Shown here piece after piece: positions 1-64,000 of a DNA stretch of 64,000 nucleotides. Source of the DNA: Actinacidiphila acidipaludis (lineage in GTDB: Bacteria > Actinomycetota > Actinomycetes > Streptomycetales > Streptomycetaceae); contig NZ_JAINZZ010000002.1 in NCBI RefSeq assembly GCF_019890725.1, positions 62,001-126,000 of the forward strand, written 5' to 3'. Every line of letters begins with the position of its first letter. The first letter of the stretch is position 1. A program made the position numbers and the translations under genes. The notes beneath the pieces are model-generated. The model ran no database searches, was not told the origin of the DNA, and saw only the letters and a program-made list of their open reading frames with translations.

Positions 1-120
1 TTCCCCATGGCCAGGATCGACCAGATCCTCGTCAAGGGCGTCGAGCCGAAGTCGTCGTGGACGCTGCCGAAGACGGGCAGCGACCATCTGCCGGTCGCCG
101 CCCGTCTCCAACTGCCCTGA
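1..120 (+). CDS. C-terminal end of an endonuclease/exonuclease/phosphatase (EEP) family protein, truncated by the window edge
   Basis: Frame 1 is open from the first base and stops with TGA at 118-120, giving the last 39 residues of a protein. The tail contains RIDQILVKG and then GSDHLPVAARL. An SDHLPV-type motif close to the C-terminus, with its Asp-His pair, is the last catalytic block of the EEP fold (metal-dependent phosphodiesterases and nucleases). The start and most of the domain lie outside the window, so the substrate cannot be told. It converges on nadE with a 46-bp gap that holds a hairpin. Confidence 0.6.
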   Translation, partial: FPMARIDQILVKGVEPKSSWTLPKTGSDHLPVAARLQLP

Positions 121-123
121 CGG

Positions 124-151
124 CGGCCCGGGATCACGGGACCCCGGGCCG
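124..151. terminator. Hairpin between convergent genes
   Basis: CGGCCCGGG (124-132) pairs with CCCGGGCCG (143-151) around a 10-nt loop. It lies between the stop of the EEP-family gene (120) and the stop of nadE (167), so it can serve both strands. There is no clear T-run. Confidence 0.5.
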
Positions 152-166
152 GCGCGCCCGCCGGGA

Positions 167-1927
167 CTACCGGCGCTCGCCCTCGCGCCAGCGGTCGGTG
201 ATCGGCAGCCGGCGGTCCTTGCCGAAGCCCTTCGCGGAGATCTTCGTGCCCGGCGGGTACTGGCGGCGCTTGTACTCCGCGGTGTCGGTGAGCTTCAGGA
301 TGCGGGTCACCAGGTCCGCCGGGTAACCGGCGGCGATGATCTGCTCGCGGCCCTGGTCGCGGTCGACGTACAGCTCCAGCACCCGGTCGAGCACGTCGTA
401 GTCCGGCAGCGAGTCGGTGTCGACCTGTCCGGGGCGCAACTCGGCGCTCGGCGGCTTGCTGATGGAGTTCTCCGGGATCGGCGGGGTCTCGCCGCGCGCG
501 GCCGCCTCGGCGTTGCGCCAGCGCGCCAGCCGGAACACGGTCGTCTTGTAGACGTCCTTGATCGGGCCGTAGGCGCCGACCGAGTCGCCGTACAGCGTGG
601 AGTAGCCCACCGCCAGCTCGCTCTTGTTGCCCGGCGCCAGGACGATGTGGCCCTCCTGGTTGGAGACGGCCATCAGCGTCACGCCGCGCAGCCGCGACTG
701 GAGGTTCTCCTCGGCCAGACCGCTGAGCCGGAGCGACTCCATGTAGGCGTCGAACATCGGGGCGATCGCCACGGTCCGCAGGTGCAGGCCGGTGCGCCGG
801 GCGAGTTCGGCCGCGTCGTCCCTGGAGTGGTCCGAGGAGTACGCGGACGGCATCGAGACGCCGAAGACGTTCTCCGGGCCCAGCGCGTCACAGGCGATCG
901 CGGCGACCAGGGCCGAGTCGATACCGCCGGACAGGCCGATCAGCACCGAGCGGAAGCCGTTCTTCGTCACGTACGCCCGCAGGCCGGTGACCAGCGCGCC
1001 GTAGACCTCGGCGTCGTCGCCGAGCCGCTCGGCCTCGCCGCCGGTGTACTCCGGCTCGTAGGGCTCGACCGGGTCGGCCGAGAGCGTCACGTGGCGGATC
1101 TCCAGGCCGTCGTCCACCCGGCCCGACGGCACGGCCGCCGCCGCGGCGGGCAGCTCCAGGTCCAGCATCACGCACTGCTCGGCGAACTGCGGGAGGCGGG
1201 TGATGACCTCGCCGCGCTCGGAGACCACGATGGTGTCGCCGTCGAAGACCAGGTCGTCCTGGGCGCCGACCATGGCCAGGTAGGCCAGCGTGCAGCCGGC
1301 CTCCTGGGCGCGCTTGCGGCACAGGTCGAGCCGGGTGTCGTCCTTGTCCCGCTCGTACGGCGAGGCGTTGATGGACAGCAGCAGCCCGGCGCCGGCCGAG
1401 CGGGCGGCGGGCACCCGGCCGCCGTCCTGCCAGAGGTCCTCGCAGATGGCCAGCGCCACGTCCACGCCGCGGACCCGGATCACCGGCATGGTGTCGCCGG
1501 GCACGAAGTAGCGGAACTCGTCGAAGACGCCGTAGTTCGGCAGGTGGTGCTTGGCGAAGCGCAGCGCGACGGCGCCGTTGTGCAGCACGGCGGCGCAGTT
1601 CTGCGGCGCGCCGGCCGGCTGGCCGTACTTCGGCTGGGCGTTCTCGCTGCGGCCGAGGTAGCCGACGACGACCGGCAGGTCGCCCAGGCCCTCCTCGGCG
1701 AGGCGGCGCGCCAGGTCCACCAGCGCGGCGCGGCTGGCCTCCACGAAGGAGGAGCGCAGGGCGAGGTCCTCCACCGGGTACCCGGTGAGCATCATCTCCG
1801 GGAAGGCCGCGAGGTGGGCCCCCTGGGCGGCGGCGTGCCGGGACCAATGCAGCACGGACTCGGCGTTGCCGTCGATGTCGCCGACGGTGGAGTCGATCTG
1901 GTTCAGGGCGATCCGTAGTTGAGGCAC
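167..1927 (-). CDS. nadE: NAD+ synthase, glutamine-hydrolysing
   Basis: Last step of NAD biosynthesis: ATP-dependent amidation of nicotinic acid adenine dinucleotide with ammonia released from glutamine; cytoplasmic. The 586-residue product has the two-domain layout of glutamine-dependent NAD synthetases. An N-terminal nitrilase-type glutaminase carries the Glu-Lys-Cys triad (E44 in FPEMMLTGYP, K126 in KHHLPNYG, C162 in LAICEDLWQ). A C-terminal synthetase domain has the PP-loop SGGIDSA and a later PGNKSELAVGY motif. The chosen start is GTG at 1925-1927 (VPQLRIALNQ), because the glutaminase domain begins there; the frame stays open far upstream but only as the shadow of the next gene. It is transcribed alone, with the alpha-glucoside operon behind it on the same strand. 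Confidence 0.95.
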   Translation of the reverse strand: MPQLRIALNQIDSTVGDIDGNAESVLHWSRHAAAQGAHLAAFPEMMLTGYPVEDLALRSSFVEASRAALVDLARRLAEEGLGDLPVVVGYLGRSENAQPKYGQPAGAPQNCAAVLHNGAVALRFAKHHLPNYGVFDEFRYFVPGDTMPVIRVRGVDVALAICEDLWQDGGRVPAARSAGAGLLLSINASPYERDKDDTRLDLCRKRAQEAGCTLAYLAMVGAQDDLVFDGDTIVVSERGEVITRLPQFAEQCVMLDLELPAAAAAVPSGRVDDGLEIRHVTLSADPVEPYEPEYTGGEAERLGDDAEVYGALVTGLRAYVTKNGFRSVLIGLSGGIDSALVAAIACDALGPENVFGVSMPSAYSSDHSRDDAAELARRTGLHLRTVAIAPMFDAYMESLRLSGLAEENLQSRLRGVTLMAVSNQEGHIVLAPGNKSELAVGYSTLYGDSVGAYGPIKDVYKTTVFRLARWRNAEAAARGETPPIPENSISKPPSAELRPGQVDTDSLPDYDVLDRVLELYVDRDQGREQIIAAGYPADLVTRILKLTDTAEYKRRQYPPGTKISAKGFGKDRRLPITDRWREGERR

Positions 1928-2085
1928 GTCCTCAGTGTAATCGTCACTCCGACACAATGCCGCTGTGCCCCGTGTCACGTCGCGCCGCCGTCCCGAGCCC
2001 GTGCCCTCCGCCCGCCCGGGCTCGGGGCCGGGGCGGGCGGCGGGAACGGGCGGCGGGCCCCCGGGCACGGCGGGCCCGCCCGGGG

Positions 2086-3774
2086 TCAGGCGCGGAGCCA
2101 GACCGCCGTGTCGGAGGGGAGGCGGGCGTCGTCGGTGAGGTCGCCCGAGGTCAGCAGGATCTCGCTGTGCGCCGGCAGCTCCGCGGGCCCCTCGCCCAGG
2201 TTGACCACGCAGACGAAGTCCCCGCCGCGGCGGAAGGCGAGCACCTCGGAGGAGGTGTCCAGCCAGCTCATCGGCCCGTCGCCGAGCCCGGCTTCGGCCG
2301 CCCGCCGCCGCAGCGCCGCACGGTAGAGCGCGAGCATCGAGCACGGGTCGGCGGCCTGCACCTCGGCGGTGCGCCGCGCCCAGTCCGCCGGCTGCGGCAG
2401 CCACGGCTCCGCGGCCCCCTCGGGGCTGAACCCGAACGGCGCCGACGTCCCCGACCACGGCAGCGGCACCCGGCAGCCGTCGCGTCCCGGGTCGGTACCG
2501 CCCGACCGCAGGTACATCGGGTCCTGCAGCCGGTCCACCGGGATGTCCTCGACCTCCGGCAGCCCCAGCTCCTCGCCCTGGTAGACGTACACCGAGCCGG
2601 GCAGCGCCAGCGTGAGCAGCGCCGCGGCCCGGGCGCGGCGGGTGCCGAGTTCCAGGTCGGTGGGGATGCCGAACGCCTTGGTGGCGAAGTCGAAGCCGGT
2701 GTCGGCCCGGCCGTAGCGGGTGACCGTCCGCGTCACGTCGTGGTTGCACAGCACCCAGGTGGCGGGCGCCCCGACCGGCTCGTGCGCGGCCAGCGTGGTG
2801 TCGATGGAGGTGCGCAGTCGTCCGGGCTCCCACGGGCACGACAGGAAGTCGAAGTTGAACGCGGTGTGCATCTCGTCGGGCCGCAGGTAGCGGGCGAACC
2901 GCTCGGCGTCCGGCATCCACACCTCGCCCACCAGGATCCGCGCGCTGGGGGCCCCGCCCGGCCGCACGCCGGGGGAGTAGGAGTCGGCGATCCGCCGCCA
3001 GGAGCGGTAGATGTCGTGCAGGTCGTCGCGGTCGATGTACGGGTGCGGCGACGCCGGGCCGGACGCCGCGCCGGAGTCCGGGCCGGGCAGGTCCGGCAGG
3101 TCGGGGTCCTTGCTGACCATGGCCGCGGAGTCGATCCGCACGCCGCCGGCGCCGCGGTCGAACCAGAACCGCAGGATGTCCTCGTGCTCGGCGCGGACCT
3201 CGGGGTGGTTCCAGTTGAGGTCCGGCTGCTCGGAGTCGAAGAGGTTGAGGAACCAGTCGCCGGGGGTGCCGTCCGGGTTGGTGGTCCGGGTCCAGGCCGG
3301 CCCGCCGAACTGCGACGGCCAGTTGTTGGGCGGCAGTTCACCGTTCTCGCCGCGGCCCGGCCGGAACCAGAACCGCTCCCGGGCCGGGCTGCCCGGTCCC
3401 GCCGCCAGTGCCTCGCGGAACCACGGGTGGGTGGCCGAGATGTGGTTCGGCACGATGTCGATGATCGTTCTGATGCCCAGGGCCAGCGCCTCCGAGATCA
3501 GCTTCTCGGCCTCGGCGAGGGTGCCGAAGACCGGGTCGATGTCGCGGTAGTCGGCCACGTCGTACCCGCCGTCGGCCATCGGCGACGGGTACCAGGGGTT
3601 GAACCACAGAGCGCCCACGCCCAGTTCGGACAGGTAGGGCAGGCGGGACCGCACCCCGGCGAGGTCGCCGGTCCCGTCGCCGTTGCTGTCGGCGAAGCTC
3701 CGCGGGTAGACCTGGTAGATGACCGCGCCGCGCCACCAGTTCTCGTCGGCCTCGGGCTGAGGGGTGTCTGCCAC
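2086..3774 (-). CDS. GH13 alpha-glucosidase of the first alpha-glucoside system
   Basis: Cytoplasmic GH13 exo-alpha-glucosidase (oligo-1,6-/alpha-1,4-glucosidase type) expected to release glucose from imported oligosaccharides. The 562-residue product begins with the usual VIYQVYPRSFAD strand. The three catalytic carboxylates are visible: nucleophile D215 in GVRIDSAA, acid/base E284 in ILVGEVWMPD and D346 in CNHDVTR. There is no signal peptide, which suits intracellular action. The start is GTG 3774 with AAGGACG upstream. It is the last gene of the operon running down from 7277, 133 bp behind the second permease gene, and it is paralogous to the enzyme at 39828-41627 with catalytic residues at nearly the same positions. 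Exact linkage specificity cannot be read from the sequence. Confidence 0.9.
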   Translation of the reverse strand: MADTPQPEADENWWRGAVIYQVYPRSFADSNGDGTGDLAGVRSRLPYLSELGVGALWFNPWYPSPMADGGYDVADYRDIDPVFGTLAEAEKLISEALALGIRTIIDIVPNHISATHPWFREALAAGPGSPARERFWFRPGRGENGELPPNNWPSQFGGPAWTRTTNPDGTPGDWFLNLFDSEQPDLNWNHPEVRAEHEDILRFWFDRGAGGVRIDSAAMVSKDPDLPDLPGPDSGAASGPASPHPYIDRDDLHDIYRSWRRIADSYSPGVRPGGAPSARILVGEVWMPDAERFARYLRPDEMHTAFNFDFLSCPWEPGRLRTSIDTTLAAHEPVGAPATWVLCNHDVTRTVTRYGRADTGFDFATKAFGIPTDLELGTRRARAAALLTLALPGSVYVYQGEELGLPEVEDIPVDRLQDPMYLRSGGTDPGRDGCRVPLPWSGTSAPFGFSPEGAAEPWLPQPADWARRTAEVQAADPCSMLALYRAALRRRAAEAGLGDGPMSWLDTSSEVLAFRRGGDFVCVVNLGEGPAELPAHSEILLTSGDLTDDARLPSDTAVWLRA

Positions 3775-3802
3775 GTCAACGTCCTTTCGGGCAGGAGGGA
3801 CC

Positions 3803-3852
3803 CCGCCGCCGGCCCCGGATGGCGGGGATTCGGGTAAGAGAGCCGGCGGCGG
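3803..3852 (-). terminator. Intercistronic hairpin between permease and glucosidase genes
   Basis: CCGCCGCCGGC (3803-3813) can pair with GCCGGCGGCGG (3842-3852) across a 28-nt loop, inside the 133-bp spacer between the MalG-like permease stop and the glucosidase start. It may be an attenuator or processing site. The long loop keeps confidence low. Confidence 0.3.
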
Positions 3853-3907
3853 AGTGCTGTGGGGTGGTGCGTTACGTGAGGCGTGCGGTCCGGCGCGGTG
3901 GCGGCGA

Positions 3908-4801
3908 TCAGCCCTTGAGGCTGCCCGCGGTCAGGCCGGACATGATGTTGCGCTGGAAGAGCAGGAAGATCAGCAGGGTCGGCAGTGCGGAGATGGCCAG
4001 CGCGGCGATCAGCACGTTCTCCGGAACACCCTGCGACAGCGAGCGGATGCCGATGTTGATCGGCTGCTTCTTGGGGTCGGGCTCCACCAGCATCGGCCAG
4101 AGGAAGTCCTTCCAGACGTTCACCACCGCGAAGATCGAGACCACGCCGAGGATCGGGCGGGACATCGGCAGCACGATCGACCACAGGGTGCGCAGCGGGC
4201 TGGCCCCGTCGATCGCGGCGGCGTGCATCAGGTCCTCCGGGATGGAGTCGAAGAACCGTTTGAGCAGGAAGATGTTGAAGCCGTTGGCGACCGTCGGCAG
4301 CCAGATCGCCCAGGGCGTGCCGATCAGGTTGACGTGCAGCACCGGCAGGTCCAGCACGGTCATGTACTGCGGGACGATCAGCACGGTCGCCGGGATCATC
4401 AGGGTGGCGAGCATCGCGCCGAGGATCAGCTTGCCGAGCACCGGCCGCAGCTTGGAGATGGCGTACGCGGCGGCCACGTCGAACACGAGCTGGAAGGCCA
4501 GCGCGCCGAACGCGTAGTAGAGCGTGTTGAACAGCAGCCGGGCGATCTGCAACTGGCTCCACGCGGTGTGGTAGTTGCCCGGCTTCGGGTGGTGCGGGAA
4601 GAAGGTGGGCGGATTGGCCACCACTTCCTGGGCCGATTTGAACCCGCCGGTCGCCATCCAGTAGAGCGGTCCGAGGAAGACCAGCGTGAAGACGACGATG
4701 ACGACGGTCAGCACGATCCGGTAGACCAGCCGTCCGCGCGGCCGGCTGAGCGCCGCCGGGGATATCAGAGTCCGGTTCTGCGAGGTGAAGGACGCTGCCA
4801 T
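3908..4801 (-). CDS. ABC sugar transporter permease, MalG type (system 1)
   Basis: Inner-membrane permease of a carbohydrate-uptake-1 family ABC importer. The 297-residue product has about six hydrophobic segments and the cytoplasmic EAA loop near the middle of the second half (AAAIDGASPLRTLWSIVLP), the docking site for the ATPase. It ends with TAGSLKG, the C-terminus usual for MalG-like permeases. The start is ATG 4801 with a GAAGGAAGAGAG tract upstream. It follows the MalF-like gene by 30 bp, so the two are co-transcribed. No ATPase gene lies in the operon; Streptomyces sugar importers commonly use the shared ATPase MsiK, and I infer the same here. Confidence 0.88.
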   Translation of the reverse strand: MAASFTSQNRTLISPAALSRPRGRLVYRIVLTVVIVVFTLVFLGPLYWMATGGFKSAQEVVANPPTFFPHHPKPGNYHTAWSQLQIARLLFNTLYYAFGALAFQLVFDVAAAYAISKLRPVLGKLILGAMLATLMIPATVLIVPQYMTVLDLPVLHVNLIGTPWAIWLPTVANGFNIFLLKRFFDSIPEDLMHAAAIDGASPLRTLWSIVLPMSRPILGVVSIFAVVNVWKDFLWPMLVEPDPKKQPINIGIRSLSQGVPENVLIAALAISALPTLLIFLLFQRNIMSGLTAGSLKG

Positions 4802-4831
4802 GATCTGTCTCTCTTCCTTCCCTGTCGCTGA

Positions 4832-5785
4832 TCAGTCGCTGTTCCGGCTGAGGCGCGCGTACACGCCGGAGAAGGCGGCGAGTACGAGCAGCAGGAAGAG
4901 ACCCAGCGCCGCGGCGCTGCCGAAGTTGTTGTAGCTGAACGCGTACTGGTAGACCATGTAGACCACCGTCATGGTGGAGTTCTGCGGCCCGTTCCCACCG
5001 GTGAGCAGATACACGTTGGTGAATTCCTGCATGGTCGCGACGATCTGCAGCAGCAGCATCATCGACAGCACCAGCCGCGTCTGCGGAATGGTGACGTGCC
5101 AGATCTTGCTCCACAGCCCGGCGCCGTCCAGGTCGGCGGCCTCGTACAGCTCACCCGGGATGTTCTGCAGCGCCGCCAGATAGATCAGCGTGGCGCTGCC
5201 CATGTTCATCCAGGTCGCCGCGATGACCACCGAGATCATGGCCGTGTGGGACGAGTCCAGCCATTGTGACGTGGGCAGGTGGAGGCTCTTCAGTACGTGG
5301 TTGAAGAGGCCGTAGTCGGGGTTGTAGAAGTACTTGAAGAGCAGCACGCCGGCGACCGGCGGGAGCATCACCGGCAGATAGACCAGAACGCGCAGATAAG
5401 CCTGCGCGTGCCGCAGTTCGTTGAGCACGATGGCGACGACGAACGGCACCGCGAAGCCGATCACCAGGGCGTAGAGGGTGAACTGCGCGGTGTTCTTCCA
5501 CGCCGTCCAGAAATAGGGGTCGTGGTACACCCGGTCGAGGTTCTTGAAGCCGACCCAGGAGGTCACGCCCCGCTTCTTCTGCTGGAAGCTCATGATGAAT
5601 TCGCGGACCATCGGATACCACGAGAACATCAGGAAGCACAGCACCGCTCCGATGAGGAAACCGTGCGCCTGGAGGTTGTTCTTCACCTTGCGGCGCGTGC
5701 CGGTGCCGGCCGTTCGGCCGGCCGGCCGGGTCGGCCGCCGGGCGTGGCCCTGGGTCGTGTTCTCGGGGACGGTCGTCGCCGCCAT
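4832..5785 (-). CDS. ABC sugar transporter permease, MalF type (system 1)
   Basis: Partner permease of the system 1 importer. The 317-residue product has a basic cytoplasmic N-terminus of about 35 residues, then six hydrophobic helices and an EAA loop (ELYEAADLDGAGLWSKIWHV). The start is ATG 5785 with GAGGAG seven bases upstream. It lies 91 bp downstream of the binding-protein stop, with a strong hairpin in that spacer, and 30 bp before the MalG-like gene. Its EAA loop is of the same type as that of the permease at 42646-43653. Confidence 0.88.
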   Translation of the reverse strand: MAATTVPENTTQGHARRPTRPAGRTAGTGTRRKVKNNLQAHGFLIGAVLCFLMFSWYPMVREFIMSFQQKKRGVTSWVGFKNLDRVYHDPYFWTAWKNTAQFTLYALVIGFAVPFVVAIVLNELRHAQAYLRVLVYLPVMLPPVAGVLLFKYFYNPDYGLFNHVLKSLHLPTSQWLDSSHTAMISVVIAATWMNMGSATLIYLAALQNIPGELYEAADLDGAGLWSKIWHVTIPQTRLVLSMMLLLQIVATMQEFTNVYLLTGGNGPQNSTMTVVYMVYQYAFSYNNFGSAAALGLFLLLVLAAFSGVYARLSRNSD

Positions 5786-5830
5786 GGGTGCTCCTCGGCT
5801 GGGGAGATGTGCTGTGCGGTCCGGTGCCGC

Positions 5831-5865
5831 CGCGCGGGGGCCGGCCTGAGACCGGCCCCCGCGCG
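5831..5865 (-). terminator. Strong intercistronic hairpin behind the binding-protein gene
   Basis: A perfect 14-bp stem (5831-5844 with 5852-5865) closes a 7-nt loop between the stop of the solute-binding gene (5877) and the permease start (5785). Such hairpins commonly protect or partly terminate the first message so that the binding protein is made in excess over the membrane subunits. A hairpin at the equivalent place occurs in the second mal operon (43712-43776). Confidence 0.65.
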
Positions 5866-5876
5866 GGGCTGTCCTG

Positions 5877-7277
5877 TTACTGGCTGGCTGCCAGCAGCGA
5901 GTTGACCTGCGTCTCGGCGGTGGAGAGCAGCTTGCTGATGTCGGCGTTCTTGTTGGTCAGCACGCCGGACATCACGGTGTCGAGCACGGTGTAGATCTTC
6001 TGGGCGTTCGGCGGCTCGGGGAGCACCGGCACCTGCGCGTCCACGTAGGTCTTGAAGTTCTCGACCGGCACGGTGGCGTTGGCGGTCTTGGTCTCGGTGT
6101 CCTTGGCCTTGGAGGCGCCGGTGAAGAAGAAGGGCTGCGGCAGGCCGACGGGCAGACCGTCCGTCTTGTTGCGCGGGTAGTTGAACTGGCCCTTCTCCAG
6201 GGTCAGGAACTTGAAGTTGACCCAGGCGATGCCGGCCTTGATCTGGTCGGGGGTGTCCGACTTCTTGAACATGTAGTCGGCGCCGCCGAACAGCGCGGTC
6301 TTGCCGCCGGGGATCGGCGCCATGCCGATGTCCTCGAACTTGGCCTTGTACTGCTGGACGACCAGCGGGATGTCGTCCGGCGCGCCGACGTACATGCCGA
6401 TCTTGCCGGTGCCCATGGCCTTCTGCACGTCACCCCACTGCAGACCCGGGGTGGCCGGCATGGACTTGTCGGTCCAGCGCATGTCGTGCAGCGACTGCAG
6501 CACGCTCTTGGTCTGGTCGTTGTTGAACGCGGCCTTCTGGCCGCTGTCGTCGACCGCCTTGCTGCCCACGCCGTACATCTCCGACACCAGGTGCCAGCCG
6601 CCCTGGTTGCCGGCGCTGTTGTCCATGTAGCCGTTGATGCCCTTGCTGCCCAGCTTGTCCTGGATCGTCTTGGCGTCCTGGCGGACCTCGTCCCAGGTCG
6701 TCGGCGGCTTGTTGGGGTCGAGCCCGGCGTCCTGGAAGATCTTCCGGTTGTAGATCAGGCCCATCTGGTAGTTCGAGGTGGGCAGGCCGTAGAGCTTCCC
6801 GCCGTCCTTCAGGACGCCCAGGACACCGGGGTCGATGTCCTTCAGGTTGGGGACGGTCCTGTCGTTGACGTACGCGCTGATGTCCGCGGCCTGGCCGGCG
6901 TCGAGCACCTGCTGCAGGTCGGTCATGTAGGTGTAGTAGCTGTCGGTCTCACTGCCGGCCTGCAGCATGGCGGTGAACTTGGCCGGGTCCTCACAAGGGA
7001 AGGCGTCCTTGCTCTTGACCGTGACGTTCGGGTAGGTCTTGTTGAACTCCGCGACGTCGTCGGTCCACTGCTTGCGCTCGGCCGGCTTGGTCGTCGGCGG
7101 CTCGCAGTCGACCGAGATCGTGACCTTGGTCTTCGGGTCCAAGGGGGTTCCGGCGCTGGAGCCGGCAGCCTTGCTCCCCGAGTCGTCCTTCTTGCTGTCG
7201 GAGCACGCGGCACCGGTCAAACCGATCCCCGCGACGAGGGCGACTGCCACCAGTCTGCGGTAGCCGATTCCACTCAT
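5877..7277 (-). CDS. Extracellular sugar-binding lipoprotein (system 1)
   Basis: Solute-binding protein of family 1 (MalE/UgpB-like) feeding the two permeases downstream. The 466-residue product has a lipoprotein signal with lipobox LTGAAC (C25), then a Ser/Lys/Asp-rich linker and the binding domain. The typical YGLPTSNYQMGLIYNRKIF block appears near residue 170 and TWDEV shortly after. The start is ATG 7277 with GGGAAGGG upstream. It is the first gene of the operon; a 345-bp leader with LacI-type half-sites separates it from the regulator gene. The sequence differs clearly from MalE at 43792-45093, so the ligand may be a different alpha-glucoside; this is inference. Confidence 0.9.
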   Translation of the reverse strand: MSGIGYRRLVAVALVAGIGLTGAACSDSKKDDSGSKAAGSSAGTPLDPKTKVTISVDCEPPTTKPAERKQWTDDVAEFNKTYPNVTVKSKDAFPCEDPAKFTAMLQAGSETDSYYTYMTDLQQVLDAGQAADISAYVNDRTVPNLKDIDPGVLGVLKDGGKLYGLPTSNYQMGLIYNRKIFQDAGLDPNKPPTTWDEVRQDAKTIQDKLGSKGINGYMDNSAGNQGGWHLVSEMYGVGSKAVDDSGQKAAFNNDQTKSVLQSLHDMRWTDKSMPATPGLQWGDVQKAMGTGKIGMYVGAPDDIPLVVQQYKAKFEDIGMAPIPGGKTALFGGADYMFKKSDTPDQIKAGIAWVNFKFLTLEKGQFNYPRNKTDGLPVGLPQPFFFTGASKAKDTETKTANATVPVENFKTYVDAQVPVLPEPPNAQKIYTVLDTVMSGVLTNKNADISKLLSTAETQVNSLLAASQ

Positions 7278-7415
7278 TTCTCAACCCTTCCCCTGAACCA
7301 CTGCGCGTCGTTGGACTGCGATCTGGGACCCCCGCGGCATGGATGCACATGATGTACGGCGTCGGTGTGCGCCGCCGTCCCGGGTTGGCTCAACGTACTG
7401 AAGCCGATAGATGAC

Positions 7416-7441
7416 CGCAAGATGTCGCGTGAATTTCGCAA
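7416..7441 (-). promoter_or_regulatory. Candidate LacI-type operator before the system 1 operon
   Basis: CGCAAGATGT (7416-7425) and TTTCGCAA (7434-7441) lie about 140-165 bp upstream of the binding-protein start. The CGCAAG element recurs in the palindrome before the LacI gene (8670-8688) and, inverted, before malE in the second system (45208-45217). TTGCA/CTTGC-type repeats are typical of MalR/Reg1 sites in Streptomyces. The rest of the 7278-7547 spacer shows nothing else I can support. Confidence 0.4.
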
Positions 7442-7547
7442 AGACACGACTCGGTTACGACGTGGAAGCCCGCATCCGCGCAGCGTGCGGAGCTGCGCCC
7501 CGCGCAACCCGGACGGCGCGGCGTTCCCGCCGCTCAGGGCCGGGAAC

Positions 7548-7596
7548 GGCGACGGCGCCGGAGCCGGGACGGATTCCCGACTCCGGCGCCGTCGCC
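7548..7596 (-). terminator. Terminator hairpin behind the LacI regulator gene
   Basis: GGCGACGGCGCCGGAG (7548-7563) pairs perfectly over 16 bp with CTCCGGCGCCGTCGCC (7581-7596). The 17-nt loop contains CGGGA/TCCCG, which can extend the stem. It sits 27 bp past the stop of the LacI gene (7623) and separates the regulator transcript from the transport operon. Confidence 0.7.
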
Positions 7597-7622
7597 GGAC
7601 CCTGTGCCGCCGTGGCGGCCCG

Positions 7623-8648
7623 TCACGCGTTCGTGCGCGCCTCCGGGTGCGGGATGCGGGCGGCGTGCGGCGCCGGGCCGGTGGAACCGCGCACCACCAA
7701 CTCCGGCTCGAAGAACAGCTCGTCGTGGTCCACCTTGGCGCCGCTGATCTCCCCGGCGAGCAGGTCCACGGCGGCCCGGCCCATCGCCTCGATCGGCTGG
7801 CGGACCGTGGTCAGCGGCGGTTCGGTGCAGTTCATCAGCGACGAGTCGTCGTAGCCGATCACCGACACGTCGTCCGGCACCGACAGCCGGCGGCGGCGCG
7901 CTGCCCTGATCGTGCCGAGGGCCAGCAGGTCGGAGGCGCAGATGAACGCGGTGATGCCGCGGGCCAGCAGCCTGCTTGCCGCGGCCTGGCCGCCCTCCAG
8001 GGTGAACAGCGCGTGCTCGACGGTGACCGACGGATCGACCCGGCGCGCGGCGGCGAGCTTGCGGCGCGAGGGCACGTGGTCCGGCGGGCCCAGGACCAGC
8101 GCGATCCGCTGGTGGCCCAGCGAGATCAGGTGGTTCATGGCCTGCTCGACCGCCACCGCGTCGTCGCACGACACCCGCGGGAAGTCCAGGTGGTCGATGG
8201 CGGCGTTCATCAGCACGGTCGGCAGGTTGCGCTCGGCCAGGCGCGCGTAGTGGTCGTGCGGGGACTCGGCCTGCGCGTACAGGCCGCCGAAGAAGACCAC
8301 GCCCGACACGTGCTGCTGCAGCAGCAGTTCGACGTAGTCGGCCTCCGACACCCCGCCGGCGGTCTGGGTGCAGAGCACCGGGGTGAAGCCCTGCTGGGCC
8401 AGCGCGCCACCGACGACTTCCGCGAAGGCCGGGAAGATCGGGTTCTGCAGCTCGGGCATGACCATGCCGACCAGCCGGGCGCGTTCGCCGCGCAGCTGGG
8501 TGGGCCTTTCATATCCGAGCACGTCAAGGGCGGTGAGGACCGCGGCCCGGGTGGCGTCGGAGACGCCGGGCTTCCCGTTCAGCACCCGGCTGACGGTCGC
8601 CTCGCTCACCCCGACCTTCTTGGCCACCTCGGCAAGTCGTCGTGTCAT
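7623..8648 (-). CDS. LacI-family transcriptional regulator of alpha-glucoside system 1
   Basis: DNA-binding repressor with a periplasmic-binding-protein-like sensor domain. The 341-residue product starts MTRRLAEVAKK and has the LacI helix-turn-helix VSEATVSRVLNGKPGV within the first 30 residues, the hinge near residue 50, then the sugar-sensing domain (VVFFGGLYAQ, DDSSLMNCTEPPLTTVRQP). ATG 8648 is chosen because the HTH must begin there. It is paralogous to MalR at 38690-39793; the closing TDPPLTT-like block and the ELVVRGST tail match closely. A perfect 19-bp palindrome lies 22 bp upstream of the start, suggesting autoregulation. It is transcribed in the same direction as the operon it probably controls, but ends in its own terminator. 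Confidence 0.9.
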   Translation of the reverse strand: MTRRLAEVAKKVGVSEATVSRVLNGKPGVSDATRAAVLTALDVLGYERPTQLRGERARLVGMVMPELQNPIFPAFAEVVGGALAQQGFTPVLCTQTAGGVSEADYVELLLQQHVSGVVFFGGLYAQAESPHDHYARLAERNLPTVLMNAAIDHLDFPRVSCDDAVAVEQAMNHLISLGHQRIALVLGPPDHVPSRRKLAAARRVDPSVTVEHALFTLEGGQAAASRLLARGITAFICASDLLALGTIRAARRRRLSVPDDVSVIGYDDSSLMNCTEPPLTTVRQPIEAMGRAAVDLLAGEISGAKVDHDELFFEPELVVRGSTGPAPHAARIPHPEARTNA

Positions 8649-8669
8649 GCCGTCGATTCTAGTACAGGA

Positions 8670-8711
8670 GGCGCAAGATTCTTGCGCCCTGCTTGCGGGA
8701 TCTCTGCAAGC
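8670..8711 (-). promoter_or_regulatory. Perfect 19-bp palindrome and adjacent dyad before the LacI gene
   Basis: GGCGCAAGATTCTTGCGCC (8670-8688) is a perfect palindrome around one central T. A second dyad, GCTTGC (8691-8696) with GCAAGC (8706-8711), follows at once. LacI-family proteins bind odd or even palindromes of this size, and the position directly before the regulator start (8648) fits an autoregulatory operator. Confidence 0.6.
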
Positions 8712-8787
8712 CATCCCGAATTTTCGACATCCCATCGACATATTGCCGAGTCGTGCCGCATACCAGAAGGCTCTTTGCGCCCCCCGG

Positions 8788-10083
8788 TTACGCTGTGCCT
8801 CCGCCGCCCCGGTGGTCCCCGTCGCCGCCCCTGCCCCCGCCGCCGCTGTTCCCGTTCCCGTTCCCGTTCCCGGCCCCGCTCCTGCCCCCGTTCTCCCGTA
8901 AGTGCAGGGCCCGCAGGGCGATCTCGGTGGCGAACCGGTCGTCGGGGTCGTTGAGGCGCTCGCCGAAGGCGCGGTCGAGGATGCGCAGCCGGTAGCGGAC
9001 CGTCTGCGGATGCACGCCGAGCTGCTCGGCGACCTGCGCCGCGGTGCCGCGGGTGGTGAGCCAGATCCGCAGGGTGTCGATGAGCCGGGTTCGCTGAGTG
9101 GCGGTCAGCCCGACCAGCGGATCGAGGTACTTGTGGGTGATCTGGTCCACCAGCGCGGGATCGCCGAGCAGCCACAGCGGCAGCAGGTGGTCCTCGCTCA
9201 GGGTCACCTCGCCCGCGTCGATCACCCCGGAGTCGGTGAGCGCCAGGGTGTGCCGGGCCCAGCGCAGCGAGTCGGCGGCCTCCCCGAGTGGCACGGTCAG
9301 CCCGACCGCGGCCCGGCAGCCGCCGAGCGCGGAGGTGAGCGAGGCGCGCCGCTGGGCGGTGAACGGTCCCGGCACCAGCAGGTGCGGCTCGGGATCGGCG
9401 AGGTCCACCAGGACGTCCCGGTCCAGCAGCGCCCGTGACGGATGGGCGTCCGGGGCGAGGGCCACCAGCGTGACCTCCTCCGGCAGCGGCCAGGCGGAGT
9501 GCTCCGCGAGTTCGGCGAGGACGCCGCGGGCGACCGCGGCGCCGCCGAGGATGCGGCGCAGCAGTCGGCGGCGGCGGTTGTCGGGTTCCTCGCCGAGTTC
9601 GGCGAGCGCCTGCTCGTAGCCCTCGCGGGAGAGTTCGGCCAGGTCGCCCATGTACGCGAAGAGCGCGTCGGCGAAGGTGAGCATGAAGGACGCGGAGAGG
9701 TTGTAGCGCCGGCCGACGGTGCGCACCCGGCGCAGCGCCACCTGGCAGCCGATCCGGTACGCGGCCTGCAGCGAGTCCAGGCTCCTGCCCTCGTACGCCT
9801 CGAAGCGGCCGAACTGGCGGCACAGGTCGTCCCGCAGGGCGCTGGTGGCGGTGGGTGCCGCGACCCTGTCCACGAAAGTGGCGATGCTCTGCTCGATACC
9901 GAATTTGATCACCCGGGCGTTGGGGCCTTCCAGCAGGTGACCGTATTCGGGGATCGCCGCGACGATTTCAGCGGCCATCTCCTTTAATAAACTGGGGAGT
10001 TCTGGTCGCATCACAGCGGCGAACTCCCGTGGAATCGGACCCATCGGTTCCGCTTGTTCCGGGGTCTGCCGCATGACGGTCAT
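8788..10083 (-). CDS. PucR/CdaR-type helix-turn-helix regulator beside the mce locus
   Basis: A 431-residue transcription factor. The C-terminal part carries the PucR-type helix-turn-helix (TAAQVAEQLGVHPQTVRYRL near residues 350-370, then RFATEIALRALHL). The N-terminal 160 residues form a helical sensor-like domain (FGIEQSIATFVDRV, AAYRIGCQVALRRVR) seen in many actinobacterial PucR-like regulators. The start is ATG 10083 with GGGAAGGGGGAGGGG upstream. The last 30 residues are low-complexity Gly/Asn (GNGNGNSGGGG), encoded by GTTCCC-type repeats at about 8848-8872, and are probably dispensable. It is divergent from the secreted-protein/mce block, so I infer it is the local regulator; the effector is unknown. 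Confidence 0.85.
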   Translation of the reverse strand: MTVMRQTPEQAEPMGPIPREFAAVMRPELPSLLKEMAAEIVAAIPEYGHLLEGPNARVIKFGIEQSIATFVDRVAAPTATSALRDDLCRQFGRFEAYEGRSLDSLQAAYRIGCQVALRRVRTVGRRYNLSASFMLTFADALFAYMGDLAELSREGYEQALAELGEEPDNRRRRLLRRILGGAAVARGVLAELAEHSAWPLPEEVTLVALAPDAHPSRALLDRDVLVDLADPEPHLLVPGPFTAQRRASLTSALGGCRAAVGLTVPLGEAADSLRWARHTLALTDSGVIDAGEVTLSEDHLLPLWLLGDPALVDQITHKYLDPLVGLTATQRTRLIDTLRIWLTTRGTAAQVAEQLGVHPQTVRYRLRILDRAFGERLNDPDDRFATEIALRALHLRENGGRSGAGNGNGNGNSGGGGRGGDGDHRGGGGTA

Positions 10084-10596
10084 CCCCTCCCCCTTCCCGG
10101 ACGCTGGTCATTGCGTCGGTGACCTCGCTGCAAGATAGACCACGTGTGCACGGAGCGCAGCACCTCGGACACGGAAACGTTATCGGTGCTGTGCGGTCTG
10201 CGATGCGGCGGAGACGGCGCGGTGGATCACCGTGGTCCGGCGCGTGCCGGATCGCCGCGGCCGTATCCGGCCGCCGCCCCGGCGCCGACCGTACCGCGCC
10301 GGCCGCGCGGCGGAGGCGGGAACCGTTCCGGCGCCGGCGGTTGCTCACCTTCTCACAAAAACCACCGGGCGCCTGTTGCCGCGGTGACAAAGAAATACCC
10401 GTCGGTAAGGTCCGCCGCAGAATCTTGGCGCGGATTATTGCGCCCCCGGGTTACCCGTGCGTAACGTCCAGCCCCGCAAGGGCAACCGACCGGAATCGGT
10501 ACCCGTATCCAGGTAGTGAGTCGCAACCGAATTCTCGCCCTGAACAGCGAGGACCGCGGTTTATCAGGCACGTCCACTCAAGGGAAGGACCAGCCC
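10084..10596. other. 513-bp divergent intergenic region before the mce locus
   Basis: No convincing gene: the open frames crossing it lack usable starts and are out of register with the flanking genes. It holds the palindromic element at 10450-10471 and should contain the promoters of the PucR-type gene (leftward) and the secreted-protein gene (rightward). The stretch 10440-10530 is less GC-rich than its surroundings, as expected of a promoter. Confidence 0.5.
10450..10471 (+). promoter_or_regulatory. Palindromic element, copy 1 (GTTAC-N6-GTAAC followed by GTCCAG)
   Basis: GTTACCCGTGCGTAAC (10450-10465) is a dyad with 5-bp arms, followed directly by GTCCAG. Nearly the same string stands before the next secreted gene at 11453-11474. 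It may be an activator/repressor site for the PucR-type regulator or a TetR-type lipid regulator. The GTnAC-N6-GnAAC spacing also resembles GlnR half-sites. Confidence 0.5.
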
Positions 10597-11229
10597 GTGC
10601 GCAAGCTCTCCACTCTCACCAGGACCGGCCTCGTCGCCGGCTCCGCGGTCGTGGCCGCCGTTGCCTTCGCGGCCGCTCCGGCCAACGCCGCCGGAACCTG
10701 GACCGTGTCCGGTGGCGGCAGCTTCACCGGTAAGTCCACGAACTCCACGCTGACCGACACCAGCACCGGCACCCAGCTCAAGTGCACCTCGTCGTCGGCC
10801 GGCGGTTCCGCGGCCAACGGCACCGGCCTGTCGGGCACCAACATCGGCACGATCAGCAGCGTCACCTGGAGCGGCTGCTCCGGCCCGCTGGGCATCACCT
10901 TCAACGTCACGGCGGACGGCCTGCCCTGGCACCTCAACGCCGTCAGCTACTCGGGCGGCGTCACCACCGGCACCCTGACCGGTGTCAAGGCCCACATCGG
11001 CGGGTTCGGCTGCACGGCGAGCTTCGCCGGCGCGTCGTCCACGGCGACCGCGACGCTGGACGTGAAGTACAACAACAGCACGCACGTGCTGTCCCTGCTG
11101 GGCACGGGCAACCTGCACGCCTACGGCGTGTCCGGCACCTGCCTCGGCCTGATCAACTCCGGCGACCCGGCCTCGTACAAGGGCGACTACACCCTGACGC
11201 CCGCCACGCTGAGCATCACCTCGCCGTGA
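10597..11229 (+). CDS. Small secreted protein of unknown function upstream of the mce operon
   Basis: Not recognised with certainty. The 210-residue product has a Sec signal peptide (basic RKLSTLTRTG, hydrophobic core, ANA-AG cleavage near residue 30). The mature domain is rich in Thr, Ser and Gly with beta-strand character and conserved-looking Cys pairs (LKCTSS, SGCSG, GFGCTA, GTCLG) that probably form disulfides. GTG 10597 is chosen because it begins the signal peptide and has AAGGGAAGGA upstream; the frame is open 81 bp earlier without a signal. It is followed by a terminator, so it is probably a single-gene transcript. Sharing a promoter element with the next gene suggests joint control with the mce locus. 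Confidence 0.75.
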   Translation: MRKLSTLTRTGLVAGSAVVAAVAFAAAPANAAGTWTVSGGGSFTGKSTNSTLTDTSTGTQLKCTSSSAGGSAANGTGLSGTNIGTISSVTWSGCSGPLGITFNVTADGLPWHLNAVSYSGGVTTGTLTGVKAHIGGFGCTASFAGASSTATATLDVKYNNSTHVLSLLGTGNLHAYGVSGTCLGLINSGDPASYKGDYTLTPATLSITSP

Positions 11230-11267
11230 TCCCGCGCTAGCGCGACGGCACTCCCCGCACCAGCAGC

Positions 11268-11298
11268 GACCCCGGCTCCGCGACCCGGAGCCGGGGTC
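11268..11298 (+). terminator. Terminator hairpin after the small secreted protein
   Basis: A perfect 13-bp stem, GACCCCGGCTCCG (11268-11280) with CGGAGCCGGGGTC (11286-11298), closes a 5-nt loop 39 bp after the stop codon. Its position and strength fit a factor-independent terminator of the GC-rich Streptomyces kind, which lacks a T-run. Confidence 0.75.
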
Positions 11299-11452
11299 CT
11301 GTACTCAGCCCGGCGACAACCGCGGGCCGGGCCCCGGCGCGGCCCGCTCACTGGACGACAAAATTCCGTTTTTCCCTTGTCATCCGGTGACAAGAATTCC
11401 CGCCTCGGGCAACGACTCCCGTCTTCGGCCGCTCGATCACTTGTCTGAGCTA

Positions 11453-11474
11453 ATTACCCGCACGTAATGTCCAG
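11453..11474 (+). promoter_or_regulatory. Palindromic element, copy 2 (ATTAC-N6-GTAAT followed by GTCCAG)
   Basis: ATTACCCGCACGTAAT (11453-11468) plus GTCCAG repeats the element at 10450-10471 with only a few substitutions. The outer bases change in a paired way (G/C to A/T), so the dyad is kept. It ends 29 bp before the ATG at 11504, so it overlaps or closely flanks the promoter. Confidence 0.55.
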
Positions 11475-11503
11475 GCGCCGAGCCTGCCTTGAGGAGTTCC
11501 GAG

Positions 11504-13255
11504 ATGAGGGGTGGCGTGAGACCGCGTCGATCGGTGCGGTTCGCGGCCGTCGCGACGGCGGCACTGGTGGCGGGGGCGCTGCCGGGCACGAACTCCGCGG
11601 CCAGCGGGGGGCGGGGCGAACTGTCCCTCGCCTATGCCTGCCAATTCGCCTCCGGTGAGCAGGACGTGACGATCGCTTTCACGCAGCGATTCCCGCAGAC
11701 CGCGACGGCCGGAAAACCCATTCAGCCCGGTGACCTGGCGATGGCCGTGACCATTCCGCGGGCCGGCGTCACCGCGATGCTTCCGGCAGCCACCGCTTCG
11801 GTCAGCGCCGAGAGCGACCTCACCGCCCACATCACCCAGGGGTCGTCCGACGCCGACGCCGACTGGTCGGGACTCACCGCGCCCGAGACCTCCCTGGCCG
11901 GGACGGACGACGTGGTGCTCACCCTCACCGGCAAGGCGCCCGCCGTCACGGTCACCGCGTCCGGCGACGTCGCCTTCTCCGTCGGGGTGCTGACGCTCAC
12001 CCTGCATCCGCGGGCGGCGGCCGCCGGCACCCCCACGACCCCGGCCCCCGGCCCGACGACGGCCCGCGCGGCGGGGACGGCCACGGCGGCCGCGACGGAC
12101 ACGAACGCCACGACGGCCGACGGCACGACGGCCAACGGCACCGCGTCGGACGGCACCACGGCGGACGGCACCACGGCGAGCGGGGCAGCGGCCGCGGGCG
12201 ACGTGACCGGCACCTGCACCCCCGAGCCGGGCCAGGACGCCGTCCTGGCCACGGTCCATGTGCCGGGTCCGACCGGCACCACGCTCCCCGGCCACTCCGC
12301 CGCCGCCGGCCCGGTCGCCGGGCGCGGCGGCCGGTCCACCGGCCACGCCTCCGGCGCCGACGGGACCGCGTCCGGCAGCTCCGGGCCGTCCGCGGCGGCC
12401 GGCCGGGCGGGCGGCACCATCGTCCCGCTCGACCAGCCCGTCCACTCCGGCGTCAGCACCTGCGGCAAGACCCCGATCGCCCCGCTGGACCCCAGGCGCC
12501 TGCCTCCGGTGAGCGACACCGGGATCGTCGTGCCCATGCCCGGCCAGCCCGCCTTCCCGCCGGGACCGATGTGCGGTTTCGCAGTGGGCTTCTCCAACGT
12601 CAACAAGCTCAACGGTGCAATGATCATCAACGATCCGCACGCCAAGCCGGTCCTGGCCGAGGTCAACTCCGGTCAGCGCAAGGTCCTGGACTACTCCAAG
12701 CAGTATGTCGAGGTCGACTCGATCATCGACCTGAGGCTGCCGCCCTCGGCGTCCACGTTCCTCACCTTCGGCTTCATGCCCACCACAGCGGACGTGGAGT
12801 TCATCCCCCGCGGCGTGTTCACCGTGGTGCAGACCGGCGACGACTTCTTCGGCGAGCCGATCCTCACCACCATCGGCGGCTACCAGGACATCCGGATCCA
12901 CAACGTGCGGATCAACGGCACCCCGCTGGACGTCGGCCCGGACTGCCACACCGCCAAGCCCCTCGACATCGTGCTGCACGGGCGCAAGGACAGCGGCCTG
13001 CCCGACGACGACGGCAAACCCGACTACTTCATCGACGCCGGCGGCCCGCTCACCGACGAGGACCTGGTGATCCCGCCGTTCACCGGCTGCGCCTCGCACG
13101 GCGAGAACCTCGACGCGCTGTTCACCGCCGCGCTCTCCGGCCCCGGCAACTCGCTCAACATCTCCCAGGGCCCCCTGTGCGACCCGATCAACGTCCCGGA
13201 GTCGTGCCTGCCCGAGATCCCGATCCCGCAGCTCCCGCAACGCAAGAAGAGCTGA
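11504..13255 (+). CDS. Secreted DUF6801-like protein, first gene of the mce transcript
   Basis: A 583-residue exported protein of unknown role. The signal peptide covers roughly residues 1-35 (RPRRSVRFAAVATAALVAG). The first domain begins LSLAYACQFASGEQDV and resembles DUF6801 of actinobacterial secreted proteins. A Thr/Ala/Gly linker with TTADGTT-like repeats (about residues 175-240) follows, then a second cysteine-containing domain. The C-terminal half (CGFAVGFSNVNKLNGA, SSTFLTFGFMP-like strands) looks like a second beta-rich lipid- or polymer-binding module. ATG 11504 has GAGGAG eight bases upstream. It ends 50 bp before the mce ATPase gene with no terminator between, so co-transcription is likely. 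I infer an extracytoplasmic accessory role in Mce-dependent uptake. Confidence 0.75.
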   Translation: MRGGVRPRRSVRFAAVATAALVAGALPGTNSAASGGRGELSLAYACQFASGEQDVTIAFTQRFPQTATAGKPIQPGDLAMAVTIPRAGVTAMLPAATASVSAESDLTAHITQGSSDADADWSGLTAPETSLAGTDDVVLTLTGKAPAVTVTASGDVAFSVGVLTLTLHPRAAAAGTPTTPAPGPTTARAAGTATAAATDTNATTADGTTANGTASDGTTADGTTASGAAAAGDVTGTCTPEPGQDAVLATVHVPGPTGTTLPGHSAAAGPVAGRGGRSTGHASGADGTASGSSGPSAAAGRAGGTIVPLDQPVHSGVSTCGKTPIAPLDPRRLPPVSDTGIVVPMPGQPAFPPGPMCGFAVGFSNVNKLNGAMIINDPHAKPVLAEVNSGQRKVLDYSKQYVEVDSIIDLRLPPSASTFLTFGFMPTTADVEFIPRGVFTVVQTGDDFFGEPILTTIGGYQDIRIHNVRINGTPLDVGPDCHTAKPLDIVLHGRKDSGLPDDDGKPDYFIDAGGPLTDEDLVIPPFTGCASHGENLDALFTAALSGPGNSLNISQGPLCDPINVPESCLPEIPIPQLPQRKKS

Positions 13256-13305
13256 CCGGAAGAGCCGACCCGCCCGTCCATCCAACTCACCCCCCGGGAG
13301 GTGCA

Positions 13306-14286
13306 ATGGGAATCGAAGTGACCGTCGAGGGCCTGACCAAGTCCTTCGGCAAGCAGACCGTCTGGCAGGACGTGACGCTCACGCTGCCGCCCGGCGAGGT
13401 CAGCGTGATGCTGGGCCCCTCGGGGACCGGCAAGACGGTCTTCCTGAAGTCGATCATCGGCCTGCTCAAACCCGAACGCGGCCGGGTGCTGGTCGGCGGC
13501 GTCGACATGGTCAACAGCCCCGAGCGGGACGTCTACGAGGCCCGCAAGATGTTCGGCCTGATGTTCCAGGACGGCGCCCTGTTCGGCTCGATGAACCTCT
13601 TCGACAACATCGCCTTCCCGCTGCGCGAGCACACCCGCAAGAAGGAGTCGGAGATCCGCCGGATCGTCATGGAGCGGATCGACATGGTCGGTCTGCTCGG
13701 CGCCGAGGGCAAACTGCCCGGCGAGATATCCGGCGGCATGCGCAAGCGGGCGGGCCTGGCCCGCGCCCTGGTCCTCGACCCGCAGATCATCCTGTGCGAC
13801 GAACCCGACTCGGGCCTGGACCCGGTGCGCACCTCCTACATCTCCCAACTGCTCATCGACCTCAACGCGCAGATCGACGCGACGATGCTGATCGTCACCC
13901 ACAACCTCGACATCGCCTCGACCGTGCCCGACAACATGGGCATGCTCTTCCGCCGCGAACTCGTCGCGTTCGGGCCCCGCGAGCTGCTGCTGACCAGCGA
14001 CGAGCCGGTCGTGCGGCAGTTCCTCAGCGGACGGCGGGCCGGCCCGATCGGCATGTCGGAGGAGAAGGACGAGGCGACGATCGCCCGCGAGCAGCTGCAC
14101 GGCGAAGGCGTGGGCTCCGGCGAACCGCCGCGGATCGTCCCGCAGCTCGAACCCACCCCCGGACTGCCGCCGCGGCAGGCCGTCCAGCGGCGCCGGGCGC
14201 GCGTGCTGGCGATGTGGGACACGCTGCCGGCCTCCGCCCGCACGGCCATCACCACCGGTCTGACCCCGCAGGGGGAGCCGGCATGA
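13306..14286 (+). CDS. mkl: ATP-binding protein of the Mce lipid importer (Mkl/MlaF type)
   Basis: ATPase that powers the Mce transporter from the cytoplasmic face. The 326-residue product has Walker A GPSGTGKT (residues 37-44), the signature ISGGMRKRAGLARAL, Walker B ILCDEPDSGLD and a switch His in IVTHNLDIA. The ISGGM-R-KR signature is characteristic of MlaF/Mkl rather than sugar or peptide ABC ATPases. A C-terminal extension of about 80 residues after residue 245 is typical of the Mkl branch. ATG 13306 has GGGAGG at an ideal distance. Its stop overlaps the first permease start by ATGA. In mycobacteria Mkl is encoded away from most mce operons; here it heads the permease genes. Confidence 0.93.
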   Translation: MGIEVTVEGLTKSFGKQTVWQDVTLTLPPGEVSVMLGPSGTGKTVFLKSIIGLLKPERGRVLVGGVDMVNSPERDVYEARKMFGLMFQDGALFGSMNLFDNIAFPLREHTRKKESEIRRIVMERIDMVGLLGAEGKLPGEISGGMRKRAGLARALVLDPQIILCDEPDSGLDPVRTSYISQLLIDLNAQIDATMLIVTHNLDIASTVPDNMGMLFRRELVAFGPRELLLTSDEPVVRQFLSGRRAGPIGMSEEKDEATIAREQLHGEGVGSGEPPRIVPQLEPTPGLPPRQAVQRRRARVLAMWDTLPASARTAITTGLTPQGEPA

Positions 14287-15101
14287 CCGCACCCGTCCGC
14301 CCGGCCGGCCGCGTGCGCGCACCCCGCCAGGGCTTTCCCGGCAGCGGGGCGCTGCGCGAGACCGGCCAGTTGATGACGCTGGCCGCCACCACCGTGCGGG
14401 ACGCCTTCCGGCGGCCGTTCCAGGTGCGGGAGCTCATCGAGCAGTTCTGGTTCGTCGCCAGCGTGACGATCCTGCCCGCGGCCCTGGTGTCCATCCCGTT
14501 CGGCGCCGTCATCGCCCTGCAAGTGGGCTCGCTGACCCAGCAGTTGGGCGCCCAGTCGTTCACCGGCGGCGCGAGCGTGCTGGCCGTCATCCAGCAGGCC
14601 AGCCCGCTGATCGTGGCTCTGCTCATCGCCGGCGCCGGCGGCAGCGCCATCTGCGCCGACCTCGGATCGCGCAAGATCCGCGAGGAACTGGACGCGATGG
14701 AGGTGATGGGCGTCTCGCCGGTGCAGCGGCTCATCGTGCCGCGGGTGCTGGCGACCATGCTCGTCGCGGTCTTCCTCAACGGCCTGGTCTCGGTGGTCGG
14801 CACCGCGGGCGGCTACTTCTTCAACGTGGTCCTGCAGCACGGCACCCCCGGCGCGTACCTGTCCAGCTTCTCCGCGCTCGCCCAGCTCCCGGACCTGTAC
14901 ATCAGCGAGATCAAGGCGCTCGTCTTCGGGTTCATCGCCGGCATCGTCGCCGCCTACCGCGGCCTGCACCCCAAGGGCGGCCCGAAGGGCGTCGGCGACG
15001 CGGTCAACCAGTCGGTGGTCATCACCTTCCTGCTGCTGTTCTTCGTGAACGTCGTGCTCACCGCGATCTACCTGCAGCTCGTCCCGCAGAAGGGAGCCTG
15101 A
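14283..15101 (+). CDS. yrbEA: YrbE/MlaE-type permease A of the Mce transporter
   Basis: Integral membrane permease (272 residues, about five or six helices after a 60-residue basic cytoplasmic N-terminus). It has the MlaE-family core: VSIPFGAVIALQVGSL, GAGGSAICADLGSRKIREEL with the conserved EELDAMEVMGVSP loop, and VPRVLATMLVAVFLN. With the second YrbE protein it forms the membrane channel coupled to the Mkl ATPase. The start overlaps the ATPase stop (ATGA) and the stop is 3 bp before the next start, so translation is coupled. Confidence 0.93.
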   Translation: MTAPVRPAGRVRAPRQGFPGSGALRETGQLMTLAATTVRDAFRRPFQVRELIEQFWFVASVTILPAALVSIPFGAVIALQVGSLTQQLGAQSFTGGASVLAVIQQASPLIVALLIAGAGGSAICADLGSRKIREELDAMEVMGVSPVQRLIVPRVLATMLVAVFLNGLVSVVGTAGGYFFNVVLQHGTPGAYLSSFSALAQLPDLYISEIKALVFGFIAGIVAAYRGLHPKGGPKGVGDAVNQSVVITFLLLFFVNVVLTAIYLQLVPQKGA

Positions 15102-15104
15102 GCG

Positions 15105-15980
15105 ATGACCCTCGTCGACGAGGACGCGCCGCGGGCCGAGCCGCCGCGACCGCCACGCCGCCGGGCCCCCTCCGGGACGCGCTGGCTGCGCTGGCTGGAC
15201 GAGACCGGCGACCACCTCATCTTCCACATCACCGCGGTGCTGTGGATCCCGCGTACCCTGCGCCGCTACCTCAGGGAGGTGCAGCGCCTGCTCGCCGAGG
15301 TCGCGTTCGGCAGCGGCGGCCTCGGTGTCATCGGCGGCACCGTCGGCGTGATGATCGGCATGACGCTGGCCACCGGCACCGTCGTCGGCCTGCAGGGCTA
15401 CGCGGCGATGAACGAACTGGGCACCACCGCGTTCACCGGCTTCATCTCCGCGTACTTCAACACCCGGGAGATCGCCCCGCTGGTGGCCGGCCTGGCCCTG
15501 TCCGCCACCGTCGGCGCGGGCTTCACCGCGCAGCTCGGCGCGATGCGGATCAACGAGGAGGTCGACGCGCTGGAGGGCATGGGGGTGCGCAGCATGCCCT
15601 ACCTCGTCACCACCCGGATCATCGCCGGCGTCGTGGCGATCGTGCCGCTGTACGGCATCGGCCTGCTGAGCAGCTACGCGGCCTCCCGGCTGGTCACCGT
15701 GTGGGTCAACGGCCAGTCCTCCGGCACCTACGACCACTACTTCAACCTGTTCCTGTCGCCCGCCGACGTCCTGCTGTCCACCCTCAAGGTGCTGATCTTC
15801 AGCGTCGTGGTGATCCTCGCCCACTGCTACTACGGCTACACCGCCAAGGGCGGCCCGGCCGGAGTGGGCATCGCCGTGGGCCGGTCGGTGCGCAACGCCA
15901 TCGTGATCATCTCGGTGACCGACTTCTTCCTCAGCCTGGCGATCTGGGGCGCGACGACCACGGTGCGGGTGGCCGGATGA
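15105..15980 (+). CDS. yrbEB: YrbE/MlaE-type permease B of the Mce transporter
   Basis: Second MlaE-type permease (291 residues). It has a charged cytoplasmic N-terminus with an amphipathic interface-helix region (WIPRTLRRYLREVQRLLAEVAFG), then the family core GGTVGVMIGMTLATGTVVGL, FTAQLGAMRINEEVDALEGM and TTRIIAGVVAIVPLYGIGL. The conserved NEEVDALEGMG loop is the cytoplasmic coupling region for the ATPase. Its stop overlaps the mceA start (ATGA). It is about as long as its partner but clearly distinct from it, as in other YrbE A/B pairs. Confidence 0.93.
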   Translation: MTLVDEDAPRAEPPRPPRRRAPSGTRWLRWLDETGDHLIFHITAVLWIPRTLRRYLREVQRLLAEVAFGSGGLGVIGGTVGVMIGMTLATGTVVGLQGYAAMNELGTTAFTGFISAYFNTREIAPLVAGLALSATVGAGFTAQLGAMRINEEVDALEGMGVRSMPYLVTTRIIAGVVAIVPLYGIGLLSSYAASRLVTVWVNGQSSGTYDHYFNLFLSPADVLLSTLKVLIFSVVVILAHCYYGYTAKGGPAGVGIAVGRSVRNAIVIISVTDFFLSLAIWGATTTVRVAG

Positions 15981-17239
15981 CCACCACCGACACCCGGACC
16001 CCGGCCGCTCCCGCCGCGCCGCGCCCCCGCCTGGGCGCCACCGCCCGCCGCCGCACCGCCGGCATCGTCTTCCTGCTGGTCCCGGCGCTGCTGGCGTGGC
16101 TGGCCGTCGCCGTCTACGACAAGTCGTTCGCCCACGAGGCGACCGTCACCGTCGAGACCGGCAGCACCGGCAACGAGATGCACCAGGGCGCCGACGTGAA
16201 GATGCGCGGCGTCGTCGTCGGACGCGTCGCGGCCATCCACGCCGACGGGCAGGGCGCCCGGCTCACCCTGGCCCTCCGACCGGGCGCACTGGACCGCATC
16301 CCGGCCGGCGTCACCGCGCAGATGCTGCCCACCACGCTCTTCGGCGAGCGCTACGTGGCCCTGATCCCGCCCGCCGACGCGGTGTCCGGCGGCCCCGCGC
16401 TGGCCGCCGGCGACACCATCGGCCAGGACCGGTCGGGCGACGCCATCGAGCTGCAGCAGGTGCTCGACAACGTGATGCCGCTGCTCACCGCCGTGCAGCC
16501 GCAGAAGCTGGCCGCCACCCTCAACGCGGTCGCCACCGCGCTGAACGGCCGCGGCACCCAGCTCGGCACCACCCTCGCCCAGCTCGACCGCTACCTGACC
16601 AAGCTCAACCCCGAACTGCCCGCGCTGAACGACGACATCAAGCAGCTCGTCACGGTCAGCCACGTCTACGACAGCGCCGCACCCGACCTGGTGCAGGCCC
16701 TCACCGACTTCACCAGGACCAGCGGCACCATCGCCGAGGAGCGCGCCGACCTCAGCACCCTGTACGGGTCGGCGACCTCCACCGCACAGGACCTCACCAC
16801 CTACCTGCGGCAGAACCAGGACAACCTCATCCGGCTGTCCGCCGACAGCCGCGGCACCCTCGGGCTGCTCGCCGAGTACGCCCCCTCCTTCCCGTGCACC
16901 CTGCGCACCCTCGCCGACTTCGTGCCCGTCATGGACAAGGCACTCGGCAAGGGCACCTCCCAGCCGGGGCTGCACGTCGACGTCACCTCGGTGCCCTCCC
17001 GCGGCAAGTACGTCGCGGGCCGGGACACCCCGGTGTACGGCGCCGGCGGCGGCCCGCAGTGCTACCCCGTCCCGTACACCGGCCGCGGCACCACCCCGCT
17101 CGCCAACTCCCCGCAGGAGAACGAACTGGTCAACGAACTCCTCGCGCCGGCCACGCACACCTCCCCGGCGGACCTGCCGGACTGGAGCAGCCTGCTGACC
17201 GGGCCCGTCTTCCGCGGGACGGAGGTGACGGTGCGGTGA
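15977..17239 (+). CDS. mceA: MceA-type cell-entry/lipid-transfer protein
   Basis: First of six MCE subunits thought to form an extracytoplasmic hexameric lipid conduit. The 420-residue product has one membrane anchor (about residues 27-47), then an MCE domain with the typical GADVKMRGVVVGRV and TTLFGERYVALIPP strands (about 55-135). A long alpha-helical region (about 150-310) follows, and a C-terminal tail with two Cys (FPCTLRT, PQCYPVPYTG). The start overlaps the yrbEB stop; the stop overlaps the mceB GTG start. The ligand (sterol, fatty acid or phospholipid) cannot be inferred from this sequence. Confidence 0.92.
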   Translation: MTTTDTRTPAAPAAPRPRLGATARRRTAGIVFLLVPALLAWLAVAVYDKSFAHEATVTVETGSTGNEMHQGADVKMRGVVVGRVAAIHADGQGARLTLALRPGALDRIPAGVTAQMLPTTLFGERYVALIPPADAVSGGPALAAGDTIGQDRSGDAIELQQVLDNVMPLLTAVQPQKLAATLNAVATALNGRGTQLGTTLAQLDRYLTKLNPELPALNDDIKQLVTVSHVYDSAAPDLVQALTDFTRTSGTIAEERADLSTLYGSATSTAQDLTTYLRQNQDNLIRLSADSRGTLGLLAEYAPSFPCTLRTLADFVPVMDKALGKGTSQPGLHVDVTSVPSRGKYVAGRDTPVYGAGGGPQCYPVPYTGRGTTPLANSPQENELVNELLAPATHTSPADLPDWSSLLTGPVFRGTEVTVR

Positions 17240-18267
17240 AGCGCCGCTCCCTGACCGGGCCCGTCGTCAAGTCGCTGATCTTCGTCCTGGTCACCGCACT
17301 GGCCACCGCCGTGCTGGCGATCAGCATCGCCGGCGCCGCAGTCGGCGACACCAGCGGCTACAACGCCCGGTTCACCGACACCACCGGCCTGGCCGCCGGC
17401 GACAGCGTGCGGATCGCGGGCGTCAAGGTCGGCCAGGTCGACTCCATCAAGGTCGTCGACCGCCGCTACGCGCAGGTGCACTTCTCCGTGCAGAAGAACC
17501 GCGCCCTGCCCGCCTCGGTCACCGCGACCATCAAGTACCTCAACATGGTCGGCCAGCGGTACGTCGACCTCGGACAGGGCACCGGCCCGGTCGGCGGCGT
17601 GCTGCCCGCCGGCGGCACCATCCCGCTCGCCCGCACCACACCCGCGCTCGACCTCACTCAGCTCTTCAACGGCTTCCAGCCGCTGTTCCAGGGCCTGGCG
17701 CCCACCGAGATCAACCAGCTCTCCGGTGAGATCGTCCAGGTGCTGCAGGGCGAGGGCGGCACCGTCGACCAACTGATCAGCAGCATCGGCTCGCTGACCA
17801 CCACCCTGGCCGCCAAGGACCAGGTGGTCGGGCAGGTCATCGACAACCTCAACGCGGTCCTGACCACCGTCAACACCCGCGAGTCGGGCTTCAACGACCT
17901 GGTCACCACCCTCCAGCAGCTCGTCTCCGGCTTCTCCCAGGACCGCGAGCCCATCGGCCAGTCGATCTCCGCCATCTCCCGGCTCACCACCAGCACCGCC
18001 GGACTGCTCGACGACGGACGGCAGCCGCTGAAGGACTCCATCGCCCAACTCGGCCGGCTCTCCACCAACCTCGCGGACAACAGCCCGGAGCTGGAGAACT
18101 TCCTGACGAAGACACCGCAGAAGTTCCAGGCCGTCGGGCGCGCCGCCTCCTACGGGTCCTGGCTCAACCTCTACCTCTGCCAGGCGACCGTGCGGGGAGT
18201 CACCACCTCCGACGGCAGCACGCCGCCCACCGGCATAGCGATCACCGAAGCGAGGTGCCGCTCATGA
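17236..18267 (+). CDS. mceB: MceB-type subunit
   Basis: MCE-family subunit of 343 residues, starting at GTG 17236, which overlaps the mceA TGA. An N-terminal anchor (about residues 9-32) is followed by the MCE domain: YNARFTDTTGLAAGDSVRIAGVKVGQV and IKYLNMVGQRYVDLGQG-like strands near residues 35-115. A long helical stretch (about 130-300) completes the pore-forming part. The end carries LYLCQATV and a terminal ARCRS with paired Cys. Compact and without low-complexity sequence, it fits the usual MceB length. Confidence 0.92.
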   Translation: MKRRSLTGPVVKSLIFVLVTALATAVLAISIAGAAVGDTSGYNARFTDTTGLAAGDSVRIAGVKVGQVDSIKVVDRRYAQVHFSVQKNRALPASVTATIKYLNMVGQRYVDLGQGTGPVGGVLPAGGTIPLARTTPALDLTQLFNGFQPLFQGLAPTEINQLSGEIVQVLQGEGGTVDQLISSIGSLTTTLAAKDQVVGQVIDNLNAVLTTVNTRESGFNDLVTTLQQLVSGFSQDREPIGQSISAISRLTTSTAGLLDDGRQPLKDSIAQLGRLSTNLADNSPELENFLTKTPQKFQAVGRAASYGSWLNLYLCQATVRGVTTSDGSTPPTGIAITEARCRS

Positions 18268-19436
18268 CGCCCGGACGCACCGGACCGCGGCCGGCCGCGG
18301 GACCCGGGAGGCTCTCCCGGCTGCGGGCGGCCGCGGGCACCGGGACCGTCGCCCGGCTGCGGCGGGTCCCCGGGCTGCGGCGCCTCCTGCGGGACCCCGC
18401 CCGCCGCGGCATCCCCCTCTTCCGGCCGCTGCGCGAACGCAGTCCGGTCGCCGTGGGCGCCGCGGGACTCGTGCTGCTGGCCCTGGTCAGCCTGGTCGCC
18501 TACAACGCCGACGCCCTGCCGCTGATCGGCGGCGGCACCGGCTACTCCGCCGACTTCAGCGAGGCCGCCGGACTGCGGCCCGGCAACGAGGTGCGGGTCG
18601 CCGGCGTCAAGGTCGGCAAGGTCACCGGGGTCTCCCTGGACGGCGACCGGGTCAAGGTCACCTTCACGGTCCGCCACACCTGGATCGGCGACTCCAGCAC
18701 CGCCGCCATCGGCATCAAGACCCTGCTCGGCGAGAAGTACCTGGCCGTCGACCCGCTCGGCAACCGCCCCCAGGACCCCGCCCAGCGCATCCCCAGAAGC
18801 CGCACCACCTCGCCCTACGACGTCACCCAGGCGTTCAACGGCCTCGGGCAGACCCTCGGCGCGATCGACACCCGGCAGCTCGCCGCGAGCTTCCAGACGA
18901 TCTCCGACACCTTCAAGGACACCCCCGCCTCGGTGCGCAGCGCCGCCACCGGGCTCTCGTCACTGTCGAAGACCATCTCCAGCCGCGACGCGCAGCTCGC
19001 GGACCTGCTGGCCGGCAGCAAGCAGCTGACCAAGACGCTCTCCGACCAGAACGGCCGCTTCCAGCAACTCCTCACCGACGGCAACCTGCTGCTCGGCGAG
19101 ATCCAGCAGCGGCGCGACGCCATCCACTCCCTGCTCACCGGCACCCAGGACCTGGGCACCCAGCTCAACGGCCTGGTCGCCGACAACAACCGGCAGCTCG
19201 CCCCCACCCTGGACGCCCTCGACCGGGTCACCGGCGTGCTGCTGGCCAACCAGTCCAGCCTCGACAAGGTGCTGGCCCTGGCCGGCCCCTACTACCGGGT
19301 GGTCGGCAACACCCTCGGCAACGGCCGCTGGTTCGACAGCTACCTGTGCGGTCTCGTGCCCAGGAACTACCTGCCCAAGGGCACCCCGCCGGCCACCGGG
19401 TGCATGCCGCCCAAGGCGACAGGAGGCACCTCATGA
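18264..19436 (+). CDS. mceC: MceC-type subunit
   Basis: MCE subunit of 390 residues. ATG 18264 overlaps the mceB stop (ATGA); a GTG nine bases earlier is in frame but less likely. It is unusual in having about 60 arginine- and proline-rich residues before the membrane anchor (PVAVGAAGLVLLALVSLVAY), a longer cytoplasmic leader than its neighbours. The MCE domain follows (YSADFSEAAGLRPGNEVRVA, KTLLGEKYLAVDPLG), then a long coiled helical segment rich in Gln, Leu and Thr, and a Cys-containing tail (YLCGLVP, TGCMPP). Confidence 0.92.
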   Translation: MTPGRTGPRPAAGPGRLSRLRAAAGTGTVARLRRVPGLRRLLRDPARRGIPLFRPLRERSPVAVGAAGLVLLALVSLVAYNADALPLIGGGTGYSADFSEAAGLRPGNEVRVAGVKVGKVTGVSLDGDRVKVTFTVRHTWIGDSSTAAIGIKTLLGEKYLAVDPLGNRPQDPAQRIPRSRTTSPYDVTQAFNGLGQTLGAIDTRQLAASFQTISDTFKDTPASVRSAATGLSSLSKTISSRDAQLADLLAGSKQLTKTLSDQNGRFQQLLTDGNLLLGEIQQRRDAIHSLLTGTQDLGTQLNGLVADNNRQLAPTLDALDRVTGVLLANQSSLDKVLALAGPYYRVVGNTLGNGRWFDSYLCGLVPRNYLPKGTPPATGCMPPKATGGTS

Positions 19437-20662
19437 TGTCGGTGCGGTCCGTCCGGTTCCGCCGCCCCGCGCGGGCCGGCGACGGCAGCCCGGACCTGTG
19501 GCGCACGCTGCTGCGCGCCGGAGTCGTCGTCACCGTCCTCGCGGTGGTCGCCGGCGCCGCCGCCGCGGGCGTCCGGGCCTTCGGCGGACCCGACGGCCCG
19601 CGCGTCACCGCGTACTTCGACCGCACCGTCGGCGTGTACAAGGGCTCCGACGTGCGCGTCCTGGGCGTCCGGGTGGGCACGGTCGAGGCCATCCACCCGC
19701 GCGGCAAGCAGGTCGAGGTGACGCTGCGGCTCGACCACGGCGTGAAGGTCCCGGCCACCGCGGGCGCGGTCGTCGTCGCCCCCAGCGTCGTCGCCGACCG
19801 CTACGTCCAGCTCACCCCCGCCTGGACCGGCGGCCCGCTGATGAAGGACCACGACGAGATCCCCGCCTCCCGTACCGCCACACCCGTCGAGGTCGACCAG
19901 CTCTACGACAGCATCACCCAGCTCAGCAACGCCCTCGGACCCGGCGGCGCCAACGCCACCGGCGCCCTGTCCCGGCTGCTGGACACCGGCGCGAAGAACC
20001 TCGACGGCAACGGCAAGGCGATCGGCGACAGCATCGCCCAGCTCGGCGCCGCCTCCAGGACGCTGGACGGCCACAGCGGCGACCTGTTCGCGACCCTGTC
20101 CTACCTGCAGTCCTTCACCACCATGCTGAAGAACAACGACGGCAAGGTGAAGGCCGCCACCGACCAGCTCTCCTCCGTCACCGGATTCCTCGCCGAGGAC
20201 AAGCAGAACCTCGGTGGCGCCCTGCAGCAACTGTCCACCGCGCTCGGGCAGGTGAAGACCTTCATCGAGGACAACCGCGGCCGCCTGAAGACCAGCATCT
20301 CCCGGCTGGCGCCGATCACCCAGACCCTCGTCGACCAGCGGGCCTCCCTCGCCGAACTCCTCGACACGGCGCCGCTGGCCGCCGACAACCTGCTCAACGC
20401 CTACGACCCGCAGCACGGCACCCTCGACGGCCGCGCCGACATCAACGAGCTGAGCATGGGCCCCGATCTGACCGCCGCCGGTACGGCGGCCACCACAGCC
20501 GCCACCACGTCGGCCGCGAGTGGGTCGGCCGCCAGTACGACGGCCACCGGCACCAGGTCCGGCCTGCGGCCGGTCACCCCCGGCACCGGCACGCTGCCCC
20601 TCCCGCTGCCACCGATCGGCACCGTCTACGGCAGCGCACCGGCCGAACGGGCGGGCCGATGA
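19433..20662 (+). CDS. mceD: MceD-type subunit
   Basis: MCE subunit of 409 residues; ATG 19433 overlaps the mceC stop and has AGGAGG seven bases upstream (a second ATG follows at once). The anchor is near residues 25-48, then the MCE domain (VTAYFDRTVGVYKGSDVRVL, VVVAPSVVADRYVQLTPAW) and a long helical region. The C-terminal 60 residues are Ala/Thr/Ser-rich (TAATTAATTSAASGSAAST) and end TLPLPLPPIG, a variable tail common in MceD proteins. The stop overlaps the mceE start. Confidence 0.92.
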   Translation: MMSVRSVRFRRPARAGDGSPDLWRTLLRAGVVVTVLAVVAGAAAAGVRAFGGPDGPRVTAYFDRTVGVYKGSDVRVLGVRVGTVEAIHPRGKQVEVTLRLDHGVKVPATAGAVVVAPSVVADRYVQLTPAWTGGPLMKDHDEIPASRTATPVEVDQLYDSITQLSNALGPGGANATGALSRLLDTGAKNLDGNGKAIGDSIAQLGAASRTLDGHSGDLFATLSYLQSFTTMLKNNDGKVKAATDQLSSVTGFLAEDKQNLGGALQQLSTALGQVKTFIEDNRGRLKTSISRLAPITQTLVDQRASLAELLDTAPLAADNLLNAYDPQHGTLDGRADINELSMGPDLTAAGTAATTAATTSAASGSAASTTATGTRSGLRPVTPGTGTLPLPLPPIGTVYGSAPAERAGR

Positions 20663-21773
20663 ACCGGCGGATCACCACGGCGGCAGCCGGCGCCGCCCTC
20701 GCCCTGACCCTCACCGGCTGCGGCTTCGGCGGGGTCCAGTCCCTGCCGCTGCCCGGCGGCGCGAACGTCGGCGCCCACCCCTACACCGTCAAGGCCCGGT
20801 TCGCCGACGTCCTCGACCTGGTGCCGCAGGCGTCCGTGCGGGTCAACGACGTCGCCGTGGGACGCGTCACCGGTATCGCCCTCGGCCCCGACGGCTGGTC
20901 GGCCGTGGTCACCATGCAGGTCAACGGCAAGGTGCGGCTGCCCGCCAACGCCTACGCGCACCTGGAGCAGTCCAGCCTGCTCGGTGAGAAGTACGTCCAG
21001 CTCTCCGGCCCGCCGAGCGGCGAGTCCGCCACCGGACGGCTGGGCGGCGGCGCGACCATCCCGCTGTCGCACACCAACCGCAACCCCGAGGTCGAGGAGG
21101 TCTTCGGCGCCCTGTCGATGCTCCTCAACGGCGGCGGCATCCAGCAGCTCAAGACCATCAGCACCGAGCTCGACAAGGCGCTGGCGGGCAACGAGCCCCA
21201 GGTCCGCGACATGCTCACGCAGGTCGACACGCTCGTCTCCGACCTCGACACCCACAAGCAGGACATCACCGACGCCCTCGACGGCGTCAACCAGCTCTCC
21301 GCCACCCTCGCCACCCGCGACCAGAAGATCGGCACGGTGCTCACCGGGCTGAGCCCCGGTCTCAAGGTGCTGGACCAGCAGCGCGGTTCGCTGGTCACGA
21401 TGCTCCGGTCGCTCGACACCCTCTCCGGCGTCGCCGTGGACACCGTCGACAGGAGCAAGGACGACATGGTCGCCGACCTCAAGGCCCTGGCGCCGACCCT
21501 GCAACGGCTCGCCGACGCCGGCCGGGACCTGCCGGACTCGCTCCAGGTGCTGCTCACCTATCCGTTCACCGACGAGGTCCTCAACGGCGTCAAGGGCGAC
21601 TACCTGAACGCCTACCTCGACCTCACCGCCGCGCCGGGCACCCGGATCGTCCCGGCGCTGCTGCCCGAGGACAGCACCTACCCCGGCGTCGGACCCACCC
21701 CCGAATCCCAGCGCAACGCGCGGACGCTGCCGCTCCCGCTGCCCTCGGTCACCGCCACGAAGGGCGGCCGCTG

Positions 21774-21774
<1 letters not shown>
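20659..21774 (+). CDS. mceE: MceE-type lipoprotein subunit
   Basis: MCE subunit of 371 residues that is a lipoprotein: the signal ends in lipobox TLTGC (C21), the known hallmark of the fifth gene in mce operons (LprK/MceE). The MCE domain (KARFADVLDLVPQASVRVND, LEQSSLLGEKYVQLSGPP) is followed by an extended helical part with regular Leu/Asp heptads (TQVDTLVSDLDTHKQDITDA). Translation is coupled to mceD (ATGA) and to mceF, whose start shares one base (TGATG). Confidence 0.93.
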
Positions 21775-23152
<1,378 letters not shown>

Positions 23153-23156
<4 letters not shown>

Positions 23157-23692
23157 CGAGGACCCGGGTGCCCGCGCGCGTCAGGGCCCTGCGCCGGGCC
23201 ACCGTGATCTGGACGGCCGGCTGGACGGCGGCCGCGCTGCTGCTGGGCGTCGCCGTGTGGTCGTACACCGCGGCCCGCGGGGACGACGCGCTGCGCTTCG
23301 GCAAGGCCCGCGACGCCGCGCTGGCGGCCGGCCGCCAGGACATCGCCCGGCTCAACACCGTGGACGCCGCCCACCTGGACCGCGACCTCGGCCTGTGGCT
23401 CGACGCGACCACCGGACCGCTGCACGACCAGCTCACCCGCAGCCACGGCGCGGACGCCGGCGCGCTCAGGACGTCCGGCACCTCGACCAGCGGGACCGTC
23501 ACCGACGCCGCCGTCACCGAACTCGACACCAGGGCGGGCACCGCGAAGGTCATCGCGACCGTCCAGGTGCGCGTCACCCCGCGCGGAGGCACCGCGACCA
23601 CCGACCGCAAACGCTTCGAGGCGGGCCTGTCCCGCACCGGCGGCTCCTGGAAGCTCACCGCGCTCACCGCGGTGCCGCTCGGCACGAGTTGA
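23153..23692 (+). CDS. Mce-associated membrane protein, type A copy 1
   Basis: A 179-residue single-pass protein: anchor near residues 19-40 (WTAGWTAAALLLGVAVWSYT), then an extracytoplasmic domain. The segment FGKARDAALAAGRQDIARLNTV and the later VTELDTRAGTAKV recur in the gene at 24348-25067 (ARARDTALAAGEQAV, VTELDTRAGKASV), so the two are paralogues. The C-terminus ends in a SnoaL/NTF2-like strand (GSWKLTALTAVP) seen in Mce-associated (Mam) proteins. Mam proteins are thought to stabilise Mce complexes. The start overlaps the mceF stop. Confidence 0.82.
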
Positions 23693-23703
23693 GGACGGAC
23701 GGC

Positions 23704-24336
23704 ATGGGCGACAGGGACGACGTGAAGGAGGCGGTGCCGGTGAGCACCACCGACGAGGACACCCCCGGGGCCGTCATACCGGCCCCGCGCACCTCACCCG
23801 AGAACGAGCCCGCCCCGGCGCCGGAGCGCGGCCCGCGCCGGCGGGGGCGGACGATCGCCGCGACCGCGGTGCTGACCCTGGTCGTGCTGCTGGCGGGCGC
23901 CCTGCTCGTCGCCGCCCAGCAGATGAAGGACCCGGCGGCCCGCGACAACCGCGCGCTCACCGACGCCGCCGCCACCGACCAGGTCACCGGCGACGTCAGC
24001 AACGCGCTCAGCCAAATCTTCGCCTACACCCCGCAGGACACCCAGTCCACCGCCCAGGCGGCCCGCGACCTGCTCGCGGGCGCGGCGGCCACCCAGTACC
24101 AGGAGCTGTTCGCCCGGATCCGCGGGCAGGTCGCCGACCAGAAGCTCATCCTGACCACCCGGGTGGTCAGGGCCGGCGTGGTCTCCCTGACGTCCACCCG
24201 CGCCCGGCTGCTGGTCTTCCTGGACCAGACCGCACAGCGCGCCGGCGCCACGGCCACCAGCGCCGCCGCCCAGCTGTCGGTGACCGCCGAGTACACCGGC
24301 GGCCGCTGGCGCATCACCGATCTCAAGGCCCGGTAG
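23704..24336 (+). CDS. Mce-associated membrane protein, type B copy 1
   Basis: A 210-residue protein with a charged, Pro-rich cytoplasmic N-terminus (about 50 residues), one membrane anchor (TIAATAVLTLVVLLAGALLV) and an extracytoplasmic Mam-type domain (ALTDAAATDQVTGDVSNAL, QKLILTTRVVRAGVVSLTS, TGGRWRITDLKAR). The last two blocks match the gene at 25095-25937, so these are a second paralogous pair. The start is uncertain: ATG 23704 is used here, but GTG 23740 has AAGGAGG at ideal spacing and may be the true start. It follows the type A gene by 11 bp. Confidence 0.8.
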   Translation: MGDRDDVKEAVPVSTTDEDTPGAVIPAPRTSPENEPAPAPERGPRRRGRTIAATAVLTLVVLLAGALLVAAQQMKDPAARDNRALTDAAATDQVTGDVSNALSQIFAYTPQDTQSTAQAARDLLAGAAATQYQELFARIRGQVADQKLILTTRVVRAGVVSLTSTRARLLVFLDQTAQRAGATATSAAAQLSVTAEYTGGRWRITDLKAR

Positions 24337-24347
24337 GGGAGAGGCAG

Positions 24348-25067
24348 ATGGCCGAGAACGACGACTCCGGCAGGGCCGGGGACGGGACCGCGCGCAGCCC
24401 GCTCCTGATGGTGGCCGCGGCCCTCGCCCTGGTCGCGGCGGTGGCCGCGGCCTGGACCGGGTGGTCCTGGTACGGCGCGGCCCACGACGGGGACGCGGCG
24501 TTCGCCCGGGCCCGCGACACGGCCCTGGCGGCCGGCGAACAGGCCGTGCAGAACATGAACACGCTCAACCACAACGACCTGGCGCACGGCCTGGACGTCT
24601 GGGAGGGCAGCACGACCGGAGACCTGCACAGCCAACTCGTGCAGGGCCGCGCGGACTTCGAGAAGCAGGTGCAGCTCGCGCAGACCGACAGCACCGCCAA
24701 GGTGCTGTCCGGCGCCGTGACCGAACTCGACACCAGGGCCGGCAAGGCGAGCGTGATGGTCGCCCTGCGGATCACCGTGCAGGCCCCGAAGAGCAAGCCG
24801 TCTGTGAAGGAGAGCCGGCTGCTGGGCGAGCTGACCCGGACGGCGGCCGGCTGGAAGCTGAGTGCGCTCGGGCAGGCGCCGATGGGGGACGGCGCGGCTT
24901 CGGACTCGTCGTCAGGTCCGGCTTCGGGTTCGTCGTCGGGTTCGGCTTCGGGTTCGTCCCCGGGTTCGGCGTCGGGTGGTCCGGCCGGCACCGCTCCCAG
25001 CGCCCCCGCATCCCACGCCCCCGCATCCCACACCCCGGCCACCACGCAGCCGACCAGCGGCCGATGA
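24348..25067 (+). CDS. Mce-associated membrane protein, type A copy 2
   Basis: A 239-residue paralogue of the protein at 23153-23692: anchor (LLMVAAALALVAAVAAAW), then AFARARDTALAAGEQAVQNM and VTELDTRAGKASVMVALRI, ending AGWKLSALGQAPMG. A 60-residue Ser/Gly/Ala/Pro tail follows that the first copy lacks (SSSGSASGSSPGSASGG), encoded by TTCGGGTTCGTC-like repeats at about 24900-24970. ATG 24348 has GGGAGAGG upstream. It lies 11 bp after the type B gene, repeating the A-then-B order. Confidence 0.8.
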   Translation: MAENDDSGRAGDGTARSPLLMVAAALALVAAVAAAWTGWSWYGAAHDGDAAFARARDTALAAGEQAVQNMNTLNHNDLAHGLDVWEGSTTGDLHSQLVQGRADFEKQVQLAQTDSTAKVLSGAVTELDTRAGKASVMVALRITVQAPKSKPSVKESRLLGELTRTAAGWKLSALGQAPMGDGAASDSSSGPASGSSSGSASGSSPGSASGGPAGTAPSAPASHAPASHTPATTQPTSGR

Positions 25068-25094
25068 GCGCCATCTGAGAGGACCGGCCCAGCC

Positions 25095-25937
25095 ATGTCG
25101 ACGACCCGCCACCTGATCAACCGCCGGCGCAGGCTCGCCGCCGTCGCCGCGACGACCCAGCCGCGTACCGTGCGGCCCGCCACCGGCCGGTCCGGCTCCG
25201 GCGCCACCGCCGGGGACGTGGCCGTCGCCGAGCCCGGCGTCACGGAGCCCGGTGAAGCCGCGGAAGCCGAGGACGCCGGAGATGCCGGAGCCGCCAGGGA
25301 ATCCGGGGAATCCGGAGAGGGGCGTCCGGACGGGAGCCCCGAGGCCGGGGGAGCGGCCGCCGCGGCCGCGGCACCGTCCTCCTCACCCGTCCGGCTTACG
25401 GCGGCACGGCTGCGGAGCCTCCCGCCGCGGACGGTCCTCACCGCGGTCCTCGCCGTCCTCACCGTGCTGCTCGGCGGCTTCGCGGCCCTGGCCGGCGCGA
25501 AGGCCGGTGACCTGCGCGACGCGTCCGCCACCGGCAACACCGCGCTGACCGACACCGCCCGTACCAGTGAGGTCAAGGGCGCTGTCGCGACCGACGTCAA
25601 CGCCGTCTTCTCCTACGACTACGCCGACGCCGCCAGGACGGACGCGGCCGCCAAGCGTCTGCTCACCGGCAACGCCGTCCAGCAGTACGCCGGCATGATC
25701 GCCGAGGTCCGGGCGCAGGCGCCGAAGCAGAAGCTCGTCCTGACCACCACCGTCACCAGCACCGGCGTCGAGTCGATCACCGGCGACCGGGCCCGGGTGC
25801 TGGTCTACGCCGACCAGCGCAACACCAGCACCGCGGCCGGCAGCGGCGGCACCACGTACGCGGCGGCGATGTTCGCGGTGGACGCGGTCCGGCAGGGCGG
25901 CACGTGGAAGATCGCCTCCATCGACACCTTCGGCTGA
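25095..25937 (+). CDS. Mce-associated membrane protein, type B copy 2
   Basis: A 280-residue paralogue of the 23704-24336 product. It has a long cytoplasmic N-terminus (about 105 residues, acidic Glu/Ala/Gly repeats), a membrane anchor (VLTAVLAVLTVLLGGFAAL) and the Mam-type domain (ALTDTARTSEVKGAVATDVN, QKLVLTTTVTSTGVESIT, GGTWKIASIDTFG). It is the last gene of the mce operon, which spans about 14 kb with almost no spacing. The acidic leader is absent from copy 1, so the copies diverged mainly in their cytoplasmic parts. Confidence 0.8.
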   Translation: MSTTRHLINRRRRLAAVAATTQPRTVRPATGRSGSGATAGDVAVAEPGVTEPGEAAEAEDAGDAGAARESGESGEGRPDGSPEAGGAAAAAAAPSSSPVRLTAARLRSLPPRTVLTAVLAVLTVLLGGFAALAGAKAGDLRDASATGNTALTDTARTSEVKGAVATDVNAVFSYDYADAARTDAAAKRLLTGNAVQQYAGMIAEVRAQAPKQKLVLTTTVTSTGVESITGDRARVLVYADQRNTSTAAGSGGTTYAAAMFAVDAVRQGGTWKIASIDTFG

Positions 25938-25976
25938 CGTCCCCCGGCAGGCACTATGGGAATGAGCGGCGGTCCC

Positions 25977-25992
25977 GCAACGTGTGCGAAAC
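25977..25992 (+). promoter_or_regulatory. Possible GlnR-type half-site pair before glnA2
   Basis: GCAAC-GTGTGC-GAAAC (25977-25992) has the 5-6-5 spacing of a GlnR box (gTnAc-n6-GaAAc) with a perfect GAAAC half, about 86 bp upstream of the glnA2 start. One half-site is poor, so this is tentative. Confidence 0.25.
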
Positions 25993-26077
25993 CGTGTGGT
26001 GCAATGCTCATGGTCCCCCGATGCGGTCCCCGGCGGGGGGAGGTGGCCTGACCGGCAAGGATGGATGGATAACCGAC

Positions 26078-27439
26078 ATGGACAAGCAGCAGGAGTTCGT
26101 TCTCCGCACCCTGGAGGAGCGGGACATCCGCTTCGTTCGGCTGTGGTTCACCGACGTGCTCGGCTACCTGAAGTCGGTCGCCGTCGCCCCCGCCGAGCTG
26201 GAGCAGGCCTTCGACGAGGGCATCGGCTTCGACGGCTCGGCCATCGAGGGCTTCGCCCGGGTCTACGAGTCGGACATGATCGCCAAGCCGGACCCCGGGA
26301 CGTTCCAGGTGCTGCCGTGGCGGGCCGAGGCCCCCGGCACCGCCCGTATGTTCTGCGACATCCTGATGCCGGACGGGTCGCCGTCCTACGCCGACCCCCG
26401 CTACGTCCTCAAGCGCGCCCTGGCCAAGACCTCCGACCTCGGGTTCACCTTCTACACGCACCCCGAGATCGAGTTCTACCTGCTCAAGGACAAGCCGCTG
26501 GACGGCGGCCGGCCCACCCCCGCCGACAACTCCGGCTACTTCGACCACACCCCGCAGAACGTCGGCATGGACTTCCGGCGGACCGCCATCACCATGCTGG
26601 AGTCGATGGGCATCTCGGTGGAGTTCTCGCACCACGAGGGCGCCCCCGGCCAGCAGGAGATCGACCTGCGGTACGCCGACGCGCTGTCGACGGCCGACAA
26701 CATCATGACGTTCCGGCTGGTGATGAAGCAGGTGGCGCTGGAGCAGGGGGTGCACGCCACGTTCATGCCCAAGCCGTTCTCCGAGCACCCCGGCTCGGGC
26801 ATGCACTCGCACATCTCGCTCTTCGAGGGCGACCGCAACGCGTTCTACGAGTCCGGCGCGGAGTTCCAGCTGTCGAAGGTGGGCCGCTCCTTCATCGCCG
26901 GCCTGCTCAAGCACGCCGCGGAGATCTCCGCGGTCACCAACCAGTGGGTCAACTCGTACAAGCGGATCTGGGGCGGGTCGCAGCGGACCGCGGGCGCGGG
27001 CGGTGAGGCGCCCTCGTACATCTGCTGGGGCCACAACAACCGTTCGGCGCTGATCCGGGTCCCGATGTACAAGCCCGGCAAGACCGGGTCCACCCGGGTG
27101 GAGGTCCGCTCGCTGGACTCCGGCGCCAACCCCTACCTGTCCTACGCGGTGCTGCTCGCGGCCGGCATGAAGGGTATCCAGGAGGGCTACCAGCTCCCGC
27201 CCGGCGCCGACGACGACGTGTGGGCCCTCAGCGACTCCGAGCGGCGCGCCCTCGGCATCGAACCGCTCCCCCAGAACCTGGGCGAGGCGATCGACCTGAT
27301 GCAGCGGAGCGAGCTGGTCGCCGAGACGCTCGGGGAGCACGTCTTCGATTTCTTCCTGCGCAACAAGAAGCAGGAGTGGGAGGAGTACCGCTCCGAGGTC
27401 ACCGCGTTCGAGCTGAGGAAGAACCTGCCGGTGCTGTAG
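26078..27439 (+). CDS. glnA2: Glutamine synthetase type I homologue, GlnA2 (gamma-glutamylpolyamine synthetase type)
   Basis: A 453-residue GS-I family enzyme: beta-Grasp domain with DVLGYLKSVAV, catalytic domain with PEIEFYLLKD, EGAPGQQEIDLRYADAL, and GSGMHSHISLF near residue 245 (ATP/metal site). The adenylylation loop of true GlnA (NLYxLP with its Tyr) is absent; the equivalent region reads EPLPQNLGEAIDLMQRSE. The product should therefore not be a GlnE substrate. In S. coelicolor, GlnA2 is reported to glutamylate polyamines rather than make glutamine, and this protein closely resembles it by my memory of that sequence. ATG 26078 is chosen by homology of MDKQQEFVLRTLEERDI; the frame is open earlier without meaning. 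Monocistronic, with a terminator at 27493-27521. Confidence 0.92.
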   Translation: MDKQQEFVLRTLEERDIRFVRLWFTDVLGYLKSVAVAPAELEQAFDEGIGFDGSAIEGFARVYESDMIAKPDPGTFQVLPWRAEAPGTARMFCDILMPDGSPSYADPRYVLKRALAKTSDLGFTFYTHPEIEFYLLKDKPLDGGRPTPADNSGYFDHTPQNVGMDFRRTAITMLESMGISVEFSHHEGAPGQQEIDLRYADALSTADNIMTFRLVMKQVALEQGVHATFMPKPFSEHPGSGMHSHISLFEGDRNAFYESGAEFQLSKVGRSFIAGLLKHAAEISAVTNQWVNSYKRIWGGSQRTAGAGGEAPSYICWGHNNRSALIRVPMYKPGKTGSTRVEVRSLDSGANPYLSYAVLLAAGMKGIQEGYQLPPGADDDVWALSDSERRALGIEPLPQNLGEAIDLMQRSELVAETLGEHVFDFFLRNKKQEWEEYRSEVTAFELRKNLPVL

Positions 27440-27492
27440 GGCCAGGTCACCAGGTCACCAGGTCAGGGGCACGTTCCTGGTCGTGCCCGCTC

Positions 27493-27521
27493 CGGGGCGA
27501 CGGCTGCTTGCCGTCGCCCCG
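27493..27521 (+). terminator. Terminator hairpin after glnA2
   Basis: CGGGGCGACGG (27493-27503) pairs over 11 bp with CCGTCGCCCCG (27511-27521) around a 7-nt loop, 54 bp after the glnA2 stop. Three direct CAGGTCA repeats stand between the stop and the hairpin (27443-27466). Confidence 0.75.
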
Positions 27522-27860
27522 CGGTGCTGTGCACGCGGCCTGGGCCGTCTGTGGGCTGTCTGGCATGACCGTGGGGCCCTGCTGAGCCGCATACCGGTGT
27601 CTCCGCTTCCTGGGTGGGTTGCCGGCGTCGGGGCAGATGCGCATGTCGGCGGAGCACGACCACCCCGGGTACGTCGGCGGGGGCGCCGCTTGGTGCCGTG
27701 GCCGTGATCAGCTTGGTCGGCCGAGCAGGCGCGGTGGGCTCGCATCGTTGCGGGGGCCGACGCGCGTTCGCGTTCGCGCGGTGCGTCCTCCCTGGTGAGC
27801 GCTGTCGGAGGTGGGCGGTAGCCTCCGGTTCACCGACTGGGGAAAGTGGGGGAGGCGTTC
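27522..27860. other. Non-coding gap between glnA2 and the accessory patch
   Basis: About 340 bp with no supportable gene. Codon bias is weaker than in flanking genes and no frame has both a credible start and recognisable sequence. It may be decayed coding DNA plus the promoter of the next gene. Confidence 0.4.
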
Positions 27861-28471
27861 GTGGACGCACGCACCGCGGAACAGATCCTGAGGGAGAGCT
27901 GGGAGCGGTACGCCCAGGAGACGCTCGCGGATGCCGGCCAGGAGTACCCGGGCCGGGACAGGGTCGTCGCACTCTTCGGAGAACCGGCCGCGTTCGAGGA
28001 AGTCGTCGCGCCCTTCGGTACCCGGTGGCCCGGTCTCGCAGGCGTGTCGTCCGAGCCCCGGCGGACGCCGGTCATGTGGCGGCGCGGGTGCTCGCCACTC
28101 TGTTGGAGGACGACGGCGCCGTTGAGGACCTGGGCCTTCTGGACCGGCCCCACCTGAGCAAGGATCTGGCCGGCCTTGCCGAGGAAAGCGGTCTGGACGG
28201 CGGCCGTTGGCCCTACGACCTGGCGGACGTCGTCACGGTGCTGCGGTCGTGGGAGGAGCGCTTCGGTACCCGGCTGGTCGGGCGCGGGGACGACCGCATG
28301 GTGGTCTCGGTGGCGGCGCCCGTCACGACGTCGAGTGAAGCCGAAGCCATCGCCGCTGAGCACTTCGCGTTCGCGTCCGACACCATCACCCAGGGCGACG
28401 ACGAATCCCTGCGCGCCTACGCCGCCCACCAGATTCTGGGCGCGCAGGTGTGGTCCTTCTGGGGGGACTAG
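27861..28471 (+). pseudogene. DUF4253-like protein gene, frameshifted at a C-run
   Basis: Two overlapping frames together make one protein. From GTG 27861 (GGGGGAGG six bases upstream) the frame reads VDARTAEQILRESWERYAQE through FGTRWPGLAGVSSEP. A frame shifted by -1 continues DAGHVAARVLATLLEDDG to the end at 28471. The C-terminal part (VLRSWEERFGTRLVG, AAEHFAFASDTITQG, VWSFWGD) is the DUF4253 C-terminus. Adding one C to the CCCC run at 28056-28059 joins the frames without loss (SSEPPADAGHVAA), giving about 203 residues. This could be a real mutation or a base-calling error. Function unknown; DUF4253 genes often occur near SUKH-type genes in actinobacteria, as here. Confidence 0.7.
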
Positions 28472-28481
28472 CGAGCGAGGG

Positions 28482-28916
28482 CTACACGTACCAGTCGTCG
28501 CCGCCCTCGGCGAGGGAACGGCCGAGGTAGTCCCGCAGGTCGCTCGCCACCCAGCGGCGGCTGTCGGTCTCGTGCTCCCAGACGAAGATGTCCGGCCGCT
28601 GCGGGGCCTCTACGAAGGCGAACTGGTCCCCGCCCCCGTTGTCGCCGAAGAAGAGGAAGGAGTCGAAGGACATGGAGAGCTGGGCGAGGGAACGGTCGGT
28701 CCGGATGAAGATGTTCTGCTCGACGATCTCCTCGACCGGCCAGACGGTGTCGACCCCGGTGTGCCCGATGATGCCGCCGCACTCCAGGAGCAACTGCCCC
28801 AGCCCGGCGGGCAGGTCACGCCCGAGGCGTGCCTCCGCGTCAGCAAGGTCCGCCACCTGCGCGGGACTTCGGAATCGCGCCCCGGGAAAGACCTGGAGTG
28901 CCGCTTCTCTCCACAT
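28482..28916 (-). CDS. SUKH (SMI1/KNR4) domain protein
   Basis: A 144-residue cytoplasmic protein consisting of one SUKH-family domain: DLADAEARLGRDLPAGLGQLL, then LLECGGI, WPVEEIVEQN, and the family block FLFFGDNGGGDQFAFVEA with DIFVWEHETDSRRWVASDL. SUKH proteins are commonly immunity proteins of polymorphic toxin systems, but solitary ones are also frequent. No toxin gene with a matching delivery domain is visible nearby. ATG 28916 has no strong ribosome site. It converges on the DUF4253-like gene with a 10-bp gap between stops. Confidence 0.82.
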   Translation of the reverse strand: MWREAALQVFPGARFRSPAQVADLADAEARLGRDLPAGLGQLLLECGGIIGHTGVDTVWPVEEIVEQNIFIRTDRSLAQLSMSFDSFLFFGDNGGGDQFAFVEAPQRPDIFVWEHETDSRRWVASDLRDYLGRSLAEGGDDWYV

Positions 28917-29058
28917 GGTCCGGGAGACTACCCAGCGCCCGGACCACGAAGGCAGCGGCCCCGCCCGCCGACTGCGCGCTGATCAACGAACTGATGGGCC
29001 ACGCCGGTTGGTAGGGATGCGTCATGCTGGGGTTCTTCCGTCGGCGCAGGGGGCAGGC

Positions 29059-29265
29059 ATGGGGGCGCGCGGCTTCTGGGCAATCTTCATCCGCAACGTG
29101 GTGTGCGCGGCGATCGGCACCGGAGTGCTCGCTGCCGCTTGGTGGTTGTTCTTCCGCCGGTGGCCCTGGGTCTGGGGTTCGGTCGTCTACGGGCTCTGGG
29201 TCCTCGGCCTGGTGGTGGCCATGTCCGTGATGCAGTGGCGGACCAGGCGCGGGATGTGGCGGTGA
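29059..29265 (+). CDS. Small two-helix membrane protein
   Basis: Not recognised. A 68-residue product starting at ATG 29059 (CGCAGGGGG upstream) with two hydrophobic segments: FWAIFIRNVVCAAIGTGVLA and VWGSVVYGLWVLGLVVAMSV, separated by a Trp/Arg loop (WWLFFRRWPWVW) and ending in a basic tail (RTRRGMWR). The hairpin topology is typical of small actinobacterial membrane proteins of unknown role. An in-frame extension upstream is possible but not hydrophobic. Confidence 0.5.
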   Translation: MGARGFWAIFIRNVVCAAIGTGVLAAAWWLFFRRWPWVWGSVVYGLWVLGLVVAMSVMQWRTRRGMWR

Positions 29266-29400
29266 CGGTGCCTGTCGCCCGCGTGGCGGCGCGCAAGGGG
29301 GCGCATCCCGGAGGGAGTCGCGTCGGCGGGATCACAGACGGGGGTCTGGTCGTTCGTGGCCGGCGTTGCCATGATCGCGGGGGGAGAGAAGAGGGGGGCG

Positions 29401-29703
29401 ATGCTTCACGAGATGTTGCTGGTCGCCGTGGTGATTGCCGTAGGGCTCTACGCGGCGATGGGCGTCATGGCCCTCACGACCGGCCGGGCCGTGCTGTGGC
29501 GGCGGGAGGACATCCTCCGGCCGCGGCTGTGGGGGTGGGGAGCCCTGCTCTTCGCGTCGGGGCTGGGGTTGTCCCGGTTCGCCGGCTCACTGCACGACCG
29601 CACCGTCTCCGACGTCGCCTTCGCCTGCAGCATGCTCCTGCTGATCTGCGGCGTGGTGCTGCAGCACTTCGGCCAGCGCGTCGGTCAGCGGGCCGGCCGC
29701 TGA
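29401..29703 (+). CDS. Small membrane protein with three predicted helices
   Basis: Not recognised. A 100-residue product from ATG 29401, preceded by GAGAAGAGGGGGG. Three hydrophobic stretches are visible: EMLLVAVVIAVGLYAAMGVM, LWGWGALLFASGLGLS and VAFACSMLLLICGVVLQHF, with a basic loop (WRREDILRPR) between the first two. It lies 135 bp after the previous small membrane protein on the same strand; the two may be transcribed together. An ATG 30 bp upstream is an alternative start. Confidence 0.55.
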   Translation: MLHEMLLVAVVIAVGLYAAMGVMALTTGRAVLWRREDILRPRLWGWGALLFASGLGLSRFAGSLHDRTVSDVAFACSMLLLICGVVLQHFGQRVGQRAGR

Positions 29704-29806
29704 CCTCGGCTGAGGCGGGGCCGCCGTCCCGGGCCTCCGAGGGGCTGAGGGCGGGGTGGGGCGGAGCGCACTGGCGGACTCCTGAGCCGGAAGTCCCCCG
29801 GACGGC

Positions 29807-30220
29807 TCAGCTGCGTGCCTCCCAGACCTCCCGGTCGGAAATGCAGACGGACGCGGATCCCGACCACCTCGGCACCTCCGGGAGTTCACGGACCATCGCG
29901 GGCACCTCGGGCTCGAACCGCAGCAGGACCACCGTCTTCCAGCCGTGCGGGATGGCGTCCCAGCTGTGTCCGAACTGCTGGGTGACGCCCATGACCGTCG
30001 CGGTCACCGACACGACGTCGGTCGGTTCGAGCCGCCGGTAGCAGTAGGCGAAACGTGTGCCGACCGGTATGTCGGCGGGGCTGTAGGCGAGGAACACCAC
30101 CTCCTCGTTCGCGGCGCGTTCGGGCAGCGCGTGCCCCACGTGTCCGAGCGACTCCACGCTGACACGGTTCTCGACCAGCAGCACGCGCTCACCGACGGGT
30201 ATGTCCCTCTCCGCTCTCAT
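29807..30220 (-). CDS. Conserved-looking small cytoplasmic protein of unknown function
   Basis: Not recognised. A 137-residue soluble product starting ATG 30220 with MRAERDIPVGERVLLVENRV. It contains strand-like blocks EVVFLAYSPADIPVGTRFAY and VVSVTATVMGVTQQFGHSWD, and ends in a Trp-containing tail. There is no signal peptide or membrane segment. Codon use is typical of the genome (strong G/C third positions), which supports it as a real gene although no start signal is strong. It stands alone between the small membrane protein and the GGCT-like gene, transcribed away from the latter. Confidence 0.55.
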   Translation of the reverse strand: MRAERDIPVGERVLLVENRVSVESLGHVGHALPERAANEEVVFLAYSPADIPVGTRFAYCYRRLEPTDVVSVTATVMGVTQQFGHSWDAIPHGWKTVVLLRFEPEVPAMVRELPEVPRWSGSASVCISDREVWEARS

Positions 30221-30326
30221 GCCGCCATTCTGATGCGGCGACGATCATGGAGGAACCAGGGCCCCCGCCCGTCCTCCCGGCGCTGCCGGAGCCGGCTCCC
30301 GCCCGGTGCGACGGCAAGATGAGGGT

Positions 30327-30962
30327 GTGGAGGACGAAGCGGTGCGCGACCGCGTCTGGTATGCCGCGTACGGGTCGAATACCCATCGCGCGCGGCTGGC
30401 GTGCTATCTGGAGGGCGGGCGGCCCGCCGGGGCGCTGCGGGTGTACCCGGGGGCCAGGGACCCGGCGCCCCCGCTGCGGTCGGCGGCGGTCGAACTGACG
30501 GGCGTGGTGTACTTCGCGACCCACTCGCCGGTGTGGGGCGGTGGCCGCGCCTTCTACGACCCGGACGCGGGGGGCCGTGCCCTGGCGCGGGCCCACCTCA
30601 TCACCGCCCAGCAGTTCTCCGACATCGCGGCCCAGGAGATGTACGGCGAACCCGGCGTCGATCTGGACCTCGCCGAGGTCCTGGCCACCGGCCGCTGCGT
30701 GCTGGGGCCCGGCCGCTACCAGACGCTGGTCCGGGCAGGGTTCCTCGACGGGCACCCGCTCCTCACCCTCACCGCGCCCTGGTCCCTCCGCGACCTGCCC
30801 TGGACCGCCCCCTCCGCCGCGTACCTGCGGCACCTGAGCGCCGGCCTGCGCGAGGCCGGCGCCTGGGACGACGCGGTGATCGCCCGTTACCTCGCCGCCT
30901 GCCCGGGCGCGGCCGGCCACTGGACCGCCGAGGGCGGCGTGCTGGGCCCCGCCGGGGCCTGA
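30327..30962 (+). CDS. Gamma-glutamylcyclotransferase (GGCT)-like protein
   Basis: A 211-residue cytoplasmic protein. The N-terminal motif VWYAAYGSNTHRARLACYL matches the YGS-N substrate loop of GGCT/AIG2-fold proteins. The YFATHSPVWGGGRAFYDPD block is characteristic of a Streptomyces subfamily that databases often mislabel as histone deacetylase. A Glu in AQEMYGEPG could supply the catalytic acid but I cannot confirm it. GTG 30327 is chosen because the fold begins shortly after; an earlier ATG at 30306 lies in less typical sequence. It is followed by tandem 14-bp repeats and a convergent gene. Substrate unknown. Confidence 0.65.
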   Translation: MEDEAVRDRVWYAAYGSNTHRARLACYLEGGRPAGALRVYPGARDPAPPLRSAAVELTGVVYFATHSPVWGGGRAFYDPDAGGRALARAHLITAQQFSDIAAQEMYGEPGVDLDLAEVLATGRCVLGPGRYQTLVRAGFLDGHPLLTLTAPWSLRDLPWTAPSAAYLRHLSAGLREAGAWDDAVIARYLAACPGAAGHWTAEGGVLGPAGA

Positions 30963-30975
30963 CCGCTCGCTCCTG

Positions 30976-31040
30976 ACCGCCCGGGTCCGACCGCCCGGGT
31001 CCGACCGCCGGCTCCTGACCGCCCGGGTCCGACCGCCCGG
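30976..31040. repeat. 14-bp tandem repeats between convergent genes
   Basis: The unit GACCGCCCGGGTCC occurs at 30976-30989, 30990-31003 and 31017-31030, with partial units between (31004) and after (31031). Each unit is itself near-palindromic, so the block can fold into several alternative hairpins. It fills the gap between the stops of the GGCT-like gene (30962) and the convergent propeller gene (31075), and may act as a two-way terminator. Confidence 0.7.
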
Positions 31041-31074
31041 CCCTGCCCCCCGAACCCGCGCCAACCACCTGACG

Positions 31075-32178
31075 CTACGGCAGGTACGCCGGTGCCAGAG
31101 CGGAACGGGTGAGGAGGCGCGGAGCGCCGGTGCCGTCGGCCGGCACGGAGTACAGGTCCGAGCCGTAGTCCCCGGGCAGCGCGTACACCAGCGTGTGGTC
31201 GTCCGACCAGACGGCCTGGTCGTCGACGTCGCGCGTCTCCGCCGTCGCGTGCTCGCGTCCGGTGGCCAGGTCGAGCACGTACAGCCGCCAGGGCGCGTCC
31301 GCGGGCAGGCCGGGGACGCGCTTCTTGTACGCGATGCGGGTGCCGTCGGGTGACAGGGACGGGCACTCGACGTTGCCGTGCACGGTCACCGCGGCCTTCG
31401 TCGCGGTGTCGCCGCGGATCAGGTACGTGTGGCCACCGGTCGCCACGGTGGCGTAGAAGTGGCGGTCGTCGGCGAAGGTGACACCCCAGAAGTTGAGGTC
31501 GGCGGCCCGGAGCCGCGAGCCGTCCCGGGTGACGGTGTAGTCCTCCAGCGTCGGCTCCAGGGCGCCGGTGCGGGTGTCCAGGATCGAGGTGCGCGTGGAG
31601 AAGTCGGTGCCCGCGTAGCTGTCGCCGCCGACGAAGACGGTCCAGGCGACCATCCGCCCGCTCGGCGAGACCCGGGCCCGGGTGGGGATGCCGGCCAGGT
31701 CGACCTTGCGGGTGACGTGCAGCCCGGCGTCCAGGACGACCGCGCGGTACGAGTCGCTGACCGGACCGTGCACCGCCTGCAGGCAGATGCCGGTGCCGCC
31801 CGCCGCGTAGAAGCGCAGGCACTTCACGCCGGAGGCGGTCCGCGGTCCGTCCGGGTCGCCGGCCGGCACGGTGGCCAGTTCGTCGCGGTGCGGACCCCAG
31901 GCCATCGAACGGAAGACGATGCGCTGCGGGCCGCCCGCGGTCAGCGACACGGCGCCGGAGGCCACCGTCGGGCCGCCCGGCTGGACCCGGTCCTTCGCGT
32001 GCGCGCGGTCCGAGGCCCGCCAGACGGCCGCCCCCGCGACGCACGCGAGCACCAGCACGCAGGCCAGCAGCACGAGCAGCCGCCGTCCGTTGCCCGACAC
32101 GGCCCCGCCACGACCGGGCGCCCCGGTATCCGGGCCCGCGGCGGCCGCCTCCCCGCGCACCTCGCCGACCTCAGCCAT
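31075..32178 (-). CDS. Membrane-anchored TolB/WD40-like beta-propeller protein
   Basis: A 367-residue protein with a short cytoplasmic leader, one signal-anchor (RRLLVLLACVLVLACVAGAA, about residues 32-52) and an extracytoplasmic repeat domain. The repeats look like propeller blades: ARVSPSGRMVAWTVFVGG, PSLSPDGTRIAYKKRVPG and WSDDHTLVYALPGDYG match the TolB-type SPDGxxIAY pattern. ATG 32178 fits the GGGAAGGGG site better than the GTG six bases earlier. The gene start overlaps the end of the MFS gene by 8 bp, so the pair is translationally coupled. It is probably a sensor or scaffold at the cell surface; no ligand is evident. Confidence 0.7.
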   Translation of the reverse strand: MAEVGEVRGEAAAAGPDTGAPGRGGAVSGNGRRLLVLLACVLVLACVAGAAVWRASDRAHAKDRVQPGGPTVASGAVSLTAGGPQRIVFRSMAWGPHRDELATVPAGDPDGPRTASGVKCLRFYAAGGTGICLQAVHGPVSDSYRAVVLDAGLHVTRKVDLAGIPTRARVSPSGRMVAWTVFVGGDSYAGTDFSTRTSILDTRTGALEPTLEDYTVTRDGSRLRAADLNFWGVTFADDRHFYATVATGGHTYLIRGDTATKAAVTVHGNVECPSLSPDGTRIAYKKRVPGLPADAPWRLYVLDLATGREHATAETRDVDDQAVWSDDHTLVYALPGDYGSDLYSVPADGTGAPRLLTRSALAPAYLP

Positions 32179-33481
32179 CCGCACCCCTTCCCGTCTCCGC
32201 CGCGGCCGCCGGCCGCAGCCGCAGTGACACCAGCACGCTCAGTGTCAGCGCCACCGCCGCGCCGCCGAGCGCGGACCGGTCGCCGAACGCGGTCCAGGCC
32301 GCGCCGAAGGCGATCGAGCACACGAACCGGGCCGCGGCCTGCCCGGTCTGCACCAGCGCCAGCCCGCTGGAGCGCAGCGCCGCCGGTACGGATCCGGCGG
32401 CCGCCGCCATCAGCACCCCGTCGGTCGCGGCGTAGAAGGTGCCGTGCAGGGCCAGCACCACGTACGGCAGGAGGCCGGCCCGCAGATGCGACAGCAGCAG
32501 CCCGTACGCGGCCAGCAGCGCGAGGTGCCCGCCGACGAACACCCGCCAGCGACCCACCCGGTCCGCCCAGCGGCCCAGCGGCACCGCCAGCAGCAGGAAC
32601 GCGGCGGCCGTGCCCAGCGGCAGCAGCGCGAACCAGCGATCGGGCACGCCCAGCCGCCGCTGCAGCAGCAGATAGACGAACGAGTCGCTGACCGTCGCCA
32701 GGCCCAGCGCCACCGCGCAGAGCGTGAGCCCGCGCAGCTCCCGCCGGCCCAGTAGTCCCAACGCGGCCCGCAGCGACGGGCGTTCGGGGGGCGCCGCGTC
32801 CGCGGGGGCCGCCGGGGCCGTGCCCGCAAGCCCCGGCTCGGGGGAGCGGGACGGCACGAACAGCAGCAGCACCACCACGCCGAGCGCGGCCACGCAGAAG
32901 CTGACCGTGAACACCGCGTCGTATCCCTCGGCGGCCTGGCGCAGGATCAGGAAGGCGGCCAGCGGTCCGAGCAGGGCGCCCGTGGTGTCCATCGCCCGGT
33001 GCACCCCGAACGCCCGGCCGCGGGTCTCCGGCGGCGAGGCGAGCGAGATCATGGCGTCGCGGGGCGCGGTGCGCAGCCCCTTGCCGGTGCGGTCGACGGC
33101 GAGCACCGCGCCGATCAGCGGCAGGGTGTGCACGGCGAGCAGCAGCGGCTTGCAGAGCGCGGACAGGCCGTACCCGAGGACGGCCACCGGCTTGTGCCGC
33201 CCGCCGCGGTCGGCGAGGTGCCCGCCGACCAGCCGGAACAGCGCGCTGAAGCCGTTGTAGACGCCGTCGAGCAGACCGAAGCCGAGCGGGGACAGGCCCA
33301 GCCCGGTGACCAGGTACAGCGGCAGCACGGCCGTGACCATCTCCGACGAGATGTCGGTGATCAGGCTGACCGCGCCGAGCGCGAGTACGGTGGCGCCGAC
33401 AGCCGTCCGCCCGGGGAACGGGCCCCGGGCGGACGGTGCGGTCACCGCGGGAGTGCTGCCGCGGCTCTCGCTGACGTACAT
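32171..33481 (-). CDS. Major facilitator superfamily transporter
   Basis: A 436-residue integral membrane protein with about twelve hydrophobic helices. The N-terminal half carries SLITDISSEMVTAVLPLYLV and the loop 2-3 motif GGHLADRGGRHKPV typical of MFS drug/metabolite antiporters, then DRTGKGLRTAPRDAMISLAS. The latter resembles a subgroup of uncharacterised actinobacterial MFS carriers. The central cytoplasmic loop (about residues 215-245) is Pro/Ala-rich. ATG 33481 abuts the phosphoesterase stop (33485) upstream, and the propeller gene overlaps its end, so the three genes from 34369 to 31075 probably form an operon. Substrate unknown. Confidence 0.85.
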   Translation of the reverse strand: MYVSESRGSTPAVTAPSARGPFPGRTAVGATVLALGAVSLITDISSEMVTAVLPLYLVTGLGLSPLGFGLLDGVYNGFSALFRLVGGHLADRGGRHKPVAVLGYGLSALCKPLLLAVHTLPLIGAVLAVDRTGKGLRTAPRDAMISLASPPETRGRAFGVHRAMDTTGALLGPLAAFLILRQAAEGYDAVFTVSFCVAALGVVVLLLFVPSRSPEPGLAGTAPAAPADAAPPERPSLRAALGLLGRRELRGLTLCAVALGLATVSDSFVYLLLQRRLGVPDRWFALLPLGTAAAFLLLAVPLGRWADRVGRWRVFVGGHLALLAAYGLLLSHLRAGLLPYVVLALHGTFYAATDGVLMAAAAGSVPAALRSSGLALVQTGQAAARFVCSIAFGAAWTAFGDRSALGGAAVALTLSVLVSLRLRPAAAAETGRGADG

Positions 33482-33484
33482 GCG

Positions 33485-34369
33485 TCAGTTGGCCCAGACG
33501 CCGGTGATGTCGGACGCGGACGCGGCCTGGCCGGCGTGCGTCGACGTCCCCGCCAGGTCCTCCAGGGTGCGCAGCAGGTTGTAGTGGTTGTACGTGGTGG
33601 CGCTGGAGCTGCCGGCGGTGACGGGCTGGCCGTACAGCACGGTCGGGATGCGGTTGCCGCTCAGCGAGTTGTCCTCGTCGAAGGTCACCACGAGCACGCT
33701 GTCGTGGGTCTTGGCCCAGGTGGCGTACGCGCCCAGGTTGTTCTTGATCCAGGTGTCGCCGGTGGACACCGAGCAGTCGTGCATGTCGCTGCACAGGTTC
33801 GGGGTCACGAACGACATCTTCGGCAGCGTGGAGTAGTCCGTGGGGAACTGCGCGAAGGTCTTCGCGGTGTTGACCGGGACGTTGGAGAAGCCGAACCACG
33901 GGTTGTGCTTCTGCGCGTAGTTGCCGCTCTTGCAGGTCGTGGAGCCCTGGCTGGGCAGGGTCTCGTTGTAGCTGCCCCAGGTCTTGCCGGCCGCGATCAC
34001 CTCGGAGCCGAGGTTGGCGGCGGAGCTGAAGCCGGGCTTGACGCAGCTGTCGTCGGTGACGCCCTGGGTGGAGCCGGAGAACAGGGCGTAGTAGTTGGGC
34101 TGGCTCGGGTGCGTGATCGCGTAGCTCTGCGTCAGGTTGGCGCCGCCCGCCTTGAGCGTGTTGTTGATGTACGGCGCGCTGGAGCTGCCGATCACCTGGC
34201 TGTAGGCGTGGTTCTCCATGACGACCACGACGACGTGGTCGGGGCTGGGCACGGCGCCCGCCGCGTGTGCGTTGCCGCCGAGGCCGGCCCACACTCCGGC
34301 GGACGCGGCGGCGAGGCCGCAGGCGGTCAGGAGCGCGGTGCGACGGCGGGGCGAGATCCACCCGGGCAC
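33485..34369 (-). CDS. Secreted phosphoesterase (PF04185-type acid phosphatase)
   Basis: A 294-residue exported enzyme. The signal peptide occupies about residues 1-36 (basic SPRRRTALLTA, cleavage near AHA-AG). The domain starts with HVVVVVMENHAYSQVIG, holding the metal-binding Glu-Asn of the alkaline-phosphatase-like fold, and continues with SYAITHPSQPNYYALFSG and VLVVTFDEDN, the late Asp-Glu-Asp motif. This set marks phosphoesterase-family proteins such as acid phosphatases and phospholipase C relatives; the short length fits the acid-phosphatase branch. GTG 34369 has GGAGGT five bases upstream. It is the first gene of the 34369-31075 group. Confidence 0.85.
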   Translation of the reverse strand: MPGWISPRRRTALLTACGLAAASAGVWAGLGGNAHAAGAVPSPDHVVVVVMENHAYSQVIGSSSAPYINNTLKAGGANLTQSYAITHPSQPNYYALFSGSTQGVTDDSCVKPGFSSAANLGSEVIAAGKTWGSYNETLPSQGSTTCKSGNYAQKHNPWFGFSNVPVNTAKTFAQFPTDYSTLPKMSFVTPNLCSDMHDCSVSTGDTWIKNNLGAYATWAKTHDSVLVVTFDEDNSLSGNRIPTVLYGQPVTAGSSSATTYNHYNLLRTLEDLAGTSTHAGQAASASDITGVWAN

Positions 34370-34731
34370 GGGTTACCTCCGGTAAGGGGAAGGGGAGTGC
34401 ACGGAACAGTGGTGTGCATGCCAAGCGTTGGGGCTGACGGGACCCCGGGGACACCCGCTGCCGGTGAACGACCGGCGAACGCTCGGCGCTCCCTCACGGG
34501 GTATGTGCCCGGTCCGGCACCCGGGGAACCGGCCGGACCAAGCCGGAAGCGGGCGGGGTGGTCACGCCCGGGCGGGCCGGTCGTCGGCCCATGCCGGTAC
34601 GGACCGGTCGGGGCCGTGGCGTTTCGGGCTCCGGCGCGGCCGGTTACGCTCGACTCACCTCTTGATCCACCGCCGGATCCCGCTCGTGATCCACCGCCCC
34701 GCGCCCCCGCCCCGGACCCCACGGAGAGCCG
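34370..34731. other. 362-bp divergent promoter region between phosphoesterase and glnE
   Basis: No gene is supportable here: frames entering from either side have no start signal and are shadows of glnE. It should hold the promoters of the phosphoesterase operon (leftward) and glnE (rightward). I found no clear operator or hairpin. Confidence 0.4.
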
Positions 34732-37700
34732 ATGCAAGGCCGACGCAGCAGTACGTTCTCCCGTCTGCTGCGTCATGGCTTCACCGATCCCGCCACGGCC
34801 GGGCGCCTGCTGGAGTCCGACGTGCTCAGCACCGTCCGCACCGACCCCGTGCTGCTCGAGGCGCTCGGCGGGACCGCCGACCCCGACCAGGCGCTGCTGA
34901 GCCTGGTCCGCCTCACCGAGGCCCTGGAGGAGCCCGAGCGGCGCGTCCTGCTGGACACGGTCACGACCGCCAAGCCGCTGCGGGACCGGCTGCTCGGCGT
35001 GCTCGGCGCCTCCGAGGCGCTCGGCGACCACCTGGCCCGGCACCCCGGCGACTGGCACGCGCTGGTCACCTACGAGGCCGCCGACCTGCACCCCGGCATC
35101 GTCGAGTTCGAGCGCGGCCTGGCCGGCGCCGACACGCCCGACGCGCTGCGCGCCGCCTACCGCCGGTGCCTGCTCGGCATAGCGGCCCGCGACGTGTGCG
35201 GGACCAGCGACCTGGTGCGCACCGCCGCCGAACTGGCCGACCTCGCCACCGCCACGCTGCGCGCCGCCCTGGCCATCGCCGCGGCCGAGCAGCCCGAGGA
35301 CGCGGCCGCCTGCCGGCTCGCCGTCATCGGCATGGGCAAGTGCGGCGGCCACGAGCTGAACTACGTCTCGGACGTCGACGTGATCTTCGTGGCCGAGCCG
35401 GCGGAACCCTCCGACGGCGAGGAGGGCGCGGCGGTCCAGGCCGCCACCCGGCTGGCCGCCCGCATGATGCGGGTGTGCTCGGACACCACCGTGGAGGGCA
35501 CCATCTGGCCGGTCGACGCCAACCTGCGCCCCGAGGGCAAGAACGGCCCGCTGGTCCGCACGCTCTCCAGCCATCTGGCCTACTACCGGCGCTGGGCCAA
35601 GACCTGGGAGTTCCAGGCGCTGCTCAAGGCCCGCCCGGTCGCCGGCGACCGCGTCCTCGGCGAGGAGTACATGGCCGCCATCGGGCCGATGGTCTGGCAG
35701 GCCGCGGAGCGCGAGAACTTCGTGACCGACGTGCAGCAGATGCGCCAGCGGGTGGTCGACAACATCCCGGCCGCCCAGGTGGACCGTGAGCTGAAGCTGG
35801 GACCCGGGGGCCTGCGGGACGTCGAGTTCGCGGTCCAGCTCCTCCAGCTCGTGCACGGCCGCACCGACACCTCGCTGCGCAGCAGCACCACGCTGACCGC
35901 CCTCGCCCAGCTCGCCGGGGGCGGCTACGTGGGCCGCGCCGACGCCGCCGCCCTGGACGAGGCCTACCGCTTCCTGCGGCTGATGGAGCACCGCATCCAG
36001 CTCCAGAAGATGCGCCGCACCCACCTCGTCCCGGCGGACGAGGCGTCGCTGCGGCGGCTCGGCCGCGGCCTGGGCTACCGCTCCGACCCGGTCGCCACCC
36101 TCAACCGGGAGTGGAAGCGGCACGCCATGGAGGTGCGGCGGCTGCACGAGAAGCTGTTCTACCGGCCGCTGCTGGACGCCGTCGCCCAGCTCGGCACCGA
36201 CGAGAGCCGGCTCAGCAGCGACGCGGCCCGGGAGCGGCTGCAGGCCCTCGGGTACGCCGACCCGGCGGGAGCGATGCGCCACCTGGAGGCCCTGGCCAGC
36301 GGCGTCAGCCGTGCGTCGGCGATCCAGCGGACCCTGCTGCCGGTGCTGCTCGGCTGGTTCGCCGACTCCGCCGACCCCGACGCGGGCCTGCTCGGCTTCC
36401 GCAAGGTGTCCGAGGCGCTCGGGAAGACCCCCTGGTACCTGCGGCTGCTGCGGGACGAGGGCGCCGCGGCGCAGCGCCTGGCCCGGGTGCTGTCCTCCGG
36501 GCGGCTCGCCCCCGACCTGCTGCTGCGCGCCCCCGAGGCCGTCGCGATCCTCGGGTCCAAGCAGGGGCTGACGCCGCGCGACCCGGCCGCGCTGGAGCAG
36601 GAGGTGCTCGCCGCGGTAGGCCGGGCGGACAACGCCGAGCAGGCCATCGCCGCCGTGCGCGGGGTGCGCCGCCGCGAGCTGTTCCGCACCGCGGCGGGCG
36701 ACCTGATCGACACCTACGGCGACGACACCGAGGAGCACCAGGAGGCGGTGGACGACGCCGCGGTGGTCGACCGGGTCGGCGCGGCCGTCTTCGGGCTCAC
36801 CTCGGCGACGCTGGCCGGAGCGCTGCGAGCCGCCGTCAACGCCGTCACCGGCGACGACGCCCAGCCGCTGCCCACCCGGTTCGCGCTCATCGGCATGGGC
36901 CGGCTCGGCGGCGGGGAGCTCGGCTACGGCTCCGACGCCGACGTGCTCTTCGTCCACGAGCCGTACGACCCGGCGGACGGCGGTGAGGCCGCCCGGGCCG
37001 CGCTGGCCGTCGCCAACGAGCTGCGCCGCCTGCTGCAGATCCCCACCGCGGACCCGCCGCTGCTCATCGACGCCGACCTGCGCCCGGAGGGCAAGAGCGG
37101 CCCGCTGGTGCGCAGCCTGGCCTCGTACGCGGCGTACTACCGGCGGTGGTCGCTGGTGTGGGAGAGCCAGGCGCTGCTGCGGGCGGCTCCGGTGGCGGGC
37201 GACGCCGAGCTGGGGCGGCGGTTCGTCGAGCTGATCGACCCGATGCGCTACCCCGAGGGCGGTCTGGCCGACGAGGGAGTGCGGGAGATCCGCCGGCTGA
37301 AGGCCCGGATGGAGTCCGAGCGGCTGCCGCGCGGTGCGGACCGCACCACCCACGCGAAGCTGGGCCGCGGCGGCCTGTCCGACATCGAGTGGACCGTCCA
37401 GCTGCTGCAGCTCCGGCACGGCGCCGAGGTGGAGTCGCTGCGCACCACCGGGACCCGTCAGGCGCTGGCCGCCGCACACGCCGCCGGGCTGATCGAGACG
37501 GACGACGCGCAGGTGCTGGACGACGCCTGGGTGCTGGCCACCCGGGTGCGCAACGCGGTCATGCTGGTCCGCGGCCGGCCGGGGGACACGTTCCCCAGTG
37601 ACGGCAGGGAACTGGCCGCGGTCGGCCGGTACCTGGGCTATCCGCCCGGTCACGTCGGCGACATGGTCGAGGACTACCGGCGCCGCACCCGGCGCGCCCG

Positions 37701-37734
37701 CGCGGTGGTGGAGCGGCTCTTCTACGGGGGCTGA
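34732..37734 (+). CDS. glnE: Bifunctional glutamine synthetase adenylyltransferase / deadenylylase
   Basis: Controls GS-I activity by adding AMP to, or removing it from, the regulatory Tyr of GlnA. The 1000-residue product has two nucleotidyltransferase domains: an N-terminal one (GMGKCGGHELNYVSDVDVIF, D214/D216) for deadenylylation and a C-terminal one (GMGRLGGGELGYGSDADVLF, D735/D737) for adenylylation. Each is followed by ANLRPEGKNGPLVRT/ADLRPEGKSGPLVRS and an LGPGGLRDVEF/LGRGGLSDIEW block. A helical linker between them senses PII/glutamine. Length is normal for actinobacteria. ATG 34732 has GGAGA upstream. Its substrate GlnA is not in this window: GlnA2 lacks the target loop and GlnII is another class. 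Confidence 0.96.
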   Translation: MQGRRSSTFSRLLRHGFTDPATAGRLLESDVLSTVRTDPVLLEALGGTADPDQALLSLVRLTEALEEPERRVLLDTVTTAKPLRDRLLGVLGASEALGDHLARHPGDWHALVTYEAADLHPGIVEFERGLAGADTPDALRAAYRRCLLGIAARDVCGTSDLVRTAAELADLATATLRAALAIAAAEQPEDAAACRLAVIGMGKCGGHELNYVSDVDVIFVAEPAEPSDGEEGAAVQAATRLAARMMRVCSDTTVEGTIWPVDANLRPEGKNGPLVRTLSSHLAYYRRWAKTWEFQALLKARPVAGDRVLGEEYMAAIGPMVWQAAERENFVTDVQQMRQRVVDNIPAAQVDRELKLGPGGLRDVEFAVQLLQLVHGRTDTSLRSSTTLTALAQLAGGGYVGRADAAALDEAYRFLRLMEHRIQLQKMRRTHLVPADEASLRRLGRGLGYRSDPVATLNREWKRHAMEVRRLHEKLFYRPLLDAVAQLGTDESRLSSDAARERLQALGYADPAGAMRHLEALASGVSRASAIQRTLLPVLLGWFADSADPDAGLLGFRKVSEALGKTPWYLRLLRDEGAAAQRLARVLSSGRLAPDLLLRAPEAVAILGSKQGLTPRDPAALEQEVLAAVGRADNAEQAIAAVRGVRRRELFRTAAGDLIDTYGDDTEEHQEAVDDAAVVDRVGAAVFGLTSATLAGALRAAVNAVTGDDAQPLPTRFALIGMGRLGGGELGYGSDADVLFVHEPYDPADGGEAARAALAVANELRRLLQIPTADPPLLIDADLRPEGKSGPLVRSLASYAAYYRRWSLVWESQALLRAAPVAGDAELGRRFVELIDPMRYPEGGLADEGVREIRRLKARMESERLPRGADRTTHAKLGRGGLSDIEWTVQLLQLRHGAEVESLRTTGTRQALAAAHAAGLIETDDAQVLDDAWVLATRVRNAVMLVRGRPGDTFPSDGRELAAVGRYLGYPPGHVGDMVEDYRRRTRRARAVVERLFYGG

Positions 37735-37765
37735 CGGCCGCAGGCAGACGTCGGGCGCCGCGTCC

Positions 37766-38641
37766 TCAGGCGGGGAGCCGGTCCAGCCGCGGCAGCCGGT
37801 ACACCCACCGGCCGTAGAGCCAGGACACCAGCGCGTAGCCGACGGCCAGGCACAGCGCCCCGCCGACCGCGTCGAGCCAGAAGTGGTTGCCGGTCGCGAT
37901 GATGACCGTAAGAGTGAACAGCGGGTACAGGGCGCCCAGGATCCGGGCCCACAGCGGCTTGGCCAGCGTCACCAGGGTGATGCCGCACCACAGCGACCAC
38001 CCGATGTGCATCGACGGCATCGCCGCGTACTGGTTCGACACGTGCGCGAGGCTGCCCTGGGACATCGAGCCCCAGGTGTGGTGGACCATGACGGTGTCGA
38101 TGAAGCCCTTGCCCGCCATCAGCCGCGGCGGGGCCAGCGGGAACGCCCAGAAGCCGACGAGCGCGAACCACGTCGTCACGAACAGCACCAGCCGGGCGGG
38201 GCCGTACCGCTCGGGATGGCGTACGTAGAGCCACACCAGCACACCGATCGTGATGACGAAGTGCAGGGTGGCGTAGTAGTAGTTCATCCCGACGATCAGC
38301 CAGGTCACCGAGTTCAGGGCGTGGTTGACGCCGTGCTCGACGGCAAGGCCCATGTGGTGCTCGGCCGACCAGATCCACGAGGCGTGCCGCAGCGCGACCG
38401 ACCGCTGTTCCGGGACGGCGTTCCTGACCAGGGAGTACAGCCAGTAGCTCACGCCGATCAGGAGGATCTCGAACCACAGCCGCGGACGGCGCGGGGTGCG
38501 CAGGCGCTCCAGGAGGGTGCGGTGGACCGGCGGCCGGTCGGCGATGCGCGTGGCTCCACCGCGCAGATGACCGGTGGAGCCCGGGGCGTCAGCCGTACGG
38601 CCTTTCAGCGTTTCGGCGGTCTTCGCTGTCGGTTCCCCCAT
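37766..38641 (-). CDS. PAP2-family membrane phosphatase / phosphotransferase
   Basis: A 291-residue integral membrane protein with about six helices after a 50-residue cytoplasmic leader. The catalytic PAP2 motifs are PSMHIGWS (His of motif 2) and GNHFWLDAVGG (His and Asp of motif 3), 40-50 residues apart. The first motif resembles the KxxxxxxRP region only loosely (PPRLMAGKG). This arrangement is that of the inositolphosphotransferase/AUR1-like PAP2 group in actinobacteria, which act on lipid phosphates at the outer face of the membrane. ATG 38641 has no strong ribosome site. It converges on glnE, 31 bp from its stop, as I recall also for Streptomyces coelicolor. Confidence 0.85.
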   Translation of the reverse strand: MGEPTAKTAETLKGRTADAPGSTGHLRGGATRIADRPPVHRTLLERLRTPRRPRLWFEILLIGVSYWLYSLVRNAVPEQRSVALRHASWIWSAEHHMGLAVEHGVNHALNSVTWLIVGMNYYYATLHFVITIGVLVWLYVRHPERYGPARLVLFVTTWFALVGFWAFPLAPPRLMAGKGFIDTVMVHHTWGSMSQGSLAHVSNQYAAMPSMHIGWSLWCGITLVTLAKPLWARILGALYPLFTLTVIIATGNHFWLDAVGGALCLAVGYALVSWLYGRWVYRLPRLDRLPA

Positions 38642-38689
38642 AGGTCACCAGTCTGCCAGATCGCGCCTGCCGAGCCGTGGCTCACCACG

Positions 38690-39793
38690 TCACGTCTGTG
38701 TCGGATCGGACACATCCCGTGACGCCGACGACCGTCCGGATCCGGACGGTCGCTGGGCCGGCACCGGAGCGCTCTGCGCGGTGGGGCCGGCCGCGGTCGA
38801 ACCGCGGACCACCAGCTCGGGCATGAACACGAACTCGCTGTGCGGGGCCGGCGTACCGCCGATCTCCTCCAGCAGCGCGTTCACCGCGGCCTGGCTCATC
38901 GCGGTCACCGGCTGCCGGATGGTGGTCAGCGGCGGGTCGGTGAAGGCGATCAGCGGCGAGTCGTCGTAGCCGACCACCGACACGTCCTCCGGGACCGACA
39001 GGCCCTGCTGGCGGGCGGCCCGGATGGCGCCGAGCGCCATCATGTCCGAGGCGCAGACGATCGCGGTGCAGCCCGAGGCGATCAGCGCGGTCGCCGCGGC
39101 CTGCCCGCCCTCCAGCGTGTAGAGCGAGTGCTGGACCAGCGAACGCGACTCCGTCTCGGACAGGCCCAGCACGTCGCCCATGGACGCGACGAAGCCCTCG
39201 ATCTTGCGCTGCACCGGCACGTAGCGCTGCTGGCCGACGGCCAGCCCGATCCTGCGGTGGCCGAGCGCCGCCAGGTGCGTCACCGCCAGCCGCACCGCGC
39301 CGCGGTCGTCCGGTGAGACGAACGGCGCGTCGACCTTCTCCGAGTAGCCGTTGATCAGCACGAAGGGCACGCCCTGGCCGTGCAGCCGGGCGTAGCGCTC
39401 CATGTCGGCGGTGGAGTCGGCGTGCAGGCCGGACGCGAAGATGATGCCGGCCACCCCGCGTTCGACCAGCATCTCCACCAGTTCGTCCTCGGTGGAGCCG
39501 CCCGGCGTCTGGGTGGCCAGCACCGGGGTGTAGCCCTGCCGGGTCAGCGCCTGGCCGATGATCTGGGCGAAGGCCGGGAAGATCGGGTTGAGCAGTTCGG
39601 GGGTGATCAGCCCGACCAGGCCCGCACTGCGCTGCCGCAGCCGCACCGGCCGCTCGTAGCCCAGCAGATCGAGCGCGGCCAGCACGGATTCGCGGGTGGT
39701 CGTCGAGACTCCGGGTTTGCCGTTGAGCACCCGGCTCACCGTCGCCTCGCTGACCCCCGCCTGGGCTGCGATGTCTGCGAGCCGTGCGGTCAC
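38690..39793 (-). CDS. malR: Maltose regulator MalR (LacI family)
   Basis: Represses maltose and maltodextrin uptake genes until an inducer binds. The 367-residue product has the LacI helix-turn-helix at its N-terminus (LADIAAQAGVSEATVSRVLN), a hinge near residue 45-60, and the sensor domain (TPELLNPIFPAFAQIIGQAL, TDPPLTTIRQPV, EFVFMPELVVRGST). It closely resembles Streptomyces MalR as I remember it. The C-terminal 30 residues are Ser/Pro/Arg-rich. GTG 39793 (VTARLADIAA) is chosen because MalR proteins begin there; there is little ribosome-site sequence before it. It lies 34 bp downstream of aglA on the same strand, so it is probably read through from malEFG-aglA, unlike the separately terminated regulator of system 1. 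Confidence 0.92.
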   Translation of the reverse strand: MTARLADIAAQAGVSEATVSRVLNGKPGVSTTTRESVLAALDLLGYERPVRLRQRSAGLVGLITPELLNPIFPAFAQIIGQALTRQGYTPVLATQTPGGSTEDELVEMLVERGVAGIIFASGLHADSTADMERYARLHGQGVPFVLINGYSEKVDAPFVSPDDRGAVRLAVTHLAALGHRRIGLAVGQQRYVPVQRKIEGFVASMGDVLGLSETESRSLVQHSLYTLEGGQAAATALIASGCTAIVCASDMMALGAIRAARQQGLSVPEDVSVVGYDDSPLIAFTDPPLTTIRQPVTAMSQAAVNALLEEIGGTPAPHSEFVFMPELVVRGSTAAGPTAQSAPVPAQRPSGSGRSSASRDVSDPTQT

Positions 39794-39827
39794 AGCACCG
39801 GATGCTAGGGGACGGAACGCCACCACG

Positions 39828-41627
39828 TCAGATCGCCCACCAAACTGTTGTGTCTGCGGCGATCGTGGAAGTGCGGGAGGAACCGGCCGAACCGGTGGAA
39901 CCGGCGGAACCGGAGGAACCGGAGGAACCGGCGGAAACGGCCGGATCGATGAATTCGCCGTCGTCCGCCGCGCCCGCCCGCAGGTCGGCACCGCTGGACA
40001 TCAGGACCGGCCCCGGCGTCGGGATCGTCACCGGCTCCGCGGTCAGGTTCACCGTGCACACGAAGCCCTGCTCGCCCGGGCCGCCCTCGCGCCGGAACGC
40101 CAGCACGCCCTCGGGGGCGTCCAGCCAGGTCACCGCCGTGCCCGCGCCCAGCGCGGGGTGCAGCCGGCGCAGCTCCAGCGCGCGCCGGTACATCTCCAGT
40201 GTGGAGCCCGCGACGCCGGTCTGCGCCTCGACGCTGAGCCCGGCCCACTCCGGCGGCTGCGGCAGCCAGCTCGGACCGCCGGCCACCGGGCCGAAGCCGT
40301 ACGGCGGTTCGCCGCCCGACCACGGGATCGGCACCCGGCAGCCGTCGCGGAAGCCGTCCTGGCCGGCGGCGCGGAAGAACGACGGGTCCTGCCGCACCTC
40401 GTCGGGCAGATCGGTGACGTCCGGCAGGCCGAGCTCCTCGCCCTGGTAGAGGTACGCCGAGCCCGGCAGGGCCAGCATCAGCAGCGTCGCCGCCCGCGCC
40501 CGGCGCAGTCCCAGCGCGCGGTCGCCCGGGTCGCGGAGCTGGGTGCCCAGGCCCGGCGGGTTGGCGAACCGGGTCGCGTGCCGGGTCACGTCGTGGTTGG
40601 ACAGCACCCAGGTGGCGGGCGCGCCCACCGCGGTCATCGCGGTCAGGGACCGGTCGATCACCGCGCGCAGCGCGGCCGGCTCCCAGGACGTCGCCAGGTA
40701 CTCGAAGTTGAAGGCCTGGTGCAGCTCGTCGGAGCGCAGGTAGAGCGCGGCCCGCTCGATGGTCGGGGTCCACGCCTCGGCCACCGCGATGCGGTCGCCC
40801 GAGTACTCGTCGAGGATCCGCCGCCAGCCGCGGTAGATGTCGTGCACACCGTCCTGGTCGAAGTACGGCATGGCCGCGGTGCCCAGCAGCGAGAGCTGCT
40901 CGGCGTGGCCGATGTCGGGCAGGCCGGCCTCCTTCACCAGCCCGTGGGCGACGTCGATGCGGAAGCCGTCGATGCCCAGGTCAAGCCAGAACCGCAGCAC
41001 CGAGCGGAACTCGTCGTGCACCGCGGGGTGGTCCCAGTTGAAGTCCGGCTGCTCGGGGGCGAACAGGTGCAGGTACCACTCGCCGGGCGTGCCGTCGGTG
41101 TCGGTGGTGCGGGTCCACGCCGGGCCGCCGAAGATGGACTCCCAGTCGTTGGGCGGCAGCTCGCCGTGCGCGCCCTTGCCCGGGCGGAAGTGGAACCGGT
41201 CCCGCAGCGGGGAGCCGGGGCCCTCGCGCAGTGCCTGCTTGAACCACTCGTGCTGGTCGGAGCAGTGGTTGGGCACCAGGTCGACGATCACCCGCAGTCC
41301 CAGTCCGTGCGCGGCCCGCACCAGGTCGTCGGCGTCGGTGAGGGTGCCGAACATCGGGTCCACCGCGCGGTAGTCGGCCACGTCGTAGCCGGCGTCCGCC
41401 TGGGGGGAGGCGTAGAACGGCGAGAGCCAGACGGCGTCGACGCCCAGGTCGCGCAGGTAGGGCAGGCGGGCCGTGACACCCGGCAGGTCGCCCATGCCGT
41501 CGCCGTTCCCGTCGGCGAAACTGCGCGGGTACACCTGGTAGATGACCGCGTCGCGCCACCAGTCTCTGCGCTCGGCGTCGGCAGCGGCGGCGGCGGAGCT
41601 GGGCGCGTCGGTGAGGTGCTGGCTCAT
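39828..41627 (-). CDS. aglA: Intracellular alpha-glucosidase AglA (GH13)
   Basis: Hydrolyses imported maltose/maltodextrins to glucose in the cytoplasm. The 599-residue product begins (after MSQHLTD) with WWRDAVIYQVYPRSFADGN. Catalytic residues are D225 (GFRIDVAHG), E284 (VAEAWTP) and D346 (SNHDVTRHATR). There is no signal peptide. A C-terminal low-complexity insert of about 18 residues (GSSGSSGSAGSTGSAGSS), encoded by GGAACCGGC-type repeats at about 39880-39945, precedes the last strand (TTVWWAI) and is not needed for the fold. ATG 41627 is chosen by the domain start; the frame continues upstream as a shadow of malG. It is 95 bp behind malG. Confidence 0.9.
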   Translation of the reverse strand: MSQHLTDAPSSAAAAADAERRDWWRDAVIYQVYPRSFADGNGDGMGDLPGVTARLPYLRDLGVDAVWLSPFYASPQADAGYDVADYRAVDPMFGTLTDADDLVRAAHGLGLRVIVDLVPNHCSDQHEWFKQALREGPGSPLRDRFHFRPGKGAHGELPPNDWESIFGGPAWTRTTDTDGTPGEWYLHLFAPEQPDFNWDHPAVHDEFRSVLRFWLDLGIDGFRIDVAHGLVKEAGLPDIGHAEQLSLLGTAAMPYFDQDGVHDIYRGWRRILDEYSGDRIAVAEAWTPTIERAALYLRSDELHQAFNFEYLATSWEPAALRAVIDRSLTAMTAVGAPATWVLSNHDVTRHATRFANPPGLGTQLRDPGDRALGLRRARAATLLMLALPGSAYLYQGEELGLPDVTDLPDEVRQDPSFFRAAGQDGFRDGCRVPIPWSGGEPPYGFGPVAGGPSWLPQPPEWAGLSVEAQTGVAGSTLEMYRRALELRRLHPALGAGTAVTWLDAPEGVLAFRREGGPGEQGFVCTVNLTAEPVTIPTPGPVLMSSGADLRAGAADDGEFIDPAVSAGSSGSSGSAGSTGSAGSSRTSTIAADTTVWWAI

Positions 41628-41722
41628 GGAATCCCTTATGGGGTGCGGTGGTGGGCTCCTCCCCGCACCCGGCGGGGTGGGGGAGGGCATAGGTGCAGCG
41701 GGTGCGGGCTCGCCGGCGGGGC

Positions 41723-42634
41723 TCAGCCCTTGGTGCCGCCGGCCGTCAGGCCGGTCACCAGGTGTTTCTGGACGAGCATGAAGACGATGGCCGCGGGTAT
41801 CGCGATCACCACCGAGGCGGCGGTCATGCTGCCCCAGTCGGCGCGCTGGTCCGCGGCGAAGGTGCGGATGCCGACCGCCAGGGTGGTGTGCGGGTCGCGC
41901 ATGAACTGGTTGGAGTAGGCGACCTCGCCCCAGGCGGTGAGGAAACTGAAGAAGGCGGTGACGGCCAGGCCCGGCTTGGCCAGCGGCATGACCAGCCGCC
42001 AGAAGGTGCCGAACGGCGTCAGGCCGTCGACCCGGCCGGCCTCGTCGATCTCGCGCGGGATGGTGTCGAAGTAGCCCTTGAGCATCCAGGCGCAGAACGG
42101 CACCGAGATCGTGCAGTACACCAGGACCAGGCCGATGTAGGTGTCCAGCAGGTCGAGCTGCACCAGCAGGTTGTACAGCGGCACGATGAGGACGGCCATC
42201 GGGAACATCTGGGTGACGAGGAAGGTCCACATCAGCGGCCGGTGCCCCGGGAAGCGCATCCGCGAGACCGCGTAGCCGGCGCTGGCGGAGACCAGGACGC
42301 CCAGGACCGTGGTGGCCGCGGCGACGATCACCGAGTTGAGGAACCACCGGGGGAAGTGGCTGTGCAGCAGCACGAACCGGTAGTTGCCGAGGCCGAGATG
42401 GTGCAGCACCTCGTTCGGCTGCTGCCACGCGGTGCTCGGGCCCAGCGAGATGAACAGGATCCACAGCACGGGGAAGACCGCGATGGCGCTGGCCACCAGC
42501 AGCGTGGCGTGCAGTGCGATCGACGCTCCGGTGCTGCGCTCGGCGCGGCCCCGGACGCGCCGGCGGGCGGCGCCGCGCGCGGCGCGGGGGACGACGGGGA
42601 CGGCGGCGGAGCCGCGTTCGGTGGTGGTGCTCAT
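41723..42634 (-). CDS. malG: Maltose/maltodextrin ABC permease MalG
   Basis: Inner-membrane permease of the maltose importer (303 residues). A basic, Arg-rich cytoplasmic leader of about 35 residues precedes six hydrophobic segments. The EAA loop reads REIDEAGRVDGLTPFGTFWR, and the protein ends LVTGLTAGGTKG, the standard MalG C-terminus. ATG 42634 is 11 bp after the malF stop, so the genes are coupled. It is paralogous to the permease at 3908-4801, though sequence outside the EAA loop has diverged. Confidence 0.92.
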   Translation of the reverse strand: MSTTTERGSAAVPVVPRAARGAARRRVRGRAERSTGASIALHATLLVASAIAVFPVLWILFISLGPSTAWQQPNEVLHHLGLGNYRFVLLHSHFPRWFLNSVIVAAATTVLGVLVSASAGYAVSRMRFPGHRPLMWTFLVTQMFPMAVLIVPLYNLLVQLDLLDTYIGLVLVYCTISVPFCAWMLKGYFDTIPREIDEAGRVDGLTPFGTFWRLVMPLAKPGLAVTAFFSFLTAWGEVAYSNQFMRDPHTTLAVGIRTFAADQRADWGSMTAASVVIAIPAAIVFMLVQKHLVTGLTAGGTKG

Positions 42635-42645
42635 GGCGGCGGCTC

Positions 42646-43653
42646 CTAGTCCTGCGTCTTGAGCTGTCGGCGGTAGAAGGTGGAGAACGCCACGAGGATC
42701 ATCAGGATGACGATGCCGTAGGTGGCGGAGCCCGCGTAGTCGGCGGCGCCGCCGGAGAACGCCATCTCGTAGGCGTGCGTCACGAGGATGTCGGTGTCGC
42801 CCGTGGTGTTGTTGCCGAGCAGCAGGTAGATGATCGGGAACATGTTGAACGTCCACACGGTGGACAGCAGGATCACCGTGTTCGTCACCGGGCGCAGGCC
42901 GGGCACCGTGACGTTGAAGAACCGCTGCAGCGGTGTCGCGCCGTCCATCTCGGCCGCTTCGTACAGCTCGTTGGGGATGGCCTGGAGGCCGCCGAGGAGC
43001 GCGACCATCATGAACGGCACACCGCACCAGATGTTGACCAGGATGACCGCGATCTTCTGCGCGAACGGGGTGCCGAGCCAGTCCTGGGCGGGCAGCCCGA
43101 CCTTGGTGATGATGTCGTTGAAGACGCCGTACTGCGAGTTGAACATCAGCCGCCAGGCGAAGACGCCGATGAAGGCGGGCACCGCCCACGGCAGGATCAG
43201 CGCGAGCCGGTAGAACAGCCGGAAGCGCACCGGGCGGTTGAGCAGCATCGCCATGGCCAGGCCGATGGCGTAGGTGAGCGCCACGCAGGAGACGGTCCAG
43301 ATGACCGTCCACTCCAGCCGCGGGTAGAAGTCGCCGTCCCGGCCGGACAGGATCTGCCAGTAGTTGTGCAGGCCGACGAAGTCGTAGGTGGCGCCGATGT
43401 GGATCGGGCCGATGTTCTGGGCGACGTTGCGCTCGTTGGCGTTGGTGAACGACAGGTACAGGCCGTAGCACAGCGGGTACAGCACCAGGACAGCGATCAC
43501 GATGACCACCGGGGCGACCATCGCCCACGCGTACCAGTGCTTGTCCCACGACCGCCGGAGCGACTGCAACGGCGTCGTCCCGCGGCGCTGGGAGCCGCGC
43601 GGCCCGGGGGCCTTGGCGTCCCGGGCGGGTTCGTCCATGGTGGCGGTGGTCAT
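42646..43653 (-). CDS. malF: Maltose/maltodextrin ABC permease MalF
   Basis: Partner permease (335 residues) with a charged cytoplasmic leader (DEPARDAKAPGPRGSQRRG), an extracytoplasmic loop after the first helix (FTNANERNVAQNIGPIHIGA) that is longer than in the system 1 permease, and an EAA loop (NELYEAAEMDGATPLQRFFN). It is followed by malG and preceded by malE with a large hairpin between. ATG 43653 has GAGGAG close by; an in-frame ATG at 43638 is a possible alternative. Confidence 0.92.
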   Translation of the reverse strand: MTTATMDEPARDAKAPGPRGSQRRGTTPLQSLRRSWDKHWYAWAMVAPVVIVIAVLVLYPLCYGLYLSFTNANERNVAQNIGPIHIGATYDFVGLHNYWQILSGRDGDFYPRLEWTVIWTVSCVALTYAIGLAMAMLLNRPVRFRLFYRLALILPWAVPAFIGVFAWRLMFNSQYGVFNDIITKVGLPAQDWLGTPFAQKIAVILVNIWCGVPFMMVALLGGLQAIPNELYEAAEMDGATPLQRFFNVTVPGLRPVTNTVILLSTVWTFNMFPIIYLLLGNNTTGDTDILVTHAYEMAFSGGAADYAGSATYGIVILMILVAFSTFYRRQLKTQD

Positions 43654-43711
43654 CGCTCCTCGGCTTCTCGTCAGATCTCTACAGCGTCAGGTCTCTACAG
43701 GGGGGACGGGA

Positions 43712-43776
43712 CCGGACCGGCCGGCCGGGCGCGTGAGCCCGCGCCCGGGGGGCGGGGCCCCGGCCGGCCGGTCCGG
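43712..43776 (-). terminator. Large intercistronic hairpin between malE and malF
   Basis: An 18-nt arm at 43712-43729 (CCGGACCGGCCGGCCGGG) is fully complementary to 43759-43776. The 29-nt loop holds GCGCG/CCGCGC strings that can pair further. It sits in the 138-bp spacer after malE, in the same place as the 5831-5865 hairpin of system 1, and probably stabilises the malE message over the permease genes. Confidence 0.65.
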
Positions 43777-43791
43777 AACTGGCGGTCGCCG

Positions 43792-45093
43792 CTACTGGAC
43801 GGTGTAGCCCGGCAGGAGCTTGCCGAACTCCTTGGCGGCGGCGTCCAGACCGGCCTGCACGGAGGTCTGGCCCTGCAGGATCTTGATGTACTGCTGCTGC
43901 AGCGGCGTGAACAGGCTGCCGACCTGCGGGAGCGCGACCCGCGGGCGGGCGGTGTCCATGATCGGCTTGAAGCCGGCGATCGTGCCGTTCTTCAGCACCT
44001 CGGGGGTGTAGGCGGAGGTGCGGGTCGGCAGGGTGCCGTTCTTCAGCGCGATCTGCTGCTGCGAGGACGACGAGGTCATGAACTGCGTGAACAGGTAGGC
44101 CGCGTCGAGGTTCTTCGAGCCCTGGTAGACGGCCAGGTCGTGGCCGCCGGTCGGGGCGAGCGCCTTGCCGCTGGAGCCGGCGGGCACGGGCGCGTAGCCG
44201 AGGTTGGACTCCTTGGCGCCCTGGAAGGCCGAGCCCGTCAGGTCGTCACCGACCGACCAGGGGCCCTGGACCAGCATGGCGACCTTGCCGGTCTTGAAGG
44301 AGGTCTGCATGTTGTCGTACGCGCTGGCGAAGTCGACCTTCAGCGACGAGGTGTCGTAGATCTTCTTGGCCTCGGTGACCGCCTTGACGGCCTCGGGCGA
44401 GTTGACCGTGACCTTCTTCGCGGCCGGGTCGGCCAGGTCCGCGCCCTCGCCGAAGAGCACCGGGAACAGGAAGTAGGAGTCGGGGTTGACGTAGGTGCCC
44501 GCGACGCCCGGCACCTTCTGCTTGATCGTCGCGGAGTCGGCGATCAGCTCGTCCCAGGTCTTGGGCGGGCTGGAGATGCCGGCCTTGGCGAAGATCTCCT
44601 TGTTGTAGAGGAGGCCGAGGGTGTCGGTCACCGAGGGCACGCCGTACGTCTTGCCGTCGTACTTGGTGGTGTTCATCGGGCCGGACATGAAGTCGCCGGT
44701 GTCCTGCAGCGCGGACGTGCCGTCGAGCGGGGCGATGTAGTGGAGCGAGGCGTACTCGGGGATCAGGCCGACGTCGGTGCGGACCACGTCGGGAGCGCCC
44801 TTGCCGCTCTGCGCGGCGGCCTTGAACTTCTGCTCCACCGTGCCGAAGTCGACGTTCTGGTAGTTGACCTTGATCTTCGGGTACTTCGCCTCGAAGTCCT
44901 TGACCAGCGCCTGGTAGGTGGGGGCCTCGTTCTTCGCGTCGGAGGTGTCCCAGTAGGTGATGGTCCCCGACACGGAGGCGGGGTCCTTCGCCTTGCCGCT
45001 GTCGCTCTTGCTGCTGCCACTGCCGCCGCCACAGGCGGTGACCCCGAGAACGATGGCCGCGGCCATCGCCACGGCGGATATGCCGCGTCGCAT
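43792..45093 (-). CDS. malE: Maltose/maltodextrin-binding lipoprotein MalE
   Basis: Extracytoplasmic substrate-binding lipoprotein of the maltose importer. The 433-residue product has lipobox GVTAC (C21), a Gly/Ser linker, and a family 1 binding domain: DTSDAKNEAPTYQALVKDFE, YGVPSVTDTLGLLYNKEIFA, and TWDELIADSATIK. ATG 45093 has AAGGAG eight bases upstream. It is the first gene of malE-malF-malG-aglA-malR, divergent from the amylase-pullulanase gene, with MalR-type repeats in the shared 417-bp region. No ATPase gene accompanies it. Confidence 0.93.
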   Translation of the reverse strand: MRRGISAVAMAAAIVLGVTACGGGSGSSKSDSGKAKDPASVSGTITYWDTSDAKNEAPTYQALVKDFEAKYPKIKVNYQNVDFGTVEQKFKAAAQSGKGAPDVVRTDVGLIPEYASLHYIAPLDGTSALQDTGDFMSGPMNTTKYDGKTYGVPSVTDTLGLLYNKEIFAKAGISSPPKTWDELIADSATIKQKVPGVAGTYVNPDSYFLFPVLFGEGADLADPAAKKVTVNSPEAVKAVTEAKKIYDTSSLKVDFASAYDNMQTSFKTGKVAMLVQGPWSVGDDLTGSAFQGAKESNLGYAPVPAGSSGKALAPTGGHDLAVYQGSKNLDAAYLFTQFMTSSSSQQQIALKNGTLPTRTSAYTPEVLKNGTIAGFKPIMDTARPRVALPQVGSLFTPLQQQYIKILQGQTSVQAGLDAAAKEFGKLLPGYTVQ

Positions 45094-45207
45094 ACCTGAC
45101 TCCTTGATGAGGGAAGTGCCCGATCGCCCTGATCCGGCGAGGAGCCGGCCGTGTCTCCGGCCGCTCCGCCCGCTCGGGCTGGAGGGACGTTAGCAGCGGT
45201 GCAACAT

Positions 45208-45228
45208 CTTGCGAAAGAGCCTGCAAGG
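45208..45228 (-). promoter_or_regulatory. Candidate MalR operator before malE
   Basis: CTTGCGAAAG (45208-45217) followed by CTGCAAGG (45221-45228) forms an imperfect dyad of CTTGC/GCAAG halves about 115-135 bp upstream of malE. It matches the CTTGC/TTGCA repeat type bound by MalR/Reg1 in Streptomyces. The rest of 45094-45338 shows only a less GC-rich promoter-like stretch (45235-45300). Confidence 0.5.
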
Positions 45229-45338
45229 AGCTTTCTCCATGATCATCACGATGTGACGTCTCCGTTACCTGAGGATGTCAGCAGCCCTGTGATCGGGGCA
45301 AACAGGACACAGCTTCTCTCGTGTCGCGTCCGCCGCCC

Positions 45339-45375
45339 GCAAGGCGCTGGAATTCCTTACGGCGTCTTGCTGCAA
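45339..45375 (+). promoter_or_regulatory. Candidate MalR operator before the amylase-pullulanase gene
   Basis: GCAAG (45339-45343) and CTTGCTGCAA (45366-45375) supply one direct and two abutted half-sites 135-170 bp upstream of the GTG start. The same half-sites occur on the malE side of this divergent region, so both transcripts can be controlled together. Confidence 0.45.
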
Positions 45376-45510
45376 CGCCGTCGCGGGGGATACGGTCCCG
45401 GTCAGCTCCGGCACCGAGGCCGGCGCGGCACCCGGCTTCAGCGCGTGGATCCGGGCGCGAGGCTGTCCCTCCCCGCCCCTCCGGACGGGTGACCGCAAGG
45501 AGAACTGCCC

Positions 45511-48500
45511 GTGGCCCTGGGTTACTTCAGGCTGCACGCATTCCGACGCTCCCCCAGAGCCTCCGGCCCCGGAGGCGCCCTCACCACCGGTTCCCGGTCC
45601 CTGAGGCGCACCGCCGCGGCCACCGCGTTCGCGGCGCTGGCCGCGCTGGCGACCCCGGCGGCCGCCGCGCACGCGCAGACGCCGCCGCCCGCGCCGCCCT
45701 CCGACCGGGCGCTCGCCGCGCAGGCCGCGCGGCACGGCGACACCCGGGAGCAGTTCTACTTCGTGATGCCCGACCGGTTCGCGAACGGCGACACCGGCAA
45801 CGACCGCGGGGGCCTCGTCGGCAGCCGCCTCACCACCGGCTTCGACCCGACGGACAAGGGCTTCTACCAGGGCGGCGACCTCAAGGGCCTCACGCAGAAG
45901 CTCGACTACATCAAGGGCCTGGGCACCACCGCCATCTGGATGGCGCCGATCTTCAAGAACAAGCCGGTGCAGGGCACGGGCAAGGACGCCTCAGCCGGGT
46001 ACCACGGCTACTGGATCACCGACTTCACCCAGGTCGACCCGCACTTCGGCACCAACGACGACCTGCGGAACCTGATCGCCGCCGCCCACGCCAAGGGCAT
46101 GAAGATCTTCTTCGACGTCATCACCAACCACACGGCCGACGTCATCGGCAACACCGAGAACACCTACGACTACCTGTCCAAGGGCGCGTTCCCGTACCTG
46201 TCGGCGGACGGGACGCCGTTCGACGACAGCGACTACGCCTCCGGCGGGGAGGGTGCCGGCCGCACGGCGTTCCCGAAGGTGACCACCGCGTCCTTCCCGC
46301 GCACGCCCACCGTGCCCGCGGACGAGAAGAACGTGAAGGTCCCGGCGTGGCTCAACGACCCGACGATGTACCACAACCGCGGTGACTCCACCTTCGCCGG
46401 CGAGAGCGCCGACCAGGGCGACTTCTCCGGGCTCGACGACCTGTGGACCGAGCGCCCCGAGGTGGTGCACGGGATGGAGCAGATCTACGAGCGGTGGGTG
46501 AAGGACTTCGCCATCGACGGCTTCCGGATCGACACCGTGAAGAACGTGGACATGCCGTTCTGGACCCAGTGGGCCACCGCGCTCGACCGGTACGCGGCCC
46601 AGCACGGCCGCAAGGACTTCTTCCTGTTCGGTGAGACCTACTCCGCCGACCCGTCGGTCACCTCCCCCTACGTGACCCAGGGCCGGCTCGACGCCACGCT
46701 GGACTTCCCGTTCCAGGACGCGGCCCGCGCCTACGCCTCGCAGGGCGCCTCCCCGGCCAAGCTGTCCTCCCTGTACGCGCAGGACTACCGGTACACCACC
46801 GACAAGGCCAACGCGTACGAGGAGGTCACCTTCCTCGGCAACCACGACATGGGCCGGATCGGCTCCTTCCTGAAGCAGGACAACCCGAAGGCGAGCGACG
46901 CCGAGCTGCTCAAGCGCGACGAGCTGGCCGACGAGGTGATGTTCCTCGGCCGCGGCAACCCCGTCGTCTACTACGGCGACGAGCAGGGCTTCACCGGCGC
47001 CGGCGGCGACAAGGACGCCCGGCAGACCATGTTCGCCTCGCAGGTCGCCGACTACCTCGACGACCCGGAGATCGGCACCACCCGCACCGCGGCCTCCGAC
47101 GCCTACGACCCGACGCACCCGCTGTACCGCGCCATCGCCGCGCTGTCGGCGCTCACCAAGGCGAACCCGGCGCTGCGCGACGGCGTGCAGACCGAGCGGT
47201 ACGCCGACGACGGCAGCGGCCCCGGCGTGTACGCGTACTCCCGCACCGACGCGAGCAGCCGCGCCGACTACCTGGTGGCGGTCAACAACGCCACCACCGC
47301 CCGGACCGTGACCGTGCCGACGGGCAACGCCGCCGGCGCCTCCTACCGCGCGCTCTACGGCACCACCGGCACGGTCACCGCCACCGGTTCCGGCGCGACG
47401 GTGACCCTCACCGTGCCCGCCCTCAGCTCCGTGGTGTACCGGGCGGCCGCCCCGCTGCCGGCCGCGGCCACCGCACCGAAGCTCACCCTGACCGCGCCCG
47501 CCGCGGGCGCCACCGGCACCGTCGAGCTGAACGCCGACGTCACCGGCGGCGGCCTGAACCGCGTGGTCTTCGCCGCGCAGGTCGGCAACGCGCCCTGGCA
47601 GGTGCTCGGTTCGGCCGACCACGCGCCGTACCGCGTGACGCAGACCGTCGGCGACGGCGTCGCGGCCGGAACTCCCGTGCGGTACAAGGCGGTCGCCGTC
47701 GACGACACCGGCCGCACCGCCTCCGCGACCGCGGGCACCGTCACCGGCGCCGCTCCCGTCCAGGCGCCGCCCACCGCGATCAGCCACGACTACGCGATCG
47801 TGCACTACCAGCGGGCCGACGGCGACTACGCGGACTGGGGCCTGTACACCTGGGGCGACATCGCGGACGGCGAGGGCACGACCTGGCCCGCCGGCCACCC
47901 CTTCACCGGCCGGGACGCCTACGGCGCCTTCGCCTACGTCAAGCTCAAGCCCGGGGCGTCCAGCGTCGGCTTCATCGTCGTCGACAAGAACGGCGTGAAG
48001 GACACCGACGGCGACCGCAGCATCGACCTCACCAGCACCGGCGAGGTCTGGGTCAAGCAGGGCAGTCCCGACGTGGCCACCACCCCGCCCGCCGGCGCCT
48101 ACCCGCCCCAGGACACCACCAAGGCGGTCATCCACTACCACCGCGCCGACGGCGACTACACCGGCTGGGGCCTGCACGACTGGACCGGCGCCGCCGACCC
48201 CACCGACTGGACCGCACCCCTGCAGCCCACCCGTATCGACTCCTACGGCGCGGTCTTCGAGGTGCCGCTCGCGGCGGGCGCGACCTCGCTCAGCTACATC
48301 ATCCACAAGGGCGACACCAAGGACCTGCCCAGCGACCAGTCCCTGGACCTCGCGGCCTCCGGCCACGAGGTGTGGCTGCTCGACGGCACCGAGAAGTACC
48401 TGCTGCCGCAGCCCCAGGGCTCCGGCGCCGACCTCGACCTCGGCAAGTCCGAGGCGCAGTGGATCGACCGGGACACCGTGGCCTGGCAGACCAGCGCCCC

Positions 48501-51021
48501 CTCGGTGTCGCAGCAGCTGGTGTACGCGCCCGACGGCGGGCTGACCGTCAAGGACGGCGCGCTGACGGGTGAGGGCCACTGGCTGCGGCTGAACAAGGTC
48601 GCCGGCGGCCTGACCGACGCCCAGCTCGCGCGTTTCCCCCAGCTCAAGGGCTACACGGCGTTCAGCGTCGACCCGCGCGACCGGGGCCGGACCACCGACG
48701 CGCTGCGCGGCCAGCTCGTCGCGACCCAGCGCGCGTCCAACGGGGCCCTGCTGGCGGCCACCGGTGTCCAGACCCAGGGCGTGCTCGACGACCTCTACGC
48801 GCCCGCGGCGAGCACGGACGCGCTGGGGCCGGTGTTCGGCGCCCACGGCACCCCGCGGCTGTCGGTCTGGGCGCCCACCGCCCACTCGGTCTCCGTGGAG
48901 ATCGGCGGCCGCACCGTGCCGATGGCGCGGAACGCGGCCAGCGGGGTGTGGTCGGTGACCGGCACCCCGGCGTGGACCGGGAAGCCGTACCTGTACGACG
49001 TGACGGTCTGGGCGCCCAGCGTGCAGAAGCTCGTCGTCAACAAGGTCACCGACCCGTACTCGGTGGCGCTCACCGCCGACTCCCGGCAGAGCCTGCTGGT
49101 CAACCTGGCCGACCCGAAACTGGCGCCCAAGGGCTGGACGACCCTCGCCAAGCCCCCCGCCGCGCCGATGAGCCGGGCCGAGATCCAGGAGCTGCACATC
49201 CGGGACTTCTCCGTCGCGGACACCACCGTGCCGGCCGCCGACCGCGGCAAGTACACCGCTTTCACCGACACCTCGTCCGCGGGCATGACGCATCTGCGGG
49301 ACCTGGCGAAGGCGGGCATCAACTACGTCCACCTGCTGCCCGCGTTCGACTTCTCCTCGGTCCCCGAGAAGACCGCCGACCAGGCGCAGCCGGAATGCGA
49401 CCTGGCCTCGTACGCGCCCGACAGCGACCAGCAGCAGGCGTGCGTCGCCAGGACCGCGGCCACGGACGCCTACAACTGGGGCTACGACCCGTTCCACTTC
49501 ACCGTGCCCGAGGGCTCCTACGCCACCGACCCCGACGGCACCGCGCGGACCGTGCAGTTCCGGCAGATGGTGCAGGGCCTCAACACCGCCGGCCTCCGGG
49601 TGGTCATGGACGTGGTCTACAACCACACCTCCGCCGCCGGGCAGGCCGACACGTCCGTGCTCGACAAGATCGTGCCCGGCTACTACCAGCGGCTGATGCC
49701 CGACGGCTCGGTGGCCAACTCCACCTGCTGCGCCAACACCGCGCCCGAGAACACGATGATGGGCAAGCTCGTCGTCGACTCGATCGTCACCTGGGCCAAG
49801 GAGTACAAGGTCGACGGCTTCCGCTTCGACCTGATGGGCCACCACCCCAAGGCGAACATCCTCGCCGTACGGAAGGCCCTGGACGCCCTGACGCCCGCCA
49901 AGGACGGCGTCGACGGCAAGAAGATCATCCTGTACGGCGAGGGCTGGAACTTCGGCGAGGTGGCCGACAACGCCCGCTTCGTGCAGGCCACCCAGGCGAA
50001 CATGGCCGGCACCGGCATCGCCACCTTCTCCGACCGGGCACGCGACGCGGTCCGCGGCGGCAGCCCCTTCGACGCCGACCCCGGCGTCCAGGGCTTCGCC
50101 TCCGGCCTGTACACCGACCCCAACTCCTCGACCGCCAACGGCACCCCGGCCGAGCAGAAGGCCCGGCTGCTGCACTACCAGGACCTGATCCAGGTCGGAC
50201 TCACCGGCAACCTGCGGCAGTTCGGCTTCACCGACTCCGCGGGCAAGCAAGTCACCGGCGCCGAGATCGACTACAACGGCGCACCCGCCGGCTACGCCGA
50301 CGCGCCGGGCGACGCCCTCGCCTACGCCGACGCGCACGACAACGAGTCCCTGTACGACGCCCTCGGCTACAAGCTGCCGGCCGGCACCTCGGCCGCGGAC
50401 CGGGCCCGGATGCAGGTGCTCGCGGAGGCCACCACCGCCCTCTCCCAGGGCCCAGCCCTCTACCAGGCGGGCTCCGACCTGCTGCGCTCGAAGTCGCTGG
50501 ACCGCAACTCCTTCGACTCCGGCGACTGGTTCAACGCCATCCACTGGAGCTGCGACCAGGGCAACGGGTTCGGGCGCGGGCTGCCGCAGGCCGCCGACAA
50601 CCAGAGCAAGTGGGACTACGCCAAGCCGCTGCTGACCGCGCCGCAGCTCAACCCCGGCTGCGCGGTCGTCCAGGGCGCCTCGGCCGCCTACCAGGACCTG
50701 CTGCGGATCCGCACCGGCGAGGACGCGTTCCACCTCACCACCGCGGCGCAGGTCCAGCAGCAGGTGTCGTTCCCGCTGTCGGGCACCGACGAGACGCCGG
50801 GCGTGATCACCATGAAGGCCGGTGACCTCGTCGTCGTCTTCAACGCCACCCCGCAGCGGCAGACCCAGCGCGTCGATTCCCTGGCGGGCACGCGCTACGC
50901 CCTGCACCCGGTGCAGGCCGCCGGCGCGGACCCGGTCGTCAAGACCGCCGCGTACACCGCCGCTACCGGTACGTTCAGCGTGCCGGCCCGCACGGTGGCG
51001 GTCTTCACCACCGCCGGCTGA
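45511..51021 (+). CDS. Secreted bifunctional alpha-amylase / pullulanase
   Basis: Extracellular starch- and pullulan-degrading enzyme of 1836 residues with two complete GH13 units. Order: signal peptide (about 1-55, AAAHA cleavage); alpha-amylase-type domain (about 75-600; D341 in [10 protein letters not shown]375 in FLFGETY, D446 in GNHDMGR); an Ig-like linker (about 650-745); two PUD/CBM41-like starch-binding modules (about 759-860, [18 protein letters not shown]; about 871-980, [18 protein letters not shown]); a CBM48-like module ([16 protein letters not shown], about 1120); a pullulanase domain ([11 protein letters not shown]1440 in [11 protein letters not shown]1477 in [10 protein letters not shown]1610 in DAHDNES); and a C-terminal beta domain. 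GTG 45511 has AAGGAG upstream. Divergent from malE; its products feed MalEFG. Confidence 0.93.
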
Positions 51022-51037
51022 GCCCGGCCCCGAGACT

Positions 51038-51088
51038 GCGGCGGGCCGCCCCGGATCCTGACGTCCGGGCCGGCCCGCCGCGGCTTTT
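51038..51088 (+). terminator. Terminator after the amylase-pullulanase gene
   Basis: 51038-51055 pairs with 51064-51081 over 18 bp with one mismatch around an 8-nt loop, and GGCTTTT follows (51082-51088). It starts 17 bp after the stop codon. This is the only hairpin in the window with a clear T-run. Confidence 0.8.
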
Positions 51089-51163
51089 CGCCGTGCGGCC
51101 CGACGGGTTCGCCGCCGTCCCGGTCGTGCGGCCGTCGCGGCCGGTGCGGAAGGATGGCCGCTC

Positions 51164-52081
51164 ATGGAGCCCACGACGCCGCCGCACGACCGGGACGCGG
51201 GACGGACACCCACCGTCCACAGCACCCGCACCCTGCGGTTCGACGGCGACGAGGTGACCAAACGGTTCCGCGGCGAGGACGGCGCGGAACGGGCGGCGGC
51301 CGAGTGGCGTGCCCTGCGGCTGCTGCACCGGCACGCGCCCGGACTGGCCCCGGAGCCGCTCTCCGCCCCGCCCACCGCGGACCGGCCCCACGTGGTGATG
51401 TCCCGTCTCGACGGCCTGCCTCTGCGCGGCACTCCGGTGGACGGCCGCCGGCTGCGCGCCCTGGCCGCGGCGGTCACCCGGCTGCACACCGCCGTGCCGG
51501 CCCATGAGGTGGCCGCGCTCACTCCCCGGCCGGGCGGGCCGGACCAACTGGCCGCGGAGATCCGGGTCCTGGCGCCGCACGTCCGTCGTCTCCCGGCTGC
51601 CCGCGCGGCCGGCCGGGAGACCACGGACATGGATTCGGGCCCCCGTATCGTCCGGGCGATGGACGAGGGGCTGGCGTGGCTGGACACCCTGGAACCGGTC
51701 GCCGGCGCCTTCCGCCGGGCGGCCGACGTGCCGGCCGTGCTCGGACACGGCGACGGCAACCTCGCCAACTACCTGTGGGACGGCACCCGGGTCGCCGTCC
51801 TCGACTTCGAGTTCGCCGGGGCCGCCGACCGGCCGCTGGAACTCGCGGAGATCACCGAGCACGTCGCCGCCTGGACCGGCCCGCCGCTCGACGCCGGCGC
51901 GTTCCTCGGCCGCTTCGACCTGACGCCCGGCGAGCGCCGCCGTCTGACCCTGTGCCGCCGGCTGCTCGCCCTGCACTGGCTGTGCCGCCTCGCCCTGGAC
52001 GACCCCGCCCGCCCCCGCAACCCGCCCGGCACGGCCGGGCGGCAGGCCGTGCGGCTCGAAGCGCTTCTCGCGGGGGAGTGA
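51164..52081 (+). CDS. Aminoglycoside phosphotransferase / choline kinase-like protein
   Basis: A 305-residue kinase-fold protein of the APH family (PF01636 type). The catalytic loop is VLGHGDGNLANYLWDG (His-Gly-Asp...Asn), followed by VAVLDFEFAGAADRPLELAE with the metal-binding Asp in LDFEFAG. The N-lobe has a Lys in DEVTKRFRGEDG that could bind ATP. These proteins phosphorylate small hydroxyl substrates; many are not resistance genes. ATG 51164 follows the amylase-pullulanase terminator. It ends 56 bp before the GNAT gene on the same strand. Confidence 0.8.
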   Translation: MEPTTPPHDRDAGRTPTVHSTRTLRFDGDEVTKRFRGEDGAERAAAEWRALRLLHRHAPGLAPEPLSAPPTADRPHVVMSRLDGLPLRGTPVDGRRLRALAAAVTRLHTAVPAHEVAALTPRPGGPDQLAAEIRVLAPHVRRLPAARAAGRETTDMDSGPRIVRAMDEGLAWLDTLEPVAGAFRRAADVPAVLGHGDGNLANYLWDGTRVAVLDFEFAGAADRPLELAEITEHVAAWTGPPLDAGAFLGRFDLTPGERRRLTLCRRLLALHWLCRLALDDPARPRNPPGTAGRQAVRLEALLAGE

Positions 52082-52137
52082 GCGGCGAGGTTCGTAGAAC
52101 CGGCAACCTTCCGGCGCGCCCGGGCGTCTGTCTAGCC

Positions 52138-52626
52138 GTGACCACCCCGCACGTAGTGATCCGGCCTGCCGTGATCGAGGATCTGGACGCGATCTGCGAC
52201 GTCCATGCCCGGGCCCGGGCGACGTACTACGCCGGGCATCTGCCCGCGGACGCCTACAGCGGTCCCGAGGAGCTGGAACGCCAGCGAGCCGGGACCGCCC
52301 GGGCCATCGCGTCGCGCGAGCACACGGTGCTGTGCGCCACGCGGGACGGCCGGGTCGTCGGGTTCGCCGTGGTCGGCGCGCGCTTCGACGAAGACAAGCT
52401 CTTCCACTTCCACATCGACCCCGAGGTGTGGCGCACCGGCGCGGGCACCGCCCTGCACCAGGAGTGCGTGGTGGTGTGGCGGGCCGCCAAGCTCACCAGC
52501 GTCCGGCTGGAGGTCTTCGCGCCCAACGCCCGTGCCCGCGCCTTCTACACCAGCCAGGGCTGGGAGGAGGACGGCCGGGAGGACGACCACGTGCTGATGC
52601 GGCTCCGGCTGCCCGCGGGGGACTGA
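52138..52626 (+). CDS. GNAT-family N-acetyltransferase
   Basis: A 162-residue acetyl-CoA-dependent acetyltransferase. The N-terminus IRPAVIEDLDAICDVHARAR is the first GNAT strand-helix unit. VLCATRDGRVVGFAVVGARF is strands 2-4, then LFHFHIDPEVWRTGAGTALH, where RTGAG(T) forms the acetyl-CoA pyrophosphate loop. VRLEVFAPNARARAFYTSQGW is the conserved C-terminal motif. GTG 52138 is the first start that includes the whole fold. Substrate unknown. A 60-bp tandem-repeat tract follows it. Confidence 0.85.
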   Translation: MTTPHVVIRPAVIEDLDAICDVHARARATYYAGHLPADAYSGPEELERQRAGTARAIASREHTVLCATRDGRVVGFAVVGARFDEDKLFHFHIDPEVWRTGAGTALHQECVVVWRAAKLTSVRLEVFAPNARARAFYTSQGWEEDGREDDHVLMRLRLPAGD

Positions 52627-52650
52627 CCCGGCGGGACGCCCAGGACCCTG

Positions 52651-52865
52651 GCCACCGGACGGCCTGCCTGCGCGCCGCAGTGCCGTGGACAGCTTGCCTC
52701 GTGCCACCGGGCCGCCGTGCCGCCGTGCCGACGGGCGGCCTGCCTGCGCGCCGCAGTGCCGTGCCGTGCTTGCGCCGTGCCGCCGGGCCGACGGGCGGCC
52801 TGCCTGCGCGCCGAAGTGCCGTGCCGCCGTGCCGCCGTGCCGCCGTGCCGCGGGTCCGATCCGCC
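52651..52865. repeat. Tandem repeat tract with a 60-bp period
   Basis: The core GGCCTGCCTGCGCGCCGCAG recurs at 52661, 52737 and 52797 (the last with one change), i.e. spacings of 76 and 60 bp. The flanks between cores are built from GCCGTGCC octamers (52711-52730 and 52819-52850). It fills the gap between the GNAT stop and the end of the convergent sigma-like gene (52911). No gene is credible here. Confidence 0.75.
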
Positions 52866-52910
52866 GTGCCGCGCGCCCGTCCCGCCCCACCCCGCCGCGC
52901 GGCCCCGCGG

Positions 52911-54917
52911 CTACCCCTGCCCGAGCGGCGTGAGGGTCCGGCCGTCGGAGAGGTGCCCGGTCAGGGTGGGCCGGGCGGTGCGGACGGCGCGGGCCGCGAG
53001 GAAGGGGCCGGAGGAGGCGGCGGTCACGCCGTGCGTCGCCGTGATCCCGGTGACCTCACGGCTGCCCGCGGCCAGCAGGTACCAGTGGCCGGCCGGCGAC
53101 CGCCACATCGCCCCCGCCATCACGTGCGGCCCGAAGCGGCTGCAGGCGCTGCCGTCCTGCTGGCGCCCGATCTCCGCGGCGGGGGCGGCCGTGCCCCGGC
53201 CGGGGGCCAGGAAGCGCACCGTCGCCATGCCCGGCCCGCGCCAGGTGTCGGCCCGCTCGCAGGTCCACGACGCCACGCCGGCCGACTCCGGCAGCGCCGT
53301 CCGGGCGAACTCCCAGTCGTTGACGGACCGCACGCCCTCGCCGCGCAGCGCGCCGAGCCGGCAGGCGCTGTGCGCCCAACTGGTCAGCGCCGCGGGACCG
53401 GTGGCCTCCCGCGGCGGACCCGCCGGAGTGCCGCTGCCGGGCGCCGGGGTGTAGGTCAGGTGCACCGGCGTGAGGTCCCCGAGGTCGGTGAGCAGGAACG
53501 CGTGGTGCTCGGCGACCCGGGGCGACGACCGCAGTTGCAGCACCGGCCAGGTCGTCCCACAGGCCGCGTCCGCGCTTCCGTCAGCCTTTCCGCCCGTCCC
53601 CGGCGCGGCCGACGCGCCCGCGGCCCGCGCACCGGGCATCGCGACCGGGTCGGTGACGCCGTCCGCGCCGCGGTGCAGCGGGGTGCCCGCGCGCCCGGGC
53701 ACGAGCAGATCGCGGGTCTGCGCCTCGGCGACCCACGGCGCGGTGAGGAAGCGGGTGTTGCCGTCCACCCGGTCCAGGACCACCGCGGCCGCCGTGGTGA
53801 TGTCGGCGTCGTCGACCCGGGCGAAGTCCAGCGCCGTGTCACCGCCGCCGTGAGCCGGCTCGGCGTAGCGCACCAGCCGCATCCCGTCGTGCAGGACCAC
53901 GACCGCGATGCCGTCGACGTTCCCGGCGAACAGCAGTTGCGCCGGTCCCGCCGGGCCGGTGCGCGGTGTCCCGGGGGTCGCCGTGACGTCGGCGCCCGAG
54001 CCCGGGCGCGCCCAGGTGTCCAGGGCACGGCCGAGCAGCGCGCTGTCGCCCGTGCGGTCGCCGCGCGCCGGCCAGGCCGTGAAGTCGATGCGCGCGGTCG
54101 ACCGCCAGGCGTCGGCCGGGACGCGCACCAGGGACGCGGGGTCGAGCGCGTCGGCCGCGCCCGCCGCCGGTGAACCGGCCGCCGCCCGGGAGCCGGGGGA
54201 GGCGCCGCCGGCCGAACCGACGGCGAGCAGCAGCGCCCCGACGCCCACCACGGCCGCGGCGACCAGGCCGACCCGGGCGCGCTGGCGGCGCCGCAGCAGG
54301 TCGGTGGGCCCGGTCTGCACGGTGCAGGGGTCGAACTCGCCTGCGGCCAGCAGGTGCGGGCGCGCCTCGACGGCCGCCGCCGCCCGCAGCGCGGCCCGCG
54401 CGTCCCCGGCGCCCGCGGCCTCCAGCACCGCCCGGGCCCCGCGCTCCCCGAGCCCCTCCAGGGCCCGCAGCGCGAACGCCGCCCTGGCCGCCGCGGGCAG
54501 CGCCGACAGGGCGCGGTCCAGGGCGAGTTCGTCACTGCCGCCGGCCCGGGGATGCACCCGCAGGCCCGCCACGGCCGGCAGCCGCACCCGGTCCAGCAGG
54601 GCCGGCACCGCCTGCCGGCCGCGCGGGCCCCGGAGGCCGCCGGTCCCGCCGTACGCCAGCGCGGCCCGCAGGACCTCGGAGCGCAGCAGCCCGTACGCGC
54701 CGCCGCGCGCCGGCCGGGCCCTGCGTGGCAGCGCGCGCTGCACCAGCCGGTGCGCGACCAGCACTCTGCGGTGCTTGCCGAGGCGGGCCGGCAACGTGAG
54801 ATAGGCCAGCCGCACCAGCCGCGGATAGTGCTCGACGAGCGCCGCCTCGGCCTCCTCCACGGCCACGGGTGCCGCCGGGTCGCCGGGCGAAGTCACGGAC
54901 TGCGCTTGCGTGTTCAC
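52911..54917 (-). CDS. Sigma-factor-like protein fused to a transmembrane segment and extracytoplasmic domain
   Basis: A 668-residue protein of unusual build. Residues about 20-65 (ALVEHYPRLVRLAYLTLPAR) resemble region 2 of ECF sigma factors. Residues about 125-180 (ALSALPAAARAAFALRALEG) resemble the start of region 4.2, but the DNA-recognition helix is poor (GARAVLEAAGAGDARAAL). A single membrane helix follows near residue 215-235 (VGLVAAAVVGVGALLLAV). The last 430 residues should be outside the cell and contain several Cys (STWTC-like, SACRLG, SACSRFG). GTG 54917 has ACGAGG upstream. Such sigma-like/extracytoplasmic fusions are found in Streptomyces without known function. It may be a membrane-held transcription factor or a degenerate sigma domain reused for protein binding. 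Confidence 0.7.
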   Translation of the reverse strand: MNTQAQSVTSPGDPAAPVAVEEAEAALVEHYPRLVRLAYLTLPARLGKHRRVLVAHRLVQRALPRRARPARGGAYGLLRSEVLRAALAYGGTGGLRGPRGRQAVPALLDRVRLPAVAGLRVHPRAGGSDELALDRALSALPAAARAAFALRALEGLGERGARAVLEAAGAGDARAALRAAAAVEARPHLLAAGEFDPCTVQTGPTDLLRRRQRARVGLVAAAVVGVGALLLAVGSAGGASPGSRAAAGSPAAGAADALDPASLVRVPADAWRSTARIDFTAWPARGDRTGDSALLGRALDTWARPGSGADVTATPGTPRTGPAGPAQLLFAGNVDGIAVVVLHDGMRLVRYAEPAHGGGDTALDFARVDDADITTAAAVVLDRVDGNTRFLTAPWVAEAQTRDLLVPGRAGTPLHRGADGVTDPVAMPGARAAGASAAPGTGGKADGSADAACGTTWPVLQLRSSPRVAEHHAFLLTDLGDLTPVHLTYTPAPGSGTPAGPPREATGPAALTSWAHSACRLGALRGEGVRSVNDWEFARTALPESAGVASWTCERADTWRGPGMATVRFLAPGRGTAAPAAEIGRQQDGSACSRFGPHVMAGAMWRSPAGHWYLLAAGSREVTGITATHGVTAASSGPFLAARAVRTARPTLTGHLSDGRTLTPLGQG

Positions 54918-55075
54918 GCCTCGTCAAACGAGCCGTTGATGCGATGGTCACTCCGCCGCGCGGCCCCGGGGGACCCACCCGCCCCGGGTTCTCACGCGTC
55001 CGCGCCCCGGTCTCCCGGAGTCCCGCCCCAGGTTCTCCCCGGCGGTCCGCCGGTGTCCGGGGCCCGCACGCGCAA

Positions 55076-55102
55076 GGGCGCCCGTCGTGACGACGGGCGC
55101 CC
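55076..55102 (-). terminator. Terminator hairpin after glnII
   Basis: GGGCGCCCGTCG (55076-55087) and CGACGGGCGCCC (55091-55102) pair perfectly over 12 bp around TGA. It starts 52 bp past the glnII stop on the minus strand and stands before the sigma-like gene. The rest of 54918-55153 shows nothing else supportable. Confidence 0.75.
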
Positions 55103-55153
55103 CTGGCGGCGGCGGCCGGGACCGGACCGGCCTCCGCCGGGACCGGACGGGAG

Positions 55154-56173
55154 TCAGACCAGTGCGGCCTTCTCCAGCGCGGCGCAGCAGGTGTCGACGA
55201 TCAGCCGGGTCACCACGTACGGGTCGACGTTGGCGTTGGGGCGGCGGTCCTCGATGTAGCCCTTCTTGTCCACCTCGACCTGCCACGGGATGCGCACCGA
55301 CGCGCCGCGGTCGGACACGCCGTAGCTGTACGCGTTCCAGGGCGCGGTCTCGTGCGCGCCGGTCAGGCGGGCCTCGACGTCGGCGCCGTAGTTCCTGATG
55401 TGCTCCAGCGGCTTGTCGTCACGGCCCAGCGCCTCGGCGGCCTCGATGATCGCGTCGTAGCCCTCGCGCATCGCCTTGGTCGAGAAGTTGGTGTGCGCGC
55501 CGGCGCCGTTCCAGTCGCCCTTGACCGGCTTCGGGTCCAGGGTGGCGGAGACGCCGAAGTCCTCGGCGGTGCGGTAGAGCAGCCAGCGGGCGATCCACAG
55601 CTGGTCGGAGACCTCCAGCGGGCTCAGCGGGCCGACCTGGAACTCCCACTGGCCGGGCATCACCTCGGCGTTGATGCCGGAGATGCCGAGCCCGGCGGCC
55701 AGGCAGTTGTCCAGGTGCTTCTCCACGATCGCGCGGCCGAAGATCTCGTCCGCGCCGACACCGCAGTAGTAGCCGCCCTGGGGTGCGGGGAAGCCGCCCT
55801 CGGGGAAGCCCAGCGGGCGGACGCCCTGGAAGAACGTGTACTCCTGCTCGATGCCGAACAGGGACTCCTGGTCGGCGAACCGCTCGGCCACCTCCCGCAG
55901 CGCGGCCCGGGTGTTGGACTCGTGCGGGGTGCCGTCGGTGTTGAACACCTCGCACAGCACGAGCAGGTTCGCGCCGCCGCGGATCGGGTCGGGGTAGGAG
56001 GCGACCGGCTTGAGTACGCGGTCCGAGGCGTGGCCCTCGGCCTGGCTGGTGCTGGAACCGTCGAAGCCCCACACCGGAAGCTCGGCCCCGTCCGCCAGGA
56101 TCCTGGTCTTGGAACGCAGCTTGGCGGTGGGCTTGGTGCCGTCTGTCCAGATGTACTCGGCCTTGTAGGTCAC
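55154..56173 (-). CDS. glnII: Glutamine synthetase type II
   Basis: Eukaryotic-type (GS-II) glutamine synthetase: ATP-dependent amidation of glutamate. The 339-residue product has the N-terminal MTYKAEYIWTDG stretch, WGFDGSSTSQAEG (the GS-II DGSST substrate loop), GIEQEYTFFQ, AEVMPGQWEFQVGP (metal/glutamate site), and GAGAHTNFSTKAMR plus RGASVRIPW, the ATP and glutamate contacts. GS-II enzymes are not adenylylated, so GlnE does not act on it. GTG 56173 has AAGGATGG upstream. Monocistronic, with a candidate GlnR box about 106-135 bp upstream and a terminator behind. Confidence 0.96.
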   Translation of the reverse strand: MTYKAEYIWTDGTKPTAKLRSKTRILADGAELPVWGFDGSSTSQAEGHASDRVLKPVASYPDPIRGGANLLVLCEVFNTDGTPHESNTRAALREVAERFADQESLFGIEQEYTFFQGVRPLGFPEGGFPAPQGGYYCGVGADEIFGRAIVEKHLDNCLAAGLGISGINAEVMPGQWEFQVGPLSPLEVSDQLWIARWLLYRTAEDFGVSATLDPKPVKGDWNGAGAHTNFSTKAMREGYDAIIEAAEALGRDDKPLEHIRNYGADVEARLTGAHETAPWNAYSYGVSDRGASVRIPWQVEVDKKGYIEDRRPNANVDPYVVTRLIVDTCCAALEKAALV

Positions 56174-56278
56174 GGTGACGCCATCCTTAACGAACGTGAG
56201 CGCGGGTGCGGCCGGAGCTGCGGTGGTCGGGCCGTTCCAGAGCGTCGCAGCGGGCTTTTTCCCGTCCGTTGCCCGGGT

Positions 56279-56308
56279 GTTAACCGGAGGTGAACTACCC
56301 CGGGTGAC
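56279..56308 (-). promoter_or_regulatory. Candidate GlnR box before glnII
   Basis: On the minus strand GTCAC, GTTCAC and GTTAAC follow each other (plus-strand positions 56304-56308, 56290-56295 and 56279-56284). The last two lie exactly 11 bp apart, the half-site spacing of GlnR boxes. glnII is a known GlnR target in Streptomyces. The first half-site is out of exact phase. Confidence 0.5.
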
Positions 56309-56449
56309 CAGCGGCTACGGCACTTGGGTCCCGTCCGTCCCAGCCTCGCCACGCGTCCCGTCGGGCACCCGCCGCGCCTCCCCGCGAACACCCGCAGCGC
56401 ACCGCCGCGGACCCGGCGGCCTGCGGGAACGGACCGTTAGGCTCAGCGC

Positions 56450-56824
56450 ATGCCACACATCAGCCTCGAGTACACCGCCAACCTCGCCGGCTCGGTCGAC
56501 CTCCCCGCGCTCGCCGAGGACCTCCACCGGGCGATCGTCGCCGTCGCCGACGGCCGCGCCGGGGGCTGCAAGACCCGTTTCATGCGCCACGACGACTACT
56601 ACATCGCCGACGGCGCCCCCCACTACGCGATGCTGCACGCCGAGATCGCCCTGCTGTCCGGCCGCACCCCCGAGACCAAGCGCGAGCTCTCCGAGGCGGC
56701 TCTGGTCCTGCTGCGCAAGCACACCACCCCCGCCCCGCAGTTCGAGGTCCAGTTCTCGGTGGACATCCGCGACCTCGACCGCGACGCCTACACCCGCCAC
56801 GAAGACCTCCGGACGCAGGCGTGA
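56450..56824 (+). CDS. 5-carboxymethyl-2-hydroxymuconate isomerase-like tautomerase
   Basis: A 124-residue protein of the CHMI group (tautomerase superfamily): it starts MPHISLEYTANL, leaving the catalytic Pro1 after Met removal. It continues with CKTRFMRHDDYYIADG and FVHAEIALLSGR-like (MLHAEIALLSGRTPETKREL). CHMI isomerises a ring-cleavage product of homoprotocatechuate. No other gene of that pathway is nearby, so the in vivo substrate is open. ATG 56450 is preceded by little Shine-Dalgarno sequence. The stop overlaps the start of the next gene (GTGA), so the two are translated together. It is divergent from glnII. Confidence 0.8.
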   Translation: MPHISLEYTANLAGSVDLPALAEDLHRAIVAVADGRAGGCKTRFMRHDDYYIADGAPHYAMLHAEIALLSGRTPETKRELSEAALVLLRKHTTPAPQFEVQFSVDIRDLDRDAYTRHEDLRTQA

Positions 56825-57735
56825 CGCCCGCCGCGCCGCTGCGGGTCGGGCTCCTCGGCACCGGTCCGTGGGCCCGCTTCACCCACGGACCGGCGCTCGC
56901 CGCGCACCCCGCCGTGGAGTTCGCCGGGGTCTGGGGCCGTCGGCCGGAGGCCGCCGCCGAGGTGGCGAAGCTGTTCGGCACCCGCGCCTACGGTGACGCC
57001 GACGCCCTCATCGCCGACGTCGACGCGGTGGCGATCGCCCTGCCGCCCGGCCCCCAGGCCGAGTTGGCGGCCCGGGCGGCGCACGCCGGACGGCACCTGC
57101 TGCTCGACAAACCGCTCGCCGCGACCGTCGAGGACGCCCGCGCGGTGGCCGAGGCGGTCGAGGCCGCCGGAGTGCGCTCGGTGGTCTTCTTCACGCTGCG
57201 CTTCGACGAGGGGAGCGCCCGCTGGATCGAGACGCAGGCCGCCGCCGCGCGCGGCACCGCCGACGGCCACGCCGCCGGGAACTGGTTCACCGGCCGCGCC
57301 GACTGGTACGGCGCGGTGTTCAGCGACGACGCCAGCCCCTTCGCCGACTCGCCGTGGCGGCGGGAGAAGGGCGGCCTGTGGGACGTCGGCCCGCACGCCC
57401 TGTCGGTGCTGATCCCGGTGCTCGGGGACGTCACCGAGGTGCGGGCGGCCCACGGTCCCGGCGACGCCGTCCACCTGACGTTCCGTCATGACAGCGGCGC
57501 CTCCAGCACGGCGCTGCTCACCCTCACCGCTCCGCCCGCGGCGGCCGGCGTGGCCATCGAGTTCCGCGGCACGCCCGGCGTTGCGGTGTATCCCGACGGT
57601 GTGAGCGGGCCCGCCGCCGACGCGTTCGCCCGGGCCGTGGACGCGCTCACGGACGGGACCCCGCACCCGTGCGACGCGCGGTTCGGGCTGCGGGTCACCG
57701 AGATCCTCGCGGCGGCGGAGGCGGCGCTGACCTGA
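56821..57735 (+). CDS. Gfo/Idh/MocA-family NAD(P)-dependent oxidoreductase
   Basis: A 304-residue dehydrogenase. The N-terminal Rossmann fold carries VGLLGTGPWARFTH (GxGxxA-type dinucleotide loop), VDAVAIALPPGPQAELAA, and HLLLDKPLAATVEDA, in which the Glu of the usual EKP motif is replaced by Asp (DKP). The C-terminal beta-sheet domain (GLWDVGPHALSVLIP) provides the substrate pocket, with the conserved Asp-His of GG-x-DxGxH. GTG 56821 overlaps the isomerase stop by GTGA. Substrate probably a sugar or cyclitol derivative, but the coupling to a CHMI-like isomerase leaves it open. Confidence 0.85.
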   Translation: MTPAAPLRVGLLGTGPWARFTHGPALAAHPAVEFAGVWGRRPEAAAEVAKLFGTRAYGDADALIADVDAVAIALPPGPQAELAARAAHAGRHLLLDKPLAATVEDARAVAEAVEAAGVRSVVFFTLRFDEGSARWIETQAAAARGTADGHAAGNWFTGRADWYGAVFSDDASPFADSPWRREKGGLWDVGPHALSVLIPVLGDVTEVRAAHGPGDAVHLTFRHDSGASSTALLTLTAPPAAAGVAIEFRGTPGVAVYPDGVSGPAADAFARAVDALTDGTPHPCDARFGLRVTEILAAAEAALT

Positions 57736-57832
57736 CACGGGGGCGTGCCCCGGCGCAAGTTGGGACAAAGGATCACGCTCCGGACCGGCCGCAACCCTTC
57801 CGGCGGCCGCCGTGGGTGTCTATGGTCGAAAC

Positions 57833-58198
57833 ATGAGGCCTGCGGACTGGTGGTCGATCGAGATCCTGGACGCCGAGCACGCGATGACCTCGGCGGCGGA
57901 CTGGCGTGACGCTTACGCGCAATCGCTGGCCGAGTCGCTGGTCACCAACGGCGCGTCGTCCTGGGAGTGGTACACGTTCAGCTGGGGAGTCGTGCTCGAG
58001 GTGGCGTTCACCGAGGAGCGGGCCTGGCAGGACTGGAAGGCGCTGCCCGGCACCCGGGCGGCACTCGACGCGGTGCCCGACCCGCTGGCCGGGCTGCTGG
58101 TGCACCGCGGTCACGGCGGGGCGTCCGGCAGGTACGTGCCCCGGACGCCCGCGATCCCGCCCGCCGCGGACCGGGTGGCGCTGCCCGAGCCCTTCTGA
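57833..58198 (+). CDS. Conserved actinobacterial protein of unknown function
   Basis: A 121-residue soluble protein starting MRPADWWSIEILDAEHAMTS and containing DWRDAYAQSLAESLVTNGAS, EWYTFSWGVVLEVAF and ALDAVPDPLAGLLVHRG. I recognise the pattern from other Streptomyces genomes but know no function. It has no membrane segment or metal motif; the Trp-rich start and the central strand-like block suggest a small alpha/beta fold. ATG 57833 is the only start consistent with the conserved N-terminus. It stands alone, 97 bp after the oxidoreductase gene. Confidence 0.75.
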   Translation: MRPADWWSIEILDAEHAMTSAADWRDAYAQSLAESLVTNGASSWEWYTFSWGVVLEVAFTEERAWQDWKALPGTRAALDAVPDPLAGLLVHRGHGGASGRYVPRTPAIPPAADRVALPEPF

Positions 58199-58310
58199 AC
58201 CGGCCGGCGCCCGAACCCTCTGAGCCGGTCGGGGGATTTTCCCGGCCCGCCCGGCGGACGGAGCCGCGAACTCCGGAACAGCCGCCAGGACCGCGTAGTT
58301 GGGTGAGGTC

Positions 58311-59321
58311 ATGAGAGCCATCACCTACACCACCACCGGCGGCCCCGACGTCCTCACCCTGACCGGGGACCGGCCGGTCCCCGAGCCGGGCACCGGCGAG
58401 GTGCGCGTCGCGGTCCACGTGTCCGGGGTCAACCCGACCGACTGGAAGCAGCGGCAGTCGGGATCCGTGAGCGGAACCCAGGTACCCGGTCAGGACGGCG
58501 CCGGTGTCATCGACGCGGTCGGGCCCGGAGTGCCCGCCGAACGCGTCGGCGAGCGGGTCTGGCTGTGGGAGGCCGCGTACCAGCGGGCCGACGGCACCGC
58601 GCAGGAGTTCACCGTGCTGCCGTCCCGGCAGGCGAGCCCGCTGCCCGGCCACGCCTCCTTCGACCTCGGTGCGAGCCTCGGCATCCCCTTCCTCACCGCC
58701 CACCGCGCGCTGACCGTCGCCGACGGCGGACCGCAGCGGCTCGCGCCGGGCGCGCTGAGCGGCCGCACGGTGCTGGTCGCCGGCGGCGCCGGAGCGGTCG
58801 GCAACGCGGCGATCCAGCTCGCCCGGTGGGCGGGCGCCACCGTCGTCACCACGGTCAGCAGCCCGGAGAAGGCGGCGCTCGCCGCGGCGGCCGGCGCGCA
58901 CCATGTCGTCGACTACCGCGCACAGGACGCGGAGACGGAGATCCGGGGGATCGCGCCGGACGGCGTCCACCTCGTGGTGGAGGTCGCGCCCGCGGCGAAC
59001 GCGGCGCTCGACGTGGCCGTGACCGCGCCGGACGCCGTCGTCGCCTTCTACGCCGACGACGCGGCGACCGTCGCGGTCCCCGTCCGGCCGTCCATGAGCG
59101 GGAACCTGCGCTGGCAGGGCGTGATGGTCTACCGGGTCCCCACGGCCGCCAAGGACCACGCGGTCGCCGCGGTCACCGCCGCCCTCGCCGACGACGCGCT
59201 GCGGGTGGGCGAGGGCGCCGGCCTGCCGCTGCACCACTTCCCGCTCGACGGGACGGGGGCGGCCCACGCCGCCGTGGAGTCGGGCAAGGTCGGGAAGGTG
59301 CTGGTCACCGTCGCGTCCTGA
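58311..59321 (+). CDS. Zinc-free medium-chain quinone oxidoreductase
   Basis: A 336-residue NADPH-dependent quinone reductase/enoyl reductase-like enzyme of the MDR superfamily. The GroES-like domain starts MRAITYTTTGGPDVLTL and carries VSGVNPTDWKQRQSG and VPGQDGAGVIDAVGPGV. The nucleotide domain has VLVAGGAGAVGNAAIQLARW (AxxGxxG loop). Cys residues that would bind structural or catalytic zinc are absent, so it belongs to the zeta-crystallin/QOR branch. ATG 58311 has GGTGAGG upstream. An ArsR-type regulator follows 80 bp downstream on the same strand and may control it. Confidence 0.88.
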   Translation: MRAITYTTTGGPDVLTLTGDRPVPEPGTGEVRVAVHVSGVNPTDWKQRQSGSVSGTQVPGQDGAGVIDAVGPGVPAERVGERVWLWEAAYQRADGTAQEFTVLPSRQASPLPGHASFDLGASLGIPFLTAHRALTVADGGPQRLAPGALSGRTVLVAGGAGAVGNAAIQLARWAGATVVTTVSSPEKAALAAAAGAHHVVDYRAQDAETEIRGIAPDGVHLVVEVAPAANAALDVAVTAPDAVVAFYADDAATVAVPVRPSMSGNLRWQGVMVYRVPTAAKDHAVAAVTAALADDALRVGEGAGLPLHHFPLDGTGAAHAAVESGKVGKVLVTVAS

Positions 59322-59401
59322 GCCCTGCGGCGTCCGCCGCGCCGTTCCCGCGCCGCCGTCGTTCGGTGCGGGGCGAACGGTGACGGGAGCAGGATGGGGG
59401 G

Positions 59402-60142
59402 ATGGACACGCACCTGACCGCCGACCCGGGAGCGTCCGGCCTCGCGGCGCTCGCCGGGCTGCTGGCGGACGAGACACGCGCCGCGGTCTGCCTGGCCCTG
59501 CTCGACCGGCGCGCCCGGACCGGGGCCGAGCTCGCCCGGTACTGCGGGGTGGCGCCGTCGACCATGAGCGAGCACCTCTCGCGGCTGGTCGACGGCGGTC
59601 TGCTCGTGCGGGAACGGCAGGGCCGGCACGGGTACGTGCGGCTCGCCGGGCCGGACGCGGCCGCCTTCGTCGAGGACCTGGCCGCCCGGGTGGCGGCCCC
59701 GGTCTCCGCGCCCGCCGGGGGACTGCGGGCGCACAGCGCCGGCCGGGCGATGGCCCGTGGCCGCACCTGCTACGACCACCTCGCCGGGCGTCTGGGCGTG
59801 GCGGTCACCGACGCGATGACCGCGCGCGGGATGCTCCGGCAGGACACCGGGTTCGCGCTGACCGAGGACGGGGTCGCCTGGCTCACCGGGCTCGGCGCGG
59901 ACCTGGCGGGCCGGCCGTCCTCCCGCCGCCCCCTGGCGCGGTCCTGCCTGGACTGGACCGAACGCCGCCCGCACCTGGCCGGCACCGCGGGGGCCGAACT
60001 GTGCCGCCTGGTGCTGGACCGCGGCTGGGCCCGGCGCGTCGGCACCGGCCGGGCGGTCAGGGCGACGCCGCTGGGCGAGCGGGAACTCGCCCGCACGCTG
60101 GGGATTCCCGCCGGCACGCTCGATCCGGAGGGCGAGGGGTAG
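59402..60142 (+). CDS. ArsR-family winged-helix regulator
   Basis: A 246-residue transcription factor. The N-terminal winged helix holds LAGLLADETRAAVCLALLDR, ARYCGVAPSTMSEHLSRLVD (recognition helix) and the wing GLLVRERQGRHGYVRLAG. The C-terminal 130 residues (ARGRTCYDHLAGRLGVAVTD, SCLDWTERRPHLAGTAGAEL) match the effector part of long ArsR proteins that sense small molecules rather than metals. The Cys pair (C in RGRTCYDH and SCLDW) is conserved in this group. It probably regulates the quinone oxidoreductase upstream; no operator could be assigned. Confidence 0.85.
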   Translation: MDTHLTADPGASGLAALAGLLADETRAAVCLALLDRRARTGAELARYCGVAPSTMSEHLSRLVDGGLLVRERQGRHGYVRLAGPDAAAFVEDLAARVAAPVSAPAGGLRAHSAGRAMARGRTCYDHLAGRLGVAVTDAMTARGMLRQDTGFALTEDGVAWLTGLGADLAGRPSSRRPLARSCLDWTERRPHLAGTAGAELCRLVLDRGWARRVGTGRAVRATPLGERELARTLGIPAGTLDPEGEG

Positions 60143-60178
60143 CGGCCTGCGCGGGGCGGTGCAGCGGGGCTCGCTTTT

Positions 60179-60189
60179 CCCCCCCCCCC
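60179..60189. other. Run of eleven C after TTTT
   Basis: TTTT followed by eleven C residues (60179-60189) lies in the 72-bp gap between the convergent ArsR-type and Clp-N genes. Long C-runs are prone to slippage and to sequencing error; the exact length should not be trusted. Confidence 0.6.
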
Positions 60190-60214
60190 GACGCCGCCGC
60201 CGGCGGAGCGTTCG

Positions 60215-60697
60215 TCAGGCCGCGGCGAGGCGGGCGCGCACCTGGTCCGGGGCGATGGACAGCGTCGTCAGCAGGTCGGCCGCCGGGTCCGGGTGGCGGG
60301 CGCCCAGCAGGGCCAGCAGCAGGTGGCGCGGCTCGATGCGGCGGCCGCGCCGCTCACCCTGCGCCTGCGCCTTGGCCTCGGTGATCGCGGCGCGGGCCGC
60401 GGAGTTGAGGCTCACCAGACGCCGGGCCCGCACCGGCGGCGGCGCGAGCGGGGTGCCGAGCCGGACGCCGATCGCGGCGAGCGCGGCCCGGTCAAGCTCG
60501 TCCAGCGCGGCGCGCCCCTGGGCCAGGGTCACGCCCAGCGCGCGGGCCGGCGGGGCGGAGCCGTCGTGGAGGAGTGCGAGCAGCAGGTGGTCCGTGCCGA
60601 TCCGGCGGTCCCCGCGCAGGAGCGCCTCCTCGCGGGCGTGTTCCATGACGTGCTTGAGCCGCGCGTGCGCGGACGTGGTTCCGGGGTTCTCGGACAT
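60215..60697 (-). CDS. Clp N-terminal-domain protein
   Basis: A 160-residue stand-alone Clp-N protein with two Clp-N repeats: HARLKHVMEHAREEALLRGD and GTDHLLLALLHDGSAPPARAL, then VSLNSAARAAITEAKAQAQG and EPRHLLLALLGARHPDPAAD. There is no AAA+ ATPase domain. In ClpC/ClpA this domain binds substrates and adaptors, so a free copy may be an adaptor or a decoy. ATG 60697 lies 6 bp after the stop of the small HTH gene, so the two form one transcript under the twin operators at 60901-60947. ClpC-like partners are not in the window. Confidence 0.85.
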   Translation of the reverse strand: MSENPGTTSAHARLKHVMEHAREEALLRGDRRIGTDHLLLALLHDGSAPPARALGVTLAQGRAALDELDRAALAAIGVRLGTPLAPPPVRARRLVSLNSAARAAITEAKAQAQGERRGRRIEPRHLLLALLGARHPDPAADLLTTLSIAPDQVRARLAAA

Positions 60698-60703
60698 CGG
60701 CCC

Positions 60704-60898
60704 TCACTTCCCGTACTTGGCGTGCACCGACTGGCGGGACACCCCGAGGGCGTCCCCGATCTGCTCCCATGACCAGCCCTGTTCGCGGGCCAGTGCGACG
60801 TGTGCGGCCTCGACCTGCTCGGCGAGGCGGTGCAGTGCGCCGACGGCGCGCAGGCCGACGGCGGGGTCGTCCGTGTTCACGACAGCGGTCAGGTCCAT
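60704..60898 (-). CDS. Small helix-turn-helix regulator paired with the Clp-N gene
   Basis: A 64-residue protein, MDLTAVVNTDDPAVGLRAVG at the start, ending with a helix-turn-helix (GWSWEQIGDALGVSRQSVHA) and KYGK. The HTH is the whole functional core; the first 30 residues form a helix that probably dimerises (HRLAEQVEAAHVALAREQ). ATG 60898 is 2 bp from the end of a 20-bp perfect-arm operator, leaving no room for a ribosome site, so the message may be leaderless. It almost certainly binds that operator and represses its own gene. Confidence 0.8.
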   Translation of the reverse strand: MDLTAVVNTDDPAVGLRAVGALHRLAEQVEAAHVALAREQGWSWEQIGDALGVSRQSVHAKYGK

Positions 60899-60900
60899 GT

Positions 60901-60947
60901 CTGTCAGTCTGGACTGACAGATGCAGCGATGTCAATCCAGACTGACA
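60901..60947. promoter_or_regulatory. Twin operators between the HTH gene and the DUF5990 gene
   Basis: Site 1 CTGTCAGTC-TG-GACTGACAG (60901-60920) is an inverted repeat with 9-bp arms. Site 2 TGTCAATC-CA-GACTGACA (60930-60947) is the same site with one arm mismatch. Centres are 28 bp apart. They occupy the divergent region between starts at 60898 (leftward) and 60964 (rightward), so they can control both genes. Confidence 0.75.
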
Positions 60948-60963
60948 AGCGGGCGGCCGGGGG

Positions 60964-61446
60964 ATGGCCCACAATGGCCGGGTGACCTCCGTGACCCTGA
61001 CGCTGGAAGGCGAGCGGCTGCCCGGGCGCAGCTGCGGCGCGGCTCCGGGCTTCCCGGGCTACGACGGCATCCATGTCGGCGTCCAGCGCCGGGCGAAGCC
61101 GGGGGAGTTGCTCGGGCTCACGCCGGGCGACGCGCGGCGGGCCACCTGGACGCTGGAGTGCGCGGCCGGGCCCGCGCCGGACGGCACGACCGAGCTGACC
61201 GGCCGCTACGTCCAGGGCCGGCCCGGCGATCGCTTCGTCTACCTGTCGTGGGGCACGGTCGGCGAGGACGGCGCCTTCACCATGTTCCGGCGCGCCAAGC
61301 TCATGCTGGGCGCGATCGCCCCGGCCGTGCTGGCCGCCGCCGTCGGCTCGGGACGGCTGACCGGCCGGCTGGGCCTCACCGACGCCAAGGGGCATCCGCT
61401 GTGCGCCCGCGTGGTCCCGCCCGCCATCCGCTGGACGGCGGGCTGA
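60964..61446 (+). CDS. DUF5990-family protein
   Basis: A 160-residue protein matching DUF5990 by its central blocks: IHVGVQRRAKPGELLGLTPG, ATWTLECAAGP, RFVYLSWGTVGEDGAFTMFR and RAKLMLGAI, ending LTDAKGHPLCARVVPPAIRW. The family is common in actinobacteria with unknown function. The start may be ATG 60964 (used) or GTG 60982 (VTSVTLTLEGERL). It lies divergently from the small HTH gene with both operators just upstream, so it is probably in the same regulon as the Clp-N gene. Tandem 23-bp repeats follow its stop. Confidence 0.75.
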   Translation: MAHNGRVTSVTLTLEGERLPGRSCGAAPGFPGYDGIHVGVQRRAKPGELLGLTPGDARRATWTLECAAGPAPDGTTELTGRYVQGRPGDRFVYLSWGTVGEDGAFTMFRRAKLMLGAIAPAVLAAAVGSGRLTGRLGLTDAKGHPLCARVVPPAIRWTAG

Positions 61447-61480
61447 GACGCGCCCGCTGAGGTGGGCCCGGCCGGGACCC

Positions 61481-61572
61481 CGGCTCCCAGGGTGAGCGGA
61501 AGGCGGCTCCCAGGGCGAGCGGAAGGCGGCTCCCAGGGTGAGCGGAAGGCCGCTCCTAGGGTGAGCGGAAGG
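61481..61572. repeat. Four 23-bp tandem repeats reaching into the end of the beta-lactamase-like gene
   Basis: The unit CGGCTCCCAGGGTGAGCGGA plus AGG starts at 61481, 61504, 61527 and 61550, with single-base changes in copies 2 and 4. The stop codon of the convergent gene (61556-61558 on the minus strand) lies inside the last copy, and its last five sense codons are repeat sequence. The tract separates two convergent stops (61446 and 61556). Confidence 0.8.
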
Positions 61573-62629
61573 CGTCGGCCGCGGCCGAGGCCGCCCGCTC
61601 GACGAGGTCGATGCCGTCCCGCTCCGAGCCCTGCCCCGAGGACAGCACCGCGATCAGCATGCGGTGTCCGTCGTGGACGACCTGCCCGATGCTGTTGACG
61701 TCCCACAGTCCGGTCTGCGTGCGCTGCAGCCAGCCGTTCTTGAGCGCGTAGCCCGCGTCGTCGGAGTCCGCGGCCGACACCCCCCACGTCTGGGTGGCGG
61801 TCACCGCGCCCATCAGGCCCGCTACGTAGGCACGGGACGCGCTCGACAGCGGTGACCCGGACGCCACGAACACCGCTCGGAGCAGCGTGAGTTGGTCGGC
61901 CGGGGTGGTCTGCGTGAGTCCCCACAGCTCGCCACTGCCGGGAGAGGTGTGGTCCAGCCCCAGCGTGCGGTTGGCGGCGTCCAGGCCGGCGGCCCGGCCT
62001 ATGGCGTCCCACAGCGCGGTGGCCGCGTCGTTGTCGCTCTGCTCGATCATCACCGCGGCCAGCGCACGCTCGTTCGCGGTGAGACGGGTGCCGGCGTGCT
62101 GGGCCTGCAGCAGCAGCGCGGCCAGGATGTCGACCTTGACGATGCTCGCCGTGTCGTAGGTGTTGCCGTCGTCGTCGCTGGTGTCGTACGCGGCGGAGGA
62201 GTCCGCGTCGTCGTCCAGGTCGGTGACGGCCACGGCGAGGTCGCCGTCCGCGGGCAGCGCGTCGATCGCCCGCCGCACCGCCGTGGCGGCCGATCGGGTC
62301 GCGGTGGCCGTCGGCGTCGGCGGCGACGTCGACGACGTGGCCGGGGACTCCGTCGGGGGAGTGGCCGAAGAAGAGGCCCTGGGAGCGGCGGACTTGGAGG
62401 TCGCTGTGGGAGCCGGTGGGCTCCCCGCGCCGCCGGTCGTCGCCCCGGCCGGCTTCGCGTCGGAGCCCGCGCGGGCCGACGGCGACTGCGTGATCGTGGC
62501 CAGGGTCAGCACCGCCATGGCGGCGAGCGCGGTCACCGACACCATCAGCGGCCTGGCCCACGCCGGCGCGGGCCGTGCCGCCGGCCCGCCCTCACCGTCC
62601 TCGCGGGACGGTGGCCGTTCCGTTCTCAT
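61556..62629 (-). CDS. Exported class A beta-lactamase-like serine hydrolase
   Basis: A 357-residue protein with one N-terminal membrane segment (PLMVSVTALAAMAVLTLATI, residues about 28-50), a Pro/Thr/Ser-rich linker (about 55-115) and a beta-lactamase fold. Active-site motifs are SIVK (nucleophile Ser and Lys), SDN in IEQSDNDAAT, and KNGW in the place of KTG. The KNGW variant is usual in the beta-lactamase-related group of Streptomyces that are not known to give resistance. ATG 62629 is chosen by the signal segment. It is anchored rather than secreted if the segment is not cleaved. Divergent from the GH71/GH99-like gene. Confidence 0.78.
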   Translation of the reverse strand: MRTERPPSREDGEGGPAARPAPAWARPLMVSVTALAAMAVLTLATITQSPSARAGSDAKPAGATTGGAGSPPAPTATSKSAAPRASSSATPPTESPATSSTSPPTPTATATRSAATAVRRAIDALPADGDLAVAVTDLDDDADSSAAYDTSDDDGNTYDTASIVKVDILAALLLQAQHAGTRLTANERALAAVMIEQSDNDAATALWDAIGRAAGLDAANRTLGLDHTSPGSGELWGLTQTTPADQLTLLRAVFVASGSPLSSASRAYVAGLMGAVTATQTWGVSAADSDDAGYALKNGWLQRTQTGLWDVNSIGQVVHDGHRMLIAVLSSGQGSERDGIDLVERAASAAADAFRSP

Positions 62630-63010
62630 GGCGTGACCGTACGAACGGATTCTGGGGTTCTGGTGAGAGATGCGGCTGCTGTCCGTGAGATCCCGATGAA
62701 TCCTCCGCCGGGCCGGACGCGGCTCCCGGCGCCGGTTCCGCGGCGCGCCCGGTCGCGGGTCCGGTCCGGACTCCCGGCGGTCCGCCTCGCCGACCGCGAC
62801 CGGCGGGCCGCCCCACACGTCCCGCCCGCCCCTGCCGACCAAGCTGGGTGTTTCTTGCGGGAGTTGTGCCTATTCTTTCGCTTGCTACGCGGAGTATTGC
62901 CGTGAAGTCATCGGGTCGTTACGATCCCCGGCACCAGACTTCCGGACCGCTGCCGATCCCCCCATCCCCGTGCGGCGGCGGGAGTTGACCACCGATCGGA
63001 GGAGTCCAGA
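62630..63010. other. 381-bp divergent region before the GH71/GH99-like gene
   Basis: No gene is supportable. The right part (62845-62905) is less GC-rich and promoter-like, with CTTGCGG (62854-62860) and a CTTGCT string about 27 bp later that recall the sugar-operon half-sites elsewhere in the window. This similarity is weak. Confidence 0.35.
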
Positions 63011-64000
63011 TGGGTGTCACACGCCGGGTCTTCCTGCAGGCCGCCGTCGCGGCGGGAGCCGCCGGAGCCGCAGGGGCCACCACGACCGCGCTCGCCGGCA
63101 CCGCCGCCGCGGCGAGCGGCCCGGGCGACGTGGTCGGCAAGATCACCGTCGGGTACCAGGGCTGGTTCGCGTGCATCGGCGACGGTGCGCCGATCAACGC
63201 CTGGTGGCACTGGAGTTCCGACGCGGGCCAGCCGCCGTCCCCGTCCAACACCGGCATCGTCGCCTGGCCGGACGTGCGGGACTACACGCACACCTACCGG
63301 ACCGCGTACGCGAACCTCGGGAACGGTCAGCCGGCCACCCTGTTCTCGTCCTACGACCAGCAGACGGTCGACACGCACTTCCAGTGGATGCAGCAGTACG
63401 GCATCGATACCGCGGCCCTGCAGCGCTTCAACCCCAACGGCGGCGAGGGCCCGACGCGGGACGCGATGGCCACCAAGGTGCGCAGCGCCGCCGAGGCGCA
63501 CAACGTGAAGTTCTACGTCATGTACGACGTCTCGGACTGGACGAACATGCAGTCGGAGATCAAGACCGACTGGACGGCCAAGATGGCCGCGCACACGGCC
63601 AGTCCGGCCTACGCCCGGCAGAACGGCAAGCCGGTGGTGTGCATCTGGGGCTTCGGCTTCAACGACAACCAGCGCCCGTTCGCCCCCGCGCCGTGCCTGG
63701 ACGTCGTCAACTGGTTCAAGGCGCAGGGCTGTTACGTCATCGGCGGCGTGCCGACCTGGTGGCGCACCGGTGACCGCGACTCCCGGCCGGGGTTCAGCGA
63801 CGTCTACCACGCCTTCCACATGCTCTCGCCCTGGATGGTGGGCCGGATCGGCAACGTCGGCGACGCGGACAACTTCTACAACGTCGCCACCGTGCCCGAC
63901 CTCGCGGAGTGCGCCGCCCACGGCATCGACTACCAGCCGTGTGTGCTTCCCGGCGCGGTCACCCTGCGGCAGCGCGCCCACGGCGACTTCATGTGGCGGC
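63011..64000 (+). CDS. Tat-exported GH71/GH99-like glycosidase, truncated at the window end
   Basis: The frame is open from ATG 63011 to the last base (330 codons), with GGAGGA upstream. The N-terminus TRRVFLQAAVAAGAAG is a twin-arginine signal (RRxFLQ) with cleavage near residue 35. The mature part starts VGKITVGYQGWFACIGDGAP and contains INAWWHWSSDAGQ, LFSSYDQQTVDTHFQWMQQY and KFYVMYDVSDWTNMQ. This is the pattern of the GH71/GH99-related proteins that Streptomyces annotations often call xylosidase/arabinosidase. The catalytic carboxylates cannot be assigned with certainty. Acting outside the cell on glycans is likely. The C-terminus, possibly with a carbohydrate-binding module, is missing. 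Confidence 0.75.

What the first reader, a model, noticed from the sequence alone, without database searches (positions are those of the whole stretch)
10450..11474. Shared 22-bp palindromic promoter element before the two secreted genes of the mce locus
TTACCCG-YR-CGTAAY-GTCCAG stands before the small secreted protein (10450-10471) and again before the DUF6801-like protein that leads the mce operon (11453-11474). The changes between copies keep the dyad (outer G/C becomes A/T), which argues for a protein-binding site and not chance. It would tie both secreted proteins and the mce operon into one regulon, possibly under the neighbouring PucR-type regulator. The half-site spacing also fits GlnR.
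Basis: seen in the sequence. Interest (0 to 1): 0.7.

Follow-up and report, generated by a model that had tools for sequence, protein, structure and literature searches.

The report
Family-wide operator linking lipid-uptake genes
A short DNA palindrome sits in front of a secreted-protein gene, an mce lipid-transporter operon and a distant acyl-CoA ligase gene in this actinomycete and in relatives, where it likely lets one repressor, probably encoded elsewhere in the genome, switch these lipid-scavenging genes together.

Summary
A third copy lies about 124 kb away before a long-chain acyl-CoA ligase gene (fadD), and a weaker tandem copy lies 56 bp upstream of copy 1. The element is conserved before sec in 17 of 21 mce loci, before DUF6801-mce in 14 of 21, and before fadD in 70 of 80 family genomes. 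The "GTCCAG" tail is best read as a promoter -10 box (TAAYGT) overlapping the palindrome; a TTG lies 17-18 nt upstream in all 33 A and B sites but not at fadD. The neighbouring PucR protein is unlikely to be the regulator: 48 of the 70 genomes with the fadD site have no PucR ortholog. GlnR fits copy 1 but not copy 2 or most fadD sites. The leading candidate is a TetR-type gene beside ybbN on another contig: present in 70 of 70 genomes with the fadD site, missing in 4 of 10 without it, and 2 kb from a DUF6230 gene with a similar palindrome (28 of 31 loci). Binding is untested and some genomes disagree. Ten literature searches showed no description of this regulon. Real and moderately interesting; the regulator remains open.

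The parts
10395..10413 (+). A': weaker tandem copy ATACCCGTCGGTAAGGTCC, 56 bp upstream of copy 1
   Evidence: 2 mismatches; C83:72395-72413; also found in 8 of 20 related loci, at up to 2 mismatches and 55-56 bp upstream of A
10384..10389 (+). possible -35 of the A' promoter (GTGACA, 16 nt before TAAGGT 10406-10411)
   Evidence: read; GGTGACA in 8 of 9 A' rows; inferred, and one search reports no consensus sigma-70 promoter
10450..10471 (+). copy 1 (site A): GTTAC-N6-GTAAC plus tail; TAACGT 10462-10467 is the inferred -10
   Evidence: a site before sec in 17 of 21 loci
10438..10443 (+). possible -35 of the site A promoter (TTGCGC, 18 nt before TAACGT)
   Evidence: TTG 17 or 18 nt before TAANGT in 19 of 19 A sites, TTGCGC at 18 in 12 of 19; promoter role inferred
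10597..11229 (+). small secreted protein (sec, 210 aa), PraB-like
   Evidence: no Pfam hit; NCBIfam PraB 34.5 bits, E 1.5e-8, below the cut-off of 120
11453..11474 (+). copy 2 (site B): ATTAC-N6-GTAAT plus tail; TAATGT 11465-11470 is the inferred -10
   Evidence: a site before DUF6801 in 14 of 21 loci
11441..11446 (+). possible -35 of the site B promoter (TTGTCT, 18 nt before TAATGT)
   Evidence: TTG 17 or 18 nt before the -10 in 14 of 14 B sites; promoter role inferred
11504..13255 (+). DUF6801 secreted protein, first gene of the mce operon
   Evidence: Pfam PF20611 65.1 bits
13306..14286 (+). MlaF-like ABC ATPase of the mce operon
   Evidence: Pfam ABC_tran; NCBIfam MlaF best, below cut-off
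15105..15980 (+). MlaE/YrbE-type permease of the mce operon
   Evidence: Pfam MlaE 204.6 bits
8788..10083 (-). divergent PucR-type regulator; unlikely to be the factor that binds the shared element
   Evidence: Pfam HTH_30; distribution argument

Best explanation
The 22-bp element is a conserved palindrome upstream of the secreted gene, the mce operon and an unlinked acyl-CoA ligase gene, and it likely acts as an operator overlapping the promoter -10 box, where a repressor encoded elsewhere, probably the TetR-type protein beside ybbN, would block transcription until lipid is available. Shown here: the sequence, its excess over controls, its conservation before sec, DUF6801-mce and fadD orthologs, and the constant TAAYGT beside the palindrome. 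Inferred: that TAAYGT is a working -10; that one dimeric factor binds all copies; that it represses, judged from where the site lies; that the signal is a fatty acid or acyl-CoA; and that the factor is the ybbN-linked TetR. My estimates: conserved regulatory element 0.97; one shared regulon for sec, mce and fadD 0.75; repressor over the -10 0.6; this TetR 0.3.
For: Own genome: three strong copies and one weak copy. 81 family genomes: 165 matches to TTACCSNNNSGTAANGTCC at up to 1 mismatch against 19 for the reversed pattern (summed). fadD site in 70 of 80 genomes (+23 15/15, 19/20, 17/20, 13/19, 6/6). sec site 17 of 21 and DUF6801 site 14 of 21 loci. TAACGT in 54 of 56 fadD and 16 of 19 A sites, TAATGT in 10 of 14 B; TTG 17-18 nt upstream in 33 of 33 A and B sites. 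TetR ortholog in 77 of 81 genomes, in 70 of 70 with the fadD site and missing in 4 of 10 without it (Fisher p 1.3e-4, not corrected for kinship). TTAC-N6-GTAA before DUF6230, 2 kb from that TetR, in 21 of 21 loci and 7 of 10 more. TACC-N4-GGTA at the TetR's own start in 18 of 30 loci. Theme: AMP-binding ligase, MlaE, Lipase_2, PraB-like sec.
Against: Site rows were picked with patterns that hold TAC, GTA and (except DUF6230) TAANGT, so their constancy is partly built in. One search finds no sigma-70 consensus promoter; fadD has no TTG at 17-18 nt (0 of 56); DUF6230 has TAACGA or TAATGA in 20 of 21, so the -10 reading does not extend there. The TetR's own site is missing in 12 of 30 loci, the 30 being the best of 78 places, and was seen in 1 of 7 further genomes with a narrower search; several of these keep the fadD site. 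Six genomes have the TetR but no counted fadD site. G043 has no TetR ortholog (draft, 93% complete) yet keeps two strong mce-locus sites. G054's missing TetR may be an assembly gap (ybbN is cut at the contig end), and it keeps the DUF6230 palindrome. G051 lacks the TetR but keeps TTACTTGCCAGTAA before fadD. G035 and G061 have the TetR but no palindrome before DUF6230. Positions 5 and 10 pair in only 25 of 56 fadD sites.
Confidence: 0.45

Rival explanations
1. The divergent PucR-type regulator (8788-10083) binds the element and controls sec and mce; fadD would carry the same site because a PucR paralog binds it.
For: PucR lies divergent to sec in the 17 of 20 fetched loci where sec was found, and 12 of 13 named loci keep PucR with two or more sites. 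MabR, a PucR-family protein, controls a fatty-acid operon in mycobacteria (PMC11617747, passages).
Against: 48 of the 70 genomes with the fadD site have no PucR ortholog; 35 of 81 have no match at E 1e-40 at all. L210-L212 keep PucR and mce but have no site at up to 2 mismatches. No significant association with the fadD site (22 of 70 against 1 of 10, p 0.15).
Confidence: 0.12
2. GlnR, or the response regulator AfsQ1 with a similar box (recalled), binds the half-sites, so the element is a nitrogen-response box.
For: Published S. venezuelae box GTnAC-n6-GTnAC (PMC3087709 and PMC10704036, passages); 15 of 19 A sites and 13 of 21 DUF6230 sites match it exactly.
Against: 0 of 14 B sites and 14 of 56 fadD sites are within 1 mismatch. 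The box leaves the middle base free, while here it is T on the left and A on the right in 119 of 119 rows, though the search patterns held these bases, so this counts for less. The targets are lipid genes.
Confidence: 0.12
3. The element is an unusual promoter type read by an alternative sigma factor, and the left TTACC is a promoter element and not an operator half.
For: In fadD the right part GTAACGTCC is more constant than the middle, and the copies lie at promoter-like places.
Against: The distance from TTACC to TAAYGT is too short for a -35/-10 pair, and A and B have a TTG at 17-18 nt instead. DUF6230 keeps the palindrome without the T of the -10.
Confidence: 0.1
4. The copies belong to different regulators with look-alike TAC-N6-GTA operators, so sec/mce and fadD are not one regulon.
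For: TTAC-N6-GTAA alone is common (about 8 per genome). Look-alike sites at DoxX and at another TetR gene appear unrelated. Three PucR-mce loci keep no site while fadD in the same genomes does. G043 keeps mce-locus sites without a fadD site.
Against: A and fadD sites within one genome differ at few of 19 positions, and TTACCGATGCGTAACGTGC (L203) is 2 bases from TTACCGATGGGTAACGTCC.
Confidence: 0.2

Closest known systems
KstR regulon of mycobacteria (TetR repressor of lipid-degradation genes; control of mce4 recalled)
   Same: A TetR-type repressor over a large lipid-degradation regulon (PMC1995591, title and start of abstract in a search listing only); the candidate TetR has a weak KstR-model match at its N-terminus (26.8 bits, cut-off 280).
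   Different: The KstR operator (recalled: TnnAACnnGTTnnA) is another sequence; here the factor is unidentified and the targets are sec, DUF6801-mce and fadD.
GlnR box (GTnAC-n6-GTnAC)
   Same: Half-site size and 6-bp gap; copy 1 matches exactly.
   Different: Here the halves are inverted; B sites and most fadD sites fail the box; the targets are not nitrogen genes.
MabR, PucR-family regulator of a fatty-acid operon (FasR of S. coelicolor, a fatty-acid activator, is recalled as PucR-like)
   Same: PucR-type regulators act on lipid genes (PMC11617747, passages; FasR as activator: PMC7324645, passages).
   Different: The element is present where the PucR ortholog is absent, and no site with fewer than 3 mismatches lies in the 7.5-kb fabH region of this genome (L300); I did not identify a FasR gene there.
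MadR (TetR, acyl-CoA-responsive repressor of desaturases)
   Same: A lipid-responsive regulator in actinobacteria (PMC8872791, abstract start and one passage; TetR type recalled).
   Different: Its reported consensus TCTGTGxxxxxxxGT is unlike this element.

Membership tests
Shared transcription-factor operator (regulon element) | Recurs upstream of several functionally related genes above chance | tested here: met
   sec, mce, fadD; 165 matches against 19 in the control over 81 genomes
Shared transcription-factor operator (regulon element) | Conserved before orthologs | tested here: met
   sec 17/21, DUF6801 14/21; fadD 70/80
Shared transcription-factor operator (regulon element) | A protein binds it | not testable with these tools
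   needs EMSA, ChIP or footprint
PucR regulon | Regulator gene present wherever the sites are | tested here: not met
   48 of 70 genomes with the fadD site lack a PucR ortholog
GlnR regulon | Sites match GTnAC-n6-GTnAC | tested here: not met
   A 15/19 exact, B 0/14 within 1 mismatch, fadD 14/56 within 1 mismatch; DUF6230 13/21 exact
TetR-family regulon (ybbN-linked TetR) | Regulator gene co-occurs with the sites | tested here: inconclusive
   fadD sites 70/70 with TetR, 4 of 10 siteless genomes lack it; but G043 keeps mce-locus sites without it, and G054 may be a gap
TetR-family regulon (ybbN-linked TetR) | Autoregulatory site of the same kind at its own promoter | tested here: inconclusive
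   TACC-N4-GGTA in 18 of 30 loci; 1 of 7 further genomes (narrower search)
Repressor operator over a promoter | Site overlaps -10/-35 of a mapped promoter | tested here: inconclusive
   TAAYGT and TTG at 17-18 nt in 33 of 33 A and B sites; not at fadD; no start-site data; negative
KstR regulon | KstR-model protein over the cut-off; KstR operator at targets | tested here: not met
   candidate TetR 26.8 bits against a cut-off of 280; the element differs from the recalled KstR motif

The most novel reading that the evidence does not exclude
A TetR-type repressor beside ybbN, kept nearly throughout Streptomycetaceae, is the master switch of lipid scavenging there: through one palindromic operator set over the -10 box it co-represses the mce importer and its PraB-like secreted partner, the long-chain acyl-CoA ligase, the che1/DUF6230 leader gene and, in some genera, a secreted lipase, as a KstR-like system that evolved with a different operator.
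Probability: 0.22. Interest if true: 0.72.

Novelty: new member of a known kind. Interest (0 to 1): 0.5.

Why it matters
Little seems to be known of what controls mce transporters in streptomycetes (none of my searches found it). A conserved operator-like element shared with a long-chain acyl-CoA ligase suggests, before any experiment, that this mce system is wired to fatty-acid use. It also gives a defined DNA bait (fadD, A and B sites) with which the regulator can be pulled down, and it places two uncharacterised secreted proteins (PraB-like sec and DUF6801) as likely parts of a lipid-acquisition programme.

Tried and rejected
PucR as regulator: rejected on distribution. GlnR: tested on five site classes, fits only part. 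A second TetR gene with two look-alike sites (L167, L223): rejected, present in 8 of 38 genomes. DoxX sites (L214-L218): palindrome read from the other side, probably another factor. MadR: published consensus differs. fabH region: no site below 3 mismatches in L300. Penicillin-amidase sites have a spacer 1 bp shorter and were kept out of the regulon counts. Literature searches that showed no account of this element: (the library lacks most subscription journals).

Slips and selections. My pattern had one N too few; I report it only as a spacing variant (34 of 81 genomes). One search's match list was cut by the tool, so for genomes outside the window's genus the fadD sites were read from fetched upstream stretches. 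G061 is counted as a miss on its closest fadD (L287); its second, 66% identical copy has a site at 2 mismatches (L309), so 71 of 80 would also be defensible. Before profiling fadD sites I dropped L291 and L306-L309, removed and then put back L314 and L316 by choosing the copy with TAACGTCC, left out genomes with no match, and used only the window genome from its genus; the 56 rows are therefore chosen for having a site. The 19 A rows include 2 from L213 that do not stand before a sec gene. The DUF6230 rows were found with a pattern that requires TTAC-N6-GTAA. The gene caller is a home-made GC3 heuristic and misses genes, among them sec and the mce ATPase.

Full report
The observation. Copy 1 (10450-10471, GTTACCCGTGCGTAACGTCCAG) and copy 2 (11453-11474, ATTACCCGCACGTAATGTCCAG) are present as described. 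With up to 3 mismatches the 21-mer matches twice in the window, and 0 of 100 shuffles gave two. In the whole genome it matches 4 places, the reversed control none. Copy 1 ends 125 bp before the GTG of a 210-aa secreted protein (10597-11229); copy 2 ends 29 bp before the ATG of the DUF6801 protein (11504-13255), which leads an mce operon with an ABC ATPase and a MlaE-type permease.

More copies. A third strong copy lies on the same contig (C83:196250-196270, minus strand; TTACCCATGGGTAACGTCCAG), 52 bp before an AMP-binding long-chain acyl-CoA ligase gene, here called fadD. A weaker copy lies at 10395-10413, 56 bp upstream of copy 1; it is also found in 8 of 20 related mce loci at up to 2 mismatches. 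The fourth place (C81:55753, 3 mismatches) was not followed.

Conservation. In 35 genus genomes each has at least one match at up to 2 mismatches, 96 matches in all against 20 in the reversed control (summed). In 81 family genomes TTACCSNNNSGTAANGTCC at up to 1 mismatch gives 165 matches against 19, in 74 genomes. Over 21 PucR-mce loci (window plus L194-L213) a site at up to 2 mismatches stands before sec in 17 and before DUF6801 in 14; L210-L212 have none, and L213 has two sites placed elsewhere in the locus. Of 13 named loci 12 have sites at both places; the thirteenth (L370) is cut at a contig end. Seven of the 13 have contig lengths equal to loci among L194-L200, so they name that set more than they add to it. 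For fadD I set sites against gene starts in all 80 genomes with a fadD match: 70 have a site at up to 3 mismatches in the right direction (+23: 15 of 15; 19 of 20; 17 of 20; 13 of 19; 6 of 6). The misses are G035, G038, G043, G048, G051, G053, G054, G061, G063 and G069. Of these, G035 and G051 keep a perfect TTACTTGCCAGTAA at 4 mismatches from the pattern, G054 has a version shortened by 1 bp, and a second fadD-like copy in G061 has a site at 2 mismatches.

What the tail is. Aligned across orthologs, the right part is GTAAYGTCC; TAACGT occurs in 54 of 56 fadD and 16 of 19 A sites, TAATGT in 10 of 14 B sites. A TTG lies 17 or 18 nt upstream of it in 19 of 19 A and 14 of 14 B sites: TTGCGC 10438-10443 and TTGTCT 11441-11446 in the window. 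A' has GTGACA 16 nt before TAAGGT. fadD has no TTG there (0 of 56) but a CTATC-, CTGTC- or CTGGTC-like run. I therefore read GTCCAG as the end of a -10 box plus flank, and the palindrome as an operator lying in the spacer and over the -10. This is inference: the consensus scan finds no sigma-70 promoter, there are no start-site data, and the search pattern itself held TAANGT. A site at that place would most simply block RNA polymerase.

The dyad. TAC and GTA are kept in 119 of 119 aligned rows of five classes, in part because the search patterns held them. The outer pair is G..C in 18 of 19 A and A..T in 12 of 14 B sites but does not pair in 50 of 56 fadD sites. The next inward pair does not pair in any of the 33 A and B sites and pairs in 25 of 56 fadD sites. 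So the palindrome is a short core, and the covariation argument rests on two fixed states.

Which regulator. PucR: orthologs in 24 of 81 genomes; 48 of 70 genomes with the fadD site lack one. Within the genus, G008 and G013 have no PucR match and no A or B site but keep the fadD site. GlnR: the S. venezuelae box is matched exactly by 15 of 19 A and 13 of 21 DUF6230 sites, but by no B site within 1 mismatch and by 14 of 56 fadD sites within 1 (PMC3087709 and PMC10704036, passages only). A TetR gene on another contig (C117:31022-31618) came up because sites at up to 1 mismatch stood at its own start in four genomes, G004, G014, G023 and G049. It is found in 77 of 81 genomes, in one place each except two in G061; it is present in 70 of 70 genomes with the fadD site and missing in 4 of 10 without (p 1.3e-4, not corrected for kinship). 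In G043, G048 and G051 only paralogs of at most 39% identity are left, in G054 nothing. It lies next to ybbN and 2 kb from a DUF6230 gene with the che1 RNA in its leader (RF02935). A TTAC-N6-GTAA palindrome stands about 340-440 bp before DUF6230 in 21 of 21 loci; among ten further ybbN-side loci seven have one, at 220-390 bp, while L377 (G043), L389 and L390 do not. Against it: its own TACC-N4-GGTA is found in 18 of 30 loci, G043 keeps mce-locus sites without a TetR ortholog, G054's loss may be a contig gap, and DUF6230's palindrome lacks the -10-like tail. I hold it as the leading candidate at about 0.3.

Biology. fadD (AMP-binding), an mce/MlaE importer, a PraB-like secreted protein (34.5 bits, below cut-off; NCBIfam names PraB an alkane oxidation protein activator) and, in other genera, a Lipase_2 secreted lipase with TTACCGnnrCGTAACTTCC (L161-L163) make a lipid-acquisition theme. 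Not all recurrent look-alikes fit it: a peptide-binding protein gene (L154, L155) and an aldo-keto reductase/luciferase-like pair (L158-L160) also carry sites. These places are leads and are not counted as members.

Literature. Ten searches showed no paper on this element. [quoted passage not shown] the SCO3201 site TGGCAGATTCTGCCA is unlike this one. That SCO2131 is this fadD is recalled and untested.

Noticed in passing
L301:6139-6157 and L326-L345 (about 340-440 bp before DUF6230): A TTACYNNNNRGTAAYG-like palindrome stands before the DUF6230 gene (che1 RNA in its leader in L301) in 21 of 21 loci, very constant; no annotation was found for it.
   Followed up: partly
L161-L163: A close relative of the element (TTACCGnnrCGTAACTTCC) stands before a secreted Lipase_2 gene in three genomes of two genera.
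   Followed up: partly
L066, L083, L085, L087, L090: A variant with a spacer one base shorter, nTACCGnCGGTAACGTCC, stands just before a secreted penicillin-amidase family gene in several genera.
   Followed up: partly
L158-L160: TTACCGATCAGTAACGTCC lies between a divergent luciferase-like monooxygenase and an aldo-keto reductase gene, conserved in three genomes.
   Followed up: no
L165, L172, L228: Sites like TTAACGnnCGGTAATGTCC or TTGCCCACCGGTAATGTCC lie between dnaK and a membrane Fe-S protein resembling EtfD (name recalled) in one genus group.
   Followed up: no
L194:5319-7323: Three tandem copies of the sec gene (76, 36 and 47% identity to the window's) before the mce operon; the contig length equals that of an Actinacidiphila rubida record.
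   Followed up: no
G023, G032: The PucR gene matches in two separate pieces in these genomes, so it may be broken or hold an insert there.
   Followed up: no
L214-L218: A TTAC(T/C)CNNGGGTAA-like palindrome lies between an ABC exporter and a DoxX-like gene in five genus genomes, probably for another regulator.
   Followed up: partly
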